Of a stretch of DNA of 64,000 nucleotides, positions 1 to 64,000 are shown piece by piece. Every line of letters starts with the position of its first letter. The first letter of the stretch is position 1. The position numbers and the translations under genes were made by a program. The stretch comes from Sphaerotilus natans (GTDB lineage: Bacteria; Pseudomonadota; Gammaproteobacteria; Burkholderiales; Burkholderiaceae_C). The notes under the pieces were generated by a model that ran no database searches, was not told the DNA's origin, and saw only the letters and a program-made list of their open reading frames with translations. Location: NCBI RefSeq assembly GCF_900156335.1, contig NZ_FTMZ01000004.1:124001-188000 (forward strand), read 5' to 3'.

Positions 1-1
1 G

Positions 2-550
2 CGCCAGGCGCGCCTGTGGCATGAGGCCGGTCTGCCGCTGACGGTGGCGGTCAACCTGTCGACGCTGCAGTTCCAGGCGCCCGACTTCGTCGCCTCGATC
101 GAGCAGCTGCTGGCCGAGACCGCCCTGCCTCCCGGCTGGCTCGAGCTCGAGCTGACCGAACGCATGCTGATGGACGATGTGCCCGGCGTGCTGGCGCGGC
201 TGGCCCAGCTGCGCCAGCTCGGGGTGAAGCTCTCGGTCGACGACTTCGGCACCGGCTACTCCTCGCTGAGCCATCTGAAGGAGCTGCCGATCGACAAGAT
301 GAAGATCGACCGCTCCTTCGTGCGGGAGCTGCCGCATCAGCGCGAATCGGCAGCGATCGCCGGCGCGATCATCGAGCTGGCACGCGGCCTGGGCCTGACG
401 GTCGTCGCCGAGGGCGTCGAGACCGAGGCGCAGCGCGAGTTCCTGCTCGCGCATGGCTGCGACCAGCTGCAGGGCATGGGCATCGGCGCGCCGATGGACG
501 CCGCGGCCCTGCAGGCCTGGCAGCGCGCCCGCACCGTCGCCCCGCCCTGA
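2..550 (+). CDS. EAL-domain cyclic-di-GMP phosphodiesterase, C-terminal part
   Basis: This is the 3' end of a gene whose start lies before the window; the frame is open from base 2, and the GTG at 44 is internal. EAL domains hydrolyse cyclic-di-GMP to pGpG. Catalytic-site motifs visible are ELTE, the loop-6 signature DDFGTGYSSL, KMKIDRSF with the lysine, and AEGVET with the glutamate. The last conserved motif usually reads QGYxxxxP but is QGMGIGAP here, so the lid after the barrel differs although the catalytic residues look intact. The upstream sensory part (often PAS or GGDEF) cannot be seen. Confidence 0.9.
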   Translation, partial: RQARLWHEAGLPLTVAVNLSTLQFQAPDFVASIEQLLAETALPPGWLELELTERMLMDDVPGVLARLAQLRQLGVKLSVDDFGTGYSSLSHLKELPIDKMKIDRSFVRELPHQRESAAIAGAIIELARGLGLTVVAEGVETEAQREFLLAHGCDQLQGMGIGAPMDAAALQAWQRARTVAPP

Positions 551-609
551 ACCCGGTGCGGCAGGTCCGGACGCACCGGCCTGCGGGCGCGCTCTGCTAG
601 GCTGATCGC

Positions 610-1401
610 ATGGCTCCGGAGCGATCACCGTCGACACTCTCGTTCATGCCCTCGCGCCTGCCGCGGCACTGGCTGCTGCTGTGCAGCCTGGTCGCGACGA
701 TTCCCGCCTTCTATCTCGAACTGCTGTCAGGCAGCGGCTCGCCCGCCGCCGCCGCGACCTACCTGATCGCGGCGCTGGTCGTCGTGCTCGCCGAGCGCCG
801 GCACCACGGTCAAACGCCACGGCTGCGCCGGCTCCTGGCGCGACTGCTGATCGGCGGGCTACTCATCTCGGCCCTGCTGCCGCCCAGCTCGACCTCGACG
901 CCCGCACTGGTGCTGCGCTCGCTGACGGCCGCACTGACGCTGATGCACATGGTCTGGTGCCTGCGTCACCTGCTCGCACGCGACAGCCTGCCGGCCATGC
1001 TGGGCACCGCGCTGGGCGTGCTGCTGCTGTGCGGCGCCGGCTTCTGGTGGCTGGAGCCGCTCACGCCGACGCTGGCTGACGGCCTGTGGCTGGCCTTCAC
1101 CACCGCGGCGACCGTCGGCTACGGCGATGTGGTGCCGAGCACGCCAGCCTCGAAGATCTTCTCGGTCTTCGTCGTGCTGCTGGGCTTCGGCATCCTGTCG
1201 CTGGTGACGGCCTCGATTGCGGCAATGTGGGTCGAGACCACCGAGCGCCAGGTCGAGCGCGACATCCTGCAGGACCTGCACGCCGAGATCGGTCGGCTGC
1301 GCACCGAGCTGCACGCCACCCACGCCGAGCTGCAGGCACTGCAGCGCCGGCTGCCGCCGACGCCTGCCGCGCACGACGATCAGCCGCCCGGGAACTCCTG
1401 A
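610..1401 (+). CDS. Voltage-gated-like potassium channel (ion channel 2 family)
   Basis: A 263-aa inner-membrane protein with the potassium selectivity filter TVGYGD at about residues 169-174. Hydrophobic segments lie near residues 18-36, 48-62, 74-90, 102-118 and 130-150, followed by the pore helix and filter (about 155-178) and a last helix (about 185-208), giving a Kch/KvAP-like six-helix plan. No regularly spaced arginine helix is obvious, so voltage sensing is doubtful. The tail from about 210 is a charged, heptad-like stretch ([19 protein letters not shown]), probably a tetramerising coiled coil. An in-frame ATG at 646 is an alternative start. The 3' end overlaps the convergent coaX by 22 bp. 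Confidence 0.85.
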
Positions 1402-2150
1402 GCCCCGAGGCGCAGCAGGCCCTCGAAGATCAGCGTGTCGACCAGCTCGAAAGGCAGATCGGTCTCGGGCGCGAGCTTGACGGCCGCGCCACCGCCCATC
1501 AGCAGCATCGGCTCGGCCCCGCAGCGGCGCAGCAGGTGGCGGTGCATGCGCTCGATCGCGCCGGCGATGCCGTAGGTGCCGCCGCTCATCAGCGCGTCGC
1601 TGGTGTTGGTCGGGAACTCGCGCACCTCGCCGGTGGGCACCTTCAGTCCGGCCGTGCCCGACTCCAGCGCCTTGAGCATCAGCCCGAAGCCCGGCAGGAT
1701 CAGCCCGCCCAGGAAGCGCCCCTCGGCATCCATCGCGTCGATCGTCACCGCGGTGCCGACCATCACCACGAGCGCAGGCCGCGCCGGCCCCGCAGCCAGC
1801 ACCCGCGCGCGTGCGCCGATCAGCGCCAGCCAGCGGTCCGAGCCCAGCCGGGCCGGATGCTCGTAGCCGTTGACCACGCCGGCATCCTGCGGCTGCGACA
1901 CCACCCAGCGCGGCGTCAGATCCCACAGGTCGAGCTGCTCCTCCGCGCGGCGGCGCACGCCCTGACCGGCCACCGCGCTGCCCAGCATGCGCTGCGGCGC
2001 CGGCAGCCGAGCCCACTCCTCCTCGGCCAGCCGATCGATGGCCTCGAGAAAGACCGCCCCTTGCGCGATCAAGGCCGCCTCGGGCCGGGGCGCCTCGTAC
2101 AGGCCCCACTTGAGACGCGTGTTGCCGATGTCGATGACCAGGAAACTCAT
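1380..2150 (-). CDS. coaX: Type III pantothenate kinase
   Basis: CoaX phosphorylates pantothenate with ATP, the first step of coenzyme A synthesis, in the cytoplasm. The 256 residues match the usual family length. The N terminus has the ASKHA phosphate-binding motif [21 protein letters not shown] (about residues 103-113) and the [19 protein letters not shown] motif (about 131-149) follow, as in the family. The ATG at 2150 starts directly at the first beta strand. It lies downstream of a small unknown gene on the same strand and overlaps the convergent channel gene by 22 bp. In Burkholderiales coaX commonly follows birA, which is not seen here. Confidence 0.93.
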
Positions 2151-2230
2151 GAGAACGCCACAGGACAGCAGAGAGACAGGAATCGAGGAGCCGGCACCTG
2201 ACGCCTGACCGGATTCAGGACTTCAGCGAT

Positions 2231-2746
2231 TCAGGACGCCAGCAGCGACTCGACGCGCAGCAGCTGCTCGCGCATCTCGCCCTGCGGCCGCACGCGCTGC
2301 AGTCGCACCTGCACGTCAGGCAGCAGGGACCGCAATTCTGCGCGAGAGCGAGCGCGTCTGACCCTCAGCATCATCACTGCCCCTGACACCGGGGCATGGG
2401 CCCGGAGCAGATCCAGCAGCGCCTGGCGCGCCTGGGCAAAGCTGCCGTCGGTGGCATCGAGCCGGGCCAGCTCGGTGTCGCTGACCGCACTGCCCGGCCC
2501 GACGGTGTCGGGCCCGTCGAGCGGCATCGGCGCGGTCGGCGGCGGCCCGATGACGATCAGGCCGAGCGCGAACAGCTCGTCGATGTAGCCGCGCGGCACG
2601 CCGCAGCGCCGGCCCTGCTCGACCACCTCCTCGAGGGTGCGCTGTCCGTCGACCAGCAGCAGCAGCAGCCGGTGACGCTGCGACAGGCGCTGCTCGCGGG
2701 CCGCCATCTCGGCGTGGCCGGCCGCTGTCTTGCACGGAATGCCCAA
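2231..2746 (-). CDS. Hypothetical protein, possible winged-helix fold
   Basis: I do not recognise a family. The product is up to 171 aa, starting at TTG 2746; an in-frame ATG at 2707 giving 158 aa is at least as likely. Residues 14-65 (REQRLSQRHRLLLLLVDGQR, then helices ending in LGLIVIGPPP) resemble a short helix-turn-helix module like those that open many Burkholderiales proteins of unknown role. A proline-rich linker follows, then a mostly helical, arginine-rich C terminus. It precedes coaX on the same strand with an 80-bp gap, so the two could be co-transcribed. Confidence 0.6.
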   Translation of the reverse strand: MGIPCKTAAGHAEMAAREQRLSQRHRLLLLLVDGQRTLEEVVEQGRRCGVPRGYIDELFALGLIVIGPPPTAPMPLDGPDTVGPGSAVSDTELARLDATDGSFAQARQALLDLLRAHAPVSGAVMMLRVRRARSRAELRSLLPDVQVRLQRVRPQGEMREQLLRVESLLAS

Positions 2747-2876
2747 GGATGCCTCCGGCCGGTGTCGGCGCGATGCTGGCCATCGTCATTCCGCACACGG
2801 CATGAGCCGATTGTGCGCCCAGAACTGCCAGATCCGACCCATGAAGCCCTGACATGCTGTTTCAGATTGGCACAAG

Positions 2877-2902
2877 AAAAAACCCGACGGGGTACCGTCG
2901 GG
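2877..2902 (-). terminator. Intrinsic terminator of the nrt operon
   Basis: Read leftwards, an 8-bp stem CCCGACGG/CCGTCGGG with a 4-nt loop is followed directly by six T residues (the A run at 2877-2882). It lies 110 bp beyond the stop of the transporter ATPase gene and is one of very few T-runs in this GC-rich window. Confidence 0.88.
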
Positions 2903-3012
2903 TCAGGTTTTCACAAGGCCAATGCGTCACCCGCGTGACAAGCCGTGATCCGGGTTGTGTTGCAGAAACAACGCTTCAGCCCCGTACCAGGCTGTACCGG
3001 GCGGTGCCCGGC

Positions 3013-3834
3013 TCAGGCCGCGTCCTTCTCGACATGCGCCTGCTTGTGATACAGGAACTCCAGCACCGCCTCGCGCGAGGCCAGGTAGCCGGCGTCATGC
3101 GCCATCTCCAGGCGCGGGCGGAACTGCTCGCGGATCGGCGGCAGCGGCACCTGATGGATCTCGCCGATGGTCGCCGCCGGGCCGTTGGTCAGCATGACGA
3201 TGCGGTCCGACAGCAGCACCGCCTCGTCCACATCGTGCGTGACCATCATGACGGTCGAGCCGGTGGTGGCGACGATCTTCATCATCTCGTCCTGCAGCTT
3301 GGCGCGGGTCAGCGCGTCGAGCGCGCCGAAGGGCTCGTCCATCAGCAGCATCTTCGGCTCCATCGCCAGCGCCCGGGCGATGCCCACGCGCTGCTTCATG
3401 CCGCCGGAAATCTCGCCCGGGCGCTTGTCCTTGGCGTGGCTCAGGTTGACCAGATCCAGCGCCGCCAGCGAGCGCTCGCGCAGCTTGGCCTTGTTCTCGG
3501 TCGCGCCGAACACCCGCTCGACCGCCAGATAGACGTTCTCCATGCAGGTCAGCCACGGCAGCAGCGAGTGGTTCTGGAACACCACAGCGCGCTCCGGGCC
3601 CGGCCCCTTGAGCTCGCGGTCGTCGAGCAGCAGCACGCCCGAGGTCGGCGTGGTCAGGCCGGCGACCAGGTTCAGCAGCGTCGACTTGCCGCAGCCGGAG
3701 TGGCCGATCAGCGAGATGAACTCGCCGCGGGCCACCTCCAGGTTGATGTCGCGCAGCGCGATGAAGGTGCCCTTCTTGGTCGGAAAGGACATGCCGACGT
3801 TCTCGATGCGCAGGAAGCGATTGGCTTGGCTCAT
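3013..3834 (-). CDS. nrtD: Nitrate-type ABC transporter ATP-binding protein
   Basis: The cytoplasmic ATPase of a nitrate/nitrite/cyanate-type importer. Walker A GHSGCGKST, signature SGGMKQR, Walker B LLMDEP and the switch histidine in VTHDVDEA are all present. The tail EQFRPRLEMAHDAGYLASREAVLEFLYHKQ is typical of NrtD/CynD rather than general taurine-type ATPases. I chose the ATG at 3834 (273 aa). An upstream start at 3882 would add 16 residues and overlap the permease gene by 14 bp, so the boundary is not certain. It is the last gene of the three-gene operon and precedes the terminator at 2877-2902. Confidence 0.9.
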   Translation of the reverse strand: MSQANRFLRIENVGMSFPTKKGTFIALRDINLEVARGEFISLIGHSGCGKSTLLNLVAGLTTPTSGVLLLDDRELKGPGPERAVVFQNHSLLPWLTCMENVYLAVERVFGATENKAKLRERSLAALDLVNLSHAKDKRPGEISGGMKQRVGIARALAMEPKMLLMDEPFGALDALTRAKLQDEMMKIVATTGSTVMMVTHDVDEAVLLSDRIVMLTNGPAATIGEIHQVPLPPIREQFRPRLEMAHDAGYLASREAVLEFLYHKQAHVEKDAA

Positions 3835-3868
3835 GGTGAGGGTCCCCGAAGAATCGGAAGTCGGTGAA

Positions 3869-4768
3869 TCAGGTGTAGTCAAAGCGGCGGGCGATCGCCA
3901 CCAGCAGCGTCTCGAGCAGCAGGCCGACCCCCCCGATCACGAAGATCGCGATCAGGATGTGCGCGACGTTCAGGTTGTTCCACTCGTCCCACAGCCAGAA
4001 GCCGATGCCCTGCCCGCCGGTCAGCATCTCGGCCGCCACGATCACCAGCCAGGCCGTGCCCACCGCCAGGCGCACGCCCGTCAGCATGTAGGGCAGCACC
4101 GCCGGGAAGAGGATCTTGCGAATGATCGTCAGCTCCGACAGGTTCAGCACACGGGCGACATTGAGGTAATCCTGCGGCACCTGCCGCACCCCTACCGCCG
4201 TGTTGATGACCATCGGCCAGATCGAGCAGATGAAGATCGTCCAGATCGCGGCCGGGTTGGCGGCCTTGAACACCATCAGGCCGATCGGCAGCCAGGCCAG
4301 CGGCGACACCGGACGCAGCAGGCTGATGATCGGGTCGAGCATCTGGTTGAAGAACGAGAAGCGGCCGATCAGGAAGCCCAGCGGAATGCCCACCACCGCC
4401 GCCAGGCCGAAGCCCACCGCCACGCGCTGCAGCGACGACAGCACGTTCCAGCCGATGCCCTGGTCGTTCGGGCCGTTGACATAGAACGGGTCGGAGAACA
4501 GCTTGACCGCCGCCTCCCAGACCGGAATCGGGCCGGGCAGCTGCTTGTCGCCACTGTGCGCCACCGCCTGCCACACCAGCAGGAAGAAGGCGAAACCGAG
4601 CACCGGGGCCGCCATGCGGGTGAGCGTGCGCAGGCGCTGGGCACGGGCCATGGCTTCGGCCTGGGCCTTCATGCGGGCCTGGGTCTCGGCGTCGAGCACC
4701 GGAGCGGTCGGGGTCGCCGGGGCGGTCGGTGCGGCGGATGCGGCAACGGTCAGGGTGGCGGCATTCAT
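3869..4768 (-). CDS. nrtB: Nitrate-type ABC transporter permease
   Basis: A 299-aa inner-membrane permease of the NrtB/SsuC family. After an alanine- and proline-rich N terminus there are about six hydrophobic segments, beginning with VLGFAFFLLVWQAVA. The EAA-type loop that docks the ATPase is seen as DYLNVARVLNLSELTIIRKI with the following LFPAVLPYMLTG (about residues 198-230). It sits between the substrate-binding protein and the ATPase genes, all on the minus strand with short gaps, so the three form one importer. Confidence 0.9.
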   Translation of the reverse strand: MNAATLTVAASAAPTAPATPTAPVLDAETQARMKAQAEAMARAQRLRTLTRMAAPVLGFAFFLLVWQAVAHSGDKQLPGPIPVWEAAVKLFSDPFYVNGPNDQGIGWNVLSSLQRVAVGFGLAAVVGIPLGFLIGRFSFFNQMLDPIISLLRPVSPLAWLPIGLMVFKAANPAAIWTIFICSIWPMVINTAVGVRQVPQDYLNVARVLNLSELTIIRKILFPAVLPYMLTGVRLAVGTAWLVIVAAEMLTGGQGIGFWLWDEWNNLNVAHILIAIFVIGGVGLLLETLLVAIARRFDYT

Positions 4769-4823
4769 GTCGGGAACCTCCTGGGACGGGGGACAGGGCG
4801 TCTCTTGTCGTCGCGGACCGCGC

Positions 4824-6077
4824 TCAGGCGGCCCGGATCTTGAAGCCGGCGGCGTACTTCGCCGGATTCGTGCCGTCCCACACCGTGCCGTCGACCAGCT
4901 TGCTCGAGCGCATGTCGCTCTTCGGGACGTTGATCTTCAGCTGCGCGGCGGCCTGCTTGTACAGATCGGTCTTGTTGATGGTCTTGGCGACGGCCAGATA
5001 GTCCGGATCGGACTTCAGCAGGCCCCAGCGGCGATGCTGGGTCAGGAACCACATGCCGTCCGACAGGTAGGGATAGTTGACCGCACCGTCGTTGAAGAAC
5101 TTCATGTGGTTGGGATCGTCCCAGGTCTTGCCCATGCCGTTCTGGTAGCGGCCCAGGATGCGCTGGTTGATCGCGTCGACCGAGGTGTTGACGTAGGACT
5201 TCTCGGCGATGACCTCGGCCATCTTCATCTTGTTCTGCAGGCCGGTGTCGATCCAGCGGCTGGCCTCCAGGATGGCCATGATCATGGCGCGTGCGGTGTT
5301 CGGATTCTTCTGGACGAACTCGGCCGTCGTGCCCAGCACCTTCTCGGGATGATCCTTCCAGATGTCCTGGGTGGTGGTGGCGGTCACGCCGATGCCGTCG
5401 ATGATGGCGCGGTGGTTCCACGGCTCGCCGACGCAGAAGCCGTCCATGTTGCCCACGCGCATGTTGGCCACCATCTGCGGCGGCGGCACGGTGATGACCT
5501 TGCCGTCGGTCATCGGGTTGATGCCGTTGGCGGCCAGCCAGTAGTACAGCCACATCGCGTGGGTGCCGGTCGGGAAGGTCTGCGCGAAGGTGTATTCACG
5601 CGGCTCGGCCTTCATGACCTTGGCCAGACCGGCGCCATCGACCGCACCCTTGTCGGCCAGCTTCTTCGACAGCGTGATGGCCTGACCGTTGTGGTTCAGG
5701 GTCATCAGCACCGCCATGTCCTTCTTCGGGCCGCTCACGCCCAGGTGCACGCCGTAGACCAGACCGTAGAGCACATGCGCCGCATCCAGCTCGCCGTTGA
5801 CCAGCTTGTCGCGCACCGCGGCCCAGGACGATTCCTTGGACGGAATGATCTTGATGCCGTACTTCTCGTCGAACTTCATGACCGACGCCATCACCACCGA
5901 GGCGCAGTCGGTCAGCGGGATGAAGCCGATGCGCACTTCCTTCTTCTCGGGTGCATCGGAGCCGGCGGCCCAGGCACCACCGGGCAGGGCGACCGCGCTG
6001 CCTGCAGCCGTCACGGCGGCGGCACGCTGGATGAAGTCGCGTCGGGACGGGTTGACAGGAATCGAGGGCGTCGTCAT
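4824..6077 (-). CDS. nrtA: Nitrate-type ABC transporter substrate-binding protein (Tat signal)
   Basis: A 417-aa periplasmic binding protein of the NrtA/CmpA family. The ATG at 6077 follows a GGAGAG ribosome-binding site and begins with the twin-arginine signal SRRDFIQ (residues 11-17), an alanine-rich core and AWAAG cleavage region. The folded protein is thus probably exported by Tat. The binding domain starts at KKEVRIGFIPLTDCASVVMA. Longer in-frame starts would run through the leader's hairpins and are rejected. It is the first gene of nrtA-nrtB-nrtD; nitrate is the most likely ligand by family, though bicarbonate or cyanate paralogues exist. Regulation is described at 6113-6255. Confidence 0.9.
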   Translation of the reverse strand: MTTPSIPVNPSRRDFIQRAAAVTAAGSAVALPGGAWAAGSDAPEKKEVRIGFIPLTDCASVVMASVMKFDEKYGIKIIPSKESSWAAVRDKLVNGELDAAHVLYGLVYGVHLGVSGPKKDMAVLMTLNHNGQAITLSKKLADKGAVDGAGLAKVMKAEPREYTFAQTFPTGTHAMWLYYWLAANGINPMTDGKVITVPPPQMVANMRVGNMDGFCVGEPWNHRAIIDGIGVTATTTQDIWKDHPEKVLGTTAEFVQKNPNTARAMIMAILEASRWIDTGLQNKMKMAEVIAEKSYVNTSVDAINQRILGRYQNGMGKTWDDPNHMKFFNDGAVNYPYLSDGMWFLTQHRRWGLLKSDPDYLAVAKTINKTDLYKQAAAQLKINVPKSDMRSSKLVDGTVWDGTNPAKYAAGFKIRAA

Positions 6078-6112
6078 GGGAATCTCTCTCCAGGGGAAGA
6101 ATCGGGGACGGC

Positions 6113-6190
6113 AAAAAAAAGCGGCGTCACGATCGTTGTCCGACACCCGGCTTGCGCCGGTCATCGGGACGATCGGACGCCGTTGTCCAA
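6113..6190 (-). promoter_or_regulatory. Leader attenuator: hexaloop hairpin overlapping an intrinsic terminator
   Basis: Read leftwards into nrtA, bases 6182-6122 form a stem of about 14 bp with one bulge (CGGCGTC and CGATCGT against their complements). It encloses a smaller CCGGC-GCAA-GCCGG hairpin, and eight T residues (6120-6113) follow, an intrinsic terminator 36 bp before the start codon. Bases 6190-6173 form a competing hairpin, TTGGAC-AACGGC-GTCCGA. Its six-base loop has A at position 1 and G at position 4, the reported mark of ANTAR (NasR/NasT) targets. Its 3' arm uses the first bases of the terminator stem, so the two are mutually exclusive. Function is inferred. Confidence 0.72.
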
Positions 6191-6206
6191 AAATGTCCCA
6201 CCTAGT

Positions 6207-6228
6207 GAAGCCCCGTCGCCGAGGCCTC
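6207..6228 (-). promoter_or_regulatory. First leader hairpin (candidate ANTAR P1)
   Basis: The transcript predicted from the sigma-54-type promoter would begin at about this point. It opens with a 9-bp hairpin, GAGGCCTCG-GCGA-CGGGGCTTC, including two G-T wobble pairs. ANTAR targets are pairs of hairpins, and this would be the first. Its loop is best drawn as a GNRA tetraloop. Opened to six bases it reads GGCGAC, which lacks the A expected at position 1, so the assignment is tentative. Confidence 0.45.
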
Positions 6229-6239
6229 GTTGCATGTAT

Positions 6240-6255
6240 TGCAGGGACCGTGCCA
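6240..6255 (-). promoter_or_regulatory. Sigma-54-type promoter for the nrt operon
   Basis: The minus strand reads TGGCACGGTCCCTGCA, matching the -24/-12 consensus TGGCACG-N4-TTGCA at 11 of 12 defined positions, with the required ten bases between GG and GC. A start about 12 bases after the GC falls at about 6229, immediately before the first leader hairpin. Sigma-54 control by NtrC is typical of nitrate assimilation genes. No perfect NtrC palindrome was seen, only GGTGCA half sites at 6448-6485. Confidence 0.7.
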
Positions 6256-6503
6256 ACCCCTGAAAACCCGGGCGTAGACGATCTTTCGTGCCGAAATCTT
6301 CGCGCCGCAGCGAAGCCGGCGTGCCAGCGACGGGTGCAGCGCACCATCGACAGGCATGCGCCGGGCCGAGCGCACGCAGATGAAGCGCCGCGGTTCAAGT
6401 CGATGCATCGCGCTGGCGCCCCGTGGCCGTGCACCTCGCCGCAGATCGGTGCAAAAGCCGGCACCCGGTCGTTCGGATCGGTGCAACAAGGGTTCCCCCC
6501 AGA
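6256..6503. other. Gap between nrt promoter and icmF operator, with a direct repeat
   Basis: No convincing gene. Two direct copies of GATCGGTGCAA occur at 6444-6454 and 6476-6486, exactly 32 bp (about three helical turns) apart. Each contains GGTGCA, which resembles an NtrC half site, so they could be activator sites for the sigma-54 promoter about 200 bp away; they could equally serve icmF. The rest is ordinary GC-rich sequence. Confidence 0.45.
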
Positions 6504-6523
6504 TGACGTTTACGTAAACGTCA
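6504..6523. promoter_or_regulatory. Perfect 20-bp palindrome upstream of icmF
   Basis: TGACGTTTAC followed by its exact reverse complement, centred 50 bp before the icmF start. Such a perfect ACGT-containing palindrome is almost certainly a dimeric repressor operator. It resembles, as I recall them, sites of regulators of branched-chain amino acid and acyl-CoA catabolism in proteobacteria (LiuR/LiuQ group). That would fit isobutyryl-CoA metabolism. No regulator gene lies next to it. Confidence 0.7.
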
Positions 6524-6562
6524 ATCGAAAATCGCGGTCCGGATGTTCCTCGGAGCCCTCAG

Positions 6563-9500
6563 ATGACCGATCTCGCCGCCGACCACAAGGCCCTGGCCAG
6601 CTACCGCCCGACGCACAAGGTCCGCTTCGTGACCGCGGCCAGCCTGTTCGACGGGCATGACGCCTCGATCAACATCATGCGACGCATCCTGCAAGGCATG
6701 GGTGCGGAGGTGATCCACCTCGGCCACAACCGCTCGGTCGACGAGGTGGTGACCGCCGCGCTGCAGGAAGACGTGCAGGGCATCGCGGTCAGCTCCTACC
6801 AGGGCGGCCATGTCGAGTACTTCAAGTACATGGTCGAGCTGCTGCGCGCGCGCGGTGGCGCGCACATCCAGGTCTTTGGCGGTGGCGGCGGCGTGATCGT
6901 GCCGGCCGAGATCCGCGACCTGCACAGCCACGGCGTGCGCATCTTCAGCCCCGAAGACGGCCAGCGCATGGGCCTGGCCGGCATGATCGGCGAGATGATG
7001 ATGCGCTGCGACCAGGATCTGTCGGGCTACGCCCCCACCGACCTGAGCGCACTGCAAGGCCACACCGAAGCCGCCTGGCGCGCGCTGGCGCAGCTCATCA
7101 CCGCGCTGGAAAACGGCCAGGCCGACGCGGGCCTGGTCGCCGCCGTGCATGAAGCGGCGAAGACGAGCAAGACGCCCGTGCTCGGCATCACCGGCACCGG
7201 TGGCGCCGGCAAGTCCAGCCTGACCGACGAGCTGATCCGCCGCCTGCGCCTGGACCAGGACGACGCGCTGCGCATCGCCGTCATCTCGATCGACCCCTCG
7301 CGGCGCAAGAGCGGCGGCGCGCTGCTCGGCGACCGCATCCGCATGAACGCCACCGGCCCGTGGTCGAACGGCGCGCGGGTCTACATGCGCAGCCTGGCCA
7401 CCCGCGACACCGGCTCGGAAGTCTCGGCGGCACTGCCCGACGTGATCGCCGCTGCCAAGGCGGCCGGCTTCGATCTGGTCATCGTCGAGACCTCCGGCAT
7501 CGGCCAGGGCGACGCGGCGATCGTGCCCTTCGTCGACGTGCCGATGTACGTGATGACGCCCGAGTTCGGCGCCGCCAGCCAGCTCGAGAAGATCGACATG
7601 CTCGACTTCGCCGAGTTCGTCGCGATCAACAAGTTCGACCGCAAGGGCGCACTCGACGCGCTGCGCGATGTCGCCAAGCAGGTGCAGCGCAACCGCGAAG
7701 CCTTCACCGTCATGCCGGACCAGATGCCGGTGTTCGGCACGATGGCCAGCCGCTTCAACGACGACGGCGTGACGGCGCTGTACCAGGCGCTCAAGGTCCG
7801 CCTGGGCGCACTCGGCCTCAGCTTGAGCGAAGGCCGCCTGCCGCGGGTCAGCACCCGCCACAGCACGCACCAGACACCGATCGTGCCGCCGGCGCGCACC
7901 CGCTACCTCGCCGAGATCGCCGACACGGTGCGCGGCTACAAGGCCCGCGTGCGCCAGCAGGCCACGCTCGCCCGCGAGATCCAGCAGCTGCGCGCCAGTG
8001 CGGTGATGTTCAAGCAGTCCAATCCCGCCAAGAACCGCGGCGTCGAGGCACTGACCGAACTCGCCGATGAGCGCGAAGCCCGGCTCGACCCCGGTGCGAA
8101 GAAGCTGCTCGCCCTGTGGCCCGAGATGCAGAAGGCCTACGCCGGTGACGAATACGTCGTGAAGATCCGCGACAAGGAGATCCGCACCGGCCTGATCCAC
8201 ACCACGCTCAGCGGCAACAAGATCCGCAAGGTCGCCCTGCCCGGCTTCGAGTGCCACGGCGAGCTGCTGAAGTGGCTGATGCTGGAGAACGTGCCGGGCA
8301 GCTTCCCGTTCACGGCAGGCGTGTTCGCGTTCAAGCGCGAAGGCGAAGACCCGACGCGCATGTTCGCGGGTGAAGGCGACGCCTTCCGCACCAACCGCCG
8401 CTTCAAGCTGGTGAGCGAGGGCATCCCCGCCAAGCGCCTGTCCACCGCCTTCGACTCGGTCACGCTGTACGGCGCCGACCCCGATCCGCGCCCGGACATC
8501 TACGGCAAGGTCGGCAACTCGGGCGTGAGCATCGCGACGCTGGACGACCTGAAGGTGCTGTACTCGGGCTTCGACCTGTGCAACCCGACCACCTCGGTGA
8601 GCATGACGATCAACGGCCCGGCGCCGAGCATCCTGGCGATGTTCATGAACGCGGCCATCGACCAACAGCTCGAGAAGTTCAAGGCCGACAACGGCCGCGA
8701 GCCGACGGCCGACGAGGCGTCGAAGATCAAGGCCTGGGTGCTGGCGAATGTGCGCGGCACGGTGCAGGCCGACATCCTCAAGGAAGACCAGGGCCAGAAC
8801 ACCTGCATCTTCTCGACCGAGTTCAGCCTCAAAGTCATGGGCGACATCGCGTCCTACTTCGTCCACCACGACGTGCGCAACTTCTACTCGGTGTCGATCA
8901 GCGGCTATCACATCGCCGAGGCCGGCGCGAACCCGATCAGCCAGCTCGCCTTCACGCTGTCGAACGGCTTCACGTTCGTCGAGGCGTATCTGGCGCGCGG
9001 GATGCACATCGACGACTTCGCGCCCAACCTGTCGTTCTTCTTCTCGAACGGCATGGACCCGGAATACACCGTGCTCGGCCGCGTGGCGCGGCGGATCTGG
9101 GCGGTGGCGATGCGCGACAAGTACGGCGCCAACGACCGCAGCCAGAAGCTGAAGTACCACATCCAGACTTCCGGCCGCTCGCTGCACGCGCAGGAGATCC
9201 AGTTCAACGACATCCGCACGACGCTGCAGGCGCTGATCGCGGTGTACGACAACTGCAACTCGCTGCACACCAACGCCTTCGACGAGGCGATCACCACGCC
9301 GACCGAGGAGTCGGTGCGCCGCGCGATGGCGATCCAGATGATCATCAACCGCGAGTGGGGCCTGGCGAAGAACGAGAACCCGAACCAGGGCGCGTTCATC
9401 ATCGACGAGCTGACCGAGCTGGTGGAGGAAGCCGTGCTAGCCGAGTTCGAGAAGATCGCCGACCGCGGCGGTGTCCTGGGCGCGATGGAGACCGGCTACC

Positions 9501-9853
9501 AGCGCAGCAAGATCCAGGAAGAGTCGATGCACTACGAGATGCTCAAGCACACCGGCGAGTACCCGATCATCGGCGTCAACACCTTCCGCAACCCGAAGGG
9601 CGACGAGATCCCGGAAACGATCGAGCTGGCGCGCTCCACCGAGGAAGAGAAGCAGTCGCAGCTCCAGCGCCTGAACGACTTCCACGCCCGCAACGCCGCG
9701 GCAGCGCCGGCGATGCTCAAGCGGCTTCAGCAGGCGGTGATCGACAACGCCAATGTGTTCGAGGTGCTGATGGACGCGGTGCGGGTGTGCTCGCTGGGGC
9801 AGATCACCAGCGCGCTGTTCGAGGTCGGCGGGCAGTATCGGCGCTCGATGTGA
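6563..9853 (+). CDS. icmF: Fused isobutyryl-CoA mutase (IcmF)
   Basis: A 1096-aa adenosylcobalamin-dependent mutase that interconverts isobutyryl-CoA and butyryl-CoA (some family members act on pivalyl-CoA). Domains in order: B12-binding domain (about 18-150) with lower-ligand motif DGHDAS, His32; MeaB-like G-protein chaperone (about 205-410) with P-loop [12 protein letters not shown]; linker; and the mutase TIM barrel (about 530-1096), with [12 protein letters not shown] and [14 protein letters not shown] among its motifs. This order, with chaperone fused between cofactor and substrate domains, defines IcmF and separates it from methylmalonyl-CoA mutase. Start ATG 6563 follows GGAG. The 20-bp palindrome upstream is its likely operator. 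Confidence 0.95.
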
Positions 9854-9857
9854 AACC

Positions 9858-9874
9858 GAGGGCGGCCCGCCCTC
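9858..9874. terminator. GC hairpin between convergent genes
   Basis: GAGGGCG-GCC-CGCCCTC, a perfect 7-bp stem in the 27-bp gap between icmF and the convergent lipoprotein gene. There is no T run on either side. It may stop or slow transcription from both directions, but it is not a classical intrinsic terminator. Confidence 0.45.
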
Positions 9875-9880
9875 TCAACT

Positions 9881-12229
9881 TCAGTTCAGGATCTTGCCCA
9901 GCCGCACCAGCTGGGTCTCGCCGCTGCTGTCGTTGACGCCGTCGTTATCGGTGACGAACAGCACCTCGCCGCTGGCCAGCACCGCCAGGCCCTCGATCTT
10001 CTCCAGCACCGGGCCCTTGGTGGCGCGCAGATCGGGCATCAGGTCGCGCACCAGCGTCTTGGTCAGCGTGCCGCCGTCCACGGCCCCCGTCAGGTCGATG
10101 CGGTAGAGGCGCTTGATGCGGGCGTCCGGGCCGTTCTGGTTGTCGCGCTCGACCACCAGAAAACGGTTGTTGCCCAACGCGGTGATTTCCGACAGGCCCA
10201 CCCAGCCGCCGTTGGGCGAGGTCGCCGGGTCCAGCGGGTAGAAGTGGAACTGCCAGGTCTTGGCGGTGAGGTCGTACACCGCGATGCGCGGCATCGTCTC
10301 GCCCAGCCAGGCGCGCTGGATCGGCACGACCAGCTTGCCGTTCGACTCGGCCACGCCCTCGAAGCCGTAGCGGGCCTGCAGCGCGTTGACCGCGTCCGGC
10401 AGGGTCACCACCTCCTGGATCACGCCAGTGGCCGACACCCGCAGCAGCAGGTTGGCCGAGGTGATGTTGCGCCCCGTCTCGTAGGCCGTCTTCGAGCCCG
10501 CGCCCTCGGAGGCGATCCAGAAGCCCCCGGCGCTGGCCAGCGAGATGCCCTCCGGATCCAGGTTGACCGTCTTGTCGGCGTTGATCATCACCGCCACGTC
10601 GGTCTGGTCGAAGGCCTGGTTGTCCTTGGCGGCCGGCAGCGTGGCGCCGAAGGTCTTGAGCACATCGTTGGCGTCGGTGATGCGCAGCTCGCTGCGGATG
10701 ACGGCGGGCGTGACGCCGACATCGACCGTGAAGATGCGGTTGGCGCGGAAGAAGCTGTCATCGACCGCGTAGACCGTATTGCCGCTGGCCGCTGCAGCCA
10801 TGCCAGACAGGGCGGCCCAGGGCATCGGCTTGCCGTCCGCGCGGTCGGCGGACTGGATCGTCGGATAGGCCGGTGCCGCCTTCTGGTAGGCGTAGATGTT
10901 CAGGGCAGCACGGGCCGGCAGGCTGCGATCGTCGATCTCGCTGGCGGAGATCAGCAGGCCGCGCGACGGAATCGTCAGCAGGCCTTCCGGGCTGAGCGCG
11001 CCGGGCAGCGCCTGCTTGTAGACCGGCGCGGTCGGCTGACTCATGTCGTAGACGGCCACCACGCTGGAGCGCTCGGACGCCACGAACAGATAGTCGGTGC
11101 TGCCGAAGCGGCCGAAGGCGACGTTTTCCGGCTCGTTGCCCTTGGCATCGTTGCGGCGATCGTTGGTGTGGCCGATGCGGGCCAGACGGTATTCCAGGTC
11201 CATGCCGGCATCGAAGGCCACGCTGCCGTCGGTGTTGAACACGGTGAAGCCGCGGCTGCCGCCGTTGAGGTCGCCTTCGTTGGCGGTGGCGAAGCGGGTC
11301 TTCGATACCCAGGTCACGCCGTCGGGCTCGCGCAGGCGGTCGGCCTGGGTCTGGTTGAACTGGATGAGGTTCGGCCGCTCGTCGGTCAGATCGACATCGC
11401 TCAGCGTCACGCTGCCGGCGGAGAAATGCCCGCGGACCTGGCCGGTGGCGAGATCGACCAGCGCGATGTGGTTGTTCTCCTGCAGCGTGACGACGGCGAT
11501 GTTGTCCTCGTTGATCGAGACGTACTCGGGTTCCGGGTCGGTGCCGTAGAGCGCGGCCAGGCCGGTCAGCGCCACATCGCGGCGGGTCCAGGCGGTCGGG
11601 GCGCCGACCAGGTCGATGATGGCCAGCCGGCCGGCCGGCAGCTGCGGGATCGCGCCGCCGTTGACGCTCTCGTCGCGCTCGTTCTCGATCGCGATCGCGG
11701 CGTAGCGGCCGTCCTTGCTGACCGCCACCGAATCCGGCTGGCCGCCGAGGTCAAGTTCAGCCACCTTGGTGCGCGTGGCGATGTGCACCACCACCAGCTT
11801 GCCCGACGGCGCGGTGAACGAGGCCGAGGTGTTGACCGCCACCAGCGCATGTGCCCCGACCACGGCCACCGAGGTCGGCTCGCCGCCCAGCGCCAGCGCG
11901 CCCAGCCCGACCGGTGCGGCCGGGTCGGTGATGTCGACGAAGCCGATCTGCTGGCTCAGGCCGCTGGTGTAGATCAGCGTCATGCCATCGCTGCTGGCGG
12001 CCACGATCTCGGCGTTGACGGGAGTGGCCGATTCGCAGGACGCACCGACCTGCGCGCAGACCGTGAAGGTGGCGACCCGGTTGAAGTGCATGCTCGTGTC
12101 CGGCACCGAGGCCGCGACGACGGGCGTCGTCGGCGCCGGATCGTCACTGCCGCCGCCGCAGGCGCTCAGTCCGACCATCATCGACACGGCCAGGGCGATC
12201 GCCGTCTGGCGCAGGCGGGGAAATGACAT
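9881..12229 (-). CDS. Lipoprotein with beta-propeller and esterase-like phytase domain
   Basis: A 782-aa exported protein. The ATG at 12229, preceded by AGGAG, opens a lipoprotein signal peptide whose lipobox LSAC puts the lipidated cysteine at residue 24; a GGGSDDP spacer follows. The N-terminal half (about 45-440) has repeated WD/NHL-like strands (VDITDPAAPVG, GGEPTSVAV, GGQPDSVAV) typical of choice-of-anchor and phytase-like propellers. The C-terminal part (about 470-780), with NLDPEGISL, FEGVAESNGKL and IEGLAVL motifs, matches the esterase-like activity of phytase domain. It probably hydrolyses phosphate esters at the cell surface, but the substrate cannot be told from sequence. Confidence 0.75.
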   Translation of the reverse strand: MSFPRLRQTAIALAVSMMVGLSACGGGSDDPAPTTPVVAASVPDTSMHFNRVATFTVCAQVGASCESATPVNAEIVAASSDGMTLIYTSGLSQQIGFVDITDPAAPVGLGALALGGEPTSVAVVGAHALVAVNTSASFTAPSGKLVVVHIATRTKVAELDLGGQPDSVAVSKDGRYAAIAIENERDESVNGGAIPQLPAGRLAIIDLVGAPTAWTRRDVALTGLAALYGTDPEPEYVSINEDNIAVVTLQENNHIALVDLATGQVRGHFSAGSVTLSDVDLTDERPNLIQFNQTQADRLREPDGVTWVSKTRFATANEGDLNGGSRGFTVFNTDGSVAFDAGMDLEYRLARIGHTNDRRNDAKGNEPENVAFGRFGSTDYLFVASERSSVVAVYDMSQPTAPVYKQALPGALSPEGLLTIPSRGLLISASEIDDRSLPARAALNIYAYQKAAPAYPTIQSADRADGKPMPWAALSGMAAAASGNTVYAVDDSFFRANRIFTVDVGVTPAVIRSELRITDANDVLKTFGATLPAAKDNQAFDQTDVAVMINADKTVNLDPEGISLASAGGFWIASEGAGSKTAYETGRNITSANLLLRVSATGVIQEVVTLPDAVNALQARYGFEGVAESNGKLVVPIQRAWLGETMPRIAVYDLTAKTWQFHFYPLDPATSPNGGWVGLSEITALGNNRFLVVERDNQNGPDARIKRLYRIDLTGAVDGGTLTKTLVRDLMPDLRATKGPVLEKIEGLAVLASGEVLFVTDNDGVNDSSGETQLVRLGKILN

Positions 12230-12400
12230 GTCCGGCTCCTGTTGAAGTCTTGAAGAAAAGTGAAGCCGCGATGCTGGCAAGGGCCGGTGACAGTGCCATG
12301 AATTGCCGGTGACAGCGCCGACCGGGCAACTTGCCCGCCATCACCGGCGCGCCGTGCGCCCCCGCTCGCCTCGGGCAAGATCACGAACCTGCCTGCCGCC

Positions 12401-13858
12401 ATGCCAGAGAACGCCGTCCCCGCCCCTGCGATCGCGCCCGACGCGCTGCAGCCCGCGCTCGACCTGCAGCGCACGCTGCTGCGTCGCGGCGCGCTGCTGG
12501 TGGCGCTGCTGCTGCTCGGGCTGGGGCTGTGGTCGGGGCAGGCGCTGGGCCGGGCCGAGCGCGTGGCGCTGCCGGCCACCGCGCGGCTGGTGGCGCAGCT
12601 GCTGCATCAGGATCTGGCCCGGCAGCTCAGCGCCTTCGAGCGCGATCTGGAGCAGGTGCCGGTGCGCCTGGAGGTGCTGGCCGACCTGGAGCGACGGCTG
12701 CCGCTGTGCGTGCGGCTGCGGGCGATCGACGAGCGGGAGATCGGCGCGCACTGCGGGCCGGACACGCCGGTCGCGGCCCCGGCGCGCTGGCTGGGCCGGC
12801 AGCTGGCGGCGCTGGCGAGCGCCGATCGGCCGGACCGGGTGCGGCTGCCGCTGCTGCTGCCGGCCGGCATCAAGGCCGGCACCATCGAGGTCGGCGTGCA
12901 CTGGGATCAGGTCGGTCTGGCCTGGGCGGAACGGCTGCTGCTGCTGCTCGGGCTCGGCCTGCTGCTGGGTGCGGCCGGACTGGCGCTGAGCTGGCCGGTC
13001 GGCCGGGCATTGCGGCCGACGCGGCAGATCCTGGCGGCGCTGGCCCGGCTGGAGGCCGGCGAGCGCGAGGTGCGCCTGCCGGTGCCGCCGCTGCGCGAGC
13101 TGCGCGAGCTGACGCTGTGCTTCAACCGGCTGGCGCAGCGCTGGACCGAGCTGCTGGCGCGCCAGCAGCAGCTCGCCGGCCGGCTGCTGCACACCCGCGA
13201 GGAGGAGCGCCGCCACCTCGCCCGCGAGCTGCATGACGAGATGGCGCAGAGCCTGAGCGCGCTGCGCGCCGAGACTGCGGTGATCGGCGCGCTGGCCGCG
13301 CGCACCGGCACCCCGGCGCTGCAGCAGGCCGCCGGCCGCATCGCCCTGCTGTGCGCGCAGCTTCAGGAGGCGCTGCAGGGCGTGCTGCAGGCGCTGCGCC
13401 CGACGATGCTCGACCGCTTCGGCCTCGGCGCGGCGCTGGAGGCGCTGGTCGCGCAGCCGCGCCGCCGCGAGGTCGACGGCGCCCTGCCCGCCTGCACGCT
13501 GCAGCTGCCGCCCGGCGGGCTGGAGGCAGTGCCGGCGGACATGGCGGTCCATGTCTACCGCATCGTCCAGGAGGGACTGACCAACGCGGTGCGCCACGGC
13601 GAGGCCCGCGCGGTGCAGGTGCAGATGCGGCTGGACCGGGACATCGACCCGCAGGCCACCTTGCTGATCGACATCGCCGACGACGGCCGCGGCCCCGGCC
13701 CGGACGGCCCGGTGCCGGGCCACGGCCTGCTCGGCCTGCACGAGCGGGTGCAGGCGCTCGGCGGCACGCTGGCGCTGGATCGGCCCGAGGCCGGGGGCAT
13801 GCGGCTGCGCGTGCGGCTGCCGATCCGCCCCCCGGCGCCGATGGAGGACAGGACATGA
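12401..13858 (+). CDS. NarX/UhpB-type sensor histidine kinase
   Basis: A 485-aa inner-membrane kinase. Transmembrane helices lie at about 28-47 and 178-200, bounding a periplasmic sensor of about 130 residues. A HAMP-like linker and the HisKA_3 dimerisation domain follow, with phosphoacceptor motif RRHLARELHDEMAQ, and an HATPase_c domain with N box VQEGLTNAVRHG and G box DDGRGPG. The signal is unknown. The stop codon overlaps the next gene's ATG (ATGA at 13855-13858), so kinase and regulator are translationally coupled. Confidence 0.9.
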   Translation: MPENAVPAPAIAPDALQPALDLQRTLLRRGALLVALLLLGLGLWSGQALGRAERVALPATARLVAQLLHQDLARQLSAFERDLEQVPVRLEVLADLERRLPLCVRLRAIDEREIGAHCGPDTPVAAPARWLGRQLAALASADRPDRVRLPLLLPAGIKAGTIEVGVHWDQVGLAWAERLLLLLGLGLLLGAAGLALSWPVGRALRPTRQILAALARLEAGEREVRLPVPPLRELRELTLCFNRLAQRWTELLARQQQLAGRLLHTREEERRHLARELHDEMAQSLSALRAETAVIGALAARTGTPALQQAAGRIALLCAQLQEALQGVLQALRPTMLDRFGLGAALEALVAQPRRREVDGALPACTLQLPPGGLEAVPADMAVHVYRIVQEGLTNAVRHGEARAVQVQMRLDRDIDPQATLLIDIADDGRGPGPDGPVPGHGLLGLHERVQALGGTLALDRPEAGGMRLRVRLPIRPPAPMEDRT

Positions 13859-14493
13859 CGATCGAGGTGATGCTGGTCGACGACCATGCGGTGGTGCGCG
13901 AGGGCTACCGGCGGCTGCTGGAGCTGCACGAGGACCTGCAGGTGACGGCCGAGGCGGCCGACGCCGAGAGCGCGCTGCTGCAGTGGCGCACGATGCAGCC
14001 GCGTCCGGCGGTGCTGGTCATCGACCTGGCGCTGCCGGGCATGGGCGGGCTGGAGCTGATCGGCCGGCTGCGCCAGCGCGACCCCGAGGTGCGCTGTCTG
14101 GCCTTCAGCATGTACCGCGATGCGGTCTGGGTCACGCAGGCGCTGCGGGCCGGTGCGCTCGGCTATGTCACCAAGAGCAGCGATCCGGCGCAGCTGGTCC
14201 ACGCGGTGCGCGAAGTGCATGCCGGGCGCCGGGTGCTGGGCAGCGACATCGCCGGCGAGGTGGCGCGCCACCTGATCGAGCACCCGACCGCCACGCCACA
14301 TGGCCTGACCCCGCGCGAGTTCGAGGTGCTGCGCCTGCTGCTGGCCGGCTGCAGCCCGCGCCAGATCGCCGAGACGCTGTGCCTGAGCGTCAAGACGGTG
14401 CACAACATTCACTACCAGATCAAGTCCAAGCTCGACACCCCGAGCGACTTCGAGCTGGCGCGGCTGGCCTGGCGTCAGGGCTGGGTGGACTGA
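13855..14493 (+). CDS. NarL/FixJ-type response regulator
   Basis: A 212-aa partner of the preceding kinase. The receiver domain (about 3-120) has acidic pair DDH, phosphoacceptor aspartate in VIDLALPGMGG, and the conserved lysine in YVTKSSD. The C-terminal LuxR-type helix-turn-helix (about 148-205) reads LTPREFEVLRLLLAGCSPRQIA then LSVKTVHNI. The start overlaps the kinase stop codon by 4 bp. Targets are unknown. The 3' end overlaps the convergent NYN gene by 19 bp. Confidence 0.92.
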   Translation: MTIEVMLVDDHAVVREGYRRLLELHEDLQVTAEAADAESALLQWRTMQPRPAVLVIDLALPGMGGLELIGRLRQRDPEVRCLAFSMYRDAVWVTQALRAGALGYVTKSSDPAQLVHAVREVHAGRRVLGSDIAGEVARHLIEHPTATPHGLTPREFEVLRLLLAGCSPRQIAETLCLSVKTVHNIHYQIKSKLDTPSDFELARLAWRQGWVD

Positions 14494-15905
14494 TCGGCTG
14501 CCGTGGCCGGCTCGGGATGGGCAGGCGCCGGGGCGGCGGCTTCAGGTGCGGCATCCAGTTCGGCGTCAGGTGCGGCAGCAGGCGCGATCTTGCCGCTGAC
14601 CCAGCGCTGCAGCAGCGCTGGCGCGCCCTCGTCCATCACCATCTGCTCGCGCCGGCACAGGTTCAGCAGGTTGCCGACCAGCCGGTAGGACAGCGTGGGC
14701 AGATCGTCATGCCCCCGGCCGAACTCGTGGCCACACAGCAGCAGGCCACGCAGCACCCAGTTGACCGCCTCGCGGCTGACCTCGTGACCGGCGTCGCGGC
14801 AGCGGTCGCGCACCCGCTTGCCGGTCTCGTTGAGCTGGAAGGGCTGGGCCGCGACATCGACCGCGATCATCTCCAGCAGCGCGCGGAAATCGCGCGGCGA
14901 CAGCAGCGGCATGCCGATCGCATCGTGCATCTGGCGCGCCAGCGCGAACAGCGCCGGATCCGCGCCCCAGGCCGAGGCGGCCGGAGGCGTGCGCAGCGTC
15001 TGCTGCGCCGCCAGCGGGCGCGGCGGCACATGGCGCGCCGGGTCGTAGAGATGGCCGCCCGAGCCGCTCCAGTCCAGGCGCAGCGGCGCCAGCGGCAGCG
15101 CCTCCAGGAAGCGCCGGAAGCTGCCCTGGCCGCCCCACTCCGGCGCCAGGCCGGGATGGCCGGCCATCAGCCGCGAGGCCAGCCGGGCGCAGGGCACCGG
15201 CTGATCGGCACGCTCGACCTCGGCGCGCAGCCAGGCGGTCATCTGCTGCAGCGGCAGCTCCAGGGTCATCGCCGCCGCGGTGGGGCCGGGCGATGCCGGC
15301 TCGCTCGCCTCCGGCACCGTGGCGGTCGGCGCCGATGCGGGCCCCGGAGCAGGCCCCGGTGCCTCGTCGACCTCGGCGCCAAAGCCCAGGCCCTCGCGGA
15401 TGAAGCGGTCGGGCTCGATCAGCAGATCGGCCGAGGCGCGGTAGGCCGCCGACGGAAAGCCCACCGCCAGCACCGTGGTGCGGCGATCCCAGCGGCGCAG
15501 CTTGCGCAGCACCGGCGTGAAGTCGGCATCGGCCGAGAAGACGATGAACTCGTCGTAGTGCACCGGATGCTGCAGCAGCTCGACCATGTCGAGCACCATG
15601 TGGATGTCGGTGCTGGTCTTGCCCTCGCTGGTCATCGACGGGCAGTCGACGATCTCGAAGCCGGCATGGTTGAAGGACGGGCGGAAACGCTGGTAGACCT
15701 GCGGATTGAGGTAGACGCGGCGCACCAGCAGCCGGCGCCGGGTGCGCGCCTCGGCGGCGTCGAGCCCCTCGGGCAGGCCCAGCCCGTCGGTCAGCCAGCC
15801 GATCCATTCCAGCGGATGGCGGCCGAAGCGCTCGGCCACCGCAGGATCCAGCTTGCGCAGGCCCGAGTAGACATTGTCGAAATCAACGAAGAGGGCCGAC
15901 TTCAT
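14475..15905 (-). CDS. NYN-domain (PIN-like) protein with possible LOTUS domain
   Basis: A 476-aa cytoplasmic protein. The first 180 residues form an NYN domain, a PIN-like ribonuclease fold also called LabA/DUF88. Its acidic residues are visible in FVDFDNVYSG (residues 6-15), TSTDIHMVLDM and FSADADFTPVL. A proline- and alanine-rich linker follows. Residues about 215-290 (PLQQMTAWLRAEVERA...GQGSFRRFLEAL) resemble an OST-HTH/LOTUS RNA-binding module, and a further helical region runs from about 310 to 440. It may process or bind RNA; this is inferred from the fold only. The role in Burkholderiales is, as far as I know, not established. Confidence 0.75.
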   Translation of the reverse strand: MKSALFVDFDNVYSGLRKLDPAVAERFGRHPLEWIGWLTDGLGLPEGLDAAEARTRRRLLVRRVYLNPQVYQRFRPSFNHAGFEIVDCPSMTSEGKTSTDIHMVLDMVELLQHPVHYDEFIVFSADADFTPVLRKLRRWDRRTTVLAVGFPSAAYRASADLLIEPDRFIREGLGFGAEVDEAPGPAPGPASAPTATVPEASEPASPGPTAAAMTLELPLQQMTAWLRAEVERADQPVPCARLASRLMAGHPGLAPEWGGQGSFRRFLEALPLAPLRLDWSGSGGHLYDPARHVPPRPLAAQQTLRTPPAASAWGADPALFALARQMHDAIGMPLLSPRDFRALLEMIAVDVAAQPFQLNETGKRVRDRCRDAGHEVSREAVNWVLRGLLLCGHEFGRGHDDLPTLSYRLVGNLLNLCRREQMVMDEGAPALLQRWVSGKIAPAAAPDAELDAAPEAAAPAPAHPEPATAADQSTQP

Positions 15906-16005
15906 GGTGTGGGGTCAGGATCGGAGGATCAGGAGCGGGATCGCGAGGGGCGCAGTGTACGCAGCCCGCACCGCGCCACCTCGCCTCAGGCCGCAGGCGG
16001 CGATT

Positions 16006-16167
16006 TCAGCCGCAGCAGCGCGAGCTGCCGACCCACTCCTCGCTGACCCAGATCGGGTCGAGCAGCTCGGGCCAGCCCTGCAAGATGTGCGAATAGGCCA
16101 GATCGCGGCGCAGCGCCGCCGACTCGCCGGGCGCGGCGACAGGCGAAGAAGGCTGCGGGGTATCCAT
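16006..16167 (-). CDS. Possible 53-residue protein
   Basis: A short frame from ATG 16167 with a protein-like composition: an N-terminal Ser/Pro/Ala stretch, then RRDLAYSHILQGWPELLDPI and WVSEEWVGSSRCCG with two tryptophans near the end. The other frames here read as arginine-rich noise. There is no strong ribosome-binding site and I recognise no family. It sits between the NYN gene and the divergent thiolase, about 100 bp from each. It could also be chance in a GC-rich spacer. Confidence 0.35.
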   Translation of the reverse strand: MDTPQPSSPVAAPGESAALRRDLAYSHILQGWPELLDPIWVSEEWVGSSRCCG

Positions 16168-16264
16168 GACGCCGCAGTGTGACATTGCCCGGCGTCAGTT
16201 CGCTGTAGAGGAGGACAAGTACTGTGGCAGTCCCGCACACCGATTTTTCCGGAGGAAGACAGCC

Positions 16265-17446
16265 ATGGCACGTGAAGTCTTTGTCGTCAGCGCCGCGCGC
16301 ACCGCGATCGGCACGTTCGGAGGCACGCTGAAGGACGTTCCTCTGGCCGATCTGGCCACCACCGCCGTCAAGGCGGCCCTCGCCCGCTCGGGCGCGCCGG
16401 CCGACGCCGTCGGCCACCTCGCGATGGGCACGGTCGTCGTCACCGAGCCGCGCGACTGCTACCTGAGCCGCGTCGCCGCGGTCAACGCCGGTCTGCCCAA
16501 GGAGACGCCGGCCTTCAACGTCAACCGCCTGTGCGGCTCGGGCCTGCAGGCCATCATTTCCGCCTCGCAGGCCATCCTGCTGGGCGACTGCGAGGTGGCG
16601 ATCGGCGCCGGCGCCGAGAACATGAGCCGCGGCGCCTACCTGATGCCGGGCGCGCGCTGGGGCACCCGCATGGGCGACGCGCAGATCGTCGACCTGATGG
16701 TCGGCGCGCTGCACGACCCCTTCCACAAGATCCACATGGGCATCACCGCCGAGAACGTCGGCGAGCAGTTCGGCATCAGCCGCCAGCAGATGGACGAGGC
16801 CGCGGCCGAGAGCCACCGCCGCGCGGCGGCCGCCACCGCTGCCGGCTACTTCACCGAGCAGATCGTCCCGGTGGAGATCGCCAGCCGCAAGGGCACGATC
16901 AGCTTCGTGACCGACGAGCACATCAAGGCCGACACCACCGCCGAGAGCCTGGCCAAGATGCGCCCGGCCTTCAAGAAGGACGGCGCGGTCACCGCCGGCA
17001 ATGCCTCGGGGATCAACGACGCCGCCGCCGCGGTGATGCTGGCCAGCGGCGAAGCCGTCAAGGGCCATGGCCTGCGGCCGCTGGCGCGCCTGGTCTCCTA
17101 CGCCCACACCGGCGTGGAGCCGACCATCATGGGCATCGGCCCGGTCTCGGCCTCGCGCAAGGCGCTCGAGCGCGCCGGCCTGACGGTCGCCGACATGGAC
17201 GTGATCGAGGCCAACGAGGCCTTCGCCGCCCAGGCCTGTGCAGTCAACAAGGAACTCGGCCTGGATCCGGCCAAGGTCAACCCGAACGGCTCGGGCATCT
17301 CGCTGGGCCACCCGATCGGTGCCACCGGCGCGATCATCACCACCAAGGCGGTCTACGAGCTGCAGCGCACCGGCGGCCGCTACGCGCTGGTGACGATGTG
17401 CATCGGCGGCGGCCAGGGCATCGCGGCGATCTTCGAGCGCTGCTGA
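16265..17446 (+). CDS. Acetyl-CoA acetyltransferase (beta-ketothiolase)
   Basis: A 393-aa cytoplasmic thiolase condensing two acetyl-CoA to acetoacetyl-CoA, or cleaving 3-ketoacyl-CoA in reverse. The nucleophilic cysteine is in NRLCGSGLQA (about residue 90), the catalytic histidine in SGISLGHPIGATG (about 350) and the second cysteine in CIGGGQGIA (about 380). Length and motifs fit PhaA/BktB-type enzymes used in polyhydroxybutyrate synthesis or fatty acid oxidation; no phaB or phaC lies nearby, so I give no symbol. The ATG at 16265 follows GGAGGAAGA. A strong terminator follows at 17500. Confidence 0.92.
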   Translation: MAREVFVVSAARTAIGTFGGTLKDVPLADLATTAVKAALARSGAPADAVGHLAMGTVVVTEPRDCYLSRVAAVNAGLPKETPAFNVNRLCGSGLQAIISASQAILLGDCEVAIGAGAENMSRGAYLMPGARWGTRMGDAQIVDLMVGALHDPFHKIHMGITAENVGEQFGISRQQMDEAAAESHRRAAAATAAGYFTEQIVPVEIASRKGTISFVTDEHIKADTTAESLAKMRPAFKKDGAVTAGNASGINDAAAAVMLASGEAVKGHGLRPLARLVSYAHTGVEPTIMGIGPVSASRKALERAGLTVADMDVIEANEAFAAQACAVNKELGLDPAKVNPNGSGISLGHPIGATGAIITTKAVYELQRTGGRYALVTMCIGGGQGIAAIFERC

Positions 17447-17499
17447 TCCGCCAGCGCCCTCTCTCTTTCATGCGTGCCTCGATTCAGAGGTCGTTCACA

Positions 17500-17527
17500 G
17501 GCCGGTCGGCGACGACCGGCCTTTTTT
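17500..17527 (+). terminator. Intrinsic terminator after the thiolase gene
   Basis: GGCCGGTCG-GCGA-CGACCGGCC, a perfect 9-bp stem with a GNRA loop, followed by six T residues. It lies 54 bp beyond the thiolase stop, and the next gene is convergent. Confidence 0.95.
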
Positions 17528-17536
17528 GCGCCGGCG

Positions 17537-17800
17537 TCAGATGTAGCGGCTGCCAGAGATCTGCTGGGCGCGCACCGCGGCGGCACGCAGGTCGGCGGCA
17601 TACGACGGCTGGGTCGCCTCGTAGCGGCCGGCCCACTCGATCAGCTCTTCGGCGGTGCGCGGCTCGCGCGGCTGCAGGCTGCTCTTGGCGGCCTTCATCG
17701 CGGCCTGCCACTGATCGACCAGCCAGCCGACCAGACGGACCAACGGTGCCTGGGCGGCAGCAAAAGCCTGCGACTGAACGGGAACAAGGATCTGGGCCAT
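17537..17800 (-). CDS. Small hypothetical protein (87 aa)
   Basis: Not recognised. ATG 17800 is preceded by AAGGAG seven bases away, a good ribosome-binding site. The product, MAQILVPVQSQAF and so on, has an amphipathic, tryptophan-containing helix around VRLVGWLVDQWQAAMKAAKS and ends RAQQISGSRYI. It looks soluble and helical, with no signal peptide. A surface-binding or stress-related role is possible, but nothing in the sequence proves it. Its upstream region carries the twin element at 17811-17854. Confidence 0.7.
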   Translation of the reverse strand: MAQILVPVQSQAFAAAQAPLVRLVGWLVDQWQAAMKAAKSSLQPREPRTAEELIEWAGRYEATQPSYAADLRAAAVRAQQISGSRYI

Positions 17801-17810
17801 CACGAACTCC

Positions 17811-17854
17811 TTAGGGAAAACCCTTGGTTGATGGCTGGAGTTTAGGGTAAACCC
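17811..17854. promoter_or_regulatory. Two direct copies of TTAGGGWAAACCC
   Basis: TTAGGGAAAACCC at 17811-17823 and TTAGGGTAAACCC at 17842-17854 lie 31 bp apart, about three turns of the helix. Each has a GGG/CCC dyad. On the gene's strand they read GGGTTTWCCCTAA. The nearer copy ends at the ribosome-binding site and the farther one covers a possible -10. They look like paired operator sites for one regulator. I cannot name the regulator. Confidence 0.55.
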
Positions 17855-17960
17855 CAGGTCATTGATCAAGAGGAGCCGCAAAAGACCATCCTATTGACTT
17901 GGTCTATGAAAATCCTTTTCGGTTACGGAACGGGTACATCAATTCCGCATCAATCCCGCA

Positions 17961-19664
17961 TCAATCCCGATGTGCCACCCGTGCGGCCCGGCCGCTGCGC
18001 AGTACCGACCAGGCCAGCCAGATGCCGCCGATGCCGGCGATCAGGAAACCCAGCAGCCCGAAGGCCGGCAGCCCGAACAGCATCGGCCCGCCCCGCACCG
18101 TCATGACGATGGACGAACCGACGATCAGCGCCGCCACCACCATCGCTACCGTCAGCCGGCTGACCGCGCGGTCGAGCTGGTCGACCACCCGCTCGAGATG
18201 GCGCACCTCGACATGCACCTGCACGCCGGTGCGCTTGGTCTGGCGCAGCATGCGCGCGAGCTCGCGCGGCAGGCGCCCGAGCAGGCGCAGGCCGTGCACC
18301 GCCGAGGTCCAGCCGCGCTCGGCCAGCACCCGGGGCGAGTAGCGCGCCCGCACCGCCGCCTCCAGCAGCGGCTCGGCCTCGGTGGCCATGTGGAAGTCGG
18401 GCGCCAGCGAGCGCCCTAGCCCCTCCAGCGTGATGAAGGTCTTGACCAGCAGCGCCAGGTCGGCCGGCAGCGCCAGCCGGTACTCGCGCAGGATGGTGGT
18501 GACGTCGTTCATCATCCCGCCCAGGCTGAGCTTGGCCAGCGCGGTGCCGCGGTACTGGTCGACGAAGGCGACCACATCCTGCTGCAGCGCCTCCATGTCG
18601 GTGTGGCCGGCATCCTCGGTCCACTCCATCAGCACCTCGACCACCGCCTGCGGGTCGCGCTGCACCAGGCCGAGCATCAGCGACAGCAGCTGGTCGCGGC
18701 GCGCGTCGCTGAGCCGGCCCATCATGCCGAAGTCGATGAAGGCCAGCCGGTTGCCCGGCAGGTAGAAGACGTTGCCGGGATGCGGATCGGCGTGGAAGAA
18801 GCCGTCCTCGATGATCATCTTCAGCACCGCCTGCGCGCCGCGCTGCGCCAGCAGCATGCGGTCGAGCCCGGCGGCGTCCACCCGCGCCAGCTCGTGGCCC
18901 GGAATGCCGTCGATGCGCTGCTGCACATTGACCCGCTCGCCGGTCCAGTCCCAGTAGACGGTCGGGATGACGATGTGCTCTCGCCCGGCAAAATGGGCAG
19001 CGATGCGCTCGGCGTTGTGGCATTCGCTCTGCAGGTCCAGCTCGCGGCGCAGCGAGCGGCCGAGCTGACGCACCAGGCCGACCGGCTGGTAGGGGCGCAG
19101 GTCAGGCCACTCGTCCTCGGCCAGCTGCGCCAGGCGCTCGAGCAGGCGCAGGTCGGCCTCGATGACCGGGCGGATGCCGGGCCGGCGCACCTTGACGATG
19201 ACCTCGGTGCCGTCGTGCAGCTGCGCGCCATGCACCTGCGCGATCGAGGCCGCCGCCAGCGGCTCGGCGTCGAAGCGGGCGAAGACCTCCTCGGGCGGCG
19301 CGCCCAGGTCCTCGGCGAGCTGGGCGCGCACCACCTCGAGCGGCACCGTCGGCGCCTGGCTGTGCAGCTTCTCGAGCTCGGCGATCCAGGCCGGGCCGAA
19401 CAGATCGGCACGGCCGGCCAGGATCTGGCCGAGCTTGACGAAGGTCGGCCCCAGGTCCTCCAGCGCCATGCGCAGCTGCACCGGCGGCTCCAGCCGCGCC
19501 AGGTCGGCGGCGTGGTCCATGCGCAGCACATGGCCGGCGCGGGCCAGGCGATCGGCCCAGCCGAGCCGGCGCACCAGATCGCCCAGACCGTGGCGGATGA
19601 AGACCGCCGCGATCTCCTGCAGCCGGCCGAGGTCACGGGCGGCGGTCAGCGTGGGGAATGCCAT
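17961..19664 (-). CDS. ABC1/UbiB-family atypical kinase
   Basis: A 567-aa member of the ABC1/ADCK (AarF, UbiB) family, ATPase-like proteins tied to ubiquinone synthesis and membrane lipid handling. The KxGQ motif FVKLGQILAGR lies at about 92-102, then LAAASIAQVHGAQL with the alanine-rich loop, the lysine strand VIVKVRRPG, HADPHPGNVFYLP (HxDxHxxN catalytic loop) and IDFGMMG metal-binding aspartate. Two C-terminal hydrophobic helices (about 497-515 and 522-545) anchor it in the inner membrane. ATG 19664 lies 11 bp after the peptidase stop, suggesting co-transcription. No other ubi genes are nearby, so it may be a paralogue of the main UbiB. Confidence 0.85.
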   Translation of the reverse strand: MAFPTLTAARDLGRLQEIAAVFIRHGLGDLVRRLGWADRLARAGHVLRMDHAADLARLEPPVQLRMALEDLGPTFVKLGQILAGRADLFGPAWIAELEKLHSQAPTVPLEVVRAQLAEDLGAPPEEVFARFDAEPLAAASIAQVHGAQLHDGTEVIVKVRRPGIRPVIEADLRLLERLAQLAEDEWPDLRPYQPVGLVRQLGRSLRRELDLQSECHNAERIAAHFAGREHIVIPTVYWDWTGERVNVQQRIDGIPGHELARVDAAGLDRMLLAQRGAQAVLKMIIEDGFFHADPHPGNVFYLPGNRLAFIDFGMMGRLSDARRDQLLSLMLGLVQRDPQAVVEVLMEWTEDAGHTDMEALQQDVVAFVDQYRGTALAKLSLGGMMNDVTTILREYRLALPADLALLVKTFITLEGLGRSLAPDFHMATEAEPLLEAAVRARYSPRVLAERGWTSAVHGLRLLGRLPRELARMLRQTKRTGVQVHVEVRHLERVVDQLDRAVSRLTVAMVVAALIVGSSIVMTVRGGPMLFGLPAFGLLGFLIAGIGGIWLAWSVLRSGRAARVAHRD

Positions 19665-19675
19665 GCGCGTGAATG

Positions 19676-21787
19676 TCAGTGGCCGAGACGCGACCAGAGG
19701 TAGGCGAACTCCAGCGCCTGCAGGTGCGCGCGCTGGGCGTTGTCGGCCGCGCCGCCGTGGCCGCCCTCGATGTTCTCGTAGTAGAGCACCGGCTGGCCGA
19801 GCGCCTCGAGCTTCGCGACCATGCGCCGCGCGTGGCCCGGGTGCACCCGGTCGTCGCGGGTCGAGGTGGTGAACAGCGCACGCGGATAGCGCACGCCCTC
19901 GCGCAGCGCCTGGTAGGGGCTGTAGCGCTCGATCCAGGCGCGCTGCTCGGGCTGGTCGGGGTCGCCGTACTCGGCCATCCACGAGGCGCCGGCCAGCAGG
20001 CGGTGGTAGCGCAGCATGTCGAGCAGCGGCACCTGGCAGACCACCGCGCCGAACAGGTCCGGGCGGCGCGTCATCGCCGCGCCCACCAGCAGGCCACCGT
20101 TGCTGCCGCCCATGATGCCCAGCCGCGCCGGCGAGCTCAGGCCGCGGGCGATCAGGTCCTCGGCCACCGCGATGAAGTCCTCGTGGCTGCGGGGCTTGTG
20201 CTCGCCGACCGCCGCCTGGTGCCAGGCCGGGCCGAACTCGCCGCCGCCGCGGATGTTGGCCACCACCAGCGCGCCGCCGCGCTCGTACCAGGCCAGGCCG
20301 AAGCCGCCCGAGTACCAGGGCTGCATCGACACCTCGAAGCCGCCGTAGCCGTAGAGCAGCGTGGGCGTGCTGCCGTCCATCGGCGCGTCCTTCGGGCGCA
20401 CGACAAAATACGGCACGCGCGTGCCGTCCGCGCTGGTGGCGAAGCGCTGCTCGGCCGCCAGCCCGGCGGCGTCGAAGTAGCGCGGGCGCTGCTTGAGCAC
20501 CTCGGGCGCGTCGCGTCCGGCCTCGGCCAGCATCAGCGAGTCCGGCGTCAGGAAGTCGGCGTAGGTGACCCAGTAGTGCTCGGCCAGCGGATCGTCGGGC
20601 AGGTGCGGCTCGTGCAGCGCGCCCAGCCCCAGCGTGCCCGGCCCCGGCAGCGCCACCGCGCGGCGCGTCCAGCCGCCGCTGGCGGCGTCGAAGCGCAGTT
20701 CCTCGACCCGATTGGCGACCTTGTCGAGCAGGTTCAGCAGCACATGGCCGCGCGTCCAGGCGCTGCCGCCCAGCGAGCAGGTCGGCGTCGGCGTGAACAG
20801 CGCCGTCCAGCGCACCGCCTCGCAGCCCTGCGCCATCAGCGCGTCGATCTCGGCCACCAGCAGCGAGCCGGCCGGATGGCGCGCGCCGTCCGCCAGCGTC
20901 AGGTCGCTGCGCAGCTCCATCACCGCCCAGCGCTCGTGAAAGCCCAGGCTGGCGTCGGCCGGCTTGGGGACCGCGCGGCGGCTGCCATCCGGCGCGACCA
21001 GCCACATCGCGGTGGTGTAGAAGTCGATCGAGCGGCCGTGCACCGTGCGCTCGAAGCCGGGCGTGTCGTCGATGCTGACCCAGGCCGAGACGTCGCCGGC
21101 CTCGCCCTCGTGGATCGTCGGCGCGTCCGCCAGCGGCGTGCCGCGCTTCCAGGCCTTGATGACACGGGGATAGCCCGAGTCGGTCATCGAGCCCGGCCCG
21201 AAGTCGGTGCCGACCGCCAGCGTGTCGGCATCGATCCAGCTCGCGCTGCTCTTGGCCTCGGACAGCGTGAAGCCGCCTTCGCCTGCCGGAATGAAGCGGC
21301 GCTCGACCAGGTCGAACTCGCGCACCACGGTGGCGTCGGCGCCGCCGCGCGAGAGGTCGATCAGGCAGCGGCGCCAGACCGGACGGCTCTCGGCGTCACG
21401 CGCCGGTGTGCAGACGTCCGCGCCGTGCCAGACCCAGTTCTCGCCCTCGGCCGCCGCCAGCGCGTCCAGGTCGAGCACCGTCTCCCAGACCGGCTCGGCC
21501 AGGCGGTAGCTCGCCAGCGTCGTGCGCCGCCACAGGCCGCGCGGGTGCTCGGCGTCCTGCCAGAAGTTGTAGAAGTCGTGGCCGATGCGGCTGACGTAGG
21601 GAATGCGCTCGCGCGCGTCCATCAGCGCCTTCAGGCGCGGGCGGAACTCGGCGTAGTCGGCGCGCGCGCCCAGCTCGCCCTCGGTGCGGGCGTTGTGCTC
21701 GCGCACCCAGGCCAGCGCGGCCTCGCCGTGAACCTCCTCCAGCCAAAGGTCTGGGGCATCGCCCTCGGGGCGGTCGACGGCGCTCAT
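19676..21787 (-). CDS. Prolyl oligopeptidase family serine peptidase (S9A)
   Basis: A 703-aa enzyme with an N-terminal seven-bladed propeller (about 70-430) and a C-terminal alpha/beta-hydrolase domain. The catalytic triad is visible: serine in GGSNGG (about 555), aspartate in [11 protein letters not shown] (about 640) and histidine in EGGHGG (about 677). NIRGGGEFG forms the oxyanion region. There is no signal peptide, so it is cytoplasmic, like many bacterial S9A enzymes that cut short peptides after proline or basic residues. Its ATG overlaps the ybeY stop by 4 bp (21784-21787). Confidence 0.92.
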
Positions 21788-22245
21788 GCCGCACCTTCCG
21801 CGTACGGATCGGCGAAGCCCAGCGCGGCCATCACCTCGCGCTCGCGCTGCTCCATCGCCTCGGCCTCCTCCTCGCTGTCCTCGTGGTCGTAGCCCTGGGC
21901 GTGCAGCGTGCCGTGCACCAGCAGGTGCGCGTAGTGGGCCAGAAGATCCTTGCCGTTGGCGGCAGCCTCGGCCTCGACCACCGGCGCGCACAGCACCAGG
22001 TCGGCCATCACCACCGGCTCGTCGGCGTAGTCGAAGGTCAGCACGTTGGTCGCGTAGTCCTTCTGGCGGTACTCGCGGTTGAGCGTCTGGCCTTCCTCGG
22101 CGCCGACGATGCGCACGGTGATCTCGCCGGGCCGCTCCAGCGCGGCGCGCACGAAGCGCGCGACCTTGTGGCGCGGCAGCAGCGCGCGGTGGCGCGGATC
22201 GGCGAATTGCAGCGACAGGCTCAGTTCGGGGCGGGCAACGGGCAT
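21784..22245 (-). CDS. ybeY: Endoribonuclease YbeY
   Basis: A 153-aa zinc-dependent endoribonuclease acting in 16S rRNA 3'-end maturation and ribosome quality control. The three-histidine zinc site is in [11 protein letters not shown] (about residues 117-127). [16 protein letters not shown] is the other family motif. ATG 22245 gives the usual length. It follows phoH, its usual neighbour, and overlaps the peptidase gene by 4 bp. Confidence 0.95.
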
Positions 22246-22306
22246 GGGGCGGGACTTTCTCGGGATCGGATCGAAGAGCGGATCGAAAGACAGATCGACA
22301 GGCGGC

Positions 22307-23314
<1,008 letters not shown>

Positions 23315-23444
23315 GGGTCGAGTGTGAACTATGAGGCACGGGGCCGGAGCCACGATTGTCGCCGCGCGCCGACCTCCGGGGCGGTCCGGCAGAATCGGGC
23401 GCCCGCCCGCCACCTCTGCCACCTCTTCCGGATTTCACATTTCC

Positions 23445-25493
23445 GTGACCCCGCCTCCCGTTCCGGCCGCCGACGTCCCGACGATCCATGCCTCGCAGGC
23501 GACCGACACGCCGCCCGAGTCCGCCGCGCCAGGCGCCTTGCCCGAGCCTGTGATGCCCGATGCGGGCGCCGTCCGGCCCTCGCTGCGCCAGAGGATCGAG
23601 CGTCTGACGGGAGGATCGCTGCTGGCCGCCCTGCACCCGGCGCGCTGGGGCCTGCTGGTGCTGGCGCTGATCGTCGCTGGCCTGTGGCTGGTCGAGCTCG
23701 GCAGCCGCGGCAGCCAGGACGACATGACCGTCATCCGCAGCGCGACGCTGATGGCGATGCCGACGCCCGAGCGGCCGCAGGCCGGCGCCCCCCGGCTGAT
23801 CACCCTGCCGCACGCCTGGGATCATTCGCCGCGGCTGTCGGCACCGCTGGGCTACCGGGTCCGCTTCGATCTGCCGACGCGCCGCGCGTCCGCTGCGGGC
23901 GCCGCAGGCCTGGCGGGCCTGTACATCGAGCGCCTGTGCGGCGCGCACGAGATCCGACTCAACGGCTGGCGCCTGGCGGTGCGGGGGCGGCTCGACGCGC
24001 CACGGCCCAATGAATGCCTCGACCCGGTGCTGGTGGCGCTGCCGCCGGCGATGCTGCGACAGGCCGACAACCAGCTCGACATCATCCTGGCCGCGCAGGT
24101 GCGCTCGCAGGTGGCGGTCAGCGAGCATGCCGGCTACCTGTCGCCGGTGCGCATCGGCCCGATGCATCAGCTCGAGGGCATGCAGCGCCGCCTGCAGACC
24201 CTGCACACCGGGGTCACCCAGGCGCTGGCGATGCTGGTCGGCGCGGTGGGCACCGCCGCGCTGCTGCTGGCCGCGCTCAGCCGCCTGCCCTATCTCGGCT
24301 ACTTCGGCGCGGCGTGCCTGGGCTGGGCGATGCTGTGCGCGCTGCTGACCGGCGCCCACCTGCCGCTGTCGGTGCCCGCCTACGAATGGCTGACTGGCGC
24401 GCTGATGCCGCCGATCGCGGTGGCGGCGATCCTCTCGCTGATGCGCTACAGCGGCATCCAGGTGCGCTGGATCGAGCTGTCGGTGGCACTGCAGAGCATC
24501 GTGGTGCCGCTGAGCCTGCTGATCGCCGCGCCCGACCGCATCAGCACCATCACCCAGCCGTGGATGGTGATCCTCTCGCTCGAGGTGCTGGTGGCGCTGG
24601 GCGTGTTCCTGCACCGGGCCTGGATGCGCTCGCCGGCCGACTTCCGCGTCGTCGGCTTCGCGCTGGGCATGACGCTGGTGGGCGCAGCCTTCGAGCGGAT
24701 GATGGTGGCCGACGAGATCCTGCTGCCCGGCGTGCGTGCGATCAGCATCGGCGCGGTGGTGATGTTCGCCGGCATGGTGCTGCGCATGCTGCAGCAGATG
24801 CAGGCCGCGGTCGGCGCGGCCGAGGCCGGCCGGCTGGCCGCCGAGCGCCGGGTCGAGGAGATCACCAGCGACATGGAGCGCAACTACAGCCACATGGCCG
24901 AGATGCGCGTCGAGCAGGTCACCGCCAAGGAGCGCAAGCGCATCGCCGCCGACCTGCACGACGACCTCGGCGCCAAGCTGCTGACCATCGTGCACACCAG
25001 CGAGAGCGAGCGCATCGCCACGCTGGCGCGCGAGGCGCTCGAGGAGATGCGGCTGTCGGTGCGCGGCCTGACCGGCCGCGCGGTGCAGCTCGGCGACGCC
25101 ATCGGCGACTGGCGCAGCGAGGTCATGATGCGCCTGAGCCAGGGCGGCGTGGAGCTCAACTGGAACACGCCCGACGACCTGCTGATGAGCGAGCGCGCGA
25201 TGAGCGCACGCGCCTACGTCCAGACCACCCGCATCCTGCGCGAGGCGGTCAGCAACGTGCTCAAGCACAGCGGCGCCACCCACTGCGAGATCTCGATGCG
25301 CATGGACATCAACGACTTCGAGCTGACCATCTCCGACAACGGCCGCGGCATCCCGATGGAGCTCGACGGCAAGCTCGACCGCGGCCACGGCATGTCGACG
25401 ATGAAGGGCCGCGCCAAGCAGCTCCAGGGCCAGTGCCTGGTGGAATCCGGCCCCGGCTACGGCACGACGATCCGGCTGACGCTGCCGCTGTGA
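23445..25493 (+). CDS. 7TM sensor histidine kinase
   Basis: An inner-membrane kinase of about 682 aa. One N-terminal helix ([18 protein letters not shown]) is followed by a periplasmic beta domain of about 150 residues. Seven helices come next (from [18 protein letters not shown] to [15 protein letters not shown]), the plan of 7TMR-DISM sensors. The cytoplasmic part has a coiled coil, a HisKA_3-like box [19 protein letters not shown], an N box [13 protein letters not shown] and G box DNGRGIP. The start is uncertain: GTG 23445 is used, ATG 23553 would remove a proline-rich stretch. The ligand is unknown. Its partner is probably the regulator 170 bp downstream. Confidence 0.85.
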
Positions 25494-25662
25494 CCGGCGT
25501 GAATCATGCGAATCATGTAAACCACCAAGTACCAATGCCCTGGCAACGCCAGTGATCTTTCACGAAATCCGGTCATTTTCGTAACCAGATCCGCCGTGGG
25601 GCTCCAGTCGGCCCGGCCGGGTCCACACTCCCATCCGGCCGAACGCTCCCGAGGAAAAGACG

Positions 25663-26334
25663 ATGAAAACGATCCTGCTGCTCGAAGACCTTCCCGAAAT
25701 CCGTGCCTGGCTGCGTGCCCTGGTGGTGCAGGTGTTTCCCGGCTCGACGGTGGTGGAATCCGCGCGGGTGCATGACGCGCTGCAGCAGGTCAGCGCCCAC
25801 CGCTTCGATCTGGCGATGATCGACCTGGGCCTGCCCGACGGCTCGGGCGTCAAGGTGGTGCAGGCGCTGCGCGAGGCCCAGCCCGACGCGCAGTCGGTGG
25901 TGGTCACCATCCACGACGACGACGATCACCTCTTCCCCGCCCTGCAGGCCGGCGCCTACGGCTACCTGCTCAAGGAGCAGCCGCGCGAGCAGCTGATGGA
26001 GCACCTGCAGCGCATCAGCCAGGGCGAGCCGCCGCTGTCGCCCTCGATCGCGCGCCGGATGATTTCCTACTTCTCGGCGCAGGCGAACCGCCCGGCGCTG
26101 CAGCCGCAGCAGACCCAGGACGCGCTGATGCCCAACGTACAGCTCACCGAGCGCGAGCGCGAGGTGCTGCTGCGCGTGGCCAAGGGCTTCACGCTGCCGG
26201 AGATCGGCGTGCAGCTCAGCCTGAGCCGCCACACCATCGCCGACTACGTCAAGCAGATCTACCGCAAGCTCAACGTGAGCTCGCGCGCCGAGGCGGCGCT
26301 CGAGGCGCAGCGCCTGGGACTGTTCCGCCGCTGA
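25663..26334 (+). CDS. NarL/FixJ-type response regulator
   Basis: A 223-aa regulator. The receiver (about 1-120) has EDLPE acidic residues, phosphoacceptor aspartate in MIDLGLPDGSG and the lysine in YLLKEQP. The LuxR-type helix-turn-helix (about 158-215) reads LTEREREVLLRVAKGFTLPEIG then LSRHTIADYVKQIYRKLNV. ATG 25663 follows GAGGAAAAGACG. The preceding 170 bp holds no gene and may carry a separate promoter. The stop codon lies inside the 11-bp tandem repeat at 26328. Confidence 0.92.
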   Translation: MKTILLLEDLPEIRAWLRALVVQVFPGSTVVESARVHDALQQVSAHRFDLAMIDLGLPDGSGVKVVQALREAQPDAQSVVVTIHDDDDHLFPALQAGAYGYLLKEQPREQLMEHLQRISQGEPPLSPSIARRMISYFSAQANRPALQPQQTQDALMPNVQLTEREREVLLRVAKGFTLPEIGVQLSLSRHTIADYVKQIYRKLNVSSRAEAALEAQRLGLFRR

Positions 26335-26360
26335 TCCACCGCTGATCCACCGCTGATCCG
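26328..26360 (+). repeat. Three tandem copies of an 11-bp unit
   Basis: CCGCTGATCCA, CCGCTGATCCA, CCGCTGATCCG: three adjacent copies across the end of the response regulator gene. Each unit carries TGA in a different frame, so slippage here would change the regulator's last residues only slightly. Probably replication slippage. Confidence 0.8.
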
Positions 26361-26392
26361 CCTGCGGCGCGCCGCTCGCATAATCGCGTCCC

Positions 26393-26971
26393 ATGATCGG
26401 ACGACTCACCGGAACCCTGGCGGAGAAATCCCCGCCGCTCGTGCTCGTGGATGTCGGCGGCGTCGGCTACGAGGTCGACGTGCCGATGAGCACCTTCTAC
26501 AACCTGCCGCACCTGGGCGAGCGCACCACGCTGCACATCCACATGGTGGTGCGCGAGGACGCGCAGCTGCTCTACGGCTTCCTGACGCTGGAGGAGCGCG
26601 AGACCTTCCGCCAGCTCATCCGCATCAGCGGCGTGGGCCCGCGCATCGCGCTGGCGGTGCTCTCGGGCATGAGCGCGCAGGAGCTGGCGCAGGCGGTGAG
26701 CCAGCAGCAGCCCGGCCGCCTGGTCAAGGTGCCCGGCATCGGCAAGAAGACCGCCGAGCGGCTGCTGCTCGAACTCAAGGGCAAGCTCGCGCCGGATCTG
26801 GGCGTGCCCGCCGGCTCGGTCGTCACCAGCGACGCGCAGGCCGACATCGTCCAGGCCCTGGTCGCGCTGGGCTACAGCGACAAGGACGCGGCCGCCGCCA
26901 TCAAGGCGCTGCCGGCCGACATCGGCGTGAGCGACGGCATCCGCGCGGCGCTGAAATCACTGGTGAAATAG
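26393..26971 (+). CDS. ruvA: Holliday junction branch migration protein RuvA
   Basis: A 192-aa DNA-binding subunit that holds the four-way junction while RuvB pumps DNA. The N-terminal OB fold begins MIGRLTGTL; two helix-hairpin-helix motifs are seen as [15 protein letters not shown] (about 78-92) and [16 protein letters not shown] (about 112-127). The C-terminal domain (about 145-192), [14 protein letters not shown], contacts RuvB. ruvB follows 59 bp downstream; ruvC is not in the window. Confidence 0.97.
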
Positions 26972-27030
26972 ACAGTCCTTTGCACGGTTTCCGGCCGGTC
27001 GTCGGCCGGCTTTGACGGACAATTCCCGCC

Positions 27031-28104
<1,074 letters not shown>

Positions 28105-28120
28105 TGGACACCGCCCCACC

Positions 28121-28145
28121 CCGTCACCCCCGCGCAGGCGGGGGG
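28121..28145. repeat. REP-like palindromic element (single copy)
   Basis: CCGTCA followed by the hairpin CCCCCGC-GCAG-GCGGGGG, 16 bp past ruvB. Sequence and layout match one arm of the paired element at 62291-62370 (CGTCAT plus GCCCGC-GAAG-GCGGGC). It is probably a solitary member of the same dispersed repeat family and may also act at the end of the convergent transcripts. Confidence 0.6.
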
Positions 28146-28158
28146 CCGCGACAGGCGC

Positions 28159-28836
28159 TCAGGACAGGCTGTGCGCCGGCGTGAGGCTGCGGCCGCCATC
28201 GCTGCTTTCCTCGAGGGCGTCGCCTTCGAGGTGCTGGATGTCGCCCCAGCCGATCATCGTCAGCCGCTCCCCGGTGAACAGCAGCCGGTTGATGCTCGCA
28301 TTGCCGAGCTGCCAGGTGCGCGGCGCCTCGATGGGCATGCCGCAGGCGGCGCGGTAGAGGCAGTCGAGCACGCCGCCGTGCGCGACCATCACCACGGTCT
28401 GGCCAGGATGAGCCGCCGCCAGGCGCTGGGCGGCATCGACCGAGCGCTGGTAGAAGACCCGCAGCGACTCGGCGCCCTCGGGCTCGAAGTCGGGCTCTCG
28501 CGACTTCCAGCGCCGGACCAGGTCCGGGTGGATCGCCTCGACCTCGGCCACCGTGCGCCCCTGGAACAGGCCGAAGCGTCGCTCGCGCAGCCCCTGGTCG
28601 TGAACGACCGGCAGGCCGACGCGCGCCGAGATCGCCGCGGCGGTGTCGGCGGCGCGGACCAGGTCGGAGGCGTAGATCGCGGCGATGTCCTCGCCGGCGA
28701 GGGCCTCGGCGACCCGCCCGGCCTGCCAGCGGCCGGTGTCGTTGAGCGGAATGTCGAGCTGTCCCTGGATGCGGGTGTCGACGTTCCAGGCGGTCTCGCC
28801 GTGACGGATGGCGAGGATGCGGGTGCCGTGGCCCAT
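28159..28836 (-). CDS. Histidine phosphatase family protein (phosphoglycerate mutase-like)
   Basis: A 225-aa protein of the branch-1 histidine phosphatase superfamily. The catalytic RHGETAWN motif lies at residues 11-18, the second histidine is in VMVAHGGVLDCL (about 153), and LRERRFGLFQG carries the conserved glutamate region. It resembles GpmB/CobC-type phosphatases more than the true glycolytic mutase. The substrate is unknown. It is convergent with ruvB and 14 bp downstream of the PEBP gene. Confidence 0.88.
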   Translation of the reverse strand: MGHGTRILAIRHGETAWNVDTRIQGQLDIPLNDTGRWQAGRVAEALAGEDIAAIYASDLVRAADTAAAISARVGLPVVHDQGLRERRFGLFQGRTVAEVEAIHPDLVRRWKSREPDFEPEGAESLRVFYQRSVDAAQRLAAAHPGQTVVMVAHGGVLDCLYRAACGMPIEAPRTWQLGNASINRLLFTGERLTMIGWGDIQHLEGDALEESSDGGRSLTPAHSLS

Positions 28837-28850
28837 GCCGCGCCGTCCCG

Positions 28851-29492
28851 TCAGGCTCCTGCGCCGGCGCCCAGGCGCCGGTTCAGGGTGTAGGAGCCGG
28901 TGATCTCGGCCTGGCCGAGCACATGACCGGCGATCGCCTCGCGCACCTGCGCGCCGGTGAAGGCGCCCTCGACCGGGCAGCGCGCCAGATCCAGCGCATA
29001 CAGCGTGAAGACGTAGTGGTGCACCAGGCTGTCGTTGAACGGCGGGAAGGGGCCGTCGTAGCCGAAGTACTGGCCTGACATGTCGGCGTTGCCGGCGAAC
29101 CAGCCGGTGTAGTCGTTCAGGCCGTGGCGCGCGCCGTGCAGCGTCTCGGGGCCGGCCTTGCCGCGGGCGGTGAAGCCCTGGCTGAACTCGCCCTCGGCGA
29201 TCTGGCCCAGCGCTGGCGGCAGGTCGACCATCACCCAGTGGAAGAAGTCGACGCGCGGCAGGTCGGCCGGCACTTCGCGGTCGGTCTGGTTGACGTCGTC
29301 GCCGCGGCTGGGCACGTCCGGATCGTGGCAGATCAGCACCAAGCTCTGGGTGCCGGCCGGCAGATCGCTCCAGGCCAGGTGCGGGCTGAGGTTGTCGGAA
29401 AAGGTGACGATGCTGGCCTCGTCGGGGCGGCCGGCGGCGAAGCGGGCGGAAATGGCGGCGCCGTCGGTCAGGCTGTCGCTGCGCAGTTGCAT
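28851..29492 (-). CDS. YbhB/YbcL (PEBP) family protein
   Basis: A 213-aa cytoplasmic protein related to phosphatidylethanolamine-binding proteins, often annotated Raf kinase inhibitor-like. The ligand-pocket motif LVLICHDPDVPSR (about 50-62) and FFHWVMVDLP (about 84-93) with the conserved histidine are present, then YDGPFPPFNDSLVHHYVFTLYALD. ATG 29492 matches the family N terminus. The molecular role in bacteria is unclear. Confidence 0.88.
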   Translation of the reverse strand: MQLRSDSLTDGAAISARFAAGRPDEASIVTFSDNLSPHLAWSDLPAGTQSLVLICHDPDVPSRGDDVNQTDREVPADLPRVDFFHWVMVDLPPALGQIAEGEFSQGFTARGKAGPETLHGARHGLNDYTGWFAGNADMSGQYFGYDGPFPPFNDSLVHHYVFTLYALDLARCPVEGAFTGAQVREAIAGHVLGQAEITGSYTLNRRLGAGAGA

Positions 29493-29535
29493 GGGAACAG
29501 GTCTCCTTCCAGGGTGAGGGAACGGGGGACGAGGC

Positions 29536-29859
29536 TCAGACGCCCCAGACGATGTCCTTGTCCTCGGCCGCACAGCGGCGCAGCATGTCGACCAGCGGCC
29601 AGACGCGCTGGCGCAGGCTCACGCCCTTGGGCGCAGGCAGCGTGCGGCCCTCGGCGGCGGCCTCGGCCTCGGCGCGGCGGCGCGCCTCCTCCTCGTCATG
29701 CACGGCCGCCTCCAGCAGGCGGATCAGCTCGGGCATCTGCGCCGGCTGGAAGATGCCCTGCGGTGCAGGCTCGCGGCCGATCAGGCGCATCAGCCGGTCG
29801 CCGACCTCGGAGGTCATGATCACGTCGCCGGAGGCCTTGGAGCGGAACTTGTAGAGCAT
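29536..29859 (-). CDS. DUF1840 domain-containing protein
   Basis: A 107-aa protein of a family common in Beta- and Gammaproteobacteria with no known function. It begins MLYKFRSKASGDVIM, a typical start for this family, and has an acidic and basic helix (about 55-72) and a C-terminal DMLRRCAAEDKDIVWGV. It is soluble, with no signal peptide. It lies in the leftward block between the acyltransferase and the PEBP gene, with a 57-bp gap upstream. Confidence 0.85.
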   Translation of the reverse strand: MLYKFRSKASGDVIMTSEVGDRLMRLIGREPAPQGIFQPAQMPELIRLLEAAVHDEEEARRRAEAEAAAEGRTLPAPKGVSLRQRVWPLVDMLRRCAAEDKDIVWGV

Positions 29860-29916
29860 GGGCGGACTTTCTCGATCGATTCGTCGTGGCCGGATCCGGT
29901 CGATTCTGCCCCAGGC

Positions 29917-30675
29917 TCAGGTCGGCGGCGTGTCGGACGCGATGCCGAGCGCGGCGGCGATGCGCTCGCGCAGCCGCTGCGACAGCGCGCGGCGGTCCAG
30001 GCCGGCCGACTCGATCGGCGCAAGGATGCCGATGCGCACCTCGATCGCATCGGCCGAGGCGATGCGCCACAGGCTCTGCAGCAGCGTGGTGTCGCCGATG
30101 TAGGCCGCCGCCGGGCTGACCGGGTGGCCGGGCTCGGAGAAGCGCAGCGCCAGCGGCTGCACCGGCACCCCCGCGGTGACCGCCGCCTGCAGCAGGTTGG
30201 CGTGAAAAGGCAGCAGATGATGGCCGTCGGAGGTGGTGCCTTCCGGGAAGAAGGCCACCGTGTCACCGGCGGTCAGCGCCTCGGCCGACTGGTGCACCAC
30301 CCGCAGCGCGTCGCGCTTGCTCTCGCGCTCGATGAAGATCGTGCCGGCGGCCGTGATCAGCCAGCCCAGCACCGGCCAGGCCTTCACGTCGGCCTTCGAG
30401 ACGAAGCGCGCCTGCGGGCAGACCGCGTGCACCGCGGTGATGTCCAGCCAGGAGACATGGTTGGCGGCGATCAGGTGCGCACCCGGCGCGAAGCGCCCGT
30501 CCGGCCGCAGCCGCAGACCCAGCAGCGCCAGCAGCTTGGCCGACCACCACTGGATGCGCGCGCAGCGGTGCGCGGCGCTGGCGCCGTCGAACTCCCGCCA
30601 GGCCACCCAGACACCGTGCAGGATGTGCACCAGCACCCGGCCGAGGCGCCAGACCGCCCTCAGGCTGCGCAGCAC
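29917..30675 (-). CDS. 1-acyl-sn-glycerol-3-phosphate acyltransferase (PlsC-like)
   Basis: A 252-aa membrane-associated acyltransferase that adds an acyl chain to lysophosphatidic acid in phospholipid synthesis. The catalytic motif NHVSWLD (NHxxxxD) is at about residues 73-79, the second block GTIFIERES follows, and the phosphate-binding motif FFPEGTTSDG lies at about 142-151. An N-terminal hydrophobic stretch may anchor it. It sits 16 bp downstream of pyrC', probably in the same transcript. It may be one of several PlsC paralogues or an ornithine-lipid-type acyltransferase. Confidence 0.88.
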   Translation of the reverse strand: MLRSLRAVWRLGRVLVHILHGVWVAWREFDGASAAHRCARIQWWSAKLLALLGLRLRPDGRFAPGAHLIAANHVSWLDITAVHAVCPQARFVSKADVKAWPVLGWLITAAGTIFIERESKRDALRVVHQSAEALTAGDTVAFFPEGTTSDGHHLLPFHANLLQAAVTAGVPVQPLALRFSEPGHPVSPAAAYIGDTTLLQSLWRIASADAIEVRIGILAPIESAGLDRRALSQRLRERIAAALGIASDTPPT

Positions 30676-30690
30676 GCGGTCCGCCCGGGG

Positions 30691-31983
30691 TCAGCGCAGC
30701 TCGTGCGCGATGGTGCCGGCGACCAGCGTCGCGCGCACCCGGCCCGGCAGCGCCATGCCGGTGTCGGCAAAGGCGAACGGGGTGTGCTTGCCCTGGCTGT
30801 GCAGCACGTCGGGCGTGACCGGCCAGGTCTCCTCGGGATCGAAGATGCAGACGTCGGCCACGCCGCCCTCGACCAGCCGACCGGCGCTCGAGGCCAGCGA
30901 GCCCAGCGCGTCGCCCAGCACCCGCACCGGCGCGGCGGTGACGCGCTCGAGCGTCTGCGCCAGCGTCAGGCCCTGGTCCTGGCCCCACTTCAGCGCCAGG
31001 CTGAGCAGCAGCTCCAGACCGGTCGCGCCCGGCTCGGCCTCGCCGAAGGGCAGCGTCTTGGCGTCGCCCTCGACCGGCGTGTGGTCGGAGACCAGCGCGT
31101 CGATCGTGCCGTCGGCCAGACCGGCACGCAGCGCGTCGCGGTCGCGGCCCTGGCGCAGCGGCGGCGTCAGGCGCATCGCCGGATTGAAGTAGCCGATGTC
31201 GACATCGGTCAGGTGCAGCGAGTTGATGCTGACGTCGGCGGTGACCGGCAGGCCCTCGGCCTTGGCCTGGCGCACCAGCTCGACGCCGGCAGCGCTGGAG
31301 AGGCGGCACAGGTGCACCCGCACGCCGGTGGCGTGCATCAGCTCGAAGATGGTGTGCAGCGAGATCGTCTCGGAGGCCACCGGCACGCCCGACAGGCCCA
31401 GCCGGGTGGCGACCGCGCCGCTGGCGGCCACGCCCTTGCCCAGCCACGGATCGACCGGGCGCAGCCACAGCGACAGGTCGTGCGACGAGGCGTACATCAT
31501 CGCGCGCTGCAGCACCAGGGTGTCCTTGATCGCCGATTCGGCCTGCGAGAAGCCGACGCAGCCGGCGGCGGTCAGCTCGGCCATCTCGGTCAGCGCCTCG
31601 CCCTTGAGGCCGCGGGTCAGCGCGCCCAGCGGGAACAGCCGGCACAGCGAGAGCTTGCGGGCGCGGAACTTCAGCATCTCCACCAGGCCGGGCTCGTCGA
31701 GCGCCGGATCGGTGTCGGGCGGGCAGACCAGGCTGGTCACGCCGCCGGCGGCCGCCGCGTTGAGCTCGCTCTCGAGCATGCCGCGCTCGCGCAGCCGCGC
31801 GGCCAGATCGACCAGGCCGGGCGCCACGACGCAGCCGCGCGCGTCGAGGGTGCGGCTGGGCTGGAAGTCGGTCGGCACCGCGCCGATGGCGACGATGCGC
31901 CCGGCGGCGATCGCCACGTCGGCCAGCTCGTCGCGGCCCGAGGCCGGATCGATGACGCGGCCGTTCTGGATCAGGATCTTCAT
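30691..31983 (-). CDS. pyrX: Dihydroorotase-like protein PyrC' (probably non-catalytic)
   Basis: A 430-aa amidohydrolase-fold protein of the dihydroorotase class. It appears inactive: the metal-binding DxHxHLR motif reads [11 protein letters not shown] (about residues 57-67), with both histidines replaced. The later paired histidines usually seen before LTD read [15 protein letters not shown] is kept. Such pseudo-dihydroorotases (PyrC' or PyrX) are known from Pseudomonas, where they assemble with aspartate carbamoyltransferase as a structural subunit. Its ATG overlaps the pyrB stop by 4 bp, in line with a shared complex. An active dihydroorotase must be encoded elsewhere. Confidence 0.88.
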
Positions 31984-32942
31984 GCTTCGTTCCCCGCGAT
32001 GATCGACATCACCGCCATGCGCACCGCGATGCCAAACGTCACCTGCGGCAGGATCACGCTGTGCTGGCCATCGGCCACCACCGAGTCGATCTCGACGCCG
32101 CGGTTGATCGGGCCCGGGTGCATCACGATGCAGTCGGGCGCGGCCAGCGCGAGCTTCTCCTCGGTCAGGCCGTAGCTCTTGAAGTACTCGCCGGCGCTGG
32201 GCAGCATCGCGCCGCTCATGCGCTCGTTCTGCAGGCGCAGCATGATGATGACGTCGGCGTCGCGGATGCCCTCGGCCAGGTCGTGGTGGACCTGCACGCC
32301 CATCTCGGCCAGGTTGCCCGGCACCAGCGTCTTCGGGCCGACCGCGCGGATCTCGGGCACGCCCAGCGTGGTCAGCGCATGGATGTCCGAGCGCGCCACG
32401 CGGCTGTGCACGATGTCGCCGACGATGGCCACCCGCAGCTGGGTGAAGTCCTTCTTGTAGTGGCGGATGGTGTACATGTCCAGCAGCCCCTGCGTGGGGT
32501 GCGCGTGGCGGCCGTCACCGGCGTTGACGACGTGGACATGCGGCGCGCAGTGCTGCGCGATCAGATAGGGCGCGCCCGACTCGCTGTGGCGCACCACGAA
32601 CATGTCGGCATGCATCGCCGACAGGTTGGCGATGGTGTCGAGCAGGCTCTCGCCCTTGGAGGCGCTGGACTTGGCGATGTCGAGGTTGATCACGTCCGCG
32701 CTCAGGCGCTTGGCGGCGATCTCGAAGGTGGTGCGGGTGCGGGTCGAGTTCTCGAAGAACAGGTTGAACACCGACTTGCCGCGCAGCAGCGGCACCTTCT
32801 TGACCTCGCGGTCGTTGACCGCCAGGAAGGTGCTGGCGGTGTCGAGGATGTGCGTGAGCACCGACCGGGGCAGGCCCTCGATCGACAGTAGATGGATCAG
32901 CTCGCCGTGCTTGTTGAGCTGGGGATTGCGGCGCGAGAGCAT
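31980..32942 (-). CDS. pyrB: Aspartate carbamoyltransferase catalytic chain
   Basis: A 320-aa enzyme joining carbamoyl phosphate and aspartate in de novo pyrimidine synthesis. The carbamoyl phosphate site STRTRTTFE (about 61-69), HPTQGLLD (about 138-145) and MRLQNERM in the aspartate loop region are present. No regulatory chain gene (pyrI) follows; instead pyrC' overlaps by 4 bp, as in the Pseudomonas-type complex. The start shares a base with the pyrR stop (32942). Confidence 0.96.
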
Positions 32943-33451
32943 CAGCGGGTCTCCTGGGTGTCGCGGACCGTGAAGCGGAAACGGCCGGTCTCGTCGCGGT
33001 CAAGCGCGATCTGCTGGGTGGCCGGCAGCGCGATGCGCGCGGCGGCAAAGGCGGCCTGGATCGGCAGCTGGCGCCCGCCCCGGTCCACCAGCACGGCCAG
33101 CCGCACCGAGGAGGGCCGGCCGAAGTCGAACAGCTCGTTGATGACCGCGCGCGTCGTGCGGCCGGTGTAGAGCACGTCGTCGATCAGCACGATGGGGCGG
33201 CCGTCGACGCTGAACGGCAGGTTGGTCGCGTCGGTGGTCGAGCCCAGACCGCGCGAGCTGAAGTCGTCGCGGTGCAGCGTGCTGGAGATGACGCCGTGGG
33301 GCGTGGCCAGGCCCAGGTCGCGCTGCAGCCGCTCGGCCAGCCAGGCGCCGCCGGACCACACGCCGACCAGAACGGCGTCAGGCTCCAGCAGCCCGCGCAC
33401 GCCGGCCAGCAGCTCGCCATAGAGCGCCTCGGCATCGAGATGCAGACTCAT
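32942..33451 (-). CDS. pyrR: PyrR bifunctional regulator / uracil phosphoribosyltransferase
   Basis: A 169-aa type I phosphoribosyltransferase fold with PRPP motif [15 protein letters not shown] (about 91-105). [15 protein letters not shown] is the family's flexible loop. In Gram-positive bacteria PyrR binds pyr mRNA and controls attenuation. In proteobacteria next to pyrB it is often assigned the same name, though RNA control here is unproven. It overlaps pyrB by one base and lies 3 bp after yqgF. Confidence 0.9.
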
Positions 33452-33454
33452 GGA

Positions 33455-33937
33455 TCAATCCTTCGGTGGGTTCGTTTCTTCGGGGTCTTGTTCTTGCGGC
33501 GACGTGAGCGCAGCGACCCGCGTAGCCCGGTCGAGCTCGTCGAAGTGCTGCGTCAGCAGCAGCGCCGCGGCGGCCGCATCGGCGTCCCGCGCGCCGGCGG
33601 CCAGCACCTCGGTGGTGCTGTAGCGCTCGTCGACCTCGAACACCGGCAGGCCGAAGCGGCCCTGCAGCTGGCGGGCGAAGCGCTGCGCGCGCCGGGTGTT
33701 CTCGTGGTCGGCGCCGTCGGGGTGACGCGGCACGCCCACGACCAGCGCGTCGGGGCGCCACTCGCGGATCAGCGCCTCGATCGGCGCGAAGCGGGCGTTG
33801 CCCTCGGCGGTGACGGTCGTCAGCGGCGCGCCGCGGCCCAGCATGCGGCTGCCGCTGGCCACGCCGGTGCGGCGCAGGCCGTAGTCGAAGGCGAGGTAGG
33901 TCTCGGGCGGGCGCGGCGCGGTCATCGGCGCGGTCAT
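33455..33937 (-). CDS. yqgF: YqgF/RuvX family putative pre-16S rRNA nuclease
   Basis: A 160-aa RNase H-like protein (YqgF, also RuvX) linked to 16S rRNA 5' maturation. The catalytic aspartate lies in LAFDYGLRRTGVAS (about residues 15-28), GVPRHPDGAD follows, VFEVDERYSTTEV carries the second acidic residue and DADAAAAALLL the third. The start is 33937, whose ATG overlaps the yqgE stop, or 33925 four codons later. The order yqgE-yqgF-pyrR-pyrB-pyrC' is conserved in Beta- and Gammaproteobacteria. Confidence 0.93.
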   Translation of the reverse strand: MTAPMTAPRPPETYLAFDYGLRRTGVASGSRMLGRGAPLTTVTAEGNARFAPIEALIREWRPDALVVGVPRHPDGADHENTRRAQRFARQLQGRFGLPVFEVDERYSTTEVLAAGARDADAAAAALLLTQHFDELDRATRVAALTSPQEQDPEETNPPKD

Positions 33938-34515
33938 GCGTGTCCCGCCTCCTGCGCCAGGAAGGCCGGGTCGATGCCCAGCAGCGACAGCGCGCGCTGG
34001 TAGCGCTGCTCGGCCGGCGTGTCGAAGATGATGGCCGGATCGGCGTCGACCGTCAGCCAGCCGTTGCGCGAGAGTTCGTCCTCGAGCTGGCCGGCGCCCC
34101 AGCCGGCGTAGCCCAGCGTGATCAGCACCCGGCGCGGGCCGTTGCCGCCCGACAGCGCCTCGAGCACGTCGCGGCTGGTGGTCATCGCCAGGCCGCCGGG
34201 CACCAGCAGCGAGGAGGCGTAGGCCGCCGCGTCGTCGGCCGGGCGGTCGTGCAGCACGAAGCCGCGCTCGGTCTGGACCGGTCCGCCGAAATGCACCGGC
34301 ACGGCGGCCAGGTCCTCGCGGTCCAGCGCCATCTCGACACGCTCGAACAGATTGGCGATCGTGATGTCGATCGGCTTGTTGATGACCAGTCCGAGCGCGC
34401 CGCGCTCGGTGTGCTCGCACAGGTAGACGACCGAGCCGGCGAAATGATCGTCGGCCATGCCGGGCATGGCGATCAGGAACTGGTTGGTGAGGTTGATGCT
34501 GCCAAGGCCGGACAT
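33934..34515 (-). CDS. YqgE/AlgH family protein
   Basis: A 193-aa DUF179 protein. It begins [20 protein letters not shown] and contains [10 protein letters not shown] (about 40-49), [15 protein letters not shown] (about 75-89) and [15 protein letters not shown], all family marks. The function is unknown; AlgH was first linked to alginate regulation in Pseudomonas. It starts the leftward block through pyrC', with a 4-bp overlap to yqgF, and is divergent from the photolyase with 34 bp between start codons. Confidence 0.92.
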
Positions 34516-34549
34516 GGCGCGGATTGTAGCGATCACGCACACTGCGCAG

Positions 34550-36049
34550 ATGCCCACGCGACTGCCCCCCTCCCCCACGCTCGACCCGGTCGACCGGGCG
34601 CTGGTCTGGCTGCGCCGCGACCTGCGCGTCGACGACCATGCCGCGCTGCACCGCGCGCTGCGCCAGGCCCGCCAGGTCTGGTGCGTCTTCATCCTCGACA
34701 CCACGATCCTGGCCGGCCTGCCGAAGGCCGACCGCCGGGTCGAGTTCATCTGGCATGCGCTGCACGAGCTCGACCGGCGGCTGCGCGTATTCGGCGGCGG
34801 CCTGATCGTGCGCCAGGGCGACCCGCGCGAAGAGATCCCGCGGCTGGCGCGGGCGCTGCATGTGCAGGCGGTGCATGTCAACCGCGACCACGAGCCCGAC
34901 GCGATCGCACGCGACGCCCGGGTGCGCGGCGCGCTGGCCGACGCCGGCATCTCCTTCCTGAGCTGGAAGGACCAGGTGATCTTCGAGACCGACGAGGTGC
35001 TGACCGCGGCCGGCACGCCCTTCTCGGTCTTCACGCCCTACCGCAACGCCTGGCTGAAGAAGCTGGCCGAGGGCGGCGGCTTCTACCTGAAGGCCTATCC
35101 GGTCGAGCGCCACGCGCGCCACCTGGCGGCGGTGCCGGCCGACTTCGACCTCGGCATCCCGACGCTGGAGGCGCTCGGCTTCGCGCCCACCGACATGGCC
35201 GCGCGGCTGCACCCCGGCGCCTCCGGCGGCGAGCACCTGCTGCTCGACTTTCTCGAGCGCATCGACCGCTACGACAGCACGCGCGACTTTCCCGCCATCA
35301 AGGGCCCGAGCTACCTGAGCGTGCACCTGCGCTTCGGCACGGTGTCGATCCGCCAGCTCGCGCGGCTGGCGCACGAGCGCATGACGGCAGGCTCGCGCGG
35401 CGCCGAGGTCTGGCTGTCGGAGCTGATCTGGCGCGACTTCTACTTCCAGATCCTGCACCACCATCCGCGCGTGGTCGGCCACTGCTTCAAGCCGGAGTAC
35501 GACGCGATCCGCTGGGAGCACGGCAAGGCGGCCGAGGCGCTGTTCGAGGCCTGGTGCGCCGGGCAGACCGGCTACCCGATCGTGGACGCGGCGATGCGCC
35601 AGCTCGCGCAGACCGGCTACATGCACAACCGGCTGCGCATGATCACCGCCAGCTTCCTGACCAAGCATCTGGGACTGGACTGGCGCCGCGGCGAGGCCTG
35701 GTTCGCGCGGCATCTGAACGACTTCGATCTGGCGGCCAACAACGGCGGCTGGCAGTGGGCGGCGTCCACCGGCTGCGACGCGCAGCCCTATTTCCGCATC
35801 TTCAACCCGATGACGCAGAGCCGGAAGTTCGACCCGGAGGGGCGCTTCATCCGCCGCTACGTGCCGGAGCTGGCCGGGCTGGACGATGACGCGATCCACG
35901 CCCCCTGGCAGGCCCGGCCGATGGAGCGGCTGGCGGCAGGCGTCGAGCTGGGCAAGACCTATCCGCAGCCGGTCGTCGACCATGACGAGGCGCGGGCACG
36001 CACGCTGGCGCGCTTCGAGACGGTGAAGAAGGTCGCGGCGCGGCGCTGA
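34550..36049 (+). CDS. phrB: Deoxyribodipyrimidine photolyase (class I)
   Basis: A 499-aa light-driven repair enzyme for cyclobutane pyrimidine dimers. The N-terminal antenna domain begins [16 protein letters not shown]. The FAD domain has [32 protein letters not shown] with the substrate-site glutamate, [13 protein letters not shown] and [24 protein letters not shown]-type core (written here in part), with the electron-chain tryptophan. ATG 34550 is used; ATG 34514 would overlap the yqgE start on the other strand. Confidence 0.94.
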
Positions 36050-36070
36050 GCCGCAGCAACACGACCGGGC

Positions 36071-37168
<1,098 letters not shown>

Positions 37169-37181
37169 CTGGAAAACTCCG

Positions 37182-40100
37182 TCAGAGCGGGAGAGGTGCC
37201 GCTACATCGGCATGTCGACGGATCAGCCTTAGCAGTTCCTCCTCGCCATAGGGCTTGCCCAGATAGCCGTCGGCGCCCAGCTCGTGCGCAAGATCACGAT
37301 GCTTCTGCGCGATCCGGGAGGTGATCATGATGACCGGCAGGTCCGCCAGGGCCGAATCGCCGCGGATGTTGCGCAGCAGGTCGAAGCCATCCATGCGCGG
37401 CATCTCGATGTCGGACAGCACCACCGCCGGACGCTCGCCGGCCAGCAGCTCCAGCGCCTCCATGCCGTCCTTGGCCAGCGCGACCCGCAGGCCCTCGCGC
37501 TCGAGCAGCCGCCGAGTGATGCGGCGCACCGTGAGCGAGTCGTCGACCACCAGCACCAGCGGCGCCGGCCGCACCGGCTCGAGCGGCGCGGCGCCCTGCG
37601 GCAGGGCCTCGGGCACCTGCATCAGCTGCTGCGCCTCGGCACCGTAGACCGCCGCCAGCGTGACCGGGTTGTAGATCAGCGCGACCGCCCCGGAGGCCAG
37701 CAGCGTCATGCCGGCCAGCCCCGGCAGGCGCGAGAGCTGCGGCCCCAGGTTCTTGACCACCACTTCATGGCTGCCGAGCACCTCGTCGACCTGCAGCGCC
37801 ACCCGCTGCTGCGCCGAGCGCACCACCACCAGCGGCAGGGTGCGCGCGCCGGCCATCTCCAGGCTGTGCCCGCTGCCGCCCAGCAGCGCGCCGAGCCAGT
37901 AGAACGGCAGGCGCAGGCCGCCATACAGGTACTGGCCGTCATGCGCGGCCTGCTGCACCTGCTCGAGCGGCTGGCGCTGCACCAGCTCGACCAGGTGGGA
38001 CGGCACCGCGATCGAGCGGCTGCCCGCACGCAGCAGCACCACCTGCGTGACCACCGTCGTCAGCGGCATGACCAGCCGGAAGCGCGTGCCGCGCCCGGCG
38101 CGGCTGAGGATCTCGATGCGCCCGCCCAGCGCCTGCACCTCGGACTTGACCACGTCCATGCCGACGCCGCGCCCGGCCACCTCGGTCAGCACCTCGACCG
38201 TGGACAGCCCCGGCGCGAAGATCAGGTTCGCCAGCTCATGCTCGTCGAGCCGGGCGCCCTCGGCGATCAGGCCCATCTCGACCGCACGGCGGCGGATGCG
38301 CGGCAGATCCAGCCCGGCGCCATCGTCGCGGACCTCGACGCTGACCTCGTTGCCTTCCTGCTCGAGCAGGATGACGATGCTGCCGGTCGGATCCTTGCCG
38401 GCGCCCTGGCGCTGCTCGGGCGGCTCGATGCCGTGGGTGACGCAGTTGCGCAGCAGGTGTTCGAGCACCGCGTTCATGCGATCGAGCACGCCGCGGTCGA
38501 CCTCGATCGAACCGCCGACGATGTCGAAGCGCACCTGGCGGCCGGTCTCCTTGGCCGCCAGCCGCACCACGCGGTACAGCCGCTCGGACAGGCTCTCGAA
38601 CTCGACCATGCGGGTGCGCAGCAGATCGCCCTGCAGCTCGCGGGTCAGCCGGGCCTGCGCGGCCAGCTCGTCCTCGGCGGTCTGCAGCGTGCGCTGCAGC
38701 GCGCCGCGCACGGTGGCCACGTCGTTGACCGACTCGGCCATCATGCGGGTGAGCTCCTGCAGCCGGGTGTAGCGGTCGAGCTCGAGCGGGTCGAACTCCT
38801 GCGCCGCCGCACGCGCGGCCGCCTGGCGCGACTCGAGCTGGGTGTCGGCCTGCAGCGTCACATCATGGAGCTGGCGGCCCAGGCGCTCGAGGTTGTCGGT
38901 GAGATCGCCCAGCGAGCCGCGGATCTGGGCCAGCTCGGACTCCAGCCGCGAGCGGGTGATGCTGACCTCGCCGGCCAGGTTGACCAGCCGGTCCAGCAGC
39001 GGCGCACGCACCCGCAGCGGCTGCGGGTTGACCGGCGCGCGCTCGGGCGGCTGCGGCATTGCCGGCATCGCGGCGGCAGCGGCCAGGTAGCGGCTCCAGT
39101 CGACGCCCTCGCCGGGCTGCGCCGGTGGCAGCACGGGCGCGGACTCGGCGGGCGGCGGCGCAGACCCCGCCTCGGCACCGGCGGGCGTCGTGGCCGTCCG
39201 GGGCGGGTCGACCAGCGAGATCATCGCCGCTTCCGGCGGATGGTTGGGGCGACTCGGCTCGACCGGTGGCAGCGGTGCCGGCCGGGTGGCCCAGGACACC
39301 GTCAGCGTCGAGGGTGCGCCGGCCTGGCGGGCACACAGCGCCTCGAAGGCCGCCGACAGCGCATCGATCTGGCGCGACAGCCGCTGCAGCCCCGCCACCT
39401 CGGGCGCCATGCCCAGCGCCTCGACCGCCGACTCCAGGCGGTGTGCCATCTCGCCCAGGCGCATCGCGCCGGCCAGCCGGGCCCCGCCCTTGAAGGTGTG
39501 CAGCGCCCGCATCAGCGCCGGCGCCGGCTCGCGCAGGTCGAGATCACGCAGCCAGGCGGCGCCCTGCATCTCGATCAGCGGCAGCAGCTCCTGGGCCTCC
39601 TCGGCAAAGACCGGGAACAGGTCGGCATCGACCTGGTCGATCTGGTCGATGTCGGCCTCGAGCTCGGGATCCGGCTGGCGCGCGGACGACGATGCCGGGA
39701 CGGGCAGAGGCTGCTGCTGCTGCGGCGCGTCAGACGCCGCGTCCACCCGCCGGTCCCCGGTCAGACCGTCCGTCGGCGCAGGCAGACGGCGTGGCACCTC
39801 GTCGATCCAGGCCTGCAGCCGCTCGAGCACCGCTGGCGAGGCCGGCCGCAGGAAGCCGGCGGCGAACTGGTGCAGCAGCCGGCGGATGTCGTCGCTGACG
39901 GTGACGAAGAGCTCGGCATCGCCCGCCTCGAGCAGGGCATGGCGCTGCAGCGAGGACACCTGCTGCAGCGCCTGCTCGAGCAGCCGCGCCAGCTGGGCCA
40001 GATCGGTGAAGCCCACGGTGGCGGAGTTGCCGGCCAGCCGGTGCGCCAGCACCACCACCTCGGCATCGAGCGCGCGCGGCAGCTCCATCGACCACAGCGT

Positions 40101-43100
40101 CAGCTCGGTGCCAAGCCGGCGCGAGACCTCGTCGGCCTCGTTCAGATAGATGTTGAACAGCGGGATCTGCAGCCGCAGCGGCCCGATGACCTTGATCTGG
40201 TCGGCATCCGGATCGCGCTCGGGCTGGGCCGCACGCAGCACCTCGGCGCCGACCTGGGCCCGGAATTCCTCGAGCTGGATCACCTCGGCCCCGGCCGGCG
40301 CCGCATCGGCGGCAGCCATCTCGAGCGTCAGCGGCTCGAGCTCGGTGATCGGACCGACCGGCTCGCGCACCAGATCGGACTCGGCCATCAGGCCGCCCGC
40401 ATGCGTGGTGGCCGGAGACTGGGTGTCGACCACCACGGCCTCGGCGATCACCGTCACCGGCTCGACCGGCGCAGGATCGCGCGCAGGCTCAGGCGTCAGG
40501 TCGAGATCCAGGCCCAGGTCCAGATCCAGTGCCGTGGCGTCCTGCGACACCGGGTGCGGTGCATCCAGATCCAGATCCAGCAGCTCGACCGGCGACGGTC
40601 CCTCGTGCGCGGCCTCGGGCAGCAGCAGCGGCAGATCCATCGGCCGGGTGGCCTGCAGCGGCTCCATCAGCGGCGCGGTCTGGGTGCCGATCGGCACTTC
40701 CAGGTCGACCTCCAGATCCACCGCCTGCTCGGCGCCGGACAGGCCGGAGGGCGTGTGCGCCTGCGCCGGCATCGGCAGCGGCCGGCTTTCGCCCGGCAGC
40801 ACCACCCGCATCAGCTCGCCGGCCTGGCGCATGGCCTCGGCGGCGGCGATCAGCGGCTCGGGCAGGAAGATCTGCGCGTCGCCTCCGGCGATCGCCTCGG
40901 TCCAGGCCGACAGGTAGGCGATGGCGTCACCGGTGAGCGTGCGCAGGTTCGGCGTGGCCGGCACCTGGGCCGCCAGCCAGTGGTTGTAGAGCTGCTCGCA
41001 GGACCAGGCGGCCTCGCCATAGGCGTTCAGCCCGACCATACGCGCGCTGCCCTTCAGGGTATGGAAGGCGCGGCGCAGCCGGGTGATCAGCGCGAGGCTG
41101 GCCGGATCGGCCTCGAGCTGCCGCAGCGCGTCGGTCGCATCGGCGATCACCTCGCGCGACTCCTCGAGGAAGACGTCGCGCATCTCGTGATCGTCCTCCA
41201 GGCCGGTCGGCGCGAAGGCGGGCGGCTCGGCCAGCGGCGGCGGCGCCAGCGGCCGCTCGGTCAGCGGCGGACCGAGCGGATCGAAGTCCAGCGGCGCGGT
41301 CGCGGTGGCGACGAAGTCCTGCACCGCCTGCGCCAGCCCGGCGCCATCGGCCTGCTGCAGCGCCTGGCGGGCCGCATCGAGGCGGTCGCTGAGCGCCGGC
41401 ACCGCCGCCACCCTCGACTCGTCCTGCAGCGCCTGCAGCTGCGAGGAGATCTGGTCGAGCGGCAACGTCGCCTCGCGCACCGCCTCGACCAGCGCCTCGG
41501 CGCGCTCGATCACTTCGGCATCGACCGCAGAGCGCCCCATCAGCGGCGCCAGCACGCCCAGGCGCTCGTCGAAGACGAACAGCGTGCGCGCCACCTGCGG
41601 CTGCACGCCCAGCATGTCGACCAGGAAACCGAGCGCGCCCAGATTGGCCGCCAGACGCTGGAAGGCGCCCAGCGTGACCGGATCCTGCGGCCCGCGGTCG
41701 TCGTGCAGCAGCTGCTCGACATCGGCGCGCATGCGCTGCAGCGTCGAGATGCCGGCATCGAGCCCCAGCACCGAGAGCACGCCGCGCATCGCGCCAAGCT
41801 GGCCCGGCACCGGCGCCAGCAGGCCGCTCTCGTGCGGAGAGCGGAAGAACTGGTCGATCTGGCGCTCGACCTCGAGCAGCGCGCCACGCAGCTCCTGCAC
41901 CACGCTGCCCAGGGTCTGGCGGTCGCTGACGCGGCGGTAGAGCTCCTCCATCCAGGGCTCGAGCGGCTGGGCGGGATGGCCGGACAGCACCCGGCCGATG
42001 CGCTCGGCCAGCCGATGCGCGGGCGCGGCCACGCCGCCGTCGAAATCACCCTCGTCGATGGCCGCCTCGAGATAGAGCAGGCTGGTCGCGACCTCCATGC
42101 CCAGCTCGGGCTGGGGGGCGCGGCCACTGCGCAGCGTCGTCTCGGCCGCCTGGCGCAGGGCATCGGCCAGCGCACGGCCATCGGCATAGAGCCGGCTGAC
42201 CGAGTCGCCCACCAGCGAGAAGGTCTCGCCCAGATGCAGCATGCGCTGCGCATCGCCGGCCGCGGCCGCATCCCAGGCCTCCTTGGCGGCCTGCAGGCGA
42301 CGGCGCGCCTGCAGCACCAGCGCCGGATCGCGCCGGCCGTAGAGCGGCTCGTCGTAGCTGACCAGCGGCTCGCGCGACAAATGCCAGGCGGCATGGACCG
42401 CACGCAGCCACGGCGCCGCCTGCGCCTCGGCCGGCCAGGCGCGCGCGCAGTGGAAGAGCAGATCCTGGGCCAGGCGGTCGGACAGGTCCGGATCGCCCTT
42501 GACCCGGCCGCGCAGCTGCGCCATCACCCGCGAGGCGCTGCGCTTCACATACAGGTCGGGCGTCAGCAGCGCCAGCGCCCAGGCCTCGAAGAAGGCCGCA
42601 GCCAGCCGCCACAGCGCCTGCTCGTGACCTGCGCTGGTAGCGCCCAGCACCGCGCACTCGCGCGACAGCGCGGCCGCGGCACCCGGATGGTTCTGGCGCA
42701 TCAGCACCAGCAGCGCCTTCTCGAAGCGCGCCAGCTGCGTCGCGTCGGCCGGCTTGACCAGCGCCGCCGGCACCTCGACCGCGGCCGGCAGCGCATGCCA
42801 CTGCCAGTCGCGCCGCCACAGATCGGCCGGATGGATGCGCTCGGCACCGGTCAGCTCCAGCAGCGTGCGCCACTGCGCGAACAGCCCGACCGGCTGCACC
42901 GGCTGGCCGGCGAGCTTGCGGGCCAGGAAGTCGAGCAGCGCGAACAGCGCCTTCTCGACCGCCTCGACGCCGGCGCTGTCCAGGCGCTGCGGCCGCGCCA
43001 CGAAGCGCTGCACCAGCTGCTCGGCCGAGCGCATCACCAGCGCGGCCTCCGGCAGGTTGACCAGCTCGAGCGCACCGGCGCCCTGATGGATCTGCTGGCG

Positions 43101-43280
43101 GGCCTGGCGCAGGATGGACGGATCGACATCGTCGAGGTCCGAGCGGTCGGCCTCGCCGACCTCGCGCAGGTAGCGGCGCAGCGACTTCTGGGCCGACTCC
43201 AGCGTGCGGCGCAGCTCGTCATGGACCCAGGCGAGTGCGCTGAGATCGTCGGTCGGGGCAGTGTCTCGGGGCGATGACAT
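37182..43280 (-). CDS. chpA: ChpA/PilL hybrid CheA-type kinase of the Pil-Chp system
   Basis: A 2032-aa hub of the type IV pilus chemosensory pathway. Histidine phosphotransfer sites are seen at His740 (HTLKGSARMVG), His1080 (HRLAGNSATVG) and His1261 (HTFKGGARLAG); the N terminus has a degenerate one at His65 (HQGAGALEL). The CheA-type kinase core follows, with dimerisation (about 1430-1560), HATPase with N-box asparagine near 1612 and DDGAGLD, and a CheW-like domain (about 1745-1880). The C-terminal receiver (about 1903-2022) has its phosphoacceptor at Asp1957 (LSDIEMPRMDG). Pseudomonas ChpA has more Hpt domains, so this one is somewhat shorter. The start is 10 bp past the pilJ stop. Confidence 0.94.
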   Translation of the reverse strand: MSSPRDTAPTDDLSALAWVHDELRRTLESAQKSLRRYLREVGEADRSDLDDVDPSILRQARQQIHQGAGALELVNLPEAALVMRSAEQLVQRFVARPQRLDSAGVEAVEKALFALLDFLARKLAGQPVQPVGLFAQWRTLLELTGAERIHPADLWRRDWQWHALPAAVEVPAALVKPADATQLARFEKALLVLMRQNHPGAAAALSRECAVLGATSAGHEQALWRLAAAFFEAWALALLTPDLYVKRSASRVMAQLRGRVKGDPDLSDRLAQDLLFHCARAWPAEAQAAPWLRAVHAAWHLSREPLVSYDEPLYGRRDPALVLQARRRLQAAKEAWDAAAAGDAQRMLHLGETFSLVGDSVSRLYADGRALADALRQAAETTLRSGRAPQPELGMEVATSLLYLEAAIDEGDFDGGVAAPAHRLAERIGRVLSGHPAQPLEPWMEELYRRVSDRQTLGSVVQELRGALLEVERQIDQFFRSPHESGLLAPVPGQLGAMRGVLSVLGLDAGISTLQRMRADVEQLLHDDRGPQDPVTLGAFQRLAANLGALGFLVDMLGVQPQVARTLFVFDERLGVLAPLMGRSAVDAEVIERAEALVEAVREATLPLDQISSQLQALQDESRVAAVPALSDRLDAARQALQQADGAGLAQAVQDFVATATAPLDFDPLGPPLTERPLAPPPLAEPPAFAPTGLEDDHEMRDVFLEESREVIADATDALRQLEADPASLALITRLRRAFHTLKGSARMVGLNAYGEAAWSCEQLYNHWLAAQVPATPNLRTLTGDAIAYLSAWTEAIAGGDAQIFLPEPLIAAAEAMRQAGELMRVVLPGESRPLPMPAQAHTPSGLSGAEQAVDLEVDLEVPIGTQTAPLMEPLQATRPMDLPLLLPEAAHEGPSPVELLDLDLDAPHPVSQDATALDLDLGLDLDLTPEPARDPAPVEPVTVIAEAVVVDTQSPATTHAGGLMAESDLVREPVGPITELEPLTLEMAAADAAPAGAEVIQLEEFRAQVGAEVLRAAQPERDPDADQIKVIGPLRLQIPLFNIYLNEADEVSRRLGTELTLWSMELPRALDAEVVVLAHRLAGNSATVGFTDLAQLARLLEQALQQVSSLQRHALLEAGDAELFVTVSDDIRRLLHQFAAGFLRPASPAVLERLQAWIDEVPRRLPAPTDGLTGDRRVDAASDAPQQQQPLPVPASSSARQPDPELEADIDQIDQVDADLFPVFAEEAQELLPLIEMQGAAWLRDLDLREPAPALMRALHTFKGGARLAGAMRLGEMAHRLESAVEALGMAPEVAGLQRLSRQIDALSAAFEALCARQAGAPSTLTVSWATRPAPLPPVEPSRPNHPPEAAMISLVDPPRTATTPAGAEAGSAPPPAESAPVLPPAQPGEGVDWSRYLAAAAAMPAMPQPPERAPVNPQPLRVRAPLLDRLVNLAGEVSITRSRLESELAQIRGSLGDLTDNLERLGRQLHDVTLQADTQLESRQAAARAAAQEFDPLELDRYTRLQELTRMMAESVNDVATVRGALQRTLQTAEDELAAQARLTRELQGDLLRTRMVEFESLSERLYRVVRLAAKETGRQVRFDIVGGSIEVDRGVLDRMNAVLEHLLRNCVTHGIEPPEQRQGAGKDPTGSIVILLEQEGNEVSVEVRDDGAGLDLPRIRRRAVEMGLIAEGARLDEHELANLIFAPGLSTVEVLTEVAGRGVGMDVVKSEVQALGGRIEILSRAGRGTRFRLVMPLTTVVTQVVLLRAGSRSIAVPSHLVELVQRQPLEQVQQAAHDGQYLYGGLRLPFYWLGALLGGSGHSLEMAGARTLPLVVVRSAQQRVALQVDEVLGSHEVVVKNLGPQLSRLPGLAGMTLLASGAVALIYNPVTLAAVYGAEAQQLMQVPEALPQGAAPLEPVRPAPLVLVVDDSLTVRRITRRLLEREGLRVALAKDGMEALELLAGERPAVVLSDIEMPRMDGFDLLRNIRGDSALADLPVIMITSRIAQKHRDLAHELGADGYLGKPYGEEELLRLIRRHADVAAPLPL

Positions 43281-43290
43281 GGGAACTCGC

Positions 43291-45606
43291 TCAGCTGATC
43301 TTGAAGCGCGCCACCGACTGCCGCAGCTCCTCGGCCGTGCGCGAGAGCTGCCGGACCAGCTGCGCGGTGGACCGGGTGCCTTCGCCGGTCTGCTCGGTGA
43401 CCGCGAAGATGTGCTGGATGTTCTGCGCGACGATGGTCGCCGACTCGGCTTCCAGACGGGACTGCGCCGAGATGGCCTCGATCAGCTCGGCGAGCTGGCG
43501 CGAGACGCGGTCGATCTCGGTCAGCGCGGTGCCGGCGTTGTCGGAGAGCTTGGCGCCCTCGACCACGCCCTGGGTCGAGCGCTCCATCGCCACCACCGCA
43601 TCGGCGGTGTCGGTCTGGATGGTCTTGACCAGCGCCGCGATCTGGCGGGTGGCGTCGGCCGATCGCTCGGCCAGGCGCTGCACCTCCTCGGCCACGACCG
43701 AGAAGCCGCGCCCCGCCTCGCCGGCCGACGCGGCCTGGATCGCCGCGTTCAGCGCCAGCACATTGGTCTGCTCGGTGATGTCGGAGATCAGCTCGGTGAT
43801 CTCGCCGATCTCCTGCGAGGACTCGCCCAGGCGCTTGATGCGCTTGGAGGTCTCCTGGATCTGCTCGCGGATGGTGTTCATGCCGCCGATGGTGTCGAGC
43901 ACCGCGGTCAGGCCGGAGGTCGCCGCCGACAGCGAGTGGCGCGCGACATCGGCCGACTGCTGCGCCTGGCCCGACACGCGCTGGATGCGGCCCGCCATCT
44001 GCAGCACCGCCTCGCCGGTCTCGCGGATCTCGCGCAGCTGCTCGTCGGAGGCGGCCAGCAGCTCGGTGGAGGTGGCCTCGACCTGCTGCGTGGTGTCGGT
44101 CACCCGCGCGACCGTCCCTTGCACCTGCGAGACCAGCGAGCGCAGTTCTTCCACGGTGTAGTTCACCGAATCGGCGATCGCGCCGGTGATGTCCTCGGTC
44201 ACGGTGGCCTGCTGGGTCAGGTCGCCTTCGGCCACGGTCTGCAGCTCGTTCATCAGGCGCAGGATGGCAGCCTGGTTGGCGTCGTTGACCCGCTTGGCCT
44301 CGCGCTCCTGGCGCTCGGCCTCCAGACGCTGGCTGTCCGACAGCAGCGCGCGGGTGCGCTGGTCATGGGTGAAGACCATCAGCAGGCCGATGCCGCCGAC
44401 CGCGCCCAGCAGCAGCGACACCGCCAGCAGCGCCACATTGAACCAGCCCAGCCCGCCGGCCGAGCCGATGCCGGTGCGCACCTGCTCCAGGCCGAGGCGC
44501 AGCACCTCGGTGTCGGTGATGATCGCGGCCTGGGCCTCGCGGGCTGACACCAGTCCCTGCAGATTGCCCAGGATCGCGCCGGCCTGGATGCGCAGCTCGT
44601 CATGCGCCTTCAGCAGCGCCTCGAGCCGGGCGCGCAGCGCCGGGTCGCGGGTGGCGGTCAGGCGCAGGTCGGCATTGCCATCGAGCAGACCACGGGCGAT
44701 GTCGCGGAAGCTGTTGAGATCCTTGCCGAGCAGGAACAGCGCCTCCGGCGAGACGCCCTCGATCGTCAGCGCCTCGTTGGCGGACTTGCCGATGCGCTGG
44801 GTCAGCATCACCAGCCGGCCGGCGGCCGACACCTCGGCCGGCAGCGCGTCCTGCTGCACCTTGGCCGCGGCCACCGCCTCGGCCGTCTCCAGCAGCTCGC
44901 CGGACTGGCGGTTGATCGCCTTGAGCGCCTGCGAGACCTGGGTCAGCAGCTTTTCCTGCGCCAGCACGGTGGCGGCATGGCGCTCGGTCTTCTCGACCAC
45001 CGCCAGCAGCGGCTCGATCTGGCCGCGTGCGTGCAGCGGCAGCGCCTGCAGGCCGGTCTCGGGCCGGCCGCCGTGCAGGCCGCGCACATCGGCCGACAGC
45101 ACCGCGGCGGCATCGCGCAGTTCGGCGAAGGCCTCGGGCCGGCCGGCCACCGCCTGCAGCACCGACTTGGCCAGCCGCTGCGACTGCATCAGCGCCTGGC
45201 CGGTCGCGCCGACCTGCGCGGCGCTGCCCCCGGCCGAGCGCGCGGTCAGCACCGAGGCCAGCACCAGGCCGAGCACGCCCGCTGCCAGCACGCCGCCGAG
45301 CAGGCGCTGCTGGCGATCGGACGACCAGTGGCCGATCAACGGCAGACGCGCGCCCGATCCCGGCTGCGGCTGGCGCTCGAGGGATTCGGCCGCGCGGCGC
45401 GGCCCGGCCACCGCCAGCACCGAGGGCGAGGCCTCGCTGATGATCGCGTCAGGCACCGACACGGTGGTGCCCAGCCCGCTGTCCTGGATGGTGTCGCGCA
45501 GATCGGCCTCGAGGCCCGAGTACGGACCGGAGAGCGAGGAATCCTCGTGCTGCACGGCCTCGCGGTCCTTGCGGCCGCGCCCCTTGAGCCTGTCCATGAA
45601 ACTCAT
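43291..45606 (-). CDS. pilJ: PilJ methyl-accepting chemoreceptor
   Basis: A 771-aa inner-membrane receptor. After a cytoplasmic N terminus of about 110 residues come TM1 ([19 protein letters not shown], about 120-140), a periplasmic sensor with two PilJ-type helical repeats (about 145-420; [19 protein letters not shown] and [19 protein letters not shown] mark them), TM2 (about 430-455), HAMP and the signalling domain. The hairpin tip contains [20 protein letters not shown]. It passes type IV pilus contact or retraction signals to ChpA. ATG 45606 is used; ATG 45597 is three codons on. Confidence 0.93.
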
Positions 45607-45667
45607 CCACGCCTCGTCTTTCCTGTGTCTTGTCGTCGTCCGGGGCCGACAGCGGCGACCGGCGGGG

Positions 45668-46198
45668 TCATCGAGCGGCGACGATGCGCAGGAAACGCTC
45701 CTCGCGCGGCAGCATCGACAACCGGATCTCCTGCCACAGCCGCCCGGCCCCGTCGCGCCAGCAGCCCCCGGCGAAGGCGGGCGCCGTCGCGTCGGCCGAT
45801 GCCACCGCCTGCATCTGCTCAGGATGGCGCAGCCCGGCCAGCCGATCGACCAGCAGCGCCACATTGATGTCCAGGCTCGGGTTGAAGGCCACCACATGCG
45901 CCTGGTCGCGCACCGCGGCGGGCAAGCGCTCGCGCAGGCCCAGCACCCCGGCCAGATCGATCACCCCGGTCAGCGAGCCGCGCAGATTGGCCACGCCCAG
46001 GAACCAGGGCTCGGTGTGCGGCACCTCCAGCAGCGCACCGGGCTGGAAGATCTCGCCGGCCTCGGCCAGCGGGAACAGCAGCGCCTGGCCGGCGCACTCG
46101 ACCGCCAGCCAGCCCGACACATGCTCGAGGCTGCGCACCTCCTGCAGCCGCTCGGCCAGGCGCCCCTGCAGGGCCCTGAGCGCTTCCTTGTTGGCCAT
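45668..46198 (-). CDS. pilI: PilI CheW-like adaptor
   Basis: A 176-aa CheW-type coupling protein that joins PilJ to ChpA. The motifs [18 protein letters not shown] and [11 protein letters not shown] (about 78-107) are those of the PilI branch. ATG 46198 gives [14 protein letters not shown]. It lies between pilH and pilJ, as in the standard pilGHIJ-chpA order. Confidence 0.93.
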
Positions 46199-46227
46199 CG
46201 TCGCGTCCCGTCCTGTGGTGGGCCGGC

Positions 46228-46593
46228 TCAGCCGAAGGCCCGGATCTTCTGGACGAGTTCGCCCGGATCGACCGGCTTGACCACATAGTCGCGCGCACCC
46301 TGGCGCATGCCCCAGACCTTGTCGGTCTCCTGGCCCTTGCTGGTGCACATGATCACCGGCACGTCGGCATAGCGCGGGTCGCGGGTGATGGTGCGGGTGA
46401 GCTGGAAGCCGTTCTGCCCGGGCATGACCACATCCATCAGGATCAGGTCGGGCTTTTCCTCGGCGATGCGGCGCAGCGCCTCGTCGCCGTTCTCGGCGGT
46501 GCGGACACGGTAGCCCTGGCGCACCAGCAGGTCCGACAGCACATGCAGCTCGGTGCGGGAATCATCGACCAGCAGGATGCTGCGGATGGTCAT
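46228..46593 (-). CDS. pilH: PilH response regulator
   Basis: A 121-aa single receiver domain, the same length as Pseudomonas PilH. DDS acidic residues, the phosphoacceptor aspartate in ILMDVVMPGQNGF and the conserved lysine in YVVKPVD are present. PilH lowers signalling by ChpA and is tied to pilus retraction. ATG 46593 is chosen; a GTG at 46611 would overlap the pilG stop by 4 bp and add six residues, so coupling to pilG is possible. Confidence 0.93.
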   Translation of the reverse strand: MTIRSILLVDDSRTELHVLSDLLVRQGYRVRTAENGDEALRRIAEEKPDLILMDVVMPGQNGFQLTRTITRDPRYADVPVIMCTSKGQETDKVWGMRQGARDYVVKPVDPGELVQKIRAFG

Positions 46594-46607
46594 CGGGTCA
46601 GCCCCGC

Positions 46608-47030
46608 TCACGCCTCGACCCGGCCATGCTGCTGCACGGCCTGCAGCAGCTGGTCCTTGGTGAAGGGCTTGGTCAGATAGTCCTCGGAGCCGACCATGCG
46701 GCCGCGCGCCTTGTCGAACAACCCGTCCTTGGACGACAGCATGATCACCGGCACGCCAGCGAACTGCGGATTGCGCTTGATGATCGCGCAGGTCTGGTAG
46801 CCGTCCAGGCGCGGCATCAGGATGTCGCAGAAGATCAGGTCGGGACGGTGGTCGCTGACCTTGGCCAGCGCGTCGAAGCCGTCCTCGGCCAGAACCACCT
46901 CGCAGCCGCCCTGCTTCAGGAAGATCTCGGCGCTGCGGCGAATGGTGTTGCTGTCGTCGATGACCAGCACCCGCATCGCGGTGCGCTCGCGTGCCGCATC
47001 GAGGGGCGTCGAATCAGGTTCCAGTTCCAC
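46608..47030 (-). CDS. pilG: PilG response regulator
   Basis: A single receiver domain of 140 aa from GTG 47030, which has AGGAAAGG five bases upstream. The ATG at 46976 starts directly at MRVLVIDDS but lacks a ribosome-binding site, and known PilG proteins carry a short N-terminal extension like the one gained here. FCDILMPRLDGYQTCAIIKRN holds the phosphoacceptor; SSKDGLFDKARGRMVGS and YLTKPF are PilG marks. PilG drives pilus extension through the cyclic AMP or direct output of the Chp pathway. It is the first pil gene of the operon. Confidence 0.93.
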   Translation of the reverse strand: MELEPDSTPLDAARERTAMRVLVIDDSNTIRRSAEIFLKQGGCEVVLAEDGFDALAKVSDHRPDLIFCDILMPRLDGYQTCAIIKRNPQFAGVPVIMLSSKDGLFDKARGRMVGSEDYLTKPFTKDQLLQAVQQHGRVEA

Positions 47031-47122
47031 GGCGACCTTTCCTCGGTTGAAGCCATCGTCAGCGTTGCAGGGCCAGGGCCGGCCACCGCGGAGCAGGCGC
47101 CGGTCCGCGGACCCTGCGGGGG

Positions 47123-47296
47123 TCAGATCTCGACCATCTCGAAGTCGTCCTTGCGGGCGTCGCACTCCGGGCAGGTCCAGTTCATCGGCACGTCCGCCCA
47201 GGCGGTTCCGGGCGCGATGCCGTGCTCGGGATCACCGGCGGCCTCGTCATAGATCCAGCCGCAGATCAGGCACATCCAGGTTTTCGGGGAACTCAC
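47123..47296 (-). CDS. Rubredoxin
   Basis: A 57-aa iron-sulfur-free iron protein carrying one electron at an Fe(Cys)4 centre. The two cysteine pairs are MCLICGWIYDEAAGDPEHGI (Cys9, Cys12) and WTCPECDARKDDFEMVEI (Cys42, Cys45). Aromatic residues at the usual core positions (Trp7, Tyr16, Trp40, Phe52) are kept. The only suitable start is GTG 47296 with a weak ribosome-binding site. It lies 92 bp before pilG and divergent from thiD, the usual Burkholderiales arrangement. Partners are unknown. Confidence 0.93.
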   Translation of the reverse strand: MSSPKTWMCLICGWIYDEAAGDPEHGIAPGTAWADVPMNWTCPECDARKDDFEMVEI

Positions 47297-47316
47297 GGCA
47301 GAGGGTCAGCTTGTCA

Positions 47317-47338
47317 CTACAATGGCTGAGGATTGTAG
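47317..47338. promoter_or_regulatory. Inverted repeat with back-to-back -10 boxes
   Basis: CTACAAT-N8-ATTGTAG in the 125-bp gap between rubredoxin and thiD. Each arm contains TACAAT, a good -10 hexamer, one in each direction. The divergent promoters would therefore overlap, and one regulator or one bound polymerase could affect both. No clear -35 hexamer at ideal spacing was found for either. Confidence 0.5.
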
Positions 47339-47421
47339 CCACTGGCCTTGCCCGAAAAGCAAGAACAGGCAGCAAGCTCCGCAACAATTCCCAGAAACCT
47401 CCCGCGCCCGAATACCCCCGG

Positions 47422-48357
47422 ATGAACCCCATCGCAACCGATCCCGCCAGCGAAGACCCCCAGGACCTGCCGGCCCCGGCTTGCGTGATGAGCTTCAATG
47501 CCAGTGACGCCACCGGTGCCGGCGGCGTCGCCGGCGACATCGCCACCATCGCCGCGATGGGCGCGCATGCGCTGCCGGTGGTCGCCACCATCGTGATGCG
47601 CGACACCGCCGAGGTCTTCGAGCAGGTCACGCTCGAGGCCGAGGCGGTGACCGAGCAGGCCCGCGGCGTCCTGGAAGATGTGACGATCTCGGCCTGGAAG
47701 GTCGGCTTTCTCGGCAATGCCGAGACGGTCGGCGCCGTCGCCGAGGTGCTCTCCGACTACCCCGACGTGCCGCTGGTCACCTACCTGCCCACGCTGTCCT
47801 GGATGGACGACGAGGACGAGGCCCTGGCCTACCTCGACGCGCTGCGCGAGCTGGTGCTGCCGCAGACCGAGGTGCTGGTGGGCAACCAGAAGACGCTGAC
47901 CGACTTCCTGCTGCCCGAGTGGGATGCCGAGCGCCCGCCCTCCGCCCGCGAGCTGGCGGTGGCCGCCGGCGAGCATGGCGCCAGCTATGTGCTGGTGACC
48001 GGCGTGCAGCTGCCCAACAACCAGGTCGACAATGTGCTGGCCTCGCCGCAGGGCGCGATCACCGGCGAGAAGTTCGAGCGCTTCGACACCAGCTTCATCG
48101 GCGCCGGCGAGACGCTGTCGGCGGCGCTGGCCGCACTCCTGGCCACCGGGCAGGAGCTGCACCTGGCGGTGTCGGAGGCCCTGGCCTTCCTCGACCAGTC
48201 GCTCGACGCCGGCTTCCGCCCCGGCATGGGCAATGTCGTGCCCGACCGCTTCTTCTGGGCACTGCCGCCCGAGGACGAGGAAGGCGAAGAAGGCGCCGAG
48301 GATCCGATGGCCGTCGGCCTGGAGCCCGCGCCCGGCAAGCCGCGCAGCATCCACTGA
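47422..48357 (+). CDS. ThiD-like hydroxymethylpyrimidine kinase, divergent
   Basis: A 311-aa ribokinase-fold protein related to ThiD, which phosphorylates hydroxymethylpyrimidine in thiamine synthesis. It departs from classical ThiD at key points: the N-terminal GSDxSGGAGIQADLKT motif reads [17 protein letters not shown], and the anion-hole motif HGTGCTLSAA reads [10 protein letters not shown], so the usual catalytic cysteine is a glutamate. The C terminus has an acidic tail ([12 protein letters not shown]). It stands upstream of hemL, where Burkholderiales often have a ThiD. It may be a paralogue with another substrate. ATG 47422 is the first in-frame start after the divergent promoter region. 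Confidence 0.75.
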
Positions 48358-48445
48358 TTCTTCCTTCGGCCGATCGGGGTCTGCCCGGACCGGACGGACG
48401 CCCGCGGCTCCCACAAGACCGCCGGCTCCGACCGGCCCGCGACCG

Positions 48446-49738
48446 ATGACCACCAACGACCAGCTGTTCGAGCGCGCCCGCCAGGTGATTCCCGGCGGCG
48501 TCAATTCCCCCGTGCGCGCCTTCCGCGCCGTCGGCGGCACGCCGCGCTTCATCGCCCGCGCCCAGGGCGCCCACATGTGGGACGCCGAGGGCACGCAGTA
48601 CATCGACTACATCGGCTCCTGGGGCCCGATGATCCTGGGCCACGGCCACCCGGCGGTGCTGGAGGCGGTGCAGAAGGCCGCGGTCGAGGGCTTCAGCTTC
48701 GGCGCGCCCACCGAGCGCGAGGTCGAGCTGGCCGAGGAGATCATCCGCCACGTCCCGAGCATCGAGCAGGTCCGCCTGGTCAGCTCCGGCACCGAGGCCG
48801 GCATGAGCGCGATCCGCCTGGCGCGCGGCGCCACCGGCCGCTCGAAGATCATCAAGTTCGAGGGCTGCTACCACGGCCACGCCGACGCGCTGCTGGTCAA
48901 GGCGGGCTCGGGCCTGGCGACCTTCGGCCATCCCACCAGCGCCGGCGTGCCGGCCGAGGTGGTGCAGCACACGCTGGTGCTCGAGTACAACAACGTCGAG
49001 CAGATCGAGGCGGCCTTCAAGGCGCACGGCCCCGAGATCGCCTGCGTGATGATCGAGCCGATCGCCGGCAACATGAACTTCGTGCGCGCGCAGGTGCCCT
49101 TCGTGCGCCGCATCCGCGAGCTGTGCGACCAGCACGGCGCGCTGTTCATCTTCGACGAGGTGATGACGGGCTTTCGGGTGGCGCTGGGCTCGGCGCAGAG
49201 CCTGTACGCCCAGGCGATCCCTGGCTTCCAGCCCGACATCTCGGTCTTCGGCAAGGTCATCGGCGGGGGCATGCCGCTGGCGGCCTTCGCCAGCTCGCGG
49301 CGCATCATGGCCCACCTGGCGCCGCTGGGCGGCGTCTACCAGGCCGGCACGCTCAGCGGCAACCCGGTGGCCACCGCCTGCGGCCTGGCCACGCTGCGCG
49401 AGATCAGCCGCCCCGGCTTCTTCGACGCGCTGGGCGCCCGGACGCGCGCGCTGGTCGAGGGCCTGAAGGGCGCGGCCGACGCCGCCGGCGTGCCCTTCTG
49501 CGTGGACAGCCAGGGCGGCATGTTCGGCTTCTTCCTGATGCCGGAGCTGCCGCAGAACTACACCACGGTGATGACCACCGACCAGCCGCGCTTCAACCGC
49601 TTCTTCCACGGCATGCTGGAGCGCGGCATCTACCTGGCGCCGGCGCTGTACGAGGCCGGCTTCGTCAGCGCCGCGCACACCGACGCCGACATCGCCGCGA
49701 CGGTGGCCGCCGCCGCCGAGGTCTTCCGCACCCTCTGA
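48446..49738 (+). CDS. hemL: Glutamate-1-semialdehyde 2,1-aminomutase
   Basis: A 430-aa PLP enzyme forming 5-aminolevulinate from glutamate-1-semialdehyde in the C5 heme pathway. It begins with the family block [44 protein letters not shown], and the PLP lysine in [16 protein letters not shown] (about residue 272) are present. Length matches the family. ATG 48446 lies 88 bp after thiD with a weak ribosome-binding site. Use of HemL shows the C5 route instead of the alphaproteobacterial HemA route. Confidence 0.97.
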
Positions 49739-49757
49739 TCCCAGCTCCCCACGCACG

Positions 49758-50633
49758 ATGAGCGACGACACCGCCCTGCCCCGCGCCTCGCAACCCACCG
49801 GCGCCTGCCTGTTCGACGGCCAGCCGGCCGTGCACCTGCGCTCGCCCGCCGGCGCGCAGGCCACCGTCCTGCTGCACGGCGCGCATGTCGTGTCGTGGAT
49901 CCCCGCGCTCGGCGAGGAGCAGCTCTACCTCTCGCCTACCAGCGCGCTGGGCGGCACGGCCGCGGTGCGCGGCGGCGTGCCGGTGATCTTCCCGCAGTTC
50001 AACCAGCAGGGTCCGCTGCCCAAGCACGGCTTCGCGCGCAACCGCGCCTGGACGCTGCAGGAGGCCACCATGCGCGGCGAGCACGCCTTCGCGGTGCTGC
50101 GCCTGGAGGCCGACGAGGCCACCCGCGCGATCTGGCCGCACGGCTTCGCGCTGGAGATGACCGTCAGCGTGGACAGCCGCCGCCTGGAAATGGAGCTGGC
50201 CGTCATCAACACCGGCGACAGCACGATCGACTTCCAGGCCGCGCTGCACACCTACCTGCGCTGCGGCGACGTGGGCCGCGCGCAGCTCGAAGGCCTGCAG
50301 GGCGTGAACTACCAGGACGCGGTGCTCGACCAGCCGCGCCAGCAGTGGGTCGATGTGGTGACCATCGCCCAGGAGCTCGACCGCATCTACTGGGAGGCGC
50401 CGCGCGAGCTGCTGCTGCGCGAGGCCGGCCGCAAGGTGCGCATCATCGCCAGCCAGTTCGAGGACACGGTGGTCTGGAACCCCGGCCCCGAGAAGTGCGC
50501 CAGCCTGCCCGACATGCCCGACGAGGACTGGCCGCAGATGCTCTGCGTCGAGGCCGCGCAGATCGGCAACCCGGTGCGCCTGAGCCCGGGCGAGGAGTGG
50601 ACGGGCATGCAGACGCTGGTCGTCGAGGACTGA
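49758..50633 (+). CDS. D-hexose-6-phosphate mutarotase
   Basis: A 291-aa aldose-1-epimerase-fold protein of the YeaD family, interconverting anomers of glucose-6-phosphate. LLHGAHVVSWIP near residues 36-47, RGGVPVIFPQFNQQG (about 73-87), KHGFARNRAWTL with the catalytic histidine, and ALHTYLRCGDV with the second histidine are visible. VVWNPGPEK and YPQMLCVEAA-type blocks close the fold. It follows hemL by 19 bp and may share its transcript. Confidence 0.9.
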   Translation: MSDDTALPRASQPTGACLFDGQPAVHLRSPAGAQATVLLHGAHVVSWIPALGEEQLYLSPTSALGGTAAVRGGVPVIFPQFNQQGPLPKHGFARNRAWTLQEATMRGEHAFAVLRLEADEATRAIWPHGFALEMTVSVDSRRLEMELAVINTGDSTIDFQAALHTYLRCGDVGRAQLEGLQGVNYQDAVLDQPRQQWVDVVTIAQELDRIYWEAPRELLLREAGRKVRIIASQFEDTVVWNPGPEKCASLPDMPDEDWPQMLCVEAAQIGNPVRLSPGEEWTGMQTLVVED

Positions 50634-50673
50634 GCCTCCCGCCAGCCGCCCCCCCACGCCGACGCCGCGCGCC

Positions 50674-52422
50674 ATGCCCGAGGATCCGCATGCCCGCCGC
50701 GTCCGGCTGCACCAGCTGGCCGCGCTCCAGCGCAACACGCCCTTCATCGTGCTCGGCAGCCTGCTGGTGGCGGCCGCGCAGACGGGCGTGCTGGCCGGCG
50801 TCGTGCCCCACGCGTGGCTGGGCGTCTGGCTGGCCCTGCTCGCGCTGCACTCGGCGCTGCGCCTGCTGCTGTGGCGCCACGCCGCCCGGCGCCAGGACTG
50901 GCCGACCCAGGCCGAGTCGCTGCTGCGGCGACACACCGCGATCTCGCTGAGCTCCGGCCTGCTGTGGGCCGGCGGTGCGCTGGTCTTCCTGCCGCATGGC
51001 CGGATCGAGCACCACCTGCTGGTGATCTTCATGCTGGCGGGCATGGTGTCGAGCTCGCTGCACTCGCAGACCATCCACCTGCCCGCCTTCATGGCCTTCT
51101 TCGTGCCCTGCGCGATCGGCGCCGTCAGCGGCAGCCTCTGGCTGGGCGGCTCGCTCTATCAGGCGGTGGCGCTGTCCGTGTTCGCCTACTCGCTGCTGAC
51201 GATCCGCTTCGCGCGCACGCTCAACGGCAAGCTGGTCGAGTCGCTGCGGGCCCGCTTCGAGATCGCCATGCTGGCCGAGCGCCTGCGCGAGCAGAAAGAG
51301 GCCGCCGAGCAGGCCAATCTGGCCAAGTCGCGCTTCCTGGCCGCCGCCAGCCACGATCTGCGCCAGCCGGTGCACACGCTGTCGCTGCTGGTGGGCACAC
51401 TGCGGCAGGAGACGCTGCCGACGCCGGCGCGCCCGATCGTCGAGCACATCGGCGAGGCGGTGCGCACGCTGGGCACGCTGTTCTCGTCGCTGCTGGATAT
51501 CTCGCGCCTGGACGCCGGCGTGGTGGAAGTCCGGCCGCATGCCGTAGCGCTGCGCCCGCTGCTGCGGCGGCTGGCCGAGGAGGCCCGGCCGCTGGCCCAG
51601 GCCAAGGGCCTGGATCTGCGCCTGCACGCCCCCGAGCTCACGGTGCGGACCGACCCCGTTCTGCTCGAGCGCATCGTGCGCAACCTGCTGTCGAACGCCG
51701 TCCGCTACACCGAGCGGGGTCGCGTCGTGCTGGGCGGGCGCCGGCGGGGCGCACACATCGAAGTGCAGGTCATCGACACCGGCCTCGGCATGAGCGAGGA
51801 GGAGCAGCGCCGCTGCTTCCAGGAGTTCGTCCAGCTTCAGGCGCCGTCCGCGGAGCGGCAGGGCATCGGGCTGGGCCTAGCCATCGTGCAGCGCCTGGCA
51901 AGGCTGCTCGACCATCCGATCCAGATGCGCTCGCGGCCCGGCCACGGCACGGCCATCGGCGTCGTGCTGCCGATGACGGCGCCCGACCCGCGGCCCGAAC
52001 CCGCAGAAGCGCCACCTGTGCCCCCGCCCGCTCCCGGCACCGCCGGCCGGCGCGTGCTGGTGCTCGACGACGACCCGTCGATCCTGGCCGCGCTGGGCCT
52101 GCTGCTGGCGCGCTGGGGCTGGCAGCCGGTCCTAGCCGGCACGCTGGACGCCCTGCGGGCGGCCGCCACCCGCGACCCGGACCTGCCCGCCCTGATCATC
52201 TCCGACCTCGGCCTGGAACACGGCGCCGGTGGCCTGGAGGCCATCGAGGCGCTGCGGGAGGAATTCAACACCGACCTGCCCGCCCTGCTGATCACCGGCA
52301 ACACCGCGCCCGAGCGCCTGCGCGAGGCCCGCGCCGCCGGTCACCAGCTGCTGCACAAGCCGGTCGATCCCGATCTGCTGAAGGCCACGATCGCCCGCCT
52401 GGCCGGGCCCGGCACGCCCTGA
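50674..52422 (+). CDS. Hybrid sensor histidine kinase with C-terminal receiver
   Basis: A 582-aa protein. About six hydrophobic segments occupy residues 22-180 (including ISLSSGLLWAGGALVFLP and HHLLVIFMLAGMVSSSL), with little outside the membrane. The HisKA box SHDLRQPVHTLSLL has its phosphoacceptor at His227, and the HATPase has NLLSNAVRYTERG and DTGLGMSEEE. After a proline-rich linker, a receiver domain carries its phosphoacceptor at Asp511 (IISDLGLEHG). It has no DNA-binding output, so phosphate must go elsewhere; the convergent LuxR-type regulator 15 bp away is the natural candidate. Confidence 0.9.
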   Translation: MPEDPHARRVRLHQLAALQRNTPFIVLGSLLVAAAQTGVLAGVVPHAWLGVWLALLALHSALRLLLWRHAARRQDWPTQAESLLRRHTAISLSSGLLWAGGALVFLPHGRIEHHLLVIFMLAGMVSSSLHSQTIHLPAFMAFFVPCAIGAVSGSLWLGGSLYQAVALSVFAYSLLTIRFARTLNGKLVESLRARFEIAMLAERLREQKEAAEQANLAKSRFLAAASHDLRQPVHTLSLLVGTLRQETLPTPARPIVEHIGEAVRTLGTLFSSLLDISRLDAGVVEVRPHAVALRPLLRRLAEEARPLAQAKGLDLRLHAPELTVRTDPVLLERIVRNLLSNAVRYTERGRVVLGGRRRGAHIEVQVIDTGLGMSEEEQRRCFQEFVQLQAPSAERQGIGLGLAIVQRLARLLDHPIQMRSRPGHGTAIGVVLPMTAPDPRPEPAEAPPVPPPAPGTAGRRVLVLDDDPSILAALGLLLARWGWQPVLAGTLDALRAAATRDPDLPALIISDLGLEHGAGGLEAIEALREEFNTDLPALLITGNTAPERLREARAAGHQLLHKPVDPDLLKATIARLAGPGTP

Positions 52423-52437
52423 CCACCGCCGCCGGCC

Positions 52438-53085
52438 CTACAGGAGCGCCGCGCCCCATCCGGCGCCACCGCGTGCGGCGATCACCGCCTGGGTCCGGTT
52501 CGTCACGCCCAGGACCTTGAAGATCGCCCCGACGTGGACCTTGACGGTCTTCTCGGTCAGCGACAGCTCCTGCGCGATGCTCTTGTTGGGCAGGCCACGG
52601 CACATCAGCGACATGACCTCCTGCTGCCGCAGCGTCAGGCTGCAGGGTGACGCCGCCCGGGAGGCCTGACCCGGAACGACGGCCGCCCCGCTCGGCGTCC
52701 CCAGCGTCGGCACGCAGGGCCGCCCGCCCATCACCTCGCCGAGGGCCGACTTCATCTCCTGAGGATCGGCCGACTTCGAGATGAAGCCGCAGGCCCCCGC
52801 CGACAGGCTTCGCCACACGTCGTCCTGCCGGTCCGAGGCCGACAGCACCACCGACCGCAGCCCGGGACGGCGCTCGCGCAGCCGCGTGACCGTCTCCAGC
52901 CCGCCCATGCCGCGCATGTCGAGATCGACCAGAGCGAGAGCCAGATCGTCATGCCGCTCGACCAGATCCAGCGCCTCGAGGCCGCTGGCCGCCTCCAGCA
53001 CGTCCGTCGCGGCCGCATGACCCCGCAGGAACAAGACCATGCCCTGCCGCCACATCGGGTGGTCATCCACAAGCAGAAACTTCAT
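52438..53085 (-). CDS. LuxR/NarL-type response regulator
   Basis: A 215-aa regulator. The receiver (about 1-120) has DDHP, the phosphoacceptor aspartate in ALVDLDMRGMGG and the lysine in FISKSADP. The helix-turn-helix (about 145-205) reads LTLRQQEVMSLMCRGLPNKSIA then LTEKTVKVHVGAIFKVLGV. It is convergent with the hybrid kinase and divergent from the duplicated-domain gene, so it could control the latter's promoter. That link is inferred only from position. Confidence 0.9.
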   Translation of the reverse strand: MKFLLVDDHPMWRQGMVLFLRGHAAATDVLEAASGLEALDLVERHDDLALALVDLDMRGMGGLETVTRLRERRPGLRSVVLSASDRQDDVWRSLSAGACGFISKSADPQEMKSALGEVMGGRPCVPTLGTPSGAAVVPGQASRAASPCSLTLRQQEVMSLMCRGLPNKSIAQELSLTEKTVKVHVGAIFKVLGVTNRTQAVIAARGGAGWGAALL

Positions 53086-53466
53086 CGGACAGCGTGGTAA
53101 CGGGAATCAGATGATTTGATCACTTCAGGGCATGGGTGCCTAGGACCGGATCGGTCGGAGCCCCTGCTGTCCCAACAGATCTCACGGATCCCCCCTGCCC
53201 AAGGGGCAGCCCCTGGCGCACCGACCCGAGACCGCATGAATTCGCACACGCTCGCCGGGACCAAGGTCCCAGCCCTGGCCCGAACCTACGACCAAAGCCT
53301 CATTGGCAACCCCTTCCAGATCCGGAAGAATCAATTCATCGACGACATCGACGACAAAAATCATTTCAGTGGAATCCGGAAACCACATCAGTCCGGGGCG
53401 GAACCGAAAAGCCAGACGAGTAGGAAAACATCTTTCAATTTTCTTGTCTTATCAAAGGGAGCTACC
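53086..53466. promoter_or_regulatory. Divergent promoter region with A+T-rich leader
   Basis: A 381-bp gap between the LuxR-type regulator and the duplicated-domain gene. From about 53300 it is much richer in A and T than the rest of the window. The 8-mer ATCCGGAA occurs twice, near 53319 and 53373, a possible regulator site. An ATG at 53236 is in frame with the downstream gene and no stop intervenes. Its first 60 codons have GC-rich third positions, but the last 25 do not, and the good ribosome-binding site lies just before 53467. I therefore treat it as leader, not gene, with some doubt. Confidence 0.5.
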
Positions 53467-53961
53467 ATGAGCATCAATGTCAACGCCAAGACCGAGATCA
53501 AGTCGATCACGACCCTCATCGCCGCGCTGAATGACTACAAGACGAAGAACTGGGGTATCGGCTTGACGGGAAATACCCTCGTCCCCGACAGTTTCCTGGC
53601 GTTCTTCACGAATCGCGAGCTGCCCTTCACCTATTATGTCCGCTGCAAGGACGTGAGCCTCGGCGACGCCAGCGCCTATGACAAGAACATCAATGTCCTG
53701 AATTCCTATACCAACAAGGTCAAGGCCAACGAAAAGGCGCTGGTCAATGCCACGATCGCCGTCCTCAACGAATATAAGAGCAAGACTTGGGCGATCGGCC
53801 TGAATGGCGACACGCTGCAGCCTGACAATCTCCTGCCGTTCTTCGCGACGCGCGAGCTGCCGTTCGAGTTCTTCGTGCGCAAGCCGAGCCTGTCCCTCGG
53901 CGAATCGACGGCCTACGACAAGAACGTCGCGACCCTGACCAAGTATCTGGCCAGCCTCTGA
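53467..53961 (+). CDS. Tandem-duplicated domain protein of unknown family
   Basis: A 164-aa protein, not recognised. It consists of two copies of one unit of about 65 residues, exactly 79 residues apart with no gaps: residues 17-81 and 96-160 share 36 of 65 positions. The shared pattern is LNxYKxKxWxIGLxG, TLxPD, LxFF, RELPF, VR, SLG, AYDKN and a final Tyr. There is no signal peptide, transmembrane segment or cysteine pair (one Cys at 60). AGGGAG lies before ATG 53467, making this the most likely start. Codon use is less GC-rich than in its neighbours, which may mean recent acquisition or high expression. Confidence 0.8.
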   Translation: MSINVNAKTEIKSITTLIAALNDYKTKNWGIGLTGNTLVPDSFLAFFTNRELPFTYYVRCKDVSLGDASAYDKNINVLNSYTNKVKANEKALVNATIAVLNEYKSKTWAIGLNGDTLQPDNLLPFFATRELPFEFFVRKPSLSLGESTAYDKNVATLTKYLASL

Positions 53962-53992
53962 TCGACGGGCGCCCGGGAAGGCCGAACGGCCT

Positions 53993-54928
53993 TCACCGCA
54001 GCGTGCGCTCCACCCAGTCCACCACCGCCTGGGGCGAGCCGAAGTCCTCGACCGAGCGCACCGGAATGTGCGGATGGCGCGCCTGCCACATCTTCGCCAG
54101 CGTGCGCCCGGGGCCGACCTCCAGCACGCAGCGCGCGCCGCGCTCGGCCACGCTGTCCAGGCAGACGTCCCAGCGCACCGGCGCGGCGATCTGCGCGGCC
54201 AGCCCGCGCAGCACGCCGGCCCGGTCGCGCCGCGCCGCGCCATCGGCGTTGCCGACCAGCCAGGTGCGCGGCGCCAGCAGCCCGGCCGCGGCCAGATCCT
54301 CGGCGAAGGCGGTCGCCGCCGGCGCCATCCAGGGCGTGTGCGAGGCGATGCGCACCGCCAGCCGGGTGATGCGCACGCCCGCCCCTTGCGATTCCAGCTC
54401 GGCCTGAGCGGCGTCCAGCGCCTCGGCCGGGCCGCCGACGATCGCGCTGTCGGGCGCGATGCGGATCGCCAGCGCCAGGCCGTGGCGGGCGCACAGCGCC
54501 TCGCGCCGCGCCTCGTCCAGCGCGGAGAGCGCCAGCAGCCCCGAGGCACGCCCCGGCAGCGTGAGCGCCGCCGCCTGCGACATGCGCTCGGCGCGCTGCG
54601 CGGCCAGCGTCAGCGCGGTGGCGGCGTCGCACAGGCCGGCGGCGCTGGCCGCGGCCAGCTCGCCCACGCTGTAGCCGGCGATCACGCCCGGCGCCGGCAG
54701 CCCCGGCGCCAGCGCCGCCCAGCACGCCAGCGAGAGGCCGGTCAGCAGCGGCTGGGCGAAGCGGTTGTCGCTGGCGCGCTCGGCGTCGGCCAGCACCGCG
54801 CGCCAGTCGGGCCCGATCCGCGCGACCATCGCCGCCAGCACCGGCGCGCAGGCGGGCGTGCGCTCCAGCCACGGCAGCAGATCCGGGTGCTGCGTGCCCT
54901 GGCCGGGAAACAGCAGTGCCAGCGTCAC
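53993..54928 (-). CDS. mdcH: Malonate decarboxylase subunit epsilon (malonyl-CoA:ACP transacylase)
   Basis: A 311-aa FabD-like transacylase that loads malonyl onto the decarboxylase acyl carrier subunit. FPGQGTQ (residues 7-13), the nucleophile serine in AGYSVGELAAA (about 86), and the histidine in IASHTPWM (about 194) are present. ARCVLEVGPGRTLAKM is the C-terminal family block. It is the last gene of the mdc operon and overlaps the mdcB stop by 4 bp. Confidence 0.93.
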   Translation of the reverse strand: MTLALLFPGQGTQHPDLLPWLERTPACAPVLAAMVARIGPDWRAVLADAERASDNRFAQPLLTGLSLACWAALAPGLPAPGVIAGYSVGELAAASAAGLCDAATALTLAAQRAERMSQAAALTLPGRASGLLALSALDEARREALCARHGLALAIRIAPDSAIVGGPAEALDAAQAELESQGAGVRITRLAVRIASHTPWMAPAATAFAEDLAAAGLLAPRTWLVGNADGAARRDRAGVLRGLAAQIAAPVRWDVCLDSVAERGARCVLEVGPGRTLAKMWQARHPHIPVRSVEDFGSPQAVVDWVERTLR

Positions 54929-55797
54929 CGGCTCACCCGGTGCAGCCAGCAGGCGGCGGCCAGCATGTCGGCCGCGCCGCCGGGCGACAGGCGCCGCGCG
55001 ACGAAGTCGCGGTGCAGCGCCCGAGCGCGCTCGATCGCCTCGGGCGCGGCCGCGCCGCCGGCGGCGAGAAAGTCGCGCGCGCGCTGCTGCACGTCACGCA
55101 GCCCGGCCAGCCCGGCGCGGTGGGCCAGATTGGTGTCGTCGAGCACCGCCATCGCTGCGAACAGCGCCTGCAGCCGCGCGCGCTCGGCGCCCAGGCCGCG
55201 CGCCAGGGCGGCCTCCAGCGCCGGATGCACCACCTCGAACAGCGCGGGGAAGGCCTCGGCCGCCTCGATGCCGGCGCCGCGCAGGCCGTGGCGGCGCGCG
55301 GCGATCGCGCCGTTCGACAACGCGCCCGCCGCCCGCTCGGCCCGTGCCGCCAGCGCCTCGCCCCAGCCCTGGCGCAGCGACTCGCGCACGCCTTCAGGCC
55401 GCAGCGCCTGCCCGCGCGCGCGCAGCCGCCCCGCCGCCGCGCACAGCAGGCCCAGCGTGAAGATCGCGCCGCGGTGGGTGTTGATGCCGCCGGTGGCGCG
55501 CAGCATGCGGGCCTCGGCCGCCAGGCCCTCCTGCTCCAGCGCGGCGAAGGGTGCCCCGGCCGCGCCCAGCCGGGCAAAGGCCGGAAAGGCCCGGCGCAGC
55601 GAGAACAGGCTGCGCAGGAAGGTCGAGGCGTCCATGTCGGTGTGGCTGCCGCTGTCGACGAAGGACACCAGCCCCGGCTTGGGGGCCAGCGCCAGCTCGT
55701 CGTGCAGGGCGACGGTGGCGGCGCGGCCCAGGATCAGCGCGGCGTCGGAGCGCTCGACCGCGGCGGCAAGCAGCGGCAGGCAAGGCAGCGCGCTCAT
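54925..55797 (-). CDS. mdcB: Triphosphoribosyl-dephospho-CoA synthase
   Basis: A 290-aa enzyme making the precursor of the 2'-(5''-phosphoribosyl)-3'-dephospho-CoA prosthetic group of malonate decarboxylase. The family marks are LAPKPGLVSFVDSGSHTDMD (about 37-56), GGINTHRGAIFTLGLL (about 102-117) and DDTNLAHRAG. ATG 55797 overlaps the mdcG stop by 4 bp. In Pseudomonas and Acinetobacter mdcB follows mdcA; here it sits between mdcG and mdcH. Confidence 0.92.
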   Translation of the reverse strand: MSALPCLPLLAAAVERSDAALILGRAATVALHDELALAPKPGLVSFVDSGSHTDMDASTFLRSLFSLRRAFPAFARLGAAGAPFAALEQEGLAAEARMLRATGGINTHRGAIFTLGLLCAAAGRLRARGQALRPEGVRESLRQGWGEALAARAERAAGALSNGAIAARRHGLRGAGIEAAEAFPALFEVVHPALEAALARGLGAERARLQALFAAMAVLDDTNLAHRAGLAGLRDVQQRARDFLAAGGAAAPEAIERARALHRDFVARRLSPGGAADMLAAACWLHRVSR

Positions 55798-56474
55798 GCC
55801 CGCTCCCTGGCCAGGCGATGCTCGGGCCGCTCCAGCGCCACGCCGTGCAGCCGCTTGACCAGCACCTCGCGGGTGCGCCCGGCGCGCCAGGCGGCCCATT
55901 CGCGCCAGGCCACCGCCGAGCCGTCCGGCCAGGTCAGCTCGCCGTCCAGGCGCGGCAGCGCCGAGCGCTCCTGCGCCGCCAGCGCCGTCACCACCGCATC
56001 GGCCTGGGCGGCCTCGCGCACCGGCAGGCACAGGTCGAGATCGGAACCGGGGCGCAGGCAGTCCTGGCCGCTGACCAGCTGCCAGCCGTGGCTGCCATGC
56101 ACCCGCGCCGGGCACGACACGGCCGCCAGGTCCGCGAGCAGCTGCTGCATCGGCGCGCGGGCCGCCGCCGGCAGCAGGCGCATCACCTGGCTCGCTGCGG
56201 GAAACTCGTCCAGCCAGGCCACCGCGGTGGCCGGCACCTGCAGCGCCAGGCGCAGGCGCTGCCAGGCGGTAGGCGCGGGCAGGCCCAGCGCCAGCATCGC
56301 GGGCGCCGAGGAGGCGGCCCGCCCGTCGGGCTGACGGGTCACGACCAGCGGCAGGTCGTTCTGGGCCCAGAAGGTCAGGCAGGACCGCGCGAGCGGCACC
56401 TGGGGCTGGTCGAGCACGCCGGCCCAGCCTGAGGCGCTCAGGTGGACGAGCTGATGGCGGTGCAGCGGGGGCAT
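55794..56474 (-). CDS. mdcG: Malonate decarboxylase holo-[ACP] synthase
   Basis: A 226-aa nucleotidyltransferase that attaches the phosphoribosyl-dephospho-CoA group to the acyl carrier subunit MdcC. The catalytic motif GSDLDL is at about residues 142-147, preceded by VHGSHGWQLVSG. The opening HRHQLVHLS is typical of MdcG. It overlaps mdcB by 4 bp and lies 13 bp after mdcE. Confidence 0.92.
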   Translation of the reverse strand: MPPLHRHQLVHLSASGWAGVLDQPQVPLARSCLTFWAQNDLPLVVTRQPDGRAASSAPAMLALGLPAPTAWQRLRLALQVPATAVAWLDEFPAASQVMRLLPAAARAPMQQLLADLAAVSCPARVHGSHGWQLVSGQDCLRPGSDLDLCLPVREAAQADAVVTALAAQERSALPRLDGELTWPDGSAVAWREWAAWRAGRTREVLVKRLHGVALERPEHRLARERA

Positions 56475-56487
56475 GGCGGCCGCGCCT

Positions 56488-57198
56488 TCACGCCGCGTCC
56501 AGCACGCGCTGGATCACCGATGCGGCCAGGCGCCGGCCGCCGCGCGCCCGGCCGTCGTCGGCGCGCACGTCGGTGCGGGGCGCCTCGGCCAGGGCGGCGC
56601 GCAGCGCGGCGGCCAGGTCGCCCGTCCACAGGCGGCGCACGCCGCCCATCGCCACGTAGTTGTCCACGCCGGGCGCGAACACCGGGTTGTCGCGCGACAG
56701 CGCCTCCAGCCGCTCGGGCGCCAGCTTGGTGATGCGCGCCATCGCCGGCAGGCGCATCACCCGGATCTCGGCGCCGGGCAGCGCGTCGCACGCGTCCGCG
56801 ATCAGGCCCGAAGTGATGAAGCCGCCCGACAGCGCCTGGTCATAGACCAGCCCCAGCACCCGGTGGCCCTGGCGACGCGCCAGGTCGATGGCCTGGCCAA
56901 GATGGGCCATGGCGCGGTGGATGCCCAGCAGCTCGTCGCGGCGGCGCAGCTGCTGGCCCTGGGTGTCGATCAGCAGCAGGATGGGTCGTCCGGGGTGATC
57001 GCGCACGGTGTCGAGCACCACGCGGGCCTGGCGCAGCGCCAGGTCCACGCCGATGGGCGCGTGGTTCGTGGTGCCGACCACCGTCAGCGGCGCGCCGTCG
57101 AAGACGACCGTGCCGTGCAGGAAGTCGCCGTCCTGGGTGATGCCGTGCGGCGCGGGGCCGGTGCCGAACAGCGCCTCGGCCAATGCGGTCCAGTTCAT
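56488..57198 (-). CDS. mdcE: Malonate decarboxylase subunit gamma
   Basis: A 236-aa carboxyltransferase-fold subunit that forms the decarboxylase active site with MdcD. It keeps ILLLIDTQGQQLRRRDELLGI, the oxyanion-type GLVYDQALSGGFITSGLIAD and the block FAPGVDNYVAMGGV. ATG 57198 gives MNWTALAEALFG. The gene lies 14 bp past mdcD. Confidence 0.92.
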   Translation of the reverse strand: MNWTALAEALFGTGPAPHGITQDGDFLHGTVVFDGAPLTVVGTTNHAPIGVDLALRQARVVLDTVRDHPGRPILLLIDTQGQQLRRRDELLGIHRAMAHLGQAIDLARRQGHRVLGLVYDQALSGGFITSGLIADACDALPGAEIRVMRLPAMARITKLAPERLEALSRDNPVFAPGVDNYVAMGGVRRLWTGDLAAALRAALAEAPRTDVRADDGRARGGRRLAASVIQRVLDAA

Positions 57199-57212
57199 GG
57201 GAGGGGCCTTCT

Positions 57213-58103
57213 TCAGACGGTGCGCAGGCCGCGCACCTCGTCCACGTTCAGATCGGACACCCGCGCGGCCTCGGCCACACCCAGGCGGCGCCACAGCGTC
57301 ACCGCGTCGTCCTCGCCCGCGGGCACGGGCGTGGCCTCCAGCAGCGCCTGGCGGCGGCGCAGCAGCGCATGCTCGGCCTCCAGCACGGCCAGCGTCACCG
57401 GCGCGCGGGCATCCAGCGCGGCCAGGGCGGCGGCGCGGAAATCGGCCACCGTGTCCTCGACCAGCGCGTCGCAGTCGCCCGTGAGCCAGCGGTGCTTGCC
57501 GCCGGTGGTGCGCCAGACCAGCGCGCGGTCGCGGGCGTCGAACTCCTCGACGCCGTGCGAGGACTCGATCACCTCGGGGCCGGACATCGCCAGCCGGCCG
57601 ATGTCGCTCATCACGACATGGTCGGTGCAGCGCGCGACCATGCCCATGCCGCCGAAGCAGCCGTTGGCGCTGCCCACCAGCACCACCACCGGGATGCCGG
57701 CGGCGCGCACGTCCAGCACCGCGCGCATCACCTCCGACACCGCGATCAGGCCGGCGTTGGCCTCGTGCAGCCGCACGCCGCCCGAGTCGGCCAGCAGCAG
57801 CACCGCGTCGGGGCGCTCGCGCAGCGCGCGCCGCAGCAGGCCGACGAGCTTGGCGCCATGCACCTCGCCCACGCCGCCGCCCAGGAAGGCGCCCTCCTGC
57901 GCCGCCAGGAACACCGGCCGCCCGCCCAGCGTGGCGCGGCCGATGACGACGCCGTCATCGAAGGCCGAGGGCACGCCGAGCTGCGCCAGGTGCGGGCTGG
58001 TCAGGCGCTCGGCCGGCGGCAGCCACTCGTGGAAGCTGCCAGCGTCGGCCAGGTGGGCGACGCGCTCGCGCGCGGTGCATTCCGAATAGCTGATCGCGCT
58101 CAT
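57213..58103 (-). CDS. mdcD: Malonate decarboxylase subunit beta
   Basis: A 296-aa carboxyltransferase-type subunit that releases CO2 from the malonyl-S-ACP intermediate. VVIGRATLGGRPVFLAAQEG (about 52-71), LLADSGGVRLHEANAG (about 102-117) and GCFGGMGMVA are visible. ATG 58103 overlaps the mdcC stop by 4 bp. Confidence 0.93.
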   Translation of the reverse strand: MSAISYSECTARERVAHLADAGSFHEWLPPAERLTSPHLAQLGVPSAFDDGVVIGRATLGGRPVFLAAQEGAFLGGGVGEVHGAKLVGLLRRALRERPDAVLLLADSGGVRLHEANAGLIAVSEVMRAVLDVRAAGIPVVVLVGSANGCFGGMGMVARCTDHVVMSDIGRLAMSGPEVIESSHGVEEFDARDRALVWRTTGGKHRWLTGDCDALVEDTVADFRAAALAALDARAPVTLAVLEAEHALLRRRQALLEATPVPAGEDDAVTLWRRLGVAEAARVSDLNVDEVRGLRTV

Positions 58104-58435
58104 GGCCGGCCTCCCGCGGACAGCTCGGCCACCGCCTGGTCGAGCCGCAGGCTCACCACCGCGGGGGTCGCGCCCATGTCGTGGATGGACACGCGCACGC
58201 CGGCCAGGCCGTGGCGGGCATGGAAGTCGTCCATCACCGCCTGCCAGATGGGGCGAAAGCCATGCGCCGAGGTCTCGACCTGCACCCGGCAGGCCGGCGG
58301 CTCGGCCGGCTCCAGCAGCACCTCCAGGTGGCCCGAGCCGACCACGCCGACCAGCACGGGGGCGAAGGGGCCGACCGGATGGCGCCCCTCGTACGAGAAG
58401 TCCAGGGTTTCGATCCCTGCGGGGGGGGTGTTCAT
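58100..58435 (-). CDS. mdcC: Malonate decarboxylase acyl carrier protein (delta)
   Basis: A 111-aa carrier whose serine bears the phosphoribosyl-dephospho-CoA arm. The attachment serine is in GVVGSGHLEVLLEP (about residue 34). ETSAHGFRPIWQAVMDDF follows, as in the family. It sits between mdcA (52 bp upstream) and mdcD (4-bp overlap). Confidence 0.93.
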   Translation of the reverse strand: MNTPPAGIETLDFSYEGRHPVGPFAPVLVGVVGSGHLEVLLEPAEPPACRVQVETSAHGFRPIWQAVMDDFHARHGLAGVRVSIHDMGATPAVVSLRLDQAVAELSAGGRP

Positions 58436-58487
58436 CGTCGTGTTCTCCGATCTCTCGCCGCCACCAGGCCGTCACCAGGCGGCCGGT

Positions 58488-60161
58488 TCACCAGTTGCGG
58501 AAGCGCTGGGGCGGGCGGTACAGACCGCCCGAGGCGCGCACCAGGTCGCGCATGCTGCGCGCGGCCAGCAGGTTGCGGGTGGCGTCGCGCGGATCGATGC
58601 CCAGGTCGGCCGGACGCTGGATCACGCCGCGGTCGCGCAGGTTCTCGACCAGGCGCCGGTCGCGGCCCAGGCCCACCGGCGTGTAGCCGGCCACGCCGCG
58701 GATGGCCTGCTCGCGCTCCTCGTCGCTGCGGCACAGCAGCAGATTGGCGATGCCCTCCTCGGTGAGGATGTGGGTCACGTCGTCGCCGTAGATCATGATC
58801 GGCGGCAGCGGCATGCGCGCCTGCTCGGCCAGCGTCCAGGCGTCGAGCCGCTCGACGAAGGCCGGCTGCATGTGCTCGCGGAAGGTCTCCACCATCTGCA
58901 CCACCAGCTTCTGGCCGCGCGGCGTGCCCGCGGCGCCGTGGCGGCCGCGGCGCGACTCCTCGCCGGCCTGCAGCCAGGTCGGGCTGGCGTGGCGTCGCCC
59001 GCGCGCGTCGGCGCCCATGTTCGGCGCGCCGCCGAAGCCGGCGATGCGCCCGAGCGTGGCGGTCGAGCTGTTGCCGTCGAGGTCCATCTGCAGCGTCGAG
59101 CCGATGAACAGGTCGCAGGCGTAGTGGCCCGCGGCCTGGCTGAAGGCGCGGTTGCTGCGCAGGCTGCCGTCCGGCCCGGTGAAGAACACGTCCGAGCGGG
59201 CGCGGATGTAGTCCTCCATGCCCAGCTCCGAGCCGAAGGAATGGATCGACTCGACCCAGCCGGCCTCGATGGCCGGGATCAGCGCCGGGTGCGGGTTCAG
59301 CGCCCAGTGCCGGCAGATCTTGCCCTTCAGGCCCAGCGACTCGCCGTAGGTGGGCAGCAGCAGCTCGATGGCGGCGGTGTCGAAGCCGATGCCGTGGTTC
59401 AGGCGCTGCACGCCGTAGCGGGCGTAGATGCCCTTGATGGCCATCATCGCCATCAGCACCTGGATCTCGCTGATCTGCGCCGGGTCGCGGGTGAAGAGCG
59501 GCTCGATGAAGTTCGGCCGCGGCGCCGGAACCACGAAGCTGACCCAGTCGGCGGGAATGTCCACGCGCGGCAGCGCGCCGTCCACCACCTCGTTGACCTG
59601 CGCGATGACGATGCCGCCCGAGAAGGCAGTGGCCTCGACGATGGCCGGGGTGTCTTCGGTGTTCGGGCCGGTGTAGAGGTTGCCGTGCCGGTCGGCCGCC
59701 TGCGCCGCCACCAGCGAGATCTTCGGCGTGAGATCGACGAAGTAGCGCGAGAACAGCTCCAGGTAGGTGTGGATGGCGCCGATCTCGATGCGCCCCTGCG
59801 ACACCAGCCGCGCCAGCCGCGCGCCCTGCGGCCCGGAGAAGCTGAAGTCCAGCCGCGAGGCCAGGCCCAGCTCGAACAGGTCGAGGTGCTCGGGCAGCGC
59901 CAGCACCGACTGCACCATGTGCAGGTGGTGCACCCGCTCCGGGTCGAGGCTGGCCAGCGCCTGGGCCAGGAAGTCGGCCTGCTTCTGGTTGTTGCCTTCG
60001 AGGCAGACGCGGTCGTGCGGCTCGATCACCGCGTGCAACAGGTCGGTCACGGCGCCGGTGGCGACATGACGGCCGCTCAGTCGCGGGCCGAGCGCCTCGG
60101 CGGCGCGGGCCAGGCGGGCTTGGCGGTCCTGCTGGCGCTGGTTCCAGGGGCGGTGATCCAT
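58488..60161 (-). CDS. mdcA: Malonate decarboxylase subunit alpha (acetyl-S-ACP:malonate transferase)
   Basis: A 557-aa CoA-transferase-like subunit that swaps malonyl for acetyl on the carrier. It begins with DHRPWNQRQQDRQARL; SLVAAQAADRHGNLYTGPNTEDTPAIVEATAF (read here in short pieces) holds the transferase region, and GIGFDTAAIELLLPTYGE and FFTGPDGSLRSNRAFSQAAG follow. Length and order match MdcA. The start lies 4 bp after the receptor gene's... neighbouring stop at 60165, so the two are probably one transcript. Confidence 0.93.
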   Translation of the reverse strand: MDHRPWNQRQQDRQARLARAAEALGPRLSGRHVATGAVTDLLHAVIEPHDRVCLEGNNQKQADFLAQALASLDPERVHHLHMVQSVLALPEHLDLFELGLASRLDFSFSGPQGARLARLVSQGRIEIGAIHTYLELFSRYFVDLTPKISLVAAQAADRHGNLYTGPNTEDTPAIVEATAFSGGIVIAQVNEVVDGALPRVDIPADWVSFVVPAPRPNFIEPLFTRDPAQISEIQVLMAMMAIKGIYARYGVQRLNHGIGFDTAAIELLLPTYGESLGLKGKICRHWALNPHPALIPAIEAGWVESIHSFGSELGMEDYIRARSDVFFTGPDGSLRSNRAFSQAAGHYACDLFIGSTLQMDLDGNSSTATLGRIAGFGGAPNMGADARGRRHASPTWLQAGEESRRGRHGAAGTPRGQKLVVQMVETFREHMQPAFVERLDAWTLAEQARMPLPPIMIYGDDVTHILTEEGIANLLLCRSDEEREQAIRGVAGYTPVGLGRDRRLVENLRDRGVIQRPADLGIDPRDATRNLLAARSMRDLVRASGGLYRPPQRFRNW

Positions 60162-60164
60162 CGC

Positions 60165-61160
60165 TCAGTCGGCCTTGATGTTGCCCGCCTTGACCACCTC
60201 GGCCCAGCGCTTGGTCTCGGCCGCCACAAAGTCGCCGAAGTCCTTGCCGGCCAGCGTCGGCGTCTCGGCGCCAAGGTTGTTCCACGCCGCCTTCAGCTCG
60301 GGGCTGGCCAGCACCGTCCTCAGCTCGGCGCCCATCTTGTCGACGATCTCCCGGGGCGTGCCCTTCGGCGCCCACAGGCCGTACCAGGTCGCGACCTTGT
60401 AGGTCGGCGCGCCCGCCTCGGCCGCGGTCGGGATGTCGGGAAAGCCGGGGGCGCGCTTGTCGCCGGCCACCGCGATGGCGCGCAGCCGCCCGCCCTTGAG
60501 ATGCGTGGCCGATGAGCCCAGGCCGTCGAACATCATGTCCACCTGCCCGCCCATCAGGTCCTGCAGCGCCGGGCCGGCGCCCCGGTACGGGATGTGGGTG
60601 ATGAAGGTGCCGGTCTGCATCTTGAACAGCTCGCCGGCCAGGTGGTGCGAGGAGCCGTTGCCCGCCGAACCGTAGGTCAGCCGCCCCGGCTTGGAGCGGA
60701 TGAAGGCCAGCAGCTCCTTCAGGTCCTTGACCGGCACCTTCTGCGGGTTGACGACGATGACCTGCGGCACGCTGGCCACCAGCGCGACCGGCACGAAGTC
60801 GTTCGCCAGGTGGTAGTCGAGCTTCGGGTAGATCGACGGCGCGATGGTGTGGTGCACGCCGCCCATGAACCAGGTCTGGCCGTCGGGCGCGGCCTTGGCC
60901 GCCACGCCCGCGCCCAGGTTGCCGCCCGCGCCGCCCTTGTTGTCGATGATGACCTGATGGCCGAGCTGCTTCGTGAGCTGCGCCGACAGCGGCCGCGCGA
61001 AGGCATCGGTGCCGCCGCCGGCCGGAAAGGGCACGACCAGCGTGATCGGCCTGTTCGGCCAGGCGGCCTGGGCGAGCGCCGGCAGCGGCAGGGCGGCGGC
61101 GGCCGCCGCTGCGGCGCACAGCGCCAGCACCGGGCGGCGCGACACGAGGGAAAGGGGCAT
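60165..61160 (-). CDS. Tripartite tricarboxylate transporter receptor (Bug family)
   Basis: A 331-aa periplasmic solute receptor of the TctC/Bug family. It has a Sec signal peptide (VSRRPVLALCAAAAAAAALPLPALAQA, cleaved after about residue 31, shown here only in outline) and starts the mature part with WPNRPITLVVPFPAGGGTDAFAR, the family's first strand and loop. ATG 61160 follows CAGGAGA. It is the first gene of the mdc operon, so malonate is the natural guess for its ligand. No tctA/tctB membrane genes or the usual malonate carriers (mdcLM, mdcF, madLM) are in the window. Confidence 0.87.
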   Translation of the reverse strand: MPLSLVSRRPVLALCAAAAAAAALPLPALAQAAWPNRPITLVVPFPAGGGTDAFARPLSAQLTKQLGHQVIIDNKGGAGGNLGAGVAAKAAPDGQTWFMGGVHHTIAPSIYPKLDYHLANDFVPVALVASVPQVIVVNPQKVPVKDLKELLAFIRSKPGRLTYGSAGNGSSHHLAGELFKMQTGTFITHIPYRGAGPALQDLMGGQVDMMFDGLGSSATHLKGGRLRAIAVAGDKRAPGFPDIPTAAEAGAPTYKVATWYGLWAPKGTPREIVDKMGAELRTVLASPELKAAWNNLGAETPTLAGKDFGDFVAAETKRWAEVVKAGNIKAD

Positions 61161-61348
61161 GGCTTGTCTCCTGGTGGGCAGCGCGCGCTGCCTCGGCTTG
61201 GTATCTGCGGTATCTGCGATCCATGACCCGGACGGGCCGGGCTGCACGCATCGTCGGACATCAGGCACGATCGCGCCATTCGCCATCGATTGAGGCCGCC
61301 TTCGACCTGCGTTGAGGGCGCGCCGCCCGGCGCTGGAGCCCTTGCCCC
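61161..61348. promoter_or_regulatory. Divergent promoter region of mdcR and the mdc operon
   Basis: A 188-bp gap between start codons. GGTATCTGC occurs twice in tandem (61200-61208 and 61209-61217), 40-57 bp from the receptor start. LysR-type regulators usually bind in such a shared region, but no site of theirs could be picked out with confidence. Confidence 0.45.
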
Positions 61349-62269
61349 GTGATCAACCTGAACCGTTTCGACCTTGTCTCGCTGCGCCTGTTCGTCGCGG
61401 TGGTGGACGCCGGCAGCCTGACGGCCGGCGCCGACCGCTTCGGCATCTCGCTGGCAGCGGCCAGCAAGCGCATCAACGAGCTGGAGCAGCACTGCGGCCT
61501 GACGCTGCTGCAGCGCGGCCAGCGCGGCGTGAGCACCACCGCCAGCGGCCAGCTGCTGCACCGCCACGCCATCGAGGTGATCGCCCGGCTGGAGCAGCTG
61601 GCGCTGGCGGTCGAGGACGTGCACGGCGGCGCCGACGCGCACCTGCGGCTGTGGGCCAACCCCTCGGCCTTCGGCGGCTTCCTGCCCCGGCTGCTGTCGG
61701 CCTATGCGGCGCGCCACCCCCAGGTGCGCATCGACCTGGAGGACGCGCTCAGCGAGGACGGCGTGCGCGCGGTGCAGAAGGGCCTGGCCGAGCTGGCGGT
61801 CATCGGCGACAACGTGCCCTGCGAGGGCCTGGAGACGCGGCTGTGCAACATCGACCGGCTGGTGCTGCTGGTGCCCCGGGCGCATGCGCTGGCGCAGGGC
61901 GCGAGCGTGCCGGTGGCGGCCGCCTTCGCGCACGACCTGGTCACGCTGCCGCGCAGCGCCTCGCTGACCCGCAAGGTCATGGCCGCGGCCGAGACGGCGG
62001 GCCACACGCCGCGCATTCGCGTGCAGGTGCGCAGCTTCGACTCGATGTGCCGCATGGTCGCCTGCGGCCTGGGCCTGGCCATCCTGCCCGAGGCCGCGGC
62101 GGCGCTGTACGCGCAGGCCCTCGACCTGAAGGTGCAGCCGCTGCACGGCATGGCGGTCGAGCGCCAGCTGCTGCTGGCGATGCGCCGCCGCGCCGACCTC
62201 TCGCCGTCGGCCGAGGCGCTGGTGGCGATGATCGAGGCGGCGCTGGGCGAGAGCACACGGTCGCCATGA
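61349..62269 (+). CDS. mdcR: LysR-type regulator of malonate use
   Basis: A 306-aa LysR-family regulator. The N-terminal winged helix reads FDLVSLRLFVAVVDAGSLTAGADRFGIS (outlined) with SLAAASKRINELEQ as recognition region; the effector domain (about 92-300) contains LRLWANPSAFGGFLP and MVACGLGLAILPEAAA. It starts at GTG 61349 and is divergent from the receptor-mdc operon, so it probably activates that operon in response to malonate or malonyl-CoA. The symbol rests on context, since LysR proteins look alike. Confidence 0.82.
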   Translation: MINLNRFDLVSLRLFVAVVDAGSLTAGADRFGISLAAASKRINELEQHCGLTLLQRGQRGVSTTASGQLLHRHAIEVIARLEQLALAVEDVHGGADAHLRLWANPSAFGGFLPRLLSAYAARHPQVRIDLEDALSEDGVRAVQKGLAELAVIGDNVPCEGLETRLCNIDRLVLLVPRAHALAQGASVPVAAAFAHDLVTLPRSASLTRKVMAAAETAGHTPRIRVQVRSFDSMCRMVACGLGLAILPEAAAALYAQALDLKVQPLHGMAVERQLLLAMRRRADLSPSAEALVAMIEAALGESTRSP

Positions 62270-62290
62270 GCCGATCTGGCCCCGGCAGAT

Positions 62291-62370
62291 CGTCATGCCC
62301 GCGAAGGCGGGCACCCACGACGAGCCAAAGCCGGCGGCAGGCGTGGGTCCTCGCCTTCGCGAGGATGACG
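62291..62370. repeat. REPIN-like inverted pair of palindromes
   Basis: Two arms of 28 bp, 62291-62318 and 62343-62370, are inverted copies matching at 24 of 28 positions, with 24 bp between. Each arm is itself CGTCAT plus a hairpin (GCCCGC-GAAG-GCGGGC and TCCTCGC-CTTC-GCGAGGA). The four differences between arms are two compensating pairs, so each hairpin stays fully paired. This is the layout of a REP doublet (REPIN). It lies between the convergent mdcR and phosphofructokinase genes. A related single copy is at 28121. Confidence 0.8.
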
Positions 62371-62387
62371 GCAGCGCGGCCAAGGCC

Positions 62388-63449
62388 TCAGCCGGCCTCT
62401 CCCAGACTCACCCCGATCTCCCGCGCGCAGACCAGCAGCGGGTGATCCAGCGGCACGCGGCGGTTCTGACCCGCCACCGAGGCCAGCGGCACGCTGGCGA
62501 GCTGACCGCCCTGGAGCGTGACCATCCGCCCGAACTGGCCCCGGCGCAGCAGGTGCGCGGCCTCGTTGCCGTACTGCGTCGCCAGCACCCGGTCGAAGGG
62601 CGTGGGGCTGCCGCCGCGCTGCACATGGCCGAGCACGGTGGCGCGCACCTCGGCCTGGACCAGCGGCTGCAGCCGCTCGCGCAGAAGGTGCGCCACGCCG
62701 CCCAGCCGGATCGGGTCGGGGCTGCCCGCCACCGTGCGCTCGACCGTCAGCGCGCCGCCGACCGGCTTGGCGCCCTCGGCGATGCAGATCAGCGTGGCGC
62801 GGCGGCGCGCATGGCGCTCGCGGCAGACGGCGGCGATGCGCTCGACATCGAAGTCGATCTCCGGCAGCAGGATCACGTCGGCCGCGCCGGCCAGGCCCGC
62901 CTCCAGCGCGATCCAGCCGGCGTAGCGGCCCATCGTCTCGACGATCATCACCCGGCCGTGGCTCTGGCCGGTGGTCTGGACGCGCTCGAGCGCCTCGGTC
63001 ACGGTGGCCACCGCGGTGTCGAAGCCGAAGCTGCGCTCGCAGCCGGCGATGTCGTTGTCGATGGTCTTGGGCACGCCCACCATCGGCACGCCGCCAACCT
63101 CGCCGAGCCGCGCCGCCATCGTCATCGTGCCGTCGCCGCCGATGGTCACCAGCGCGTCGAGCCCGAGCTCGTGCTGGTAGGCGACGACCTCGGCCGAGAC
63201 GTCGCGGCCGCGCCAGGCAAACGGGCTGGCGGTGTTGCTGGTGCCCAGGATGGTGCCGCCGGTGGCCAGAATGCCGCTGACCTCGTCCCAGCCCAGCGGG
63301 CGCACCCGGCGCTCGATCAGGCCGAGAAAGCCGTCCTCGATGCCAATCACCTCGGCGCCGCACTGGCGGATCAGCGACTTGGTGACGGCGCGGATGACCG
63401 CGTTCAGGCCGGGGCAGTCGCCGCCGCCGGTGAGCATGCCGATGCGCAT
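62388..63449 (-). CDS. 6-phosphofructokinase (ATP or pyrophosphate dependent)
   Basis: A 353-aa phosphofructokinase phosphorylating fructose-6-phosphate. MLTGGGDCPGLNAVIRA opens the nucleotide fold; RPLGWDEVSGILATGGTILGTS and GGDGTMTMAARL (about 101-112) follow, then PKTIDNDI (about 127-134) with the catalytic aspartate, and MGRYAGWIALEAG. The donor is unclear: glycine in GGDGT fits ATP, while lysine in PKTIDND is typical of pyrophosphate enzymes. Group III enzymes of either kind share this mix. ATG 63449 is the start; a longer frame upstream reads as non-coding. Confidence 0.92.
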   Translation of the reverse strand: MRIGMLTGGGDCPGLNAVIRAVTKSLIRQCGAEVIGIEDGFLGLIERRVRPLGWDEVSGILATGGTILGTSNTASPFAWRGRDVSAEVVAYQHELGLDALVTIGGDGTMTMAARLGEVGGVPMVGVPKTIDNDIAGCERSFGFDTAVATVTEALERVQTTGQSHGRVMIVETMGRYAGWIALEAGLAGAADVILLPEIDFDVERIAAVCRERHARRRATLICIAEGAKPVGGALTVERTVAGSPDPIRLGGVAHLLRERLQPLVQAEVRATVLGHVQRGGSPTPFDRVLATQYGNEAAHLLRRGQFGRMVTLQGGQLASVPLASVAGQNRRVPLDHPLLVCAREIGVSLGEAG

Positions 63450-63573
63450 CAGAGGTACCTCTCGGTTTTCATTTCGGTCAAGCCACAGCCCCGGCAGATG
63501 CGGGGCCCGGAAGCTTGCCAGTCTAGGGGGACTCCGCTCGGCGGACCTTGAGCCGGATCCTAGAATCGCCGTC

Positions 63574-64000
63574 ATGCACATCCACATCCTCGGCATCTGC
63601 GGCACGTTCATGGGCGGCGTCGCGGCGCTGGCCCGCGAGGCCGGTCATCGCGTCACCGGCTGTGACGCCAACGTCTACCCGCCGATGAGCGACCAGCTGC
63701 GCGCGCTCGGCATCGACCTGATCGAGGGCTTCGCGCCCGAGCAGATGGCGCTGAAGCCCGACCTGTTCGTGGTCGGCAATGTCGTCAGCCGCGGCAACCC
63801 GCTGATGGAGGCCATCCTGGACGCCGGCCTGCCCTATGTCAGCGGACCGCAGTGGCTGGCCGAGAACGTGCTGGCCGGGCGGCATGTGCTGGCGGTGGCC
63901 GGCACGCACGGCAAGACGACCACCACCTCGATGCTGGCGTGGATCCTCGAGGCCGCCGGGCTGCAGCCGGGCTTCCTGGTCGGCGGCGTGCCGCAGAACT
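63574..64000 (+). CDS. mpl: UDP-N-acetylmuramate:L-Ala-gamma-D-Glu-meso-DAP ligase, N-terminal part
   Basis: The first 142 residues of a Mur-ligase-family protein that runs past the window's end. The sequence MHIHILGICGTFMGGVAALA is the Mpl N terminus (MurC-like Rossmann motif), ANVYPPMSDQL is specific to Mpl rather than MurC, and AGTHGKTTTTSMLAW is the ATP-binding P-loop. Mpl recycles cell-wall tripeptide by ligating it to UDP-MurNAc. ATG 63574 lies 124 bp from the divergent phosphofructokinase start. Confidence 0.93.
   Translation, partial: MHIHILGICGTFMGGVAALAREAGHRVTGCDANVYPPMSDQLRALGIDLIEGFAPEQMALKPDLFVVGNVVSRGNPLMEAILDAGLPYVSGPQWLAENVLAGRHVLAVAGTHGKTTTTSMLAWILEAAGLQPGFLVGGVPQN

What the first reader, a model, noticed from the sequence alone, without database searches (positions are those of the whole stretch)
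53467..53961. Unrecognised protein built from two copies of one novel domain
Two units of about 65 residues at an exact offset of 79 residues, with 36 of 65 identical positions and no gaps. The strict shared signature (WxIGLxGxTLxPD, RELPF, SLG, AYDKN) points to a compact fold with selected surfaces. I know no family with this pattern. The gene is less GC-rich than its surroundings, has a long A+T-rich leader and a strong ribosome-binding site, and stands divergent from a LuxR-type regulator that pairs with a hybrid kinase. Together this looks like a signal-controlled, possibly highly expressed product. It is the best candidate here for an undescribed system.
Basis: partly seen in the sequence, partly recalled or inferred. 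Interest (0 to 1): 0.78.

Follow-up and report, generated by a model that had tools for sequence, protein, structure and literature searches.

The report
Tandem orphan domain at gene-swap locus
This small bacterial gene encodes two copies of a domain that the protein-family libraries searched here do not recognise; relatives are scattered over distant bacteria, sometimes joined to enzymes or an immune-type sensor, and in one related genome an unrelated repeat protein takes its place behind the same regulatory RNA.

Summary
In detail: a 164-aa protein with two copies of one domain, 36 of 65 identical residues at offset 79. The domain matches no Pfam, NCBIfam, PHROGs or PADLOC family at cut-off, and its model (pLDDT 89.8) has no PDB match at E<=0.001. 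I aligned 17 intact members from Leptothrix, Rheinheimera, a gammaproteobacterial MAG, Desulfosarcina and Cyanobacteria: nine stand-alone pairs, seven at the C-terminus of a DyP-type peroxidase (six with two copies, one with one), one at the C-terminus of an nSTAND NTPase. The two-component link is a feature of the Leptothrix locus, not of the family. In a third genome of the genus the kinase/regulator flank, the RNA and the far flank are kept, but the gene between is an unrelated protein of 43-residue repeats. Elsewhere the same RNA class precedes cystatin-like genes. Best reading: a new bivalent, cytosolic ligand-binding module, delivered in Leptothrix from a regulator- and RNA-controlled site whose product gene can be exchanged. 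Binding is inferred from architecture; the ligand is unknown.

The parts
53467..53961 (+). 164-aa protein of two copies of the orphan domain
53518..53712 (+). domain copy 1, residues 18-82 (best ungapped 65-residue unit)
53755..53949 (+). domain copy 2, residues 97-161
53364..53430 (+). DUF805 RNA (Rfam RF03081, cis-regulatory), 57.8 bits against a gathering score of 51.1
   Evidence: outer pair of the first stem G-C in the 3 Leptothrix rows and A-U in the 6 other rows aligned
53456..53461 (+). ribosome-binding-site-like AGGGAG, 5 bases before the ATG
   Evidence: read
53233..53336 (+). second leader block kept in the third genome (72% identity); GACCAARG at 53259 and 53290, the only two in the window on either strand; the third genome has both, C29 one of the two; possible regulator site (inference)
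52438..53085 (-). divergent response regulator (receiver + GerE; best NCBIfam model NarL, below its cut-off)
50674..52422 (+). hybrid sensor histidine kinase (HisKA, HATPase_c, receiver; best NCBIfam model NahK/ErcS type, below its cut-off)
53987..54702 (-). downstream flank shared with the third genome (84%), within an ORF that looks to me like malonate decarboxylase mdcH (name recalled, not tested)

Best explanation
The gene encodes a member of a new family of domains of about 79 residues, used mostly as a tandem pair. I read it as a bivalent, cytosolic ligand-binding module. Alone it would act as an agglutinin-like binder; at the C-terminus of a DyP-type peroxidase it would bring the enzyme to its target; at the C-terminus of an nSTAND NTPase it sits in the seat of the sensor. 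In Leptothrix the divergent hybrid-kinase/NarL-like regulator pair would switch transcription and the DUF805 RNA leader would tune translation. The product gene is exchangeable: the same control region stands before this protein in two genomes and before an unrelated two-half repeat protein in a third. Shown: the domain, the copies, the fusions, the RNA match, the swap. Inferred: binding, control by the neighbouring kinase and regulator, and action of the RNA. Unknown: the ligand.
For: Family and architectures: 10 loci in one genome scan, two of them DyP fusions; further DyP fusions and one nSTAND1 fusion. 16 of the 17 aligned members hold two copies, 1 holds one. Model: pLDDT 89.8, pTM 0.80, no PDB match at E<=0.001. 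RNA: RF03081 in the window, C29 and the third genome. Swap: flanks 83% and 84% and RNA 82% identical to the third genome, no blastn match over the gene; in the kinase/regulator flank C29 is 92.7% identical to the third genome and 84.7% to the window, yet carries the window's gene (78% protein identity). The swapped-in protein has 43-residue repeats (97 of 210 identical at offset 43) in two halves (92 of 128 at offset 125). [quoted passage not shown]
Against: No ligand and no binding data. No sequence or fold link to any known binding domain. The nSTAND case is a single protein with a diverged second copy. The DUF805 RNA does not reach its gathering score in the other module loci tested and was not found in 12 module-carrying genomes, where only 150 of 388-1328 first-look candidates per genome were scored; so the RNA is a partner of the Leptothrix site, not of the family. 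In the window and C29 the RNA's GAGTAGG ends 42 and 40 bases before the ATG, against 22 in the third genome and about 24 before the cystatin-like genes, so its spacing here is unusual. Single-strand folding of the leaders is no better than shuffles (z 0.52 to 0.84). The fold of the swapped-in protein is unresolved (pLDDT 36.5).
Confidence: 0.42

Rival explanations
1. The module is a self-assembly or scaffolding domain: it oligomerises DyP peroxidases or STAND NTPases and, alone, forms a cytosolic multimer; it binds itself, not a foreign ligand.
For: Long helices (7-27, 69-106, 149-163) with short strands in the model; a second DyP without the module stands beside the fused one in L012 (Pfam) and, judged by sequence starts, in L052, L053 and L054; two copies are the rule.
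Against: No PF20628 match in 5 of 14 genomes searched, among them the window's own genome and C29, so the stand-alone pair needs no DyP there; exchange with an unrelated repeat protein at one locus fits a functional product better than a partner-specific scaffold.
Confidence: 0.2
2. It is one of a set of anti-predator or anti-protease effector proteins made in the cytosol, like fungal and cyanobacterial agglutinins or inhibitors (analogy recalled), and the Leptothrix locus is an exchange site for such effectors.
For: The same RNA class precedes a cystatin-like gene on a Bradyrhizobium plasmid and in 7 of 7 IMG/VR contigs found by a typed pattern (some of these contigs are near-copies of each other), and DUF805b RNA precedes a short peptide beside grasp-with-spasm genes on an Elizabethkingia plasmid. 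No strongly hydrophobic start in the window protein (hydropathy only).
Against: A DUF805b-like motif precedes many unrelated proteins in IMG/VR contigs, so the RNA says little about the type of product. No toxicity or inhibition data.
Confidence: 0.17
3. It belongs to an anti-phage or self-recognition conflict system, the module being an antigen sensor.
For: A TPR-nSTAND1-module protein in one cyanobacterium; a WD40-repeat protein next to the stand-alone gene in Fischerella, whose N-terminal part looks to me like an NTPase; patchy distribution.
Against: No PADLOC model hit for the window protein, one DyP fusion or the nSTAND fusion; among the 13 tested neighbours of the seven stand-alone loci outside Leptothrix I recognise no known defence protein.
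Confidence: 0.13
4. It is a sheath or cell-surface polysaccharide factor of filamentous bacteria, working with oxidative glycan chemistry.
For: Hosts include Leptothrix, Oscillatoria, Fischerella and Cylindrospermum (that these are filamentous is recalled); one DyP fusion tested lies beside a GlxA-like copper radical oxidase, and in Streptomyces the DyP-type DtpA is needed for GlxA maturation (PMC4736821, abstract and section 3.3 seen).
Against: No signal peptide is apparent from hydropathy, L007 being the most hydrophobic at its start; I do not know Rheinheimera and Desulfosarcina as sheath formers (recall); the window genome has no DyP match.
Confidence: 0.08

Closest known systems
OAAH agglutinins (Oscillatoria agardhii agglutinin homologues, PF17882)
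   Same: Short proteins of two (or four) tandem repeats of about 67 residues, first found in a cyanobacterium (PMC10655256, passages seen).
   Different: OAAH is a beta-barrel (same passages); this module is mainly helical in the model and PF17882 is not among the 9 families that any of 17 members matched at E<=0.1. An analogy only.
DyP-type peroxidases with DtpA/GlxA-like gene pairs
   Same: Seven of the 17 aligned members are C-terminal parts of DyP-type peroxidases; the one locus tested has a GlxA-like oxidase beside it.
   Different: DtpA is a Tat-exported peroxidase (PMC4736821, abstract); the module is an extra domain and the window protein has no peroxidase part.
STAND/nSTAND NTPases with variable C-terminal sensors
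   Same: One member sits C-terminal to an nSTAND1 domain (PF20703, 114.4 bits), where sensors sit (PMC10907252, one passage).
   Different: The window protein is stand-alone; only one such fusion was seen.
DUF805 RNA (RF03081) and DUF805b RNA (RF02914)
   Same: The leader is a member by Rfam's gathering score.

Membership tests
DUF805 RNA, RF03081 | covariance-model score at or above the gathering score of 51.1 bits, full length, upstream of a coding gene | tested here: met
   57.8 bits, model positions 1-68 of 68; ATG 42 bases after GAGTAGG
DUF805 RNA, RF03081 | regulatory activity | not testable with these tools
   none; needs a reporter assay
OAAH lectin family, PF17882 | match to the family profile | tested here: not met
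   17 members scanned, 9 families matched by any at E<=0.1, PF17882 not among them
any described protein family | profile match at cut-off in Pfam, NCBIfam, PHROGs or PADLOC | tested here: not met
   window protein: best Pfam E 0.032, 14.7 bits against a cut-off of 27; best for any of 17 members E 0.00064 to DUF2334, matched by 2 members; NCBIfam none at E<=1; PHROGs best E 0.003, no stretch passing on its own; PADLOC none at E<=0.01
known protein fold | Foldseek match in PDB at E<=0.001 | tested here: not met
   37 matches at E<=10, none at E<=0.001; viral library none at E<=0.001; the second aligner was not available and no AlphaFold DB is on hand
lectin or other binding protein | ligand binding | not testable with these tools
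   architecture only
beta-trefoil (for the swapped-in protein of the third genome) | three repeats per domain folding as a trefoil | tested here: inconclusive
   43-residue repeats in two halves, but model pLDDT 36.5 and best PDB sequence hits at E 0.52 (a lectin) and 0.63 (haemoglobin)
DyP-type peroxidase (fusion partner) | Pfam Dyp_perox_C above cut-off | tested here: met
   5 of 7 fusions: L012 41 bits, L051 32.4, and the frames of L011, L052, L054, cut-off 20; L053 and L055 judged by sequence only

The most novel reading that the evidence does not exclude
The Leptothrix site is an RNA-led exchange locus: a kinase/regulator pair and a DUF805 RNA leader form a fixed control unit behind which whole effector genes, from just after the RNA to just past the stop codon, are swapped for unrelated ones. 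The tandem domain is one such effector, with a new fold that recognises foreign or self molecules.
Probability: 0.2. Interest if true: 0.8.

Novelty: new variant of a known kind. Interest (0 to 1): 0.58.

Why it matters
A confidently modelled domain without a family in the libraries searched, carried by distant phyla and reused on a peroxidase and on an immune-type NTPase, is a concrete target for finding a new recognition fold. The swap behind a known RNA class, whose function is to my knowledge open (recalled), makes two questions testable in one small locus: what the RNA does, and what interchangeable products the control unit serves.

Tried and rejected
Rejected: lectin membership by sequence; a phage or plasmid home of the domain (no match in viral contigs, plasmids, or phages, at their sensitivities); a general two-component link; a DUF805 RNA link for the whole domain family. 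Weak hits at E 1e-5 to 1e-3 (7 of the 10 positives, 1 of the 2) are treated as chance and left out. I looked at 4 of these 8: one lies in a glycosidase-like and one in a nucleotidyltransferase-like ORF (names by eye); for two my script printed no frame although one search lists long open frames there, so they remain unread, as do the other four. Four of the 14 positives are fragments (short open frames, some with stops), read as decaying copies and left out of the 17. The model of the swapped-in protein failed, and no relative of it was found in plasmids or viral contigs. The paper that I recall as the source of the DUF805 RNA is not held. Literature, listings only unless said otherwise: DUF805 with 'RNA motif' 0 papers; DUF805 alone 8 papers, none opened; 'candidate structured RNAs' or DUF805, 225 papers, 20 listed; DyP fusions in cyanobacteria 1 paper; dye-decolorizing peroxidase with galactose oxidase in cyanobacteria 0 papers; further listings.

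Full report
What is there. The ORF at 53467-53961 encodes 164 residues in two copies of one domain: 36 of 65 identical without gaps at offset 79; over the whole overlap 38 are identical, against at most 21 at any offset from 40 to 109 in 5000 shuffles. It is a real gene: the differences from its Leptothrix sp. C29 orthologue fall 25/21/47 by codon position over 164 codons. The window lies in G000. The hit in G001, a genome of the same genus, and the C29 contig share contig length and identity, so I take G001 for C29, and C29's record title is the ground for the name Leptothrix.

Family. No match at cut-off in Pfam, NCBIfam, PHROGs or PADLOC, and none in PDB by sequence or profile. One genome scan returned 10 relatives: Leptothrix C29 (78%), Desulfosarcina sp., Rheinheimera sp., a gammaproteobacterial MAG, Fischerella, Cylindrospermum and four Oscillatoria. 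Genome searches show how patchy it is: 2 of 60 relatives, both among the 13 genomes of the genus; 1 of 321 of the class and 1 of 299 of the phylum, each time the window's own genome; 1 of 197 of the Rheinheimera order, the query genome; 2 of 198 of the Desulfosarcina phylum, the query genome and one weak hit; 10 of 386 Cyanobacteria, 3 of them strong; 14 of 340 of the order of Oscillatoria PCC 10802, 4 of them fragments.

Architectures. The alignment of 17 intact members (duplicates, weak hits and fragments left out) holds 9 stand-alone pairs; 7 C-terminal parts of DyP-type peroxidases, 6 with two copies and 1 with one; and 1 pair, its second copy diverged, at the C-terminus of a TPR-nSTAND1 protein. 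Dyp_perox_C is above its cut-off in 5 of the 7 (L012, L051, the frames of L011, L052 and L054); L053 and L055 are judged by their near-identical sequence. One neighbour of a fusion (in L053) matches the galactose-oxidase early-set domain above its cut-off and copper radical oxidase GlxA below its cut-off (186 of 800 bits); in L012, L051, L052 and L054 I judge a similar neighbour by its first residues only, and I see none in the stretches of L011 and L055. In Streptomyces DtpA, a DyP-type peroxidase, is needed for GlxA maturation and uses H2O2 made by GlxA (PMC4736821, abstract and section 3.3). The window genome and C29 have no PF20628 match. A tree of the single copies puts Leptothrix first copies together and second copies together, the latter with the Desulfosarcina second copy (support 0.945), which suggests that the doubling predates the split of these sequences; most deeper branches are weak.

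Neighbours. Of the 14 nearest large ORFs beside the seven stand-alone loci outside Leptothrix, 13 were tested with Pfam; only the Cylindrospermum hybrid kinase is a two-component protein. Both Oscillatoria stand-alone loci, L006 and L009, have a PEP-mutase-like gene downstream.

Structure. AlphaFold2 on the 17-row alignment: pLDDT 89.8, pTM 0.80; helices 7-27, 42-49, 69-106, 122-128, 149-163 and two short strands per copy. Foldseek finds nothing at E<=0.001 in PDB or the viral library. A missing match does not prove a new fold: the second aligner and AlphaFold DB were not available.

The leader. Rfam places DUF805 RNA (RF03081) at 53364-53430, 57.8 bits, above the gathering score of 51.1 and the only Rfam match at gathering threshold in the 64-kb window. 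C29 has it at 51.2 bits, just over the score, and a third genome of the genus, G007, at 58.9: 3 of 40 relatives, 3 of the 13 genomes of the genus (in most genomes only 95 first-look candidates were scored). In 122 genomes of the family, under stricter filters, only the window's own was found. Across nine copies aligned the outer pair of the first stem is G-C in the three Leptothrix rows and A-U in the six others, a compensatory change; minimum-energy folding of three leaders is no better than shuffles.

The swap. Between G007 and the window, the kinase/regulator flank (window 52099-53089, 83%), the RNA (53367-53427, 82%), another leader block (53233-53336, 72%) and the downstream flank (53987-54702, 84%) align, and nothing between RNA and downstream flank does. 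In its place G007 has a 253-residue protein of 43-residue repeats in two halves, without a Pfam family above cut-off. In the kinase/regulator flank C29 is 92.7% identical to G007 and 84.7% to the window, yet C29 has the window's gene: gene content and flank disagree, as expected of replacement. C29 shows no match to the window's downstream flank, so the right border rests on one pair of genomes.

What else the RNA precedes. On Bradyrhizobium plasmid pNK6d the RNA (62.2 bits) precedes an 89-residue protein like cystatins (PDB 6i1m, E 0.0011; no Pfam match above cut-off). Seven IMG/VR contigs found with a typed pattern all pass the RF03081 gathering score, and in 7 of 7 a cystatin-like ORF follows (several are near-copies, and the pattern favours close relatives of the window's RNA). 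DUF805b RNA (37.9 bits, cut-off 35.6) precedes a short peptide beside grasp-with-spasm genes on an Elizabethkingia plasmid. A typed DUF805b-like pattern gave 58 IMG/VR stretches: 52 of 58 have an ATG 16-25 bases after the motif, against 3, 6 and 1 of 58 in three control intervals further on; in 40 of 58 my script chose that start, with 34 different protein beginnings (no covariance scan of these). The spacing is 22 bases in G007 but 42 in the window and 40 in C29.

Reading. A domain that is used alone in pairs, as an add-on to an enzyme and in the sensor seat of a STAND NTPase (PMC10907252, one passage), and that is exchanged with another two-half repeat protein behind the same control region, behaves like a ligand-binding module. 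That is inference. It works like an agglutinin or sensor; it is not shown to be a member of any such family. The control circuit (kinase, regulator, RNA) is inferred from conserved position.

Noticed in passing
L085-L142 (IMG/VR contigs): A DUF805b-like motif is followed by an ATG 16-25 bases later in 52 of 58 stretches, against 1-6 of 58 in control intervals, before many unrelated proteins; it looks like a general translation-start leader rather than the switch of one pathway.
   Followed up: partly
L076:3998-4354 and L078-L084: DUF805 RNA directly before cystatin-like genes on a Bradyrhizobium plasmid and in 7 of 7 IMG/VR contigs found.
   Followed up: partly
L047-L050 (unnamed cyanobacterial genomes): Fragments of the tandem domain in four genomes; the neighbouring genes look the same in L047, L048 and L049, and those of L050 resemble the neighbours of the intact gene in L006 and L009.
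   Followed up: partly
L012:2-9481 and similar loci: Gene row with a myo-inosose-2 dehydratase, a SnoaL-like protein, a sugar-epimerase-like protein, an oxidase like the GlxA-like one of L053 (by eye) and two DyP peroxidases; may be an oxidative biosynthetic or glycan cluster.
   Followed up: partly
window 53993-63611: The downstream ORFs read like a malonate decarboxylase cluster followed by a phosphofructokinase (names recalled, not tested); C29 shows no match to the window's downstream flank.
   Followed up: no
L006:11932-12009: Group II intron match in the Oscillatoria princeps locus.
   Followed up: no
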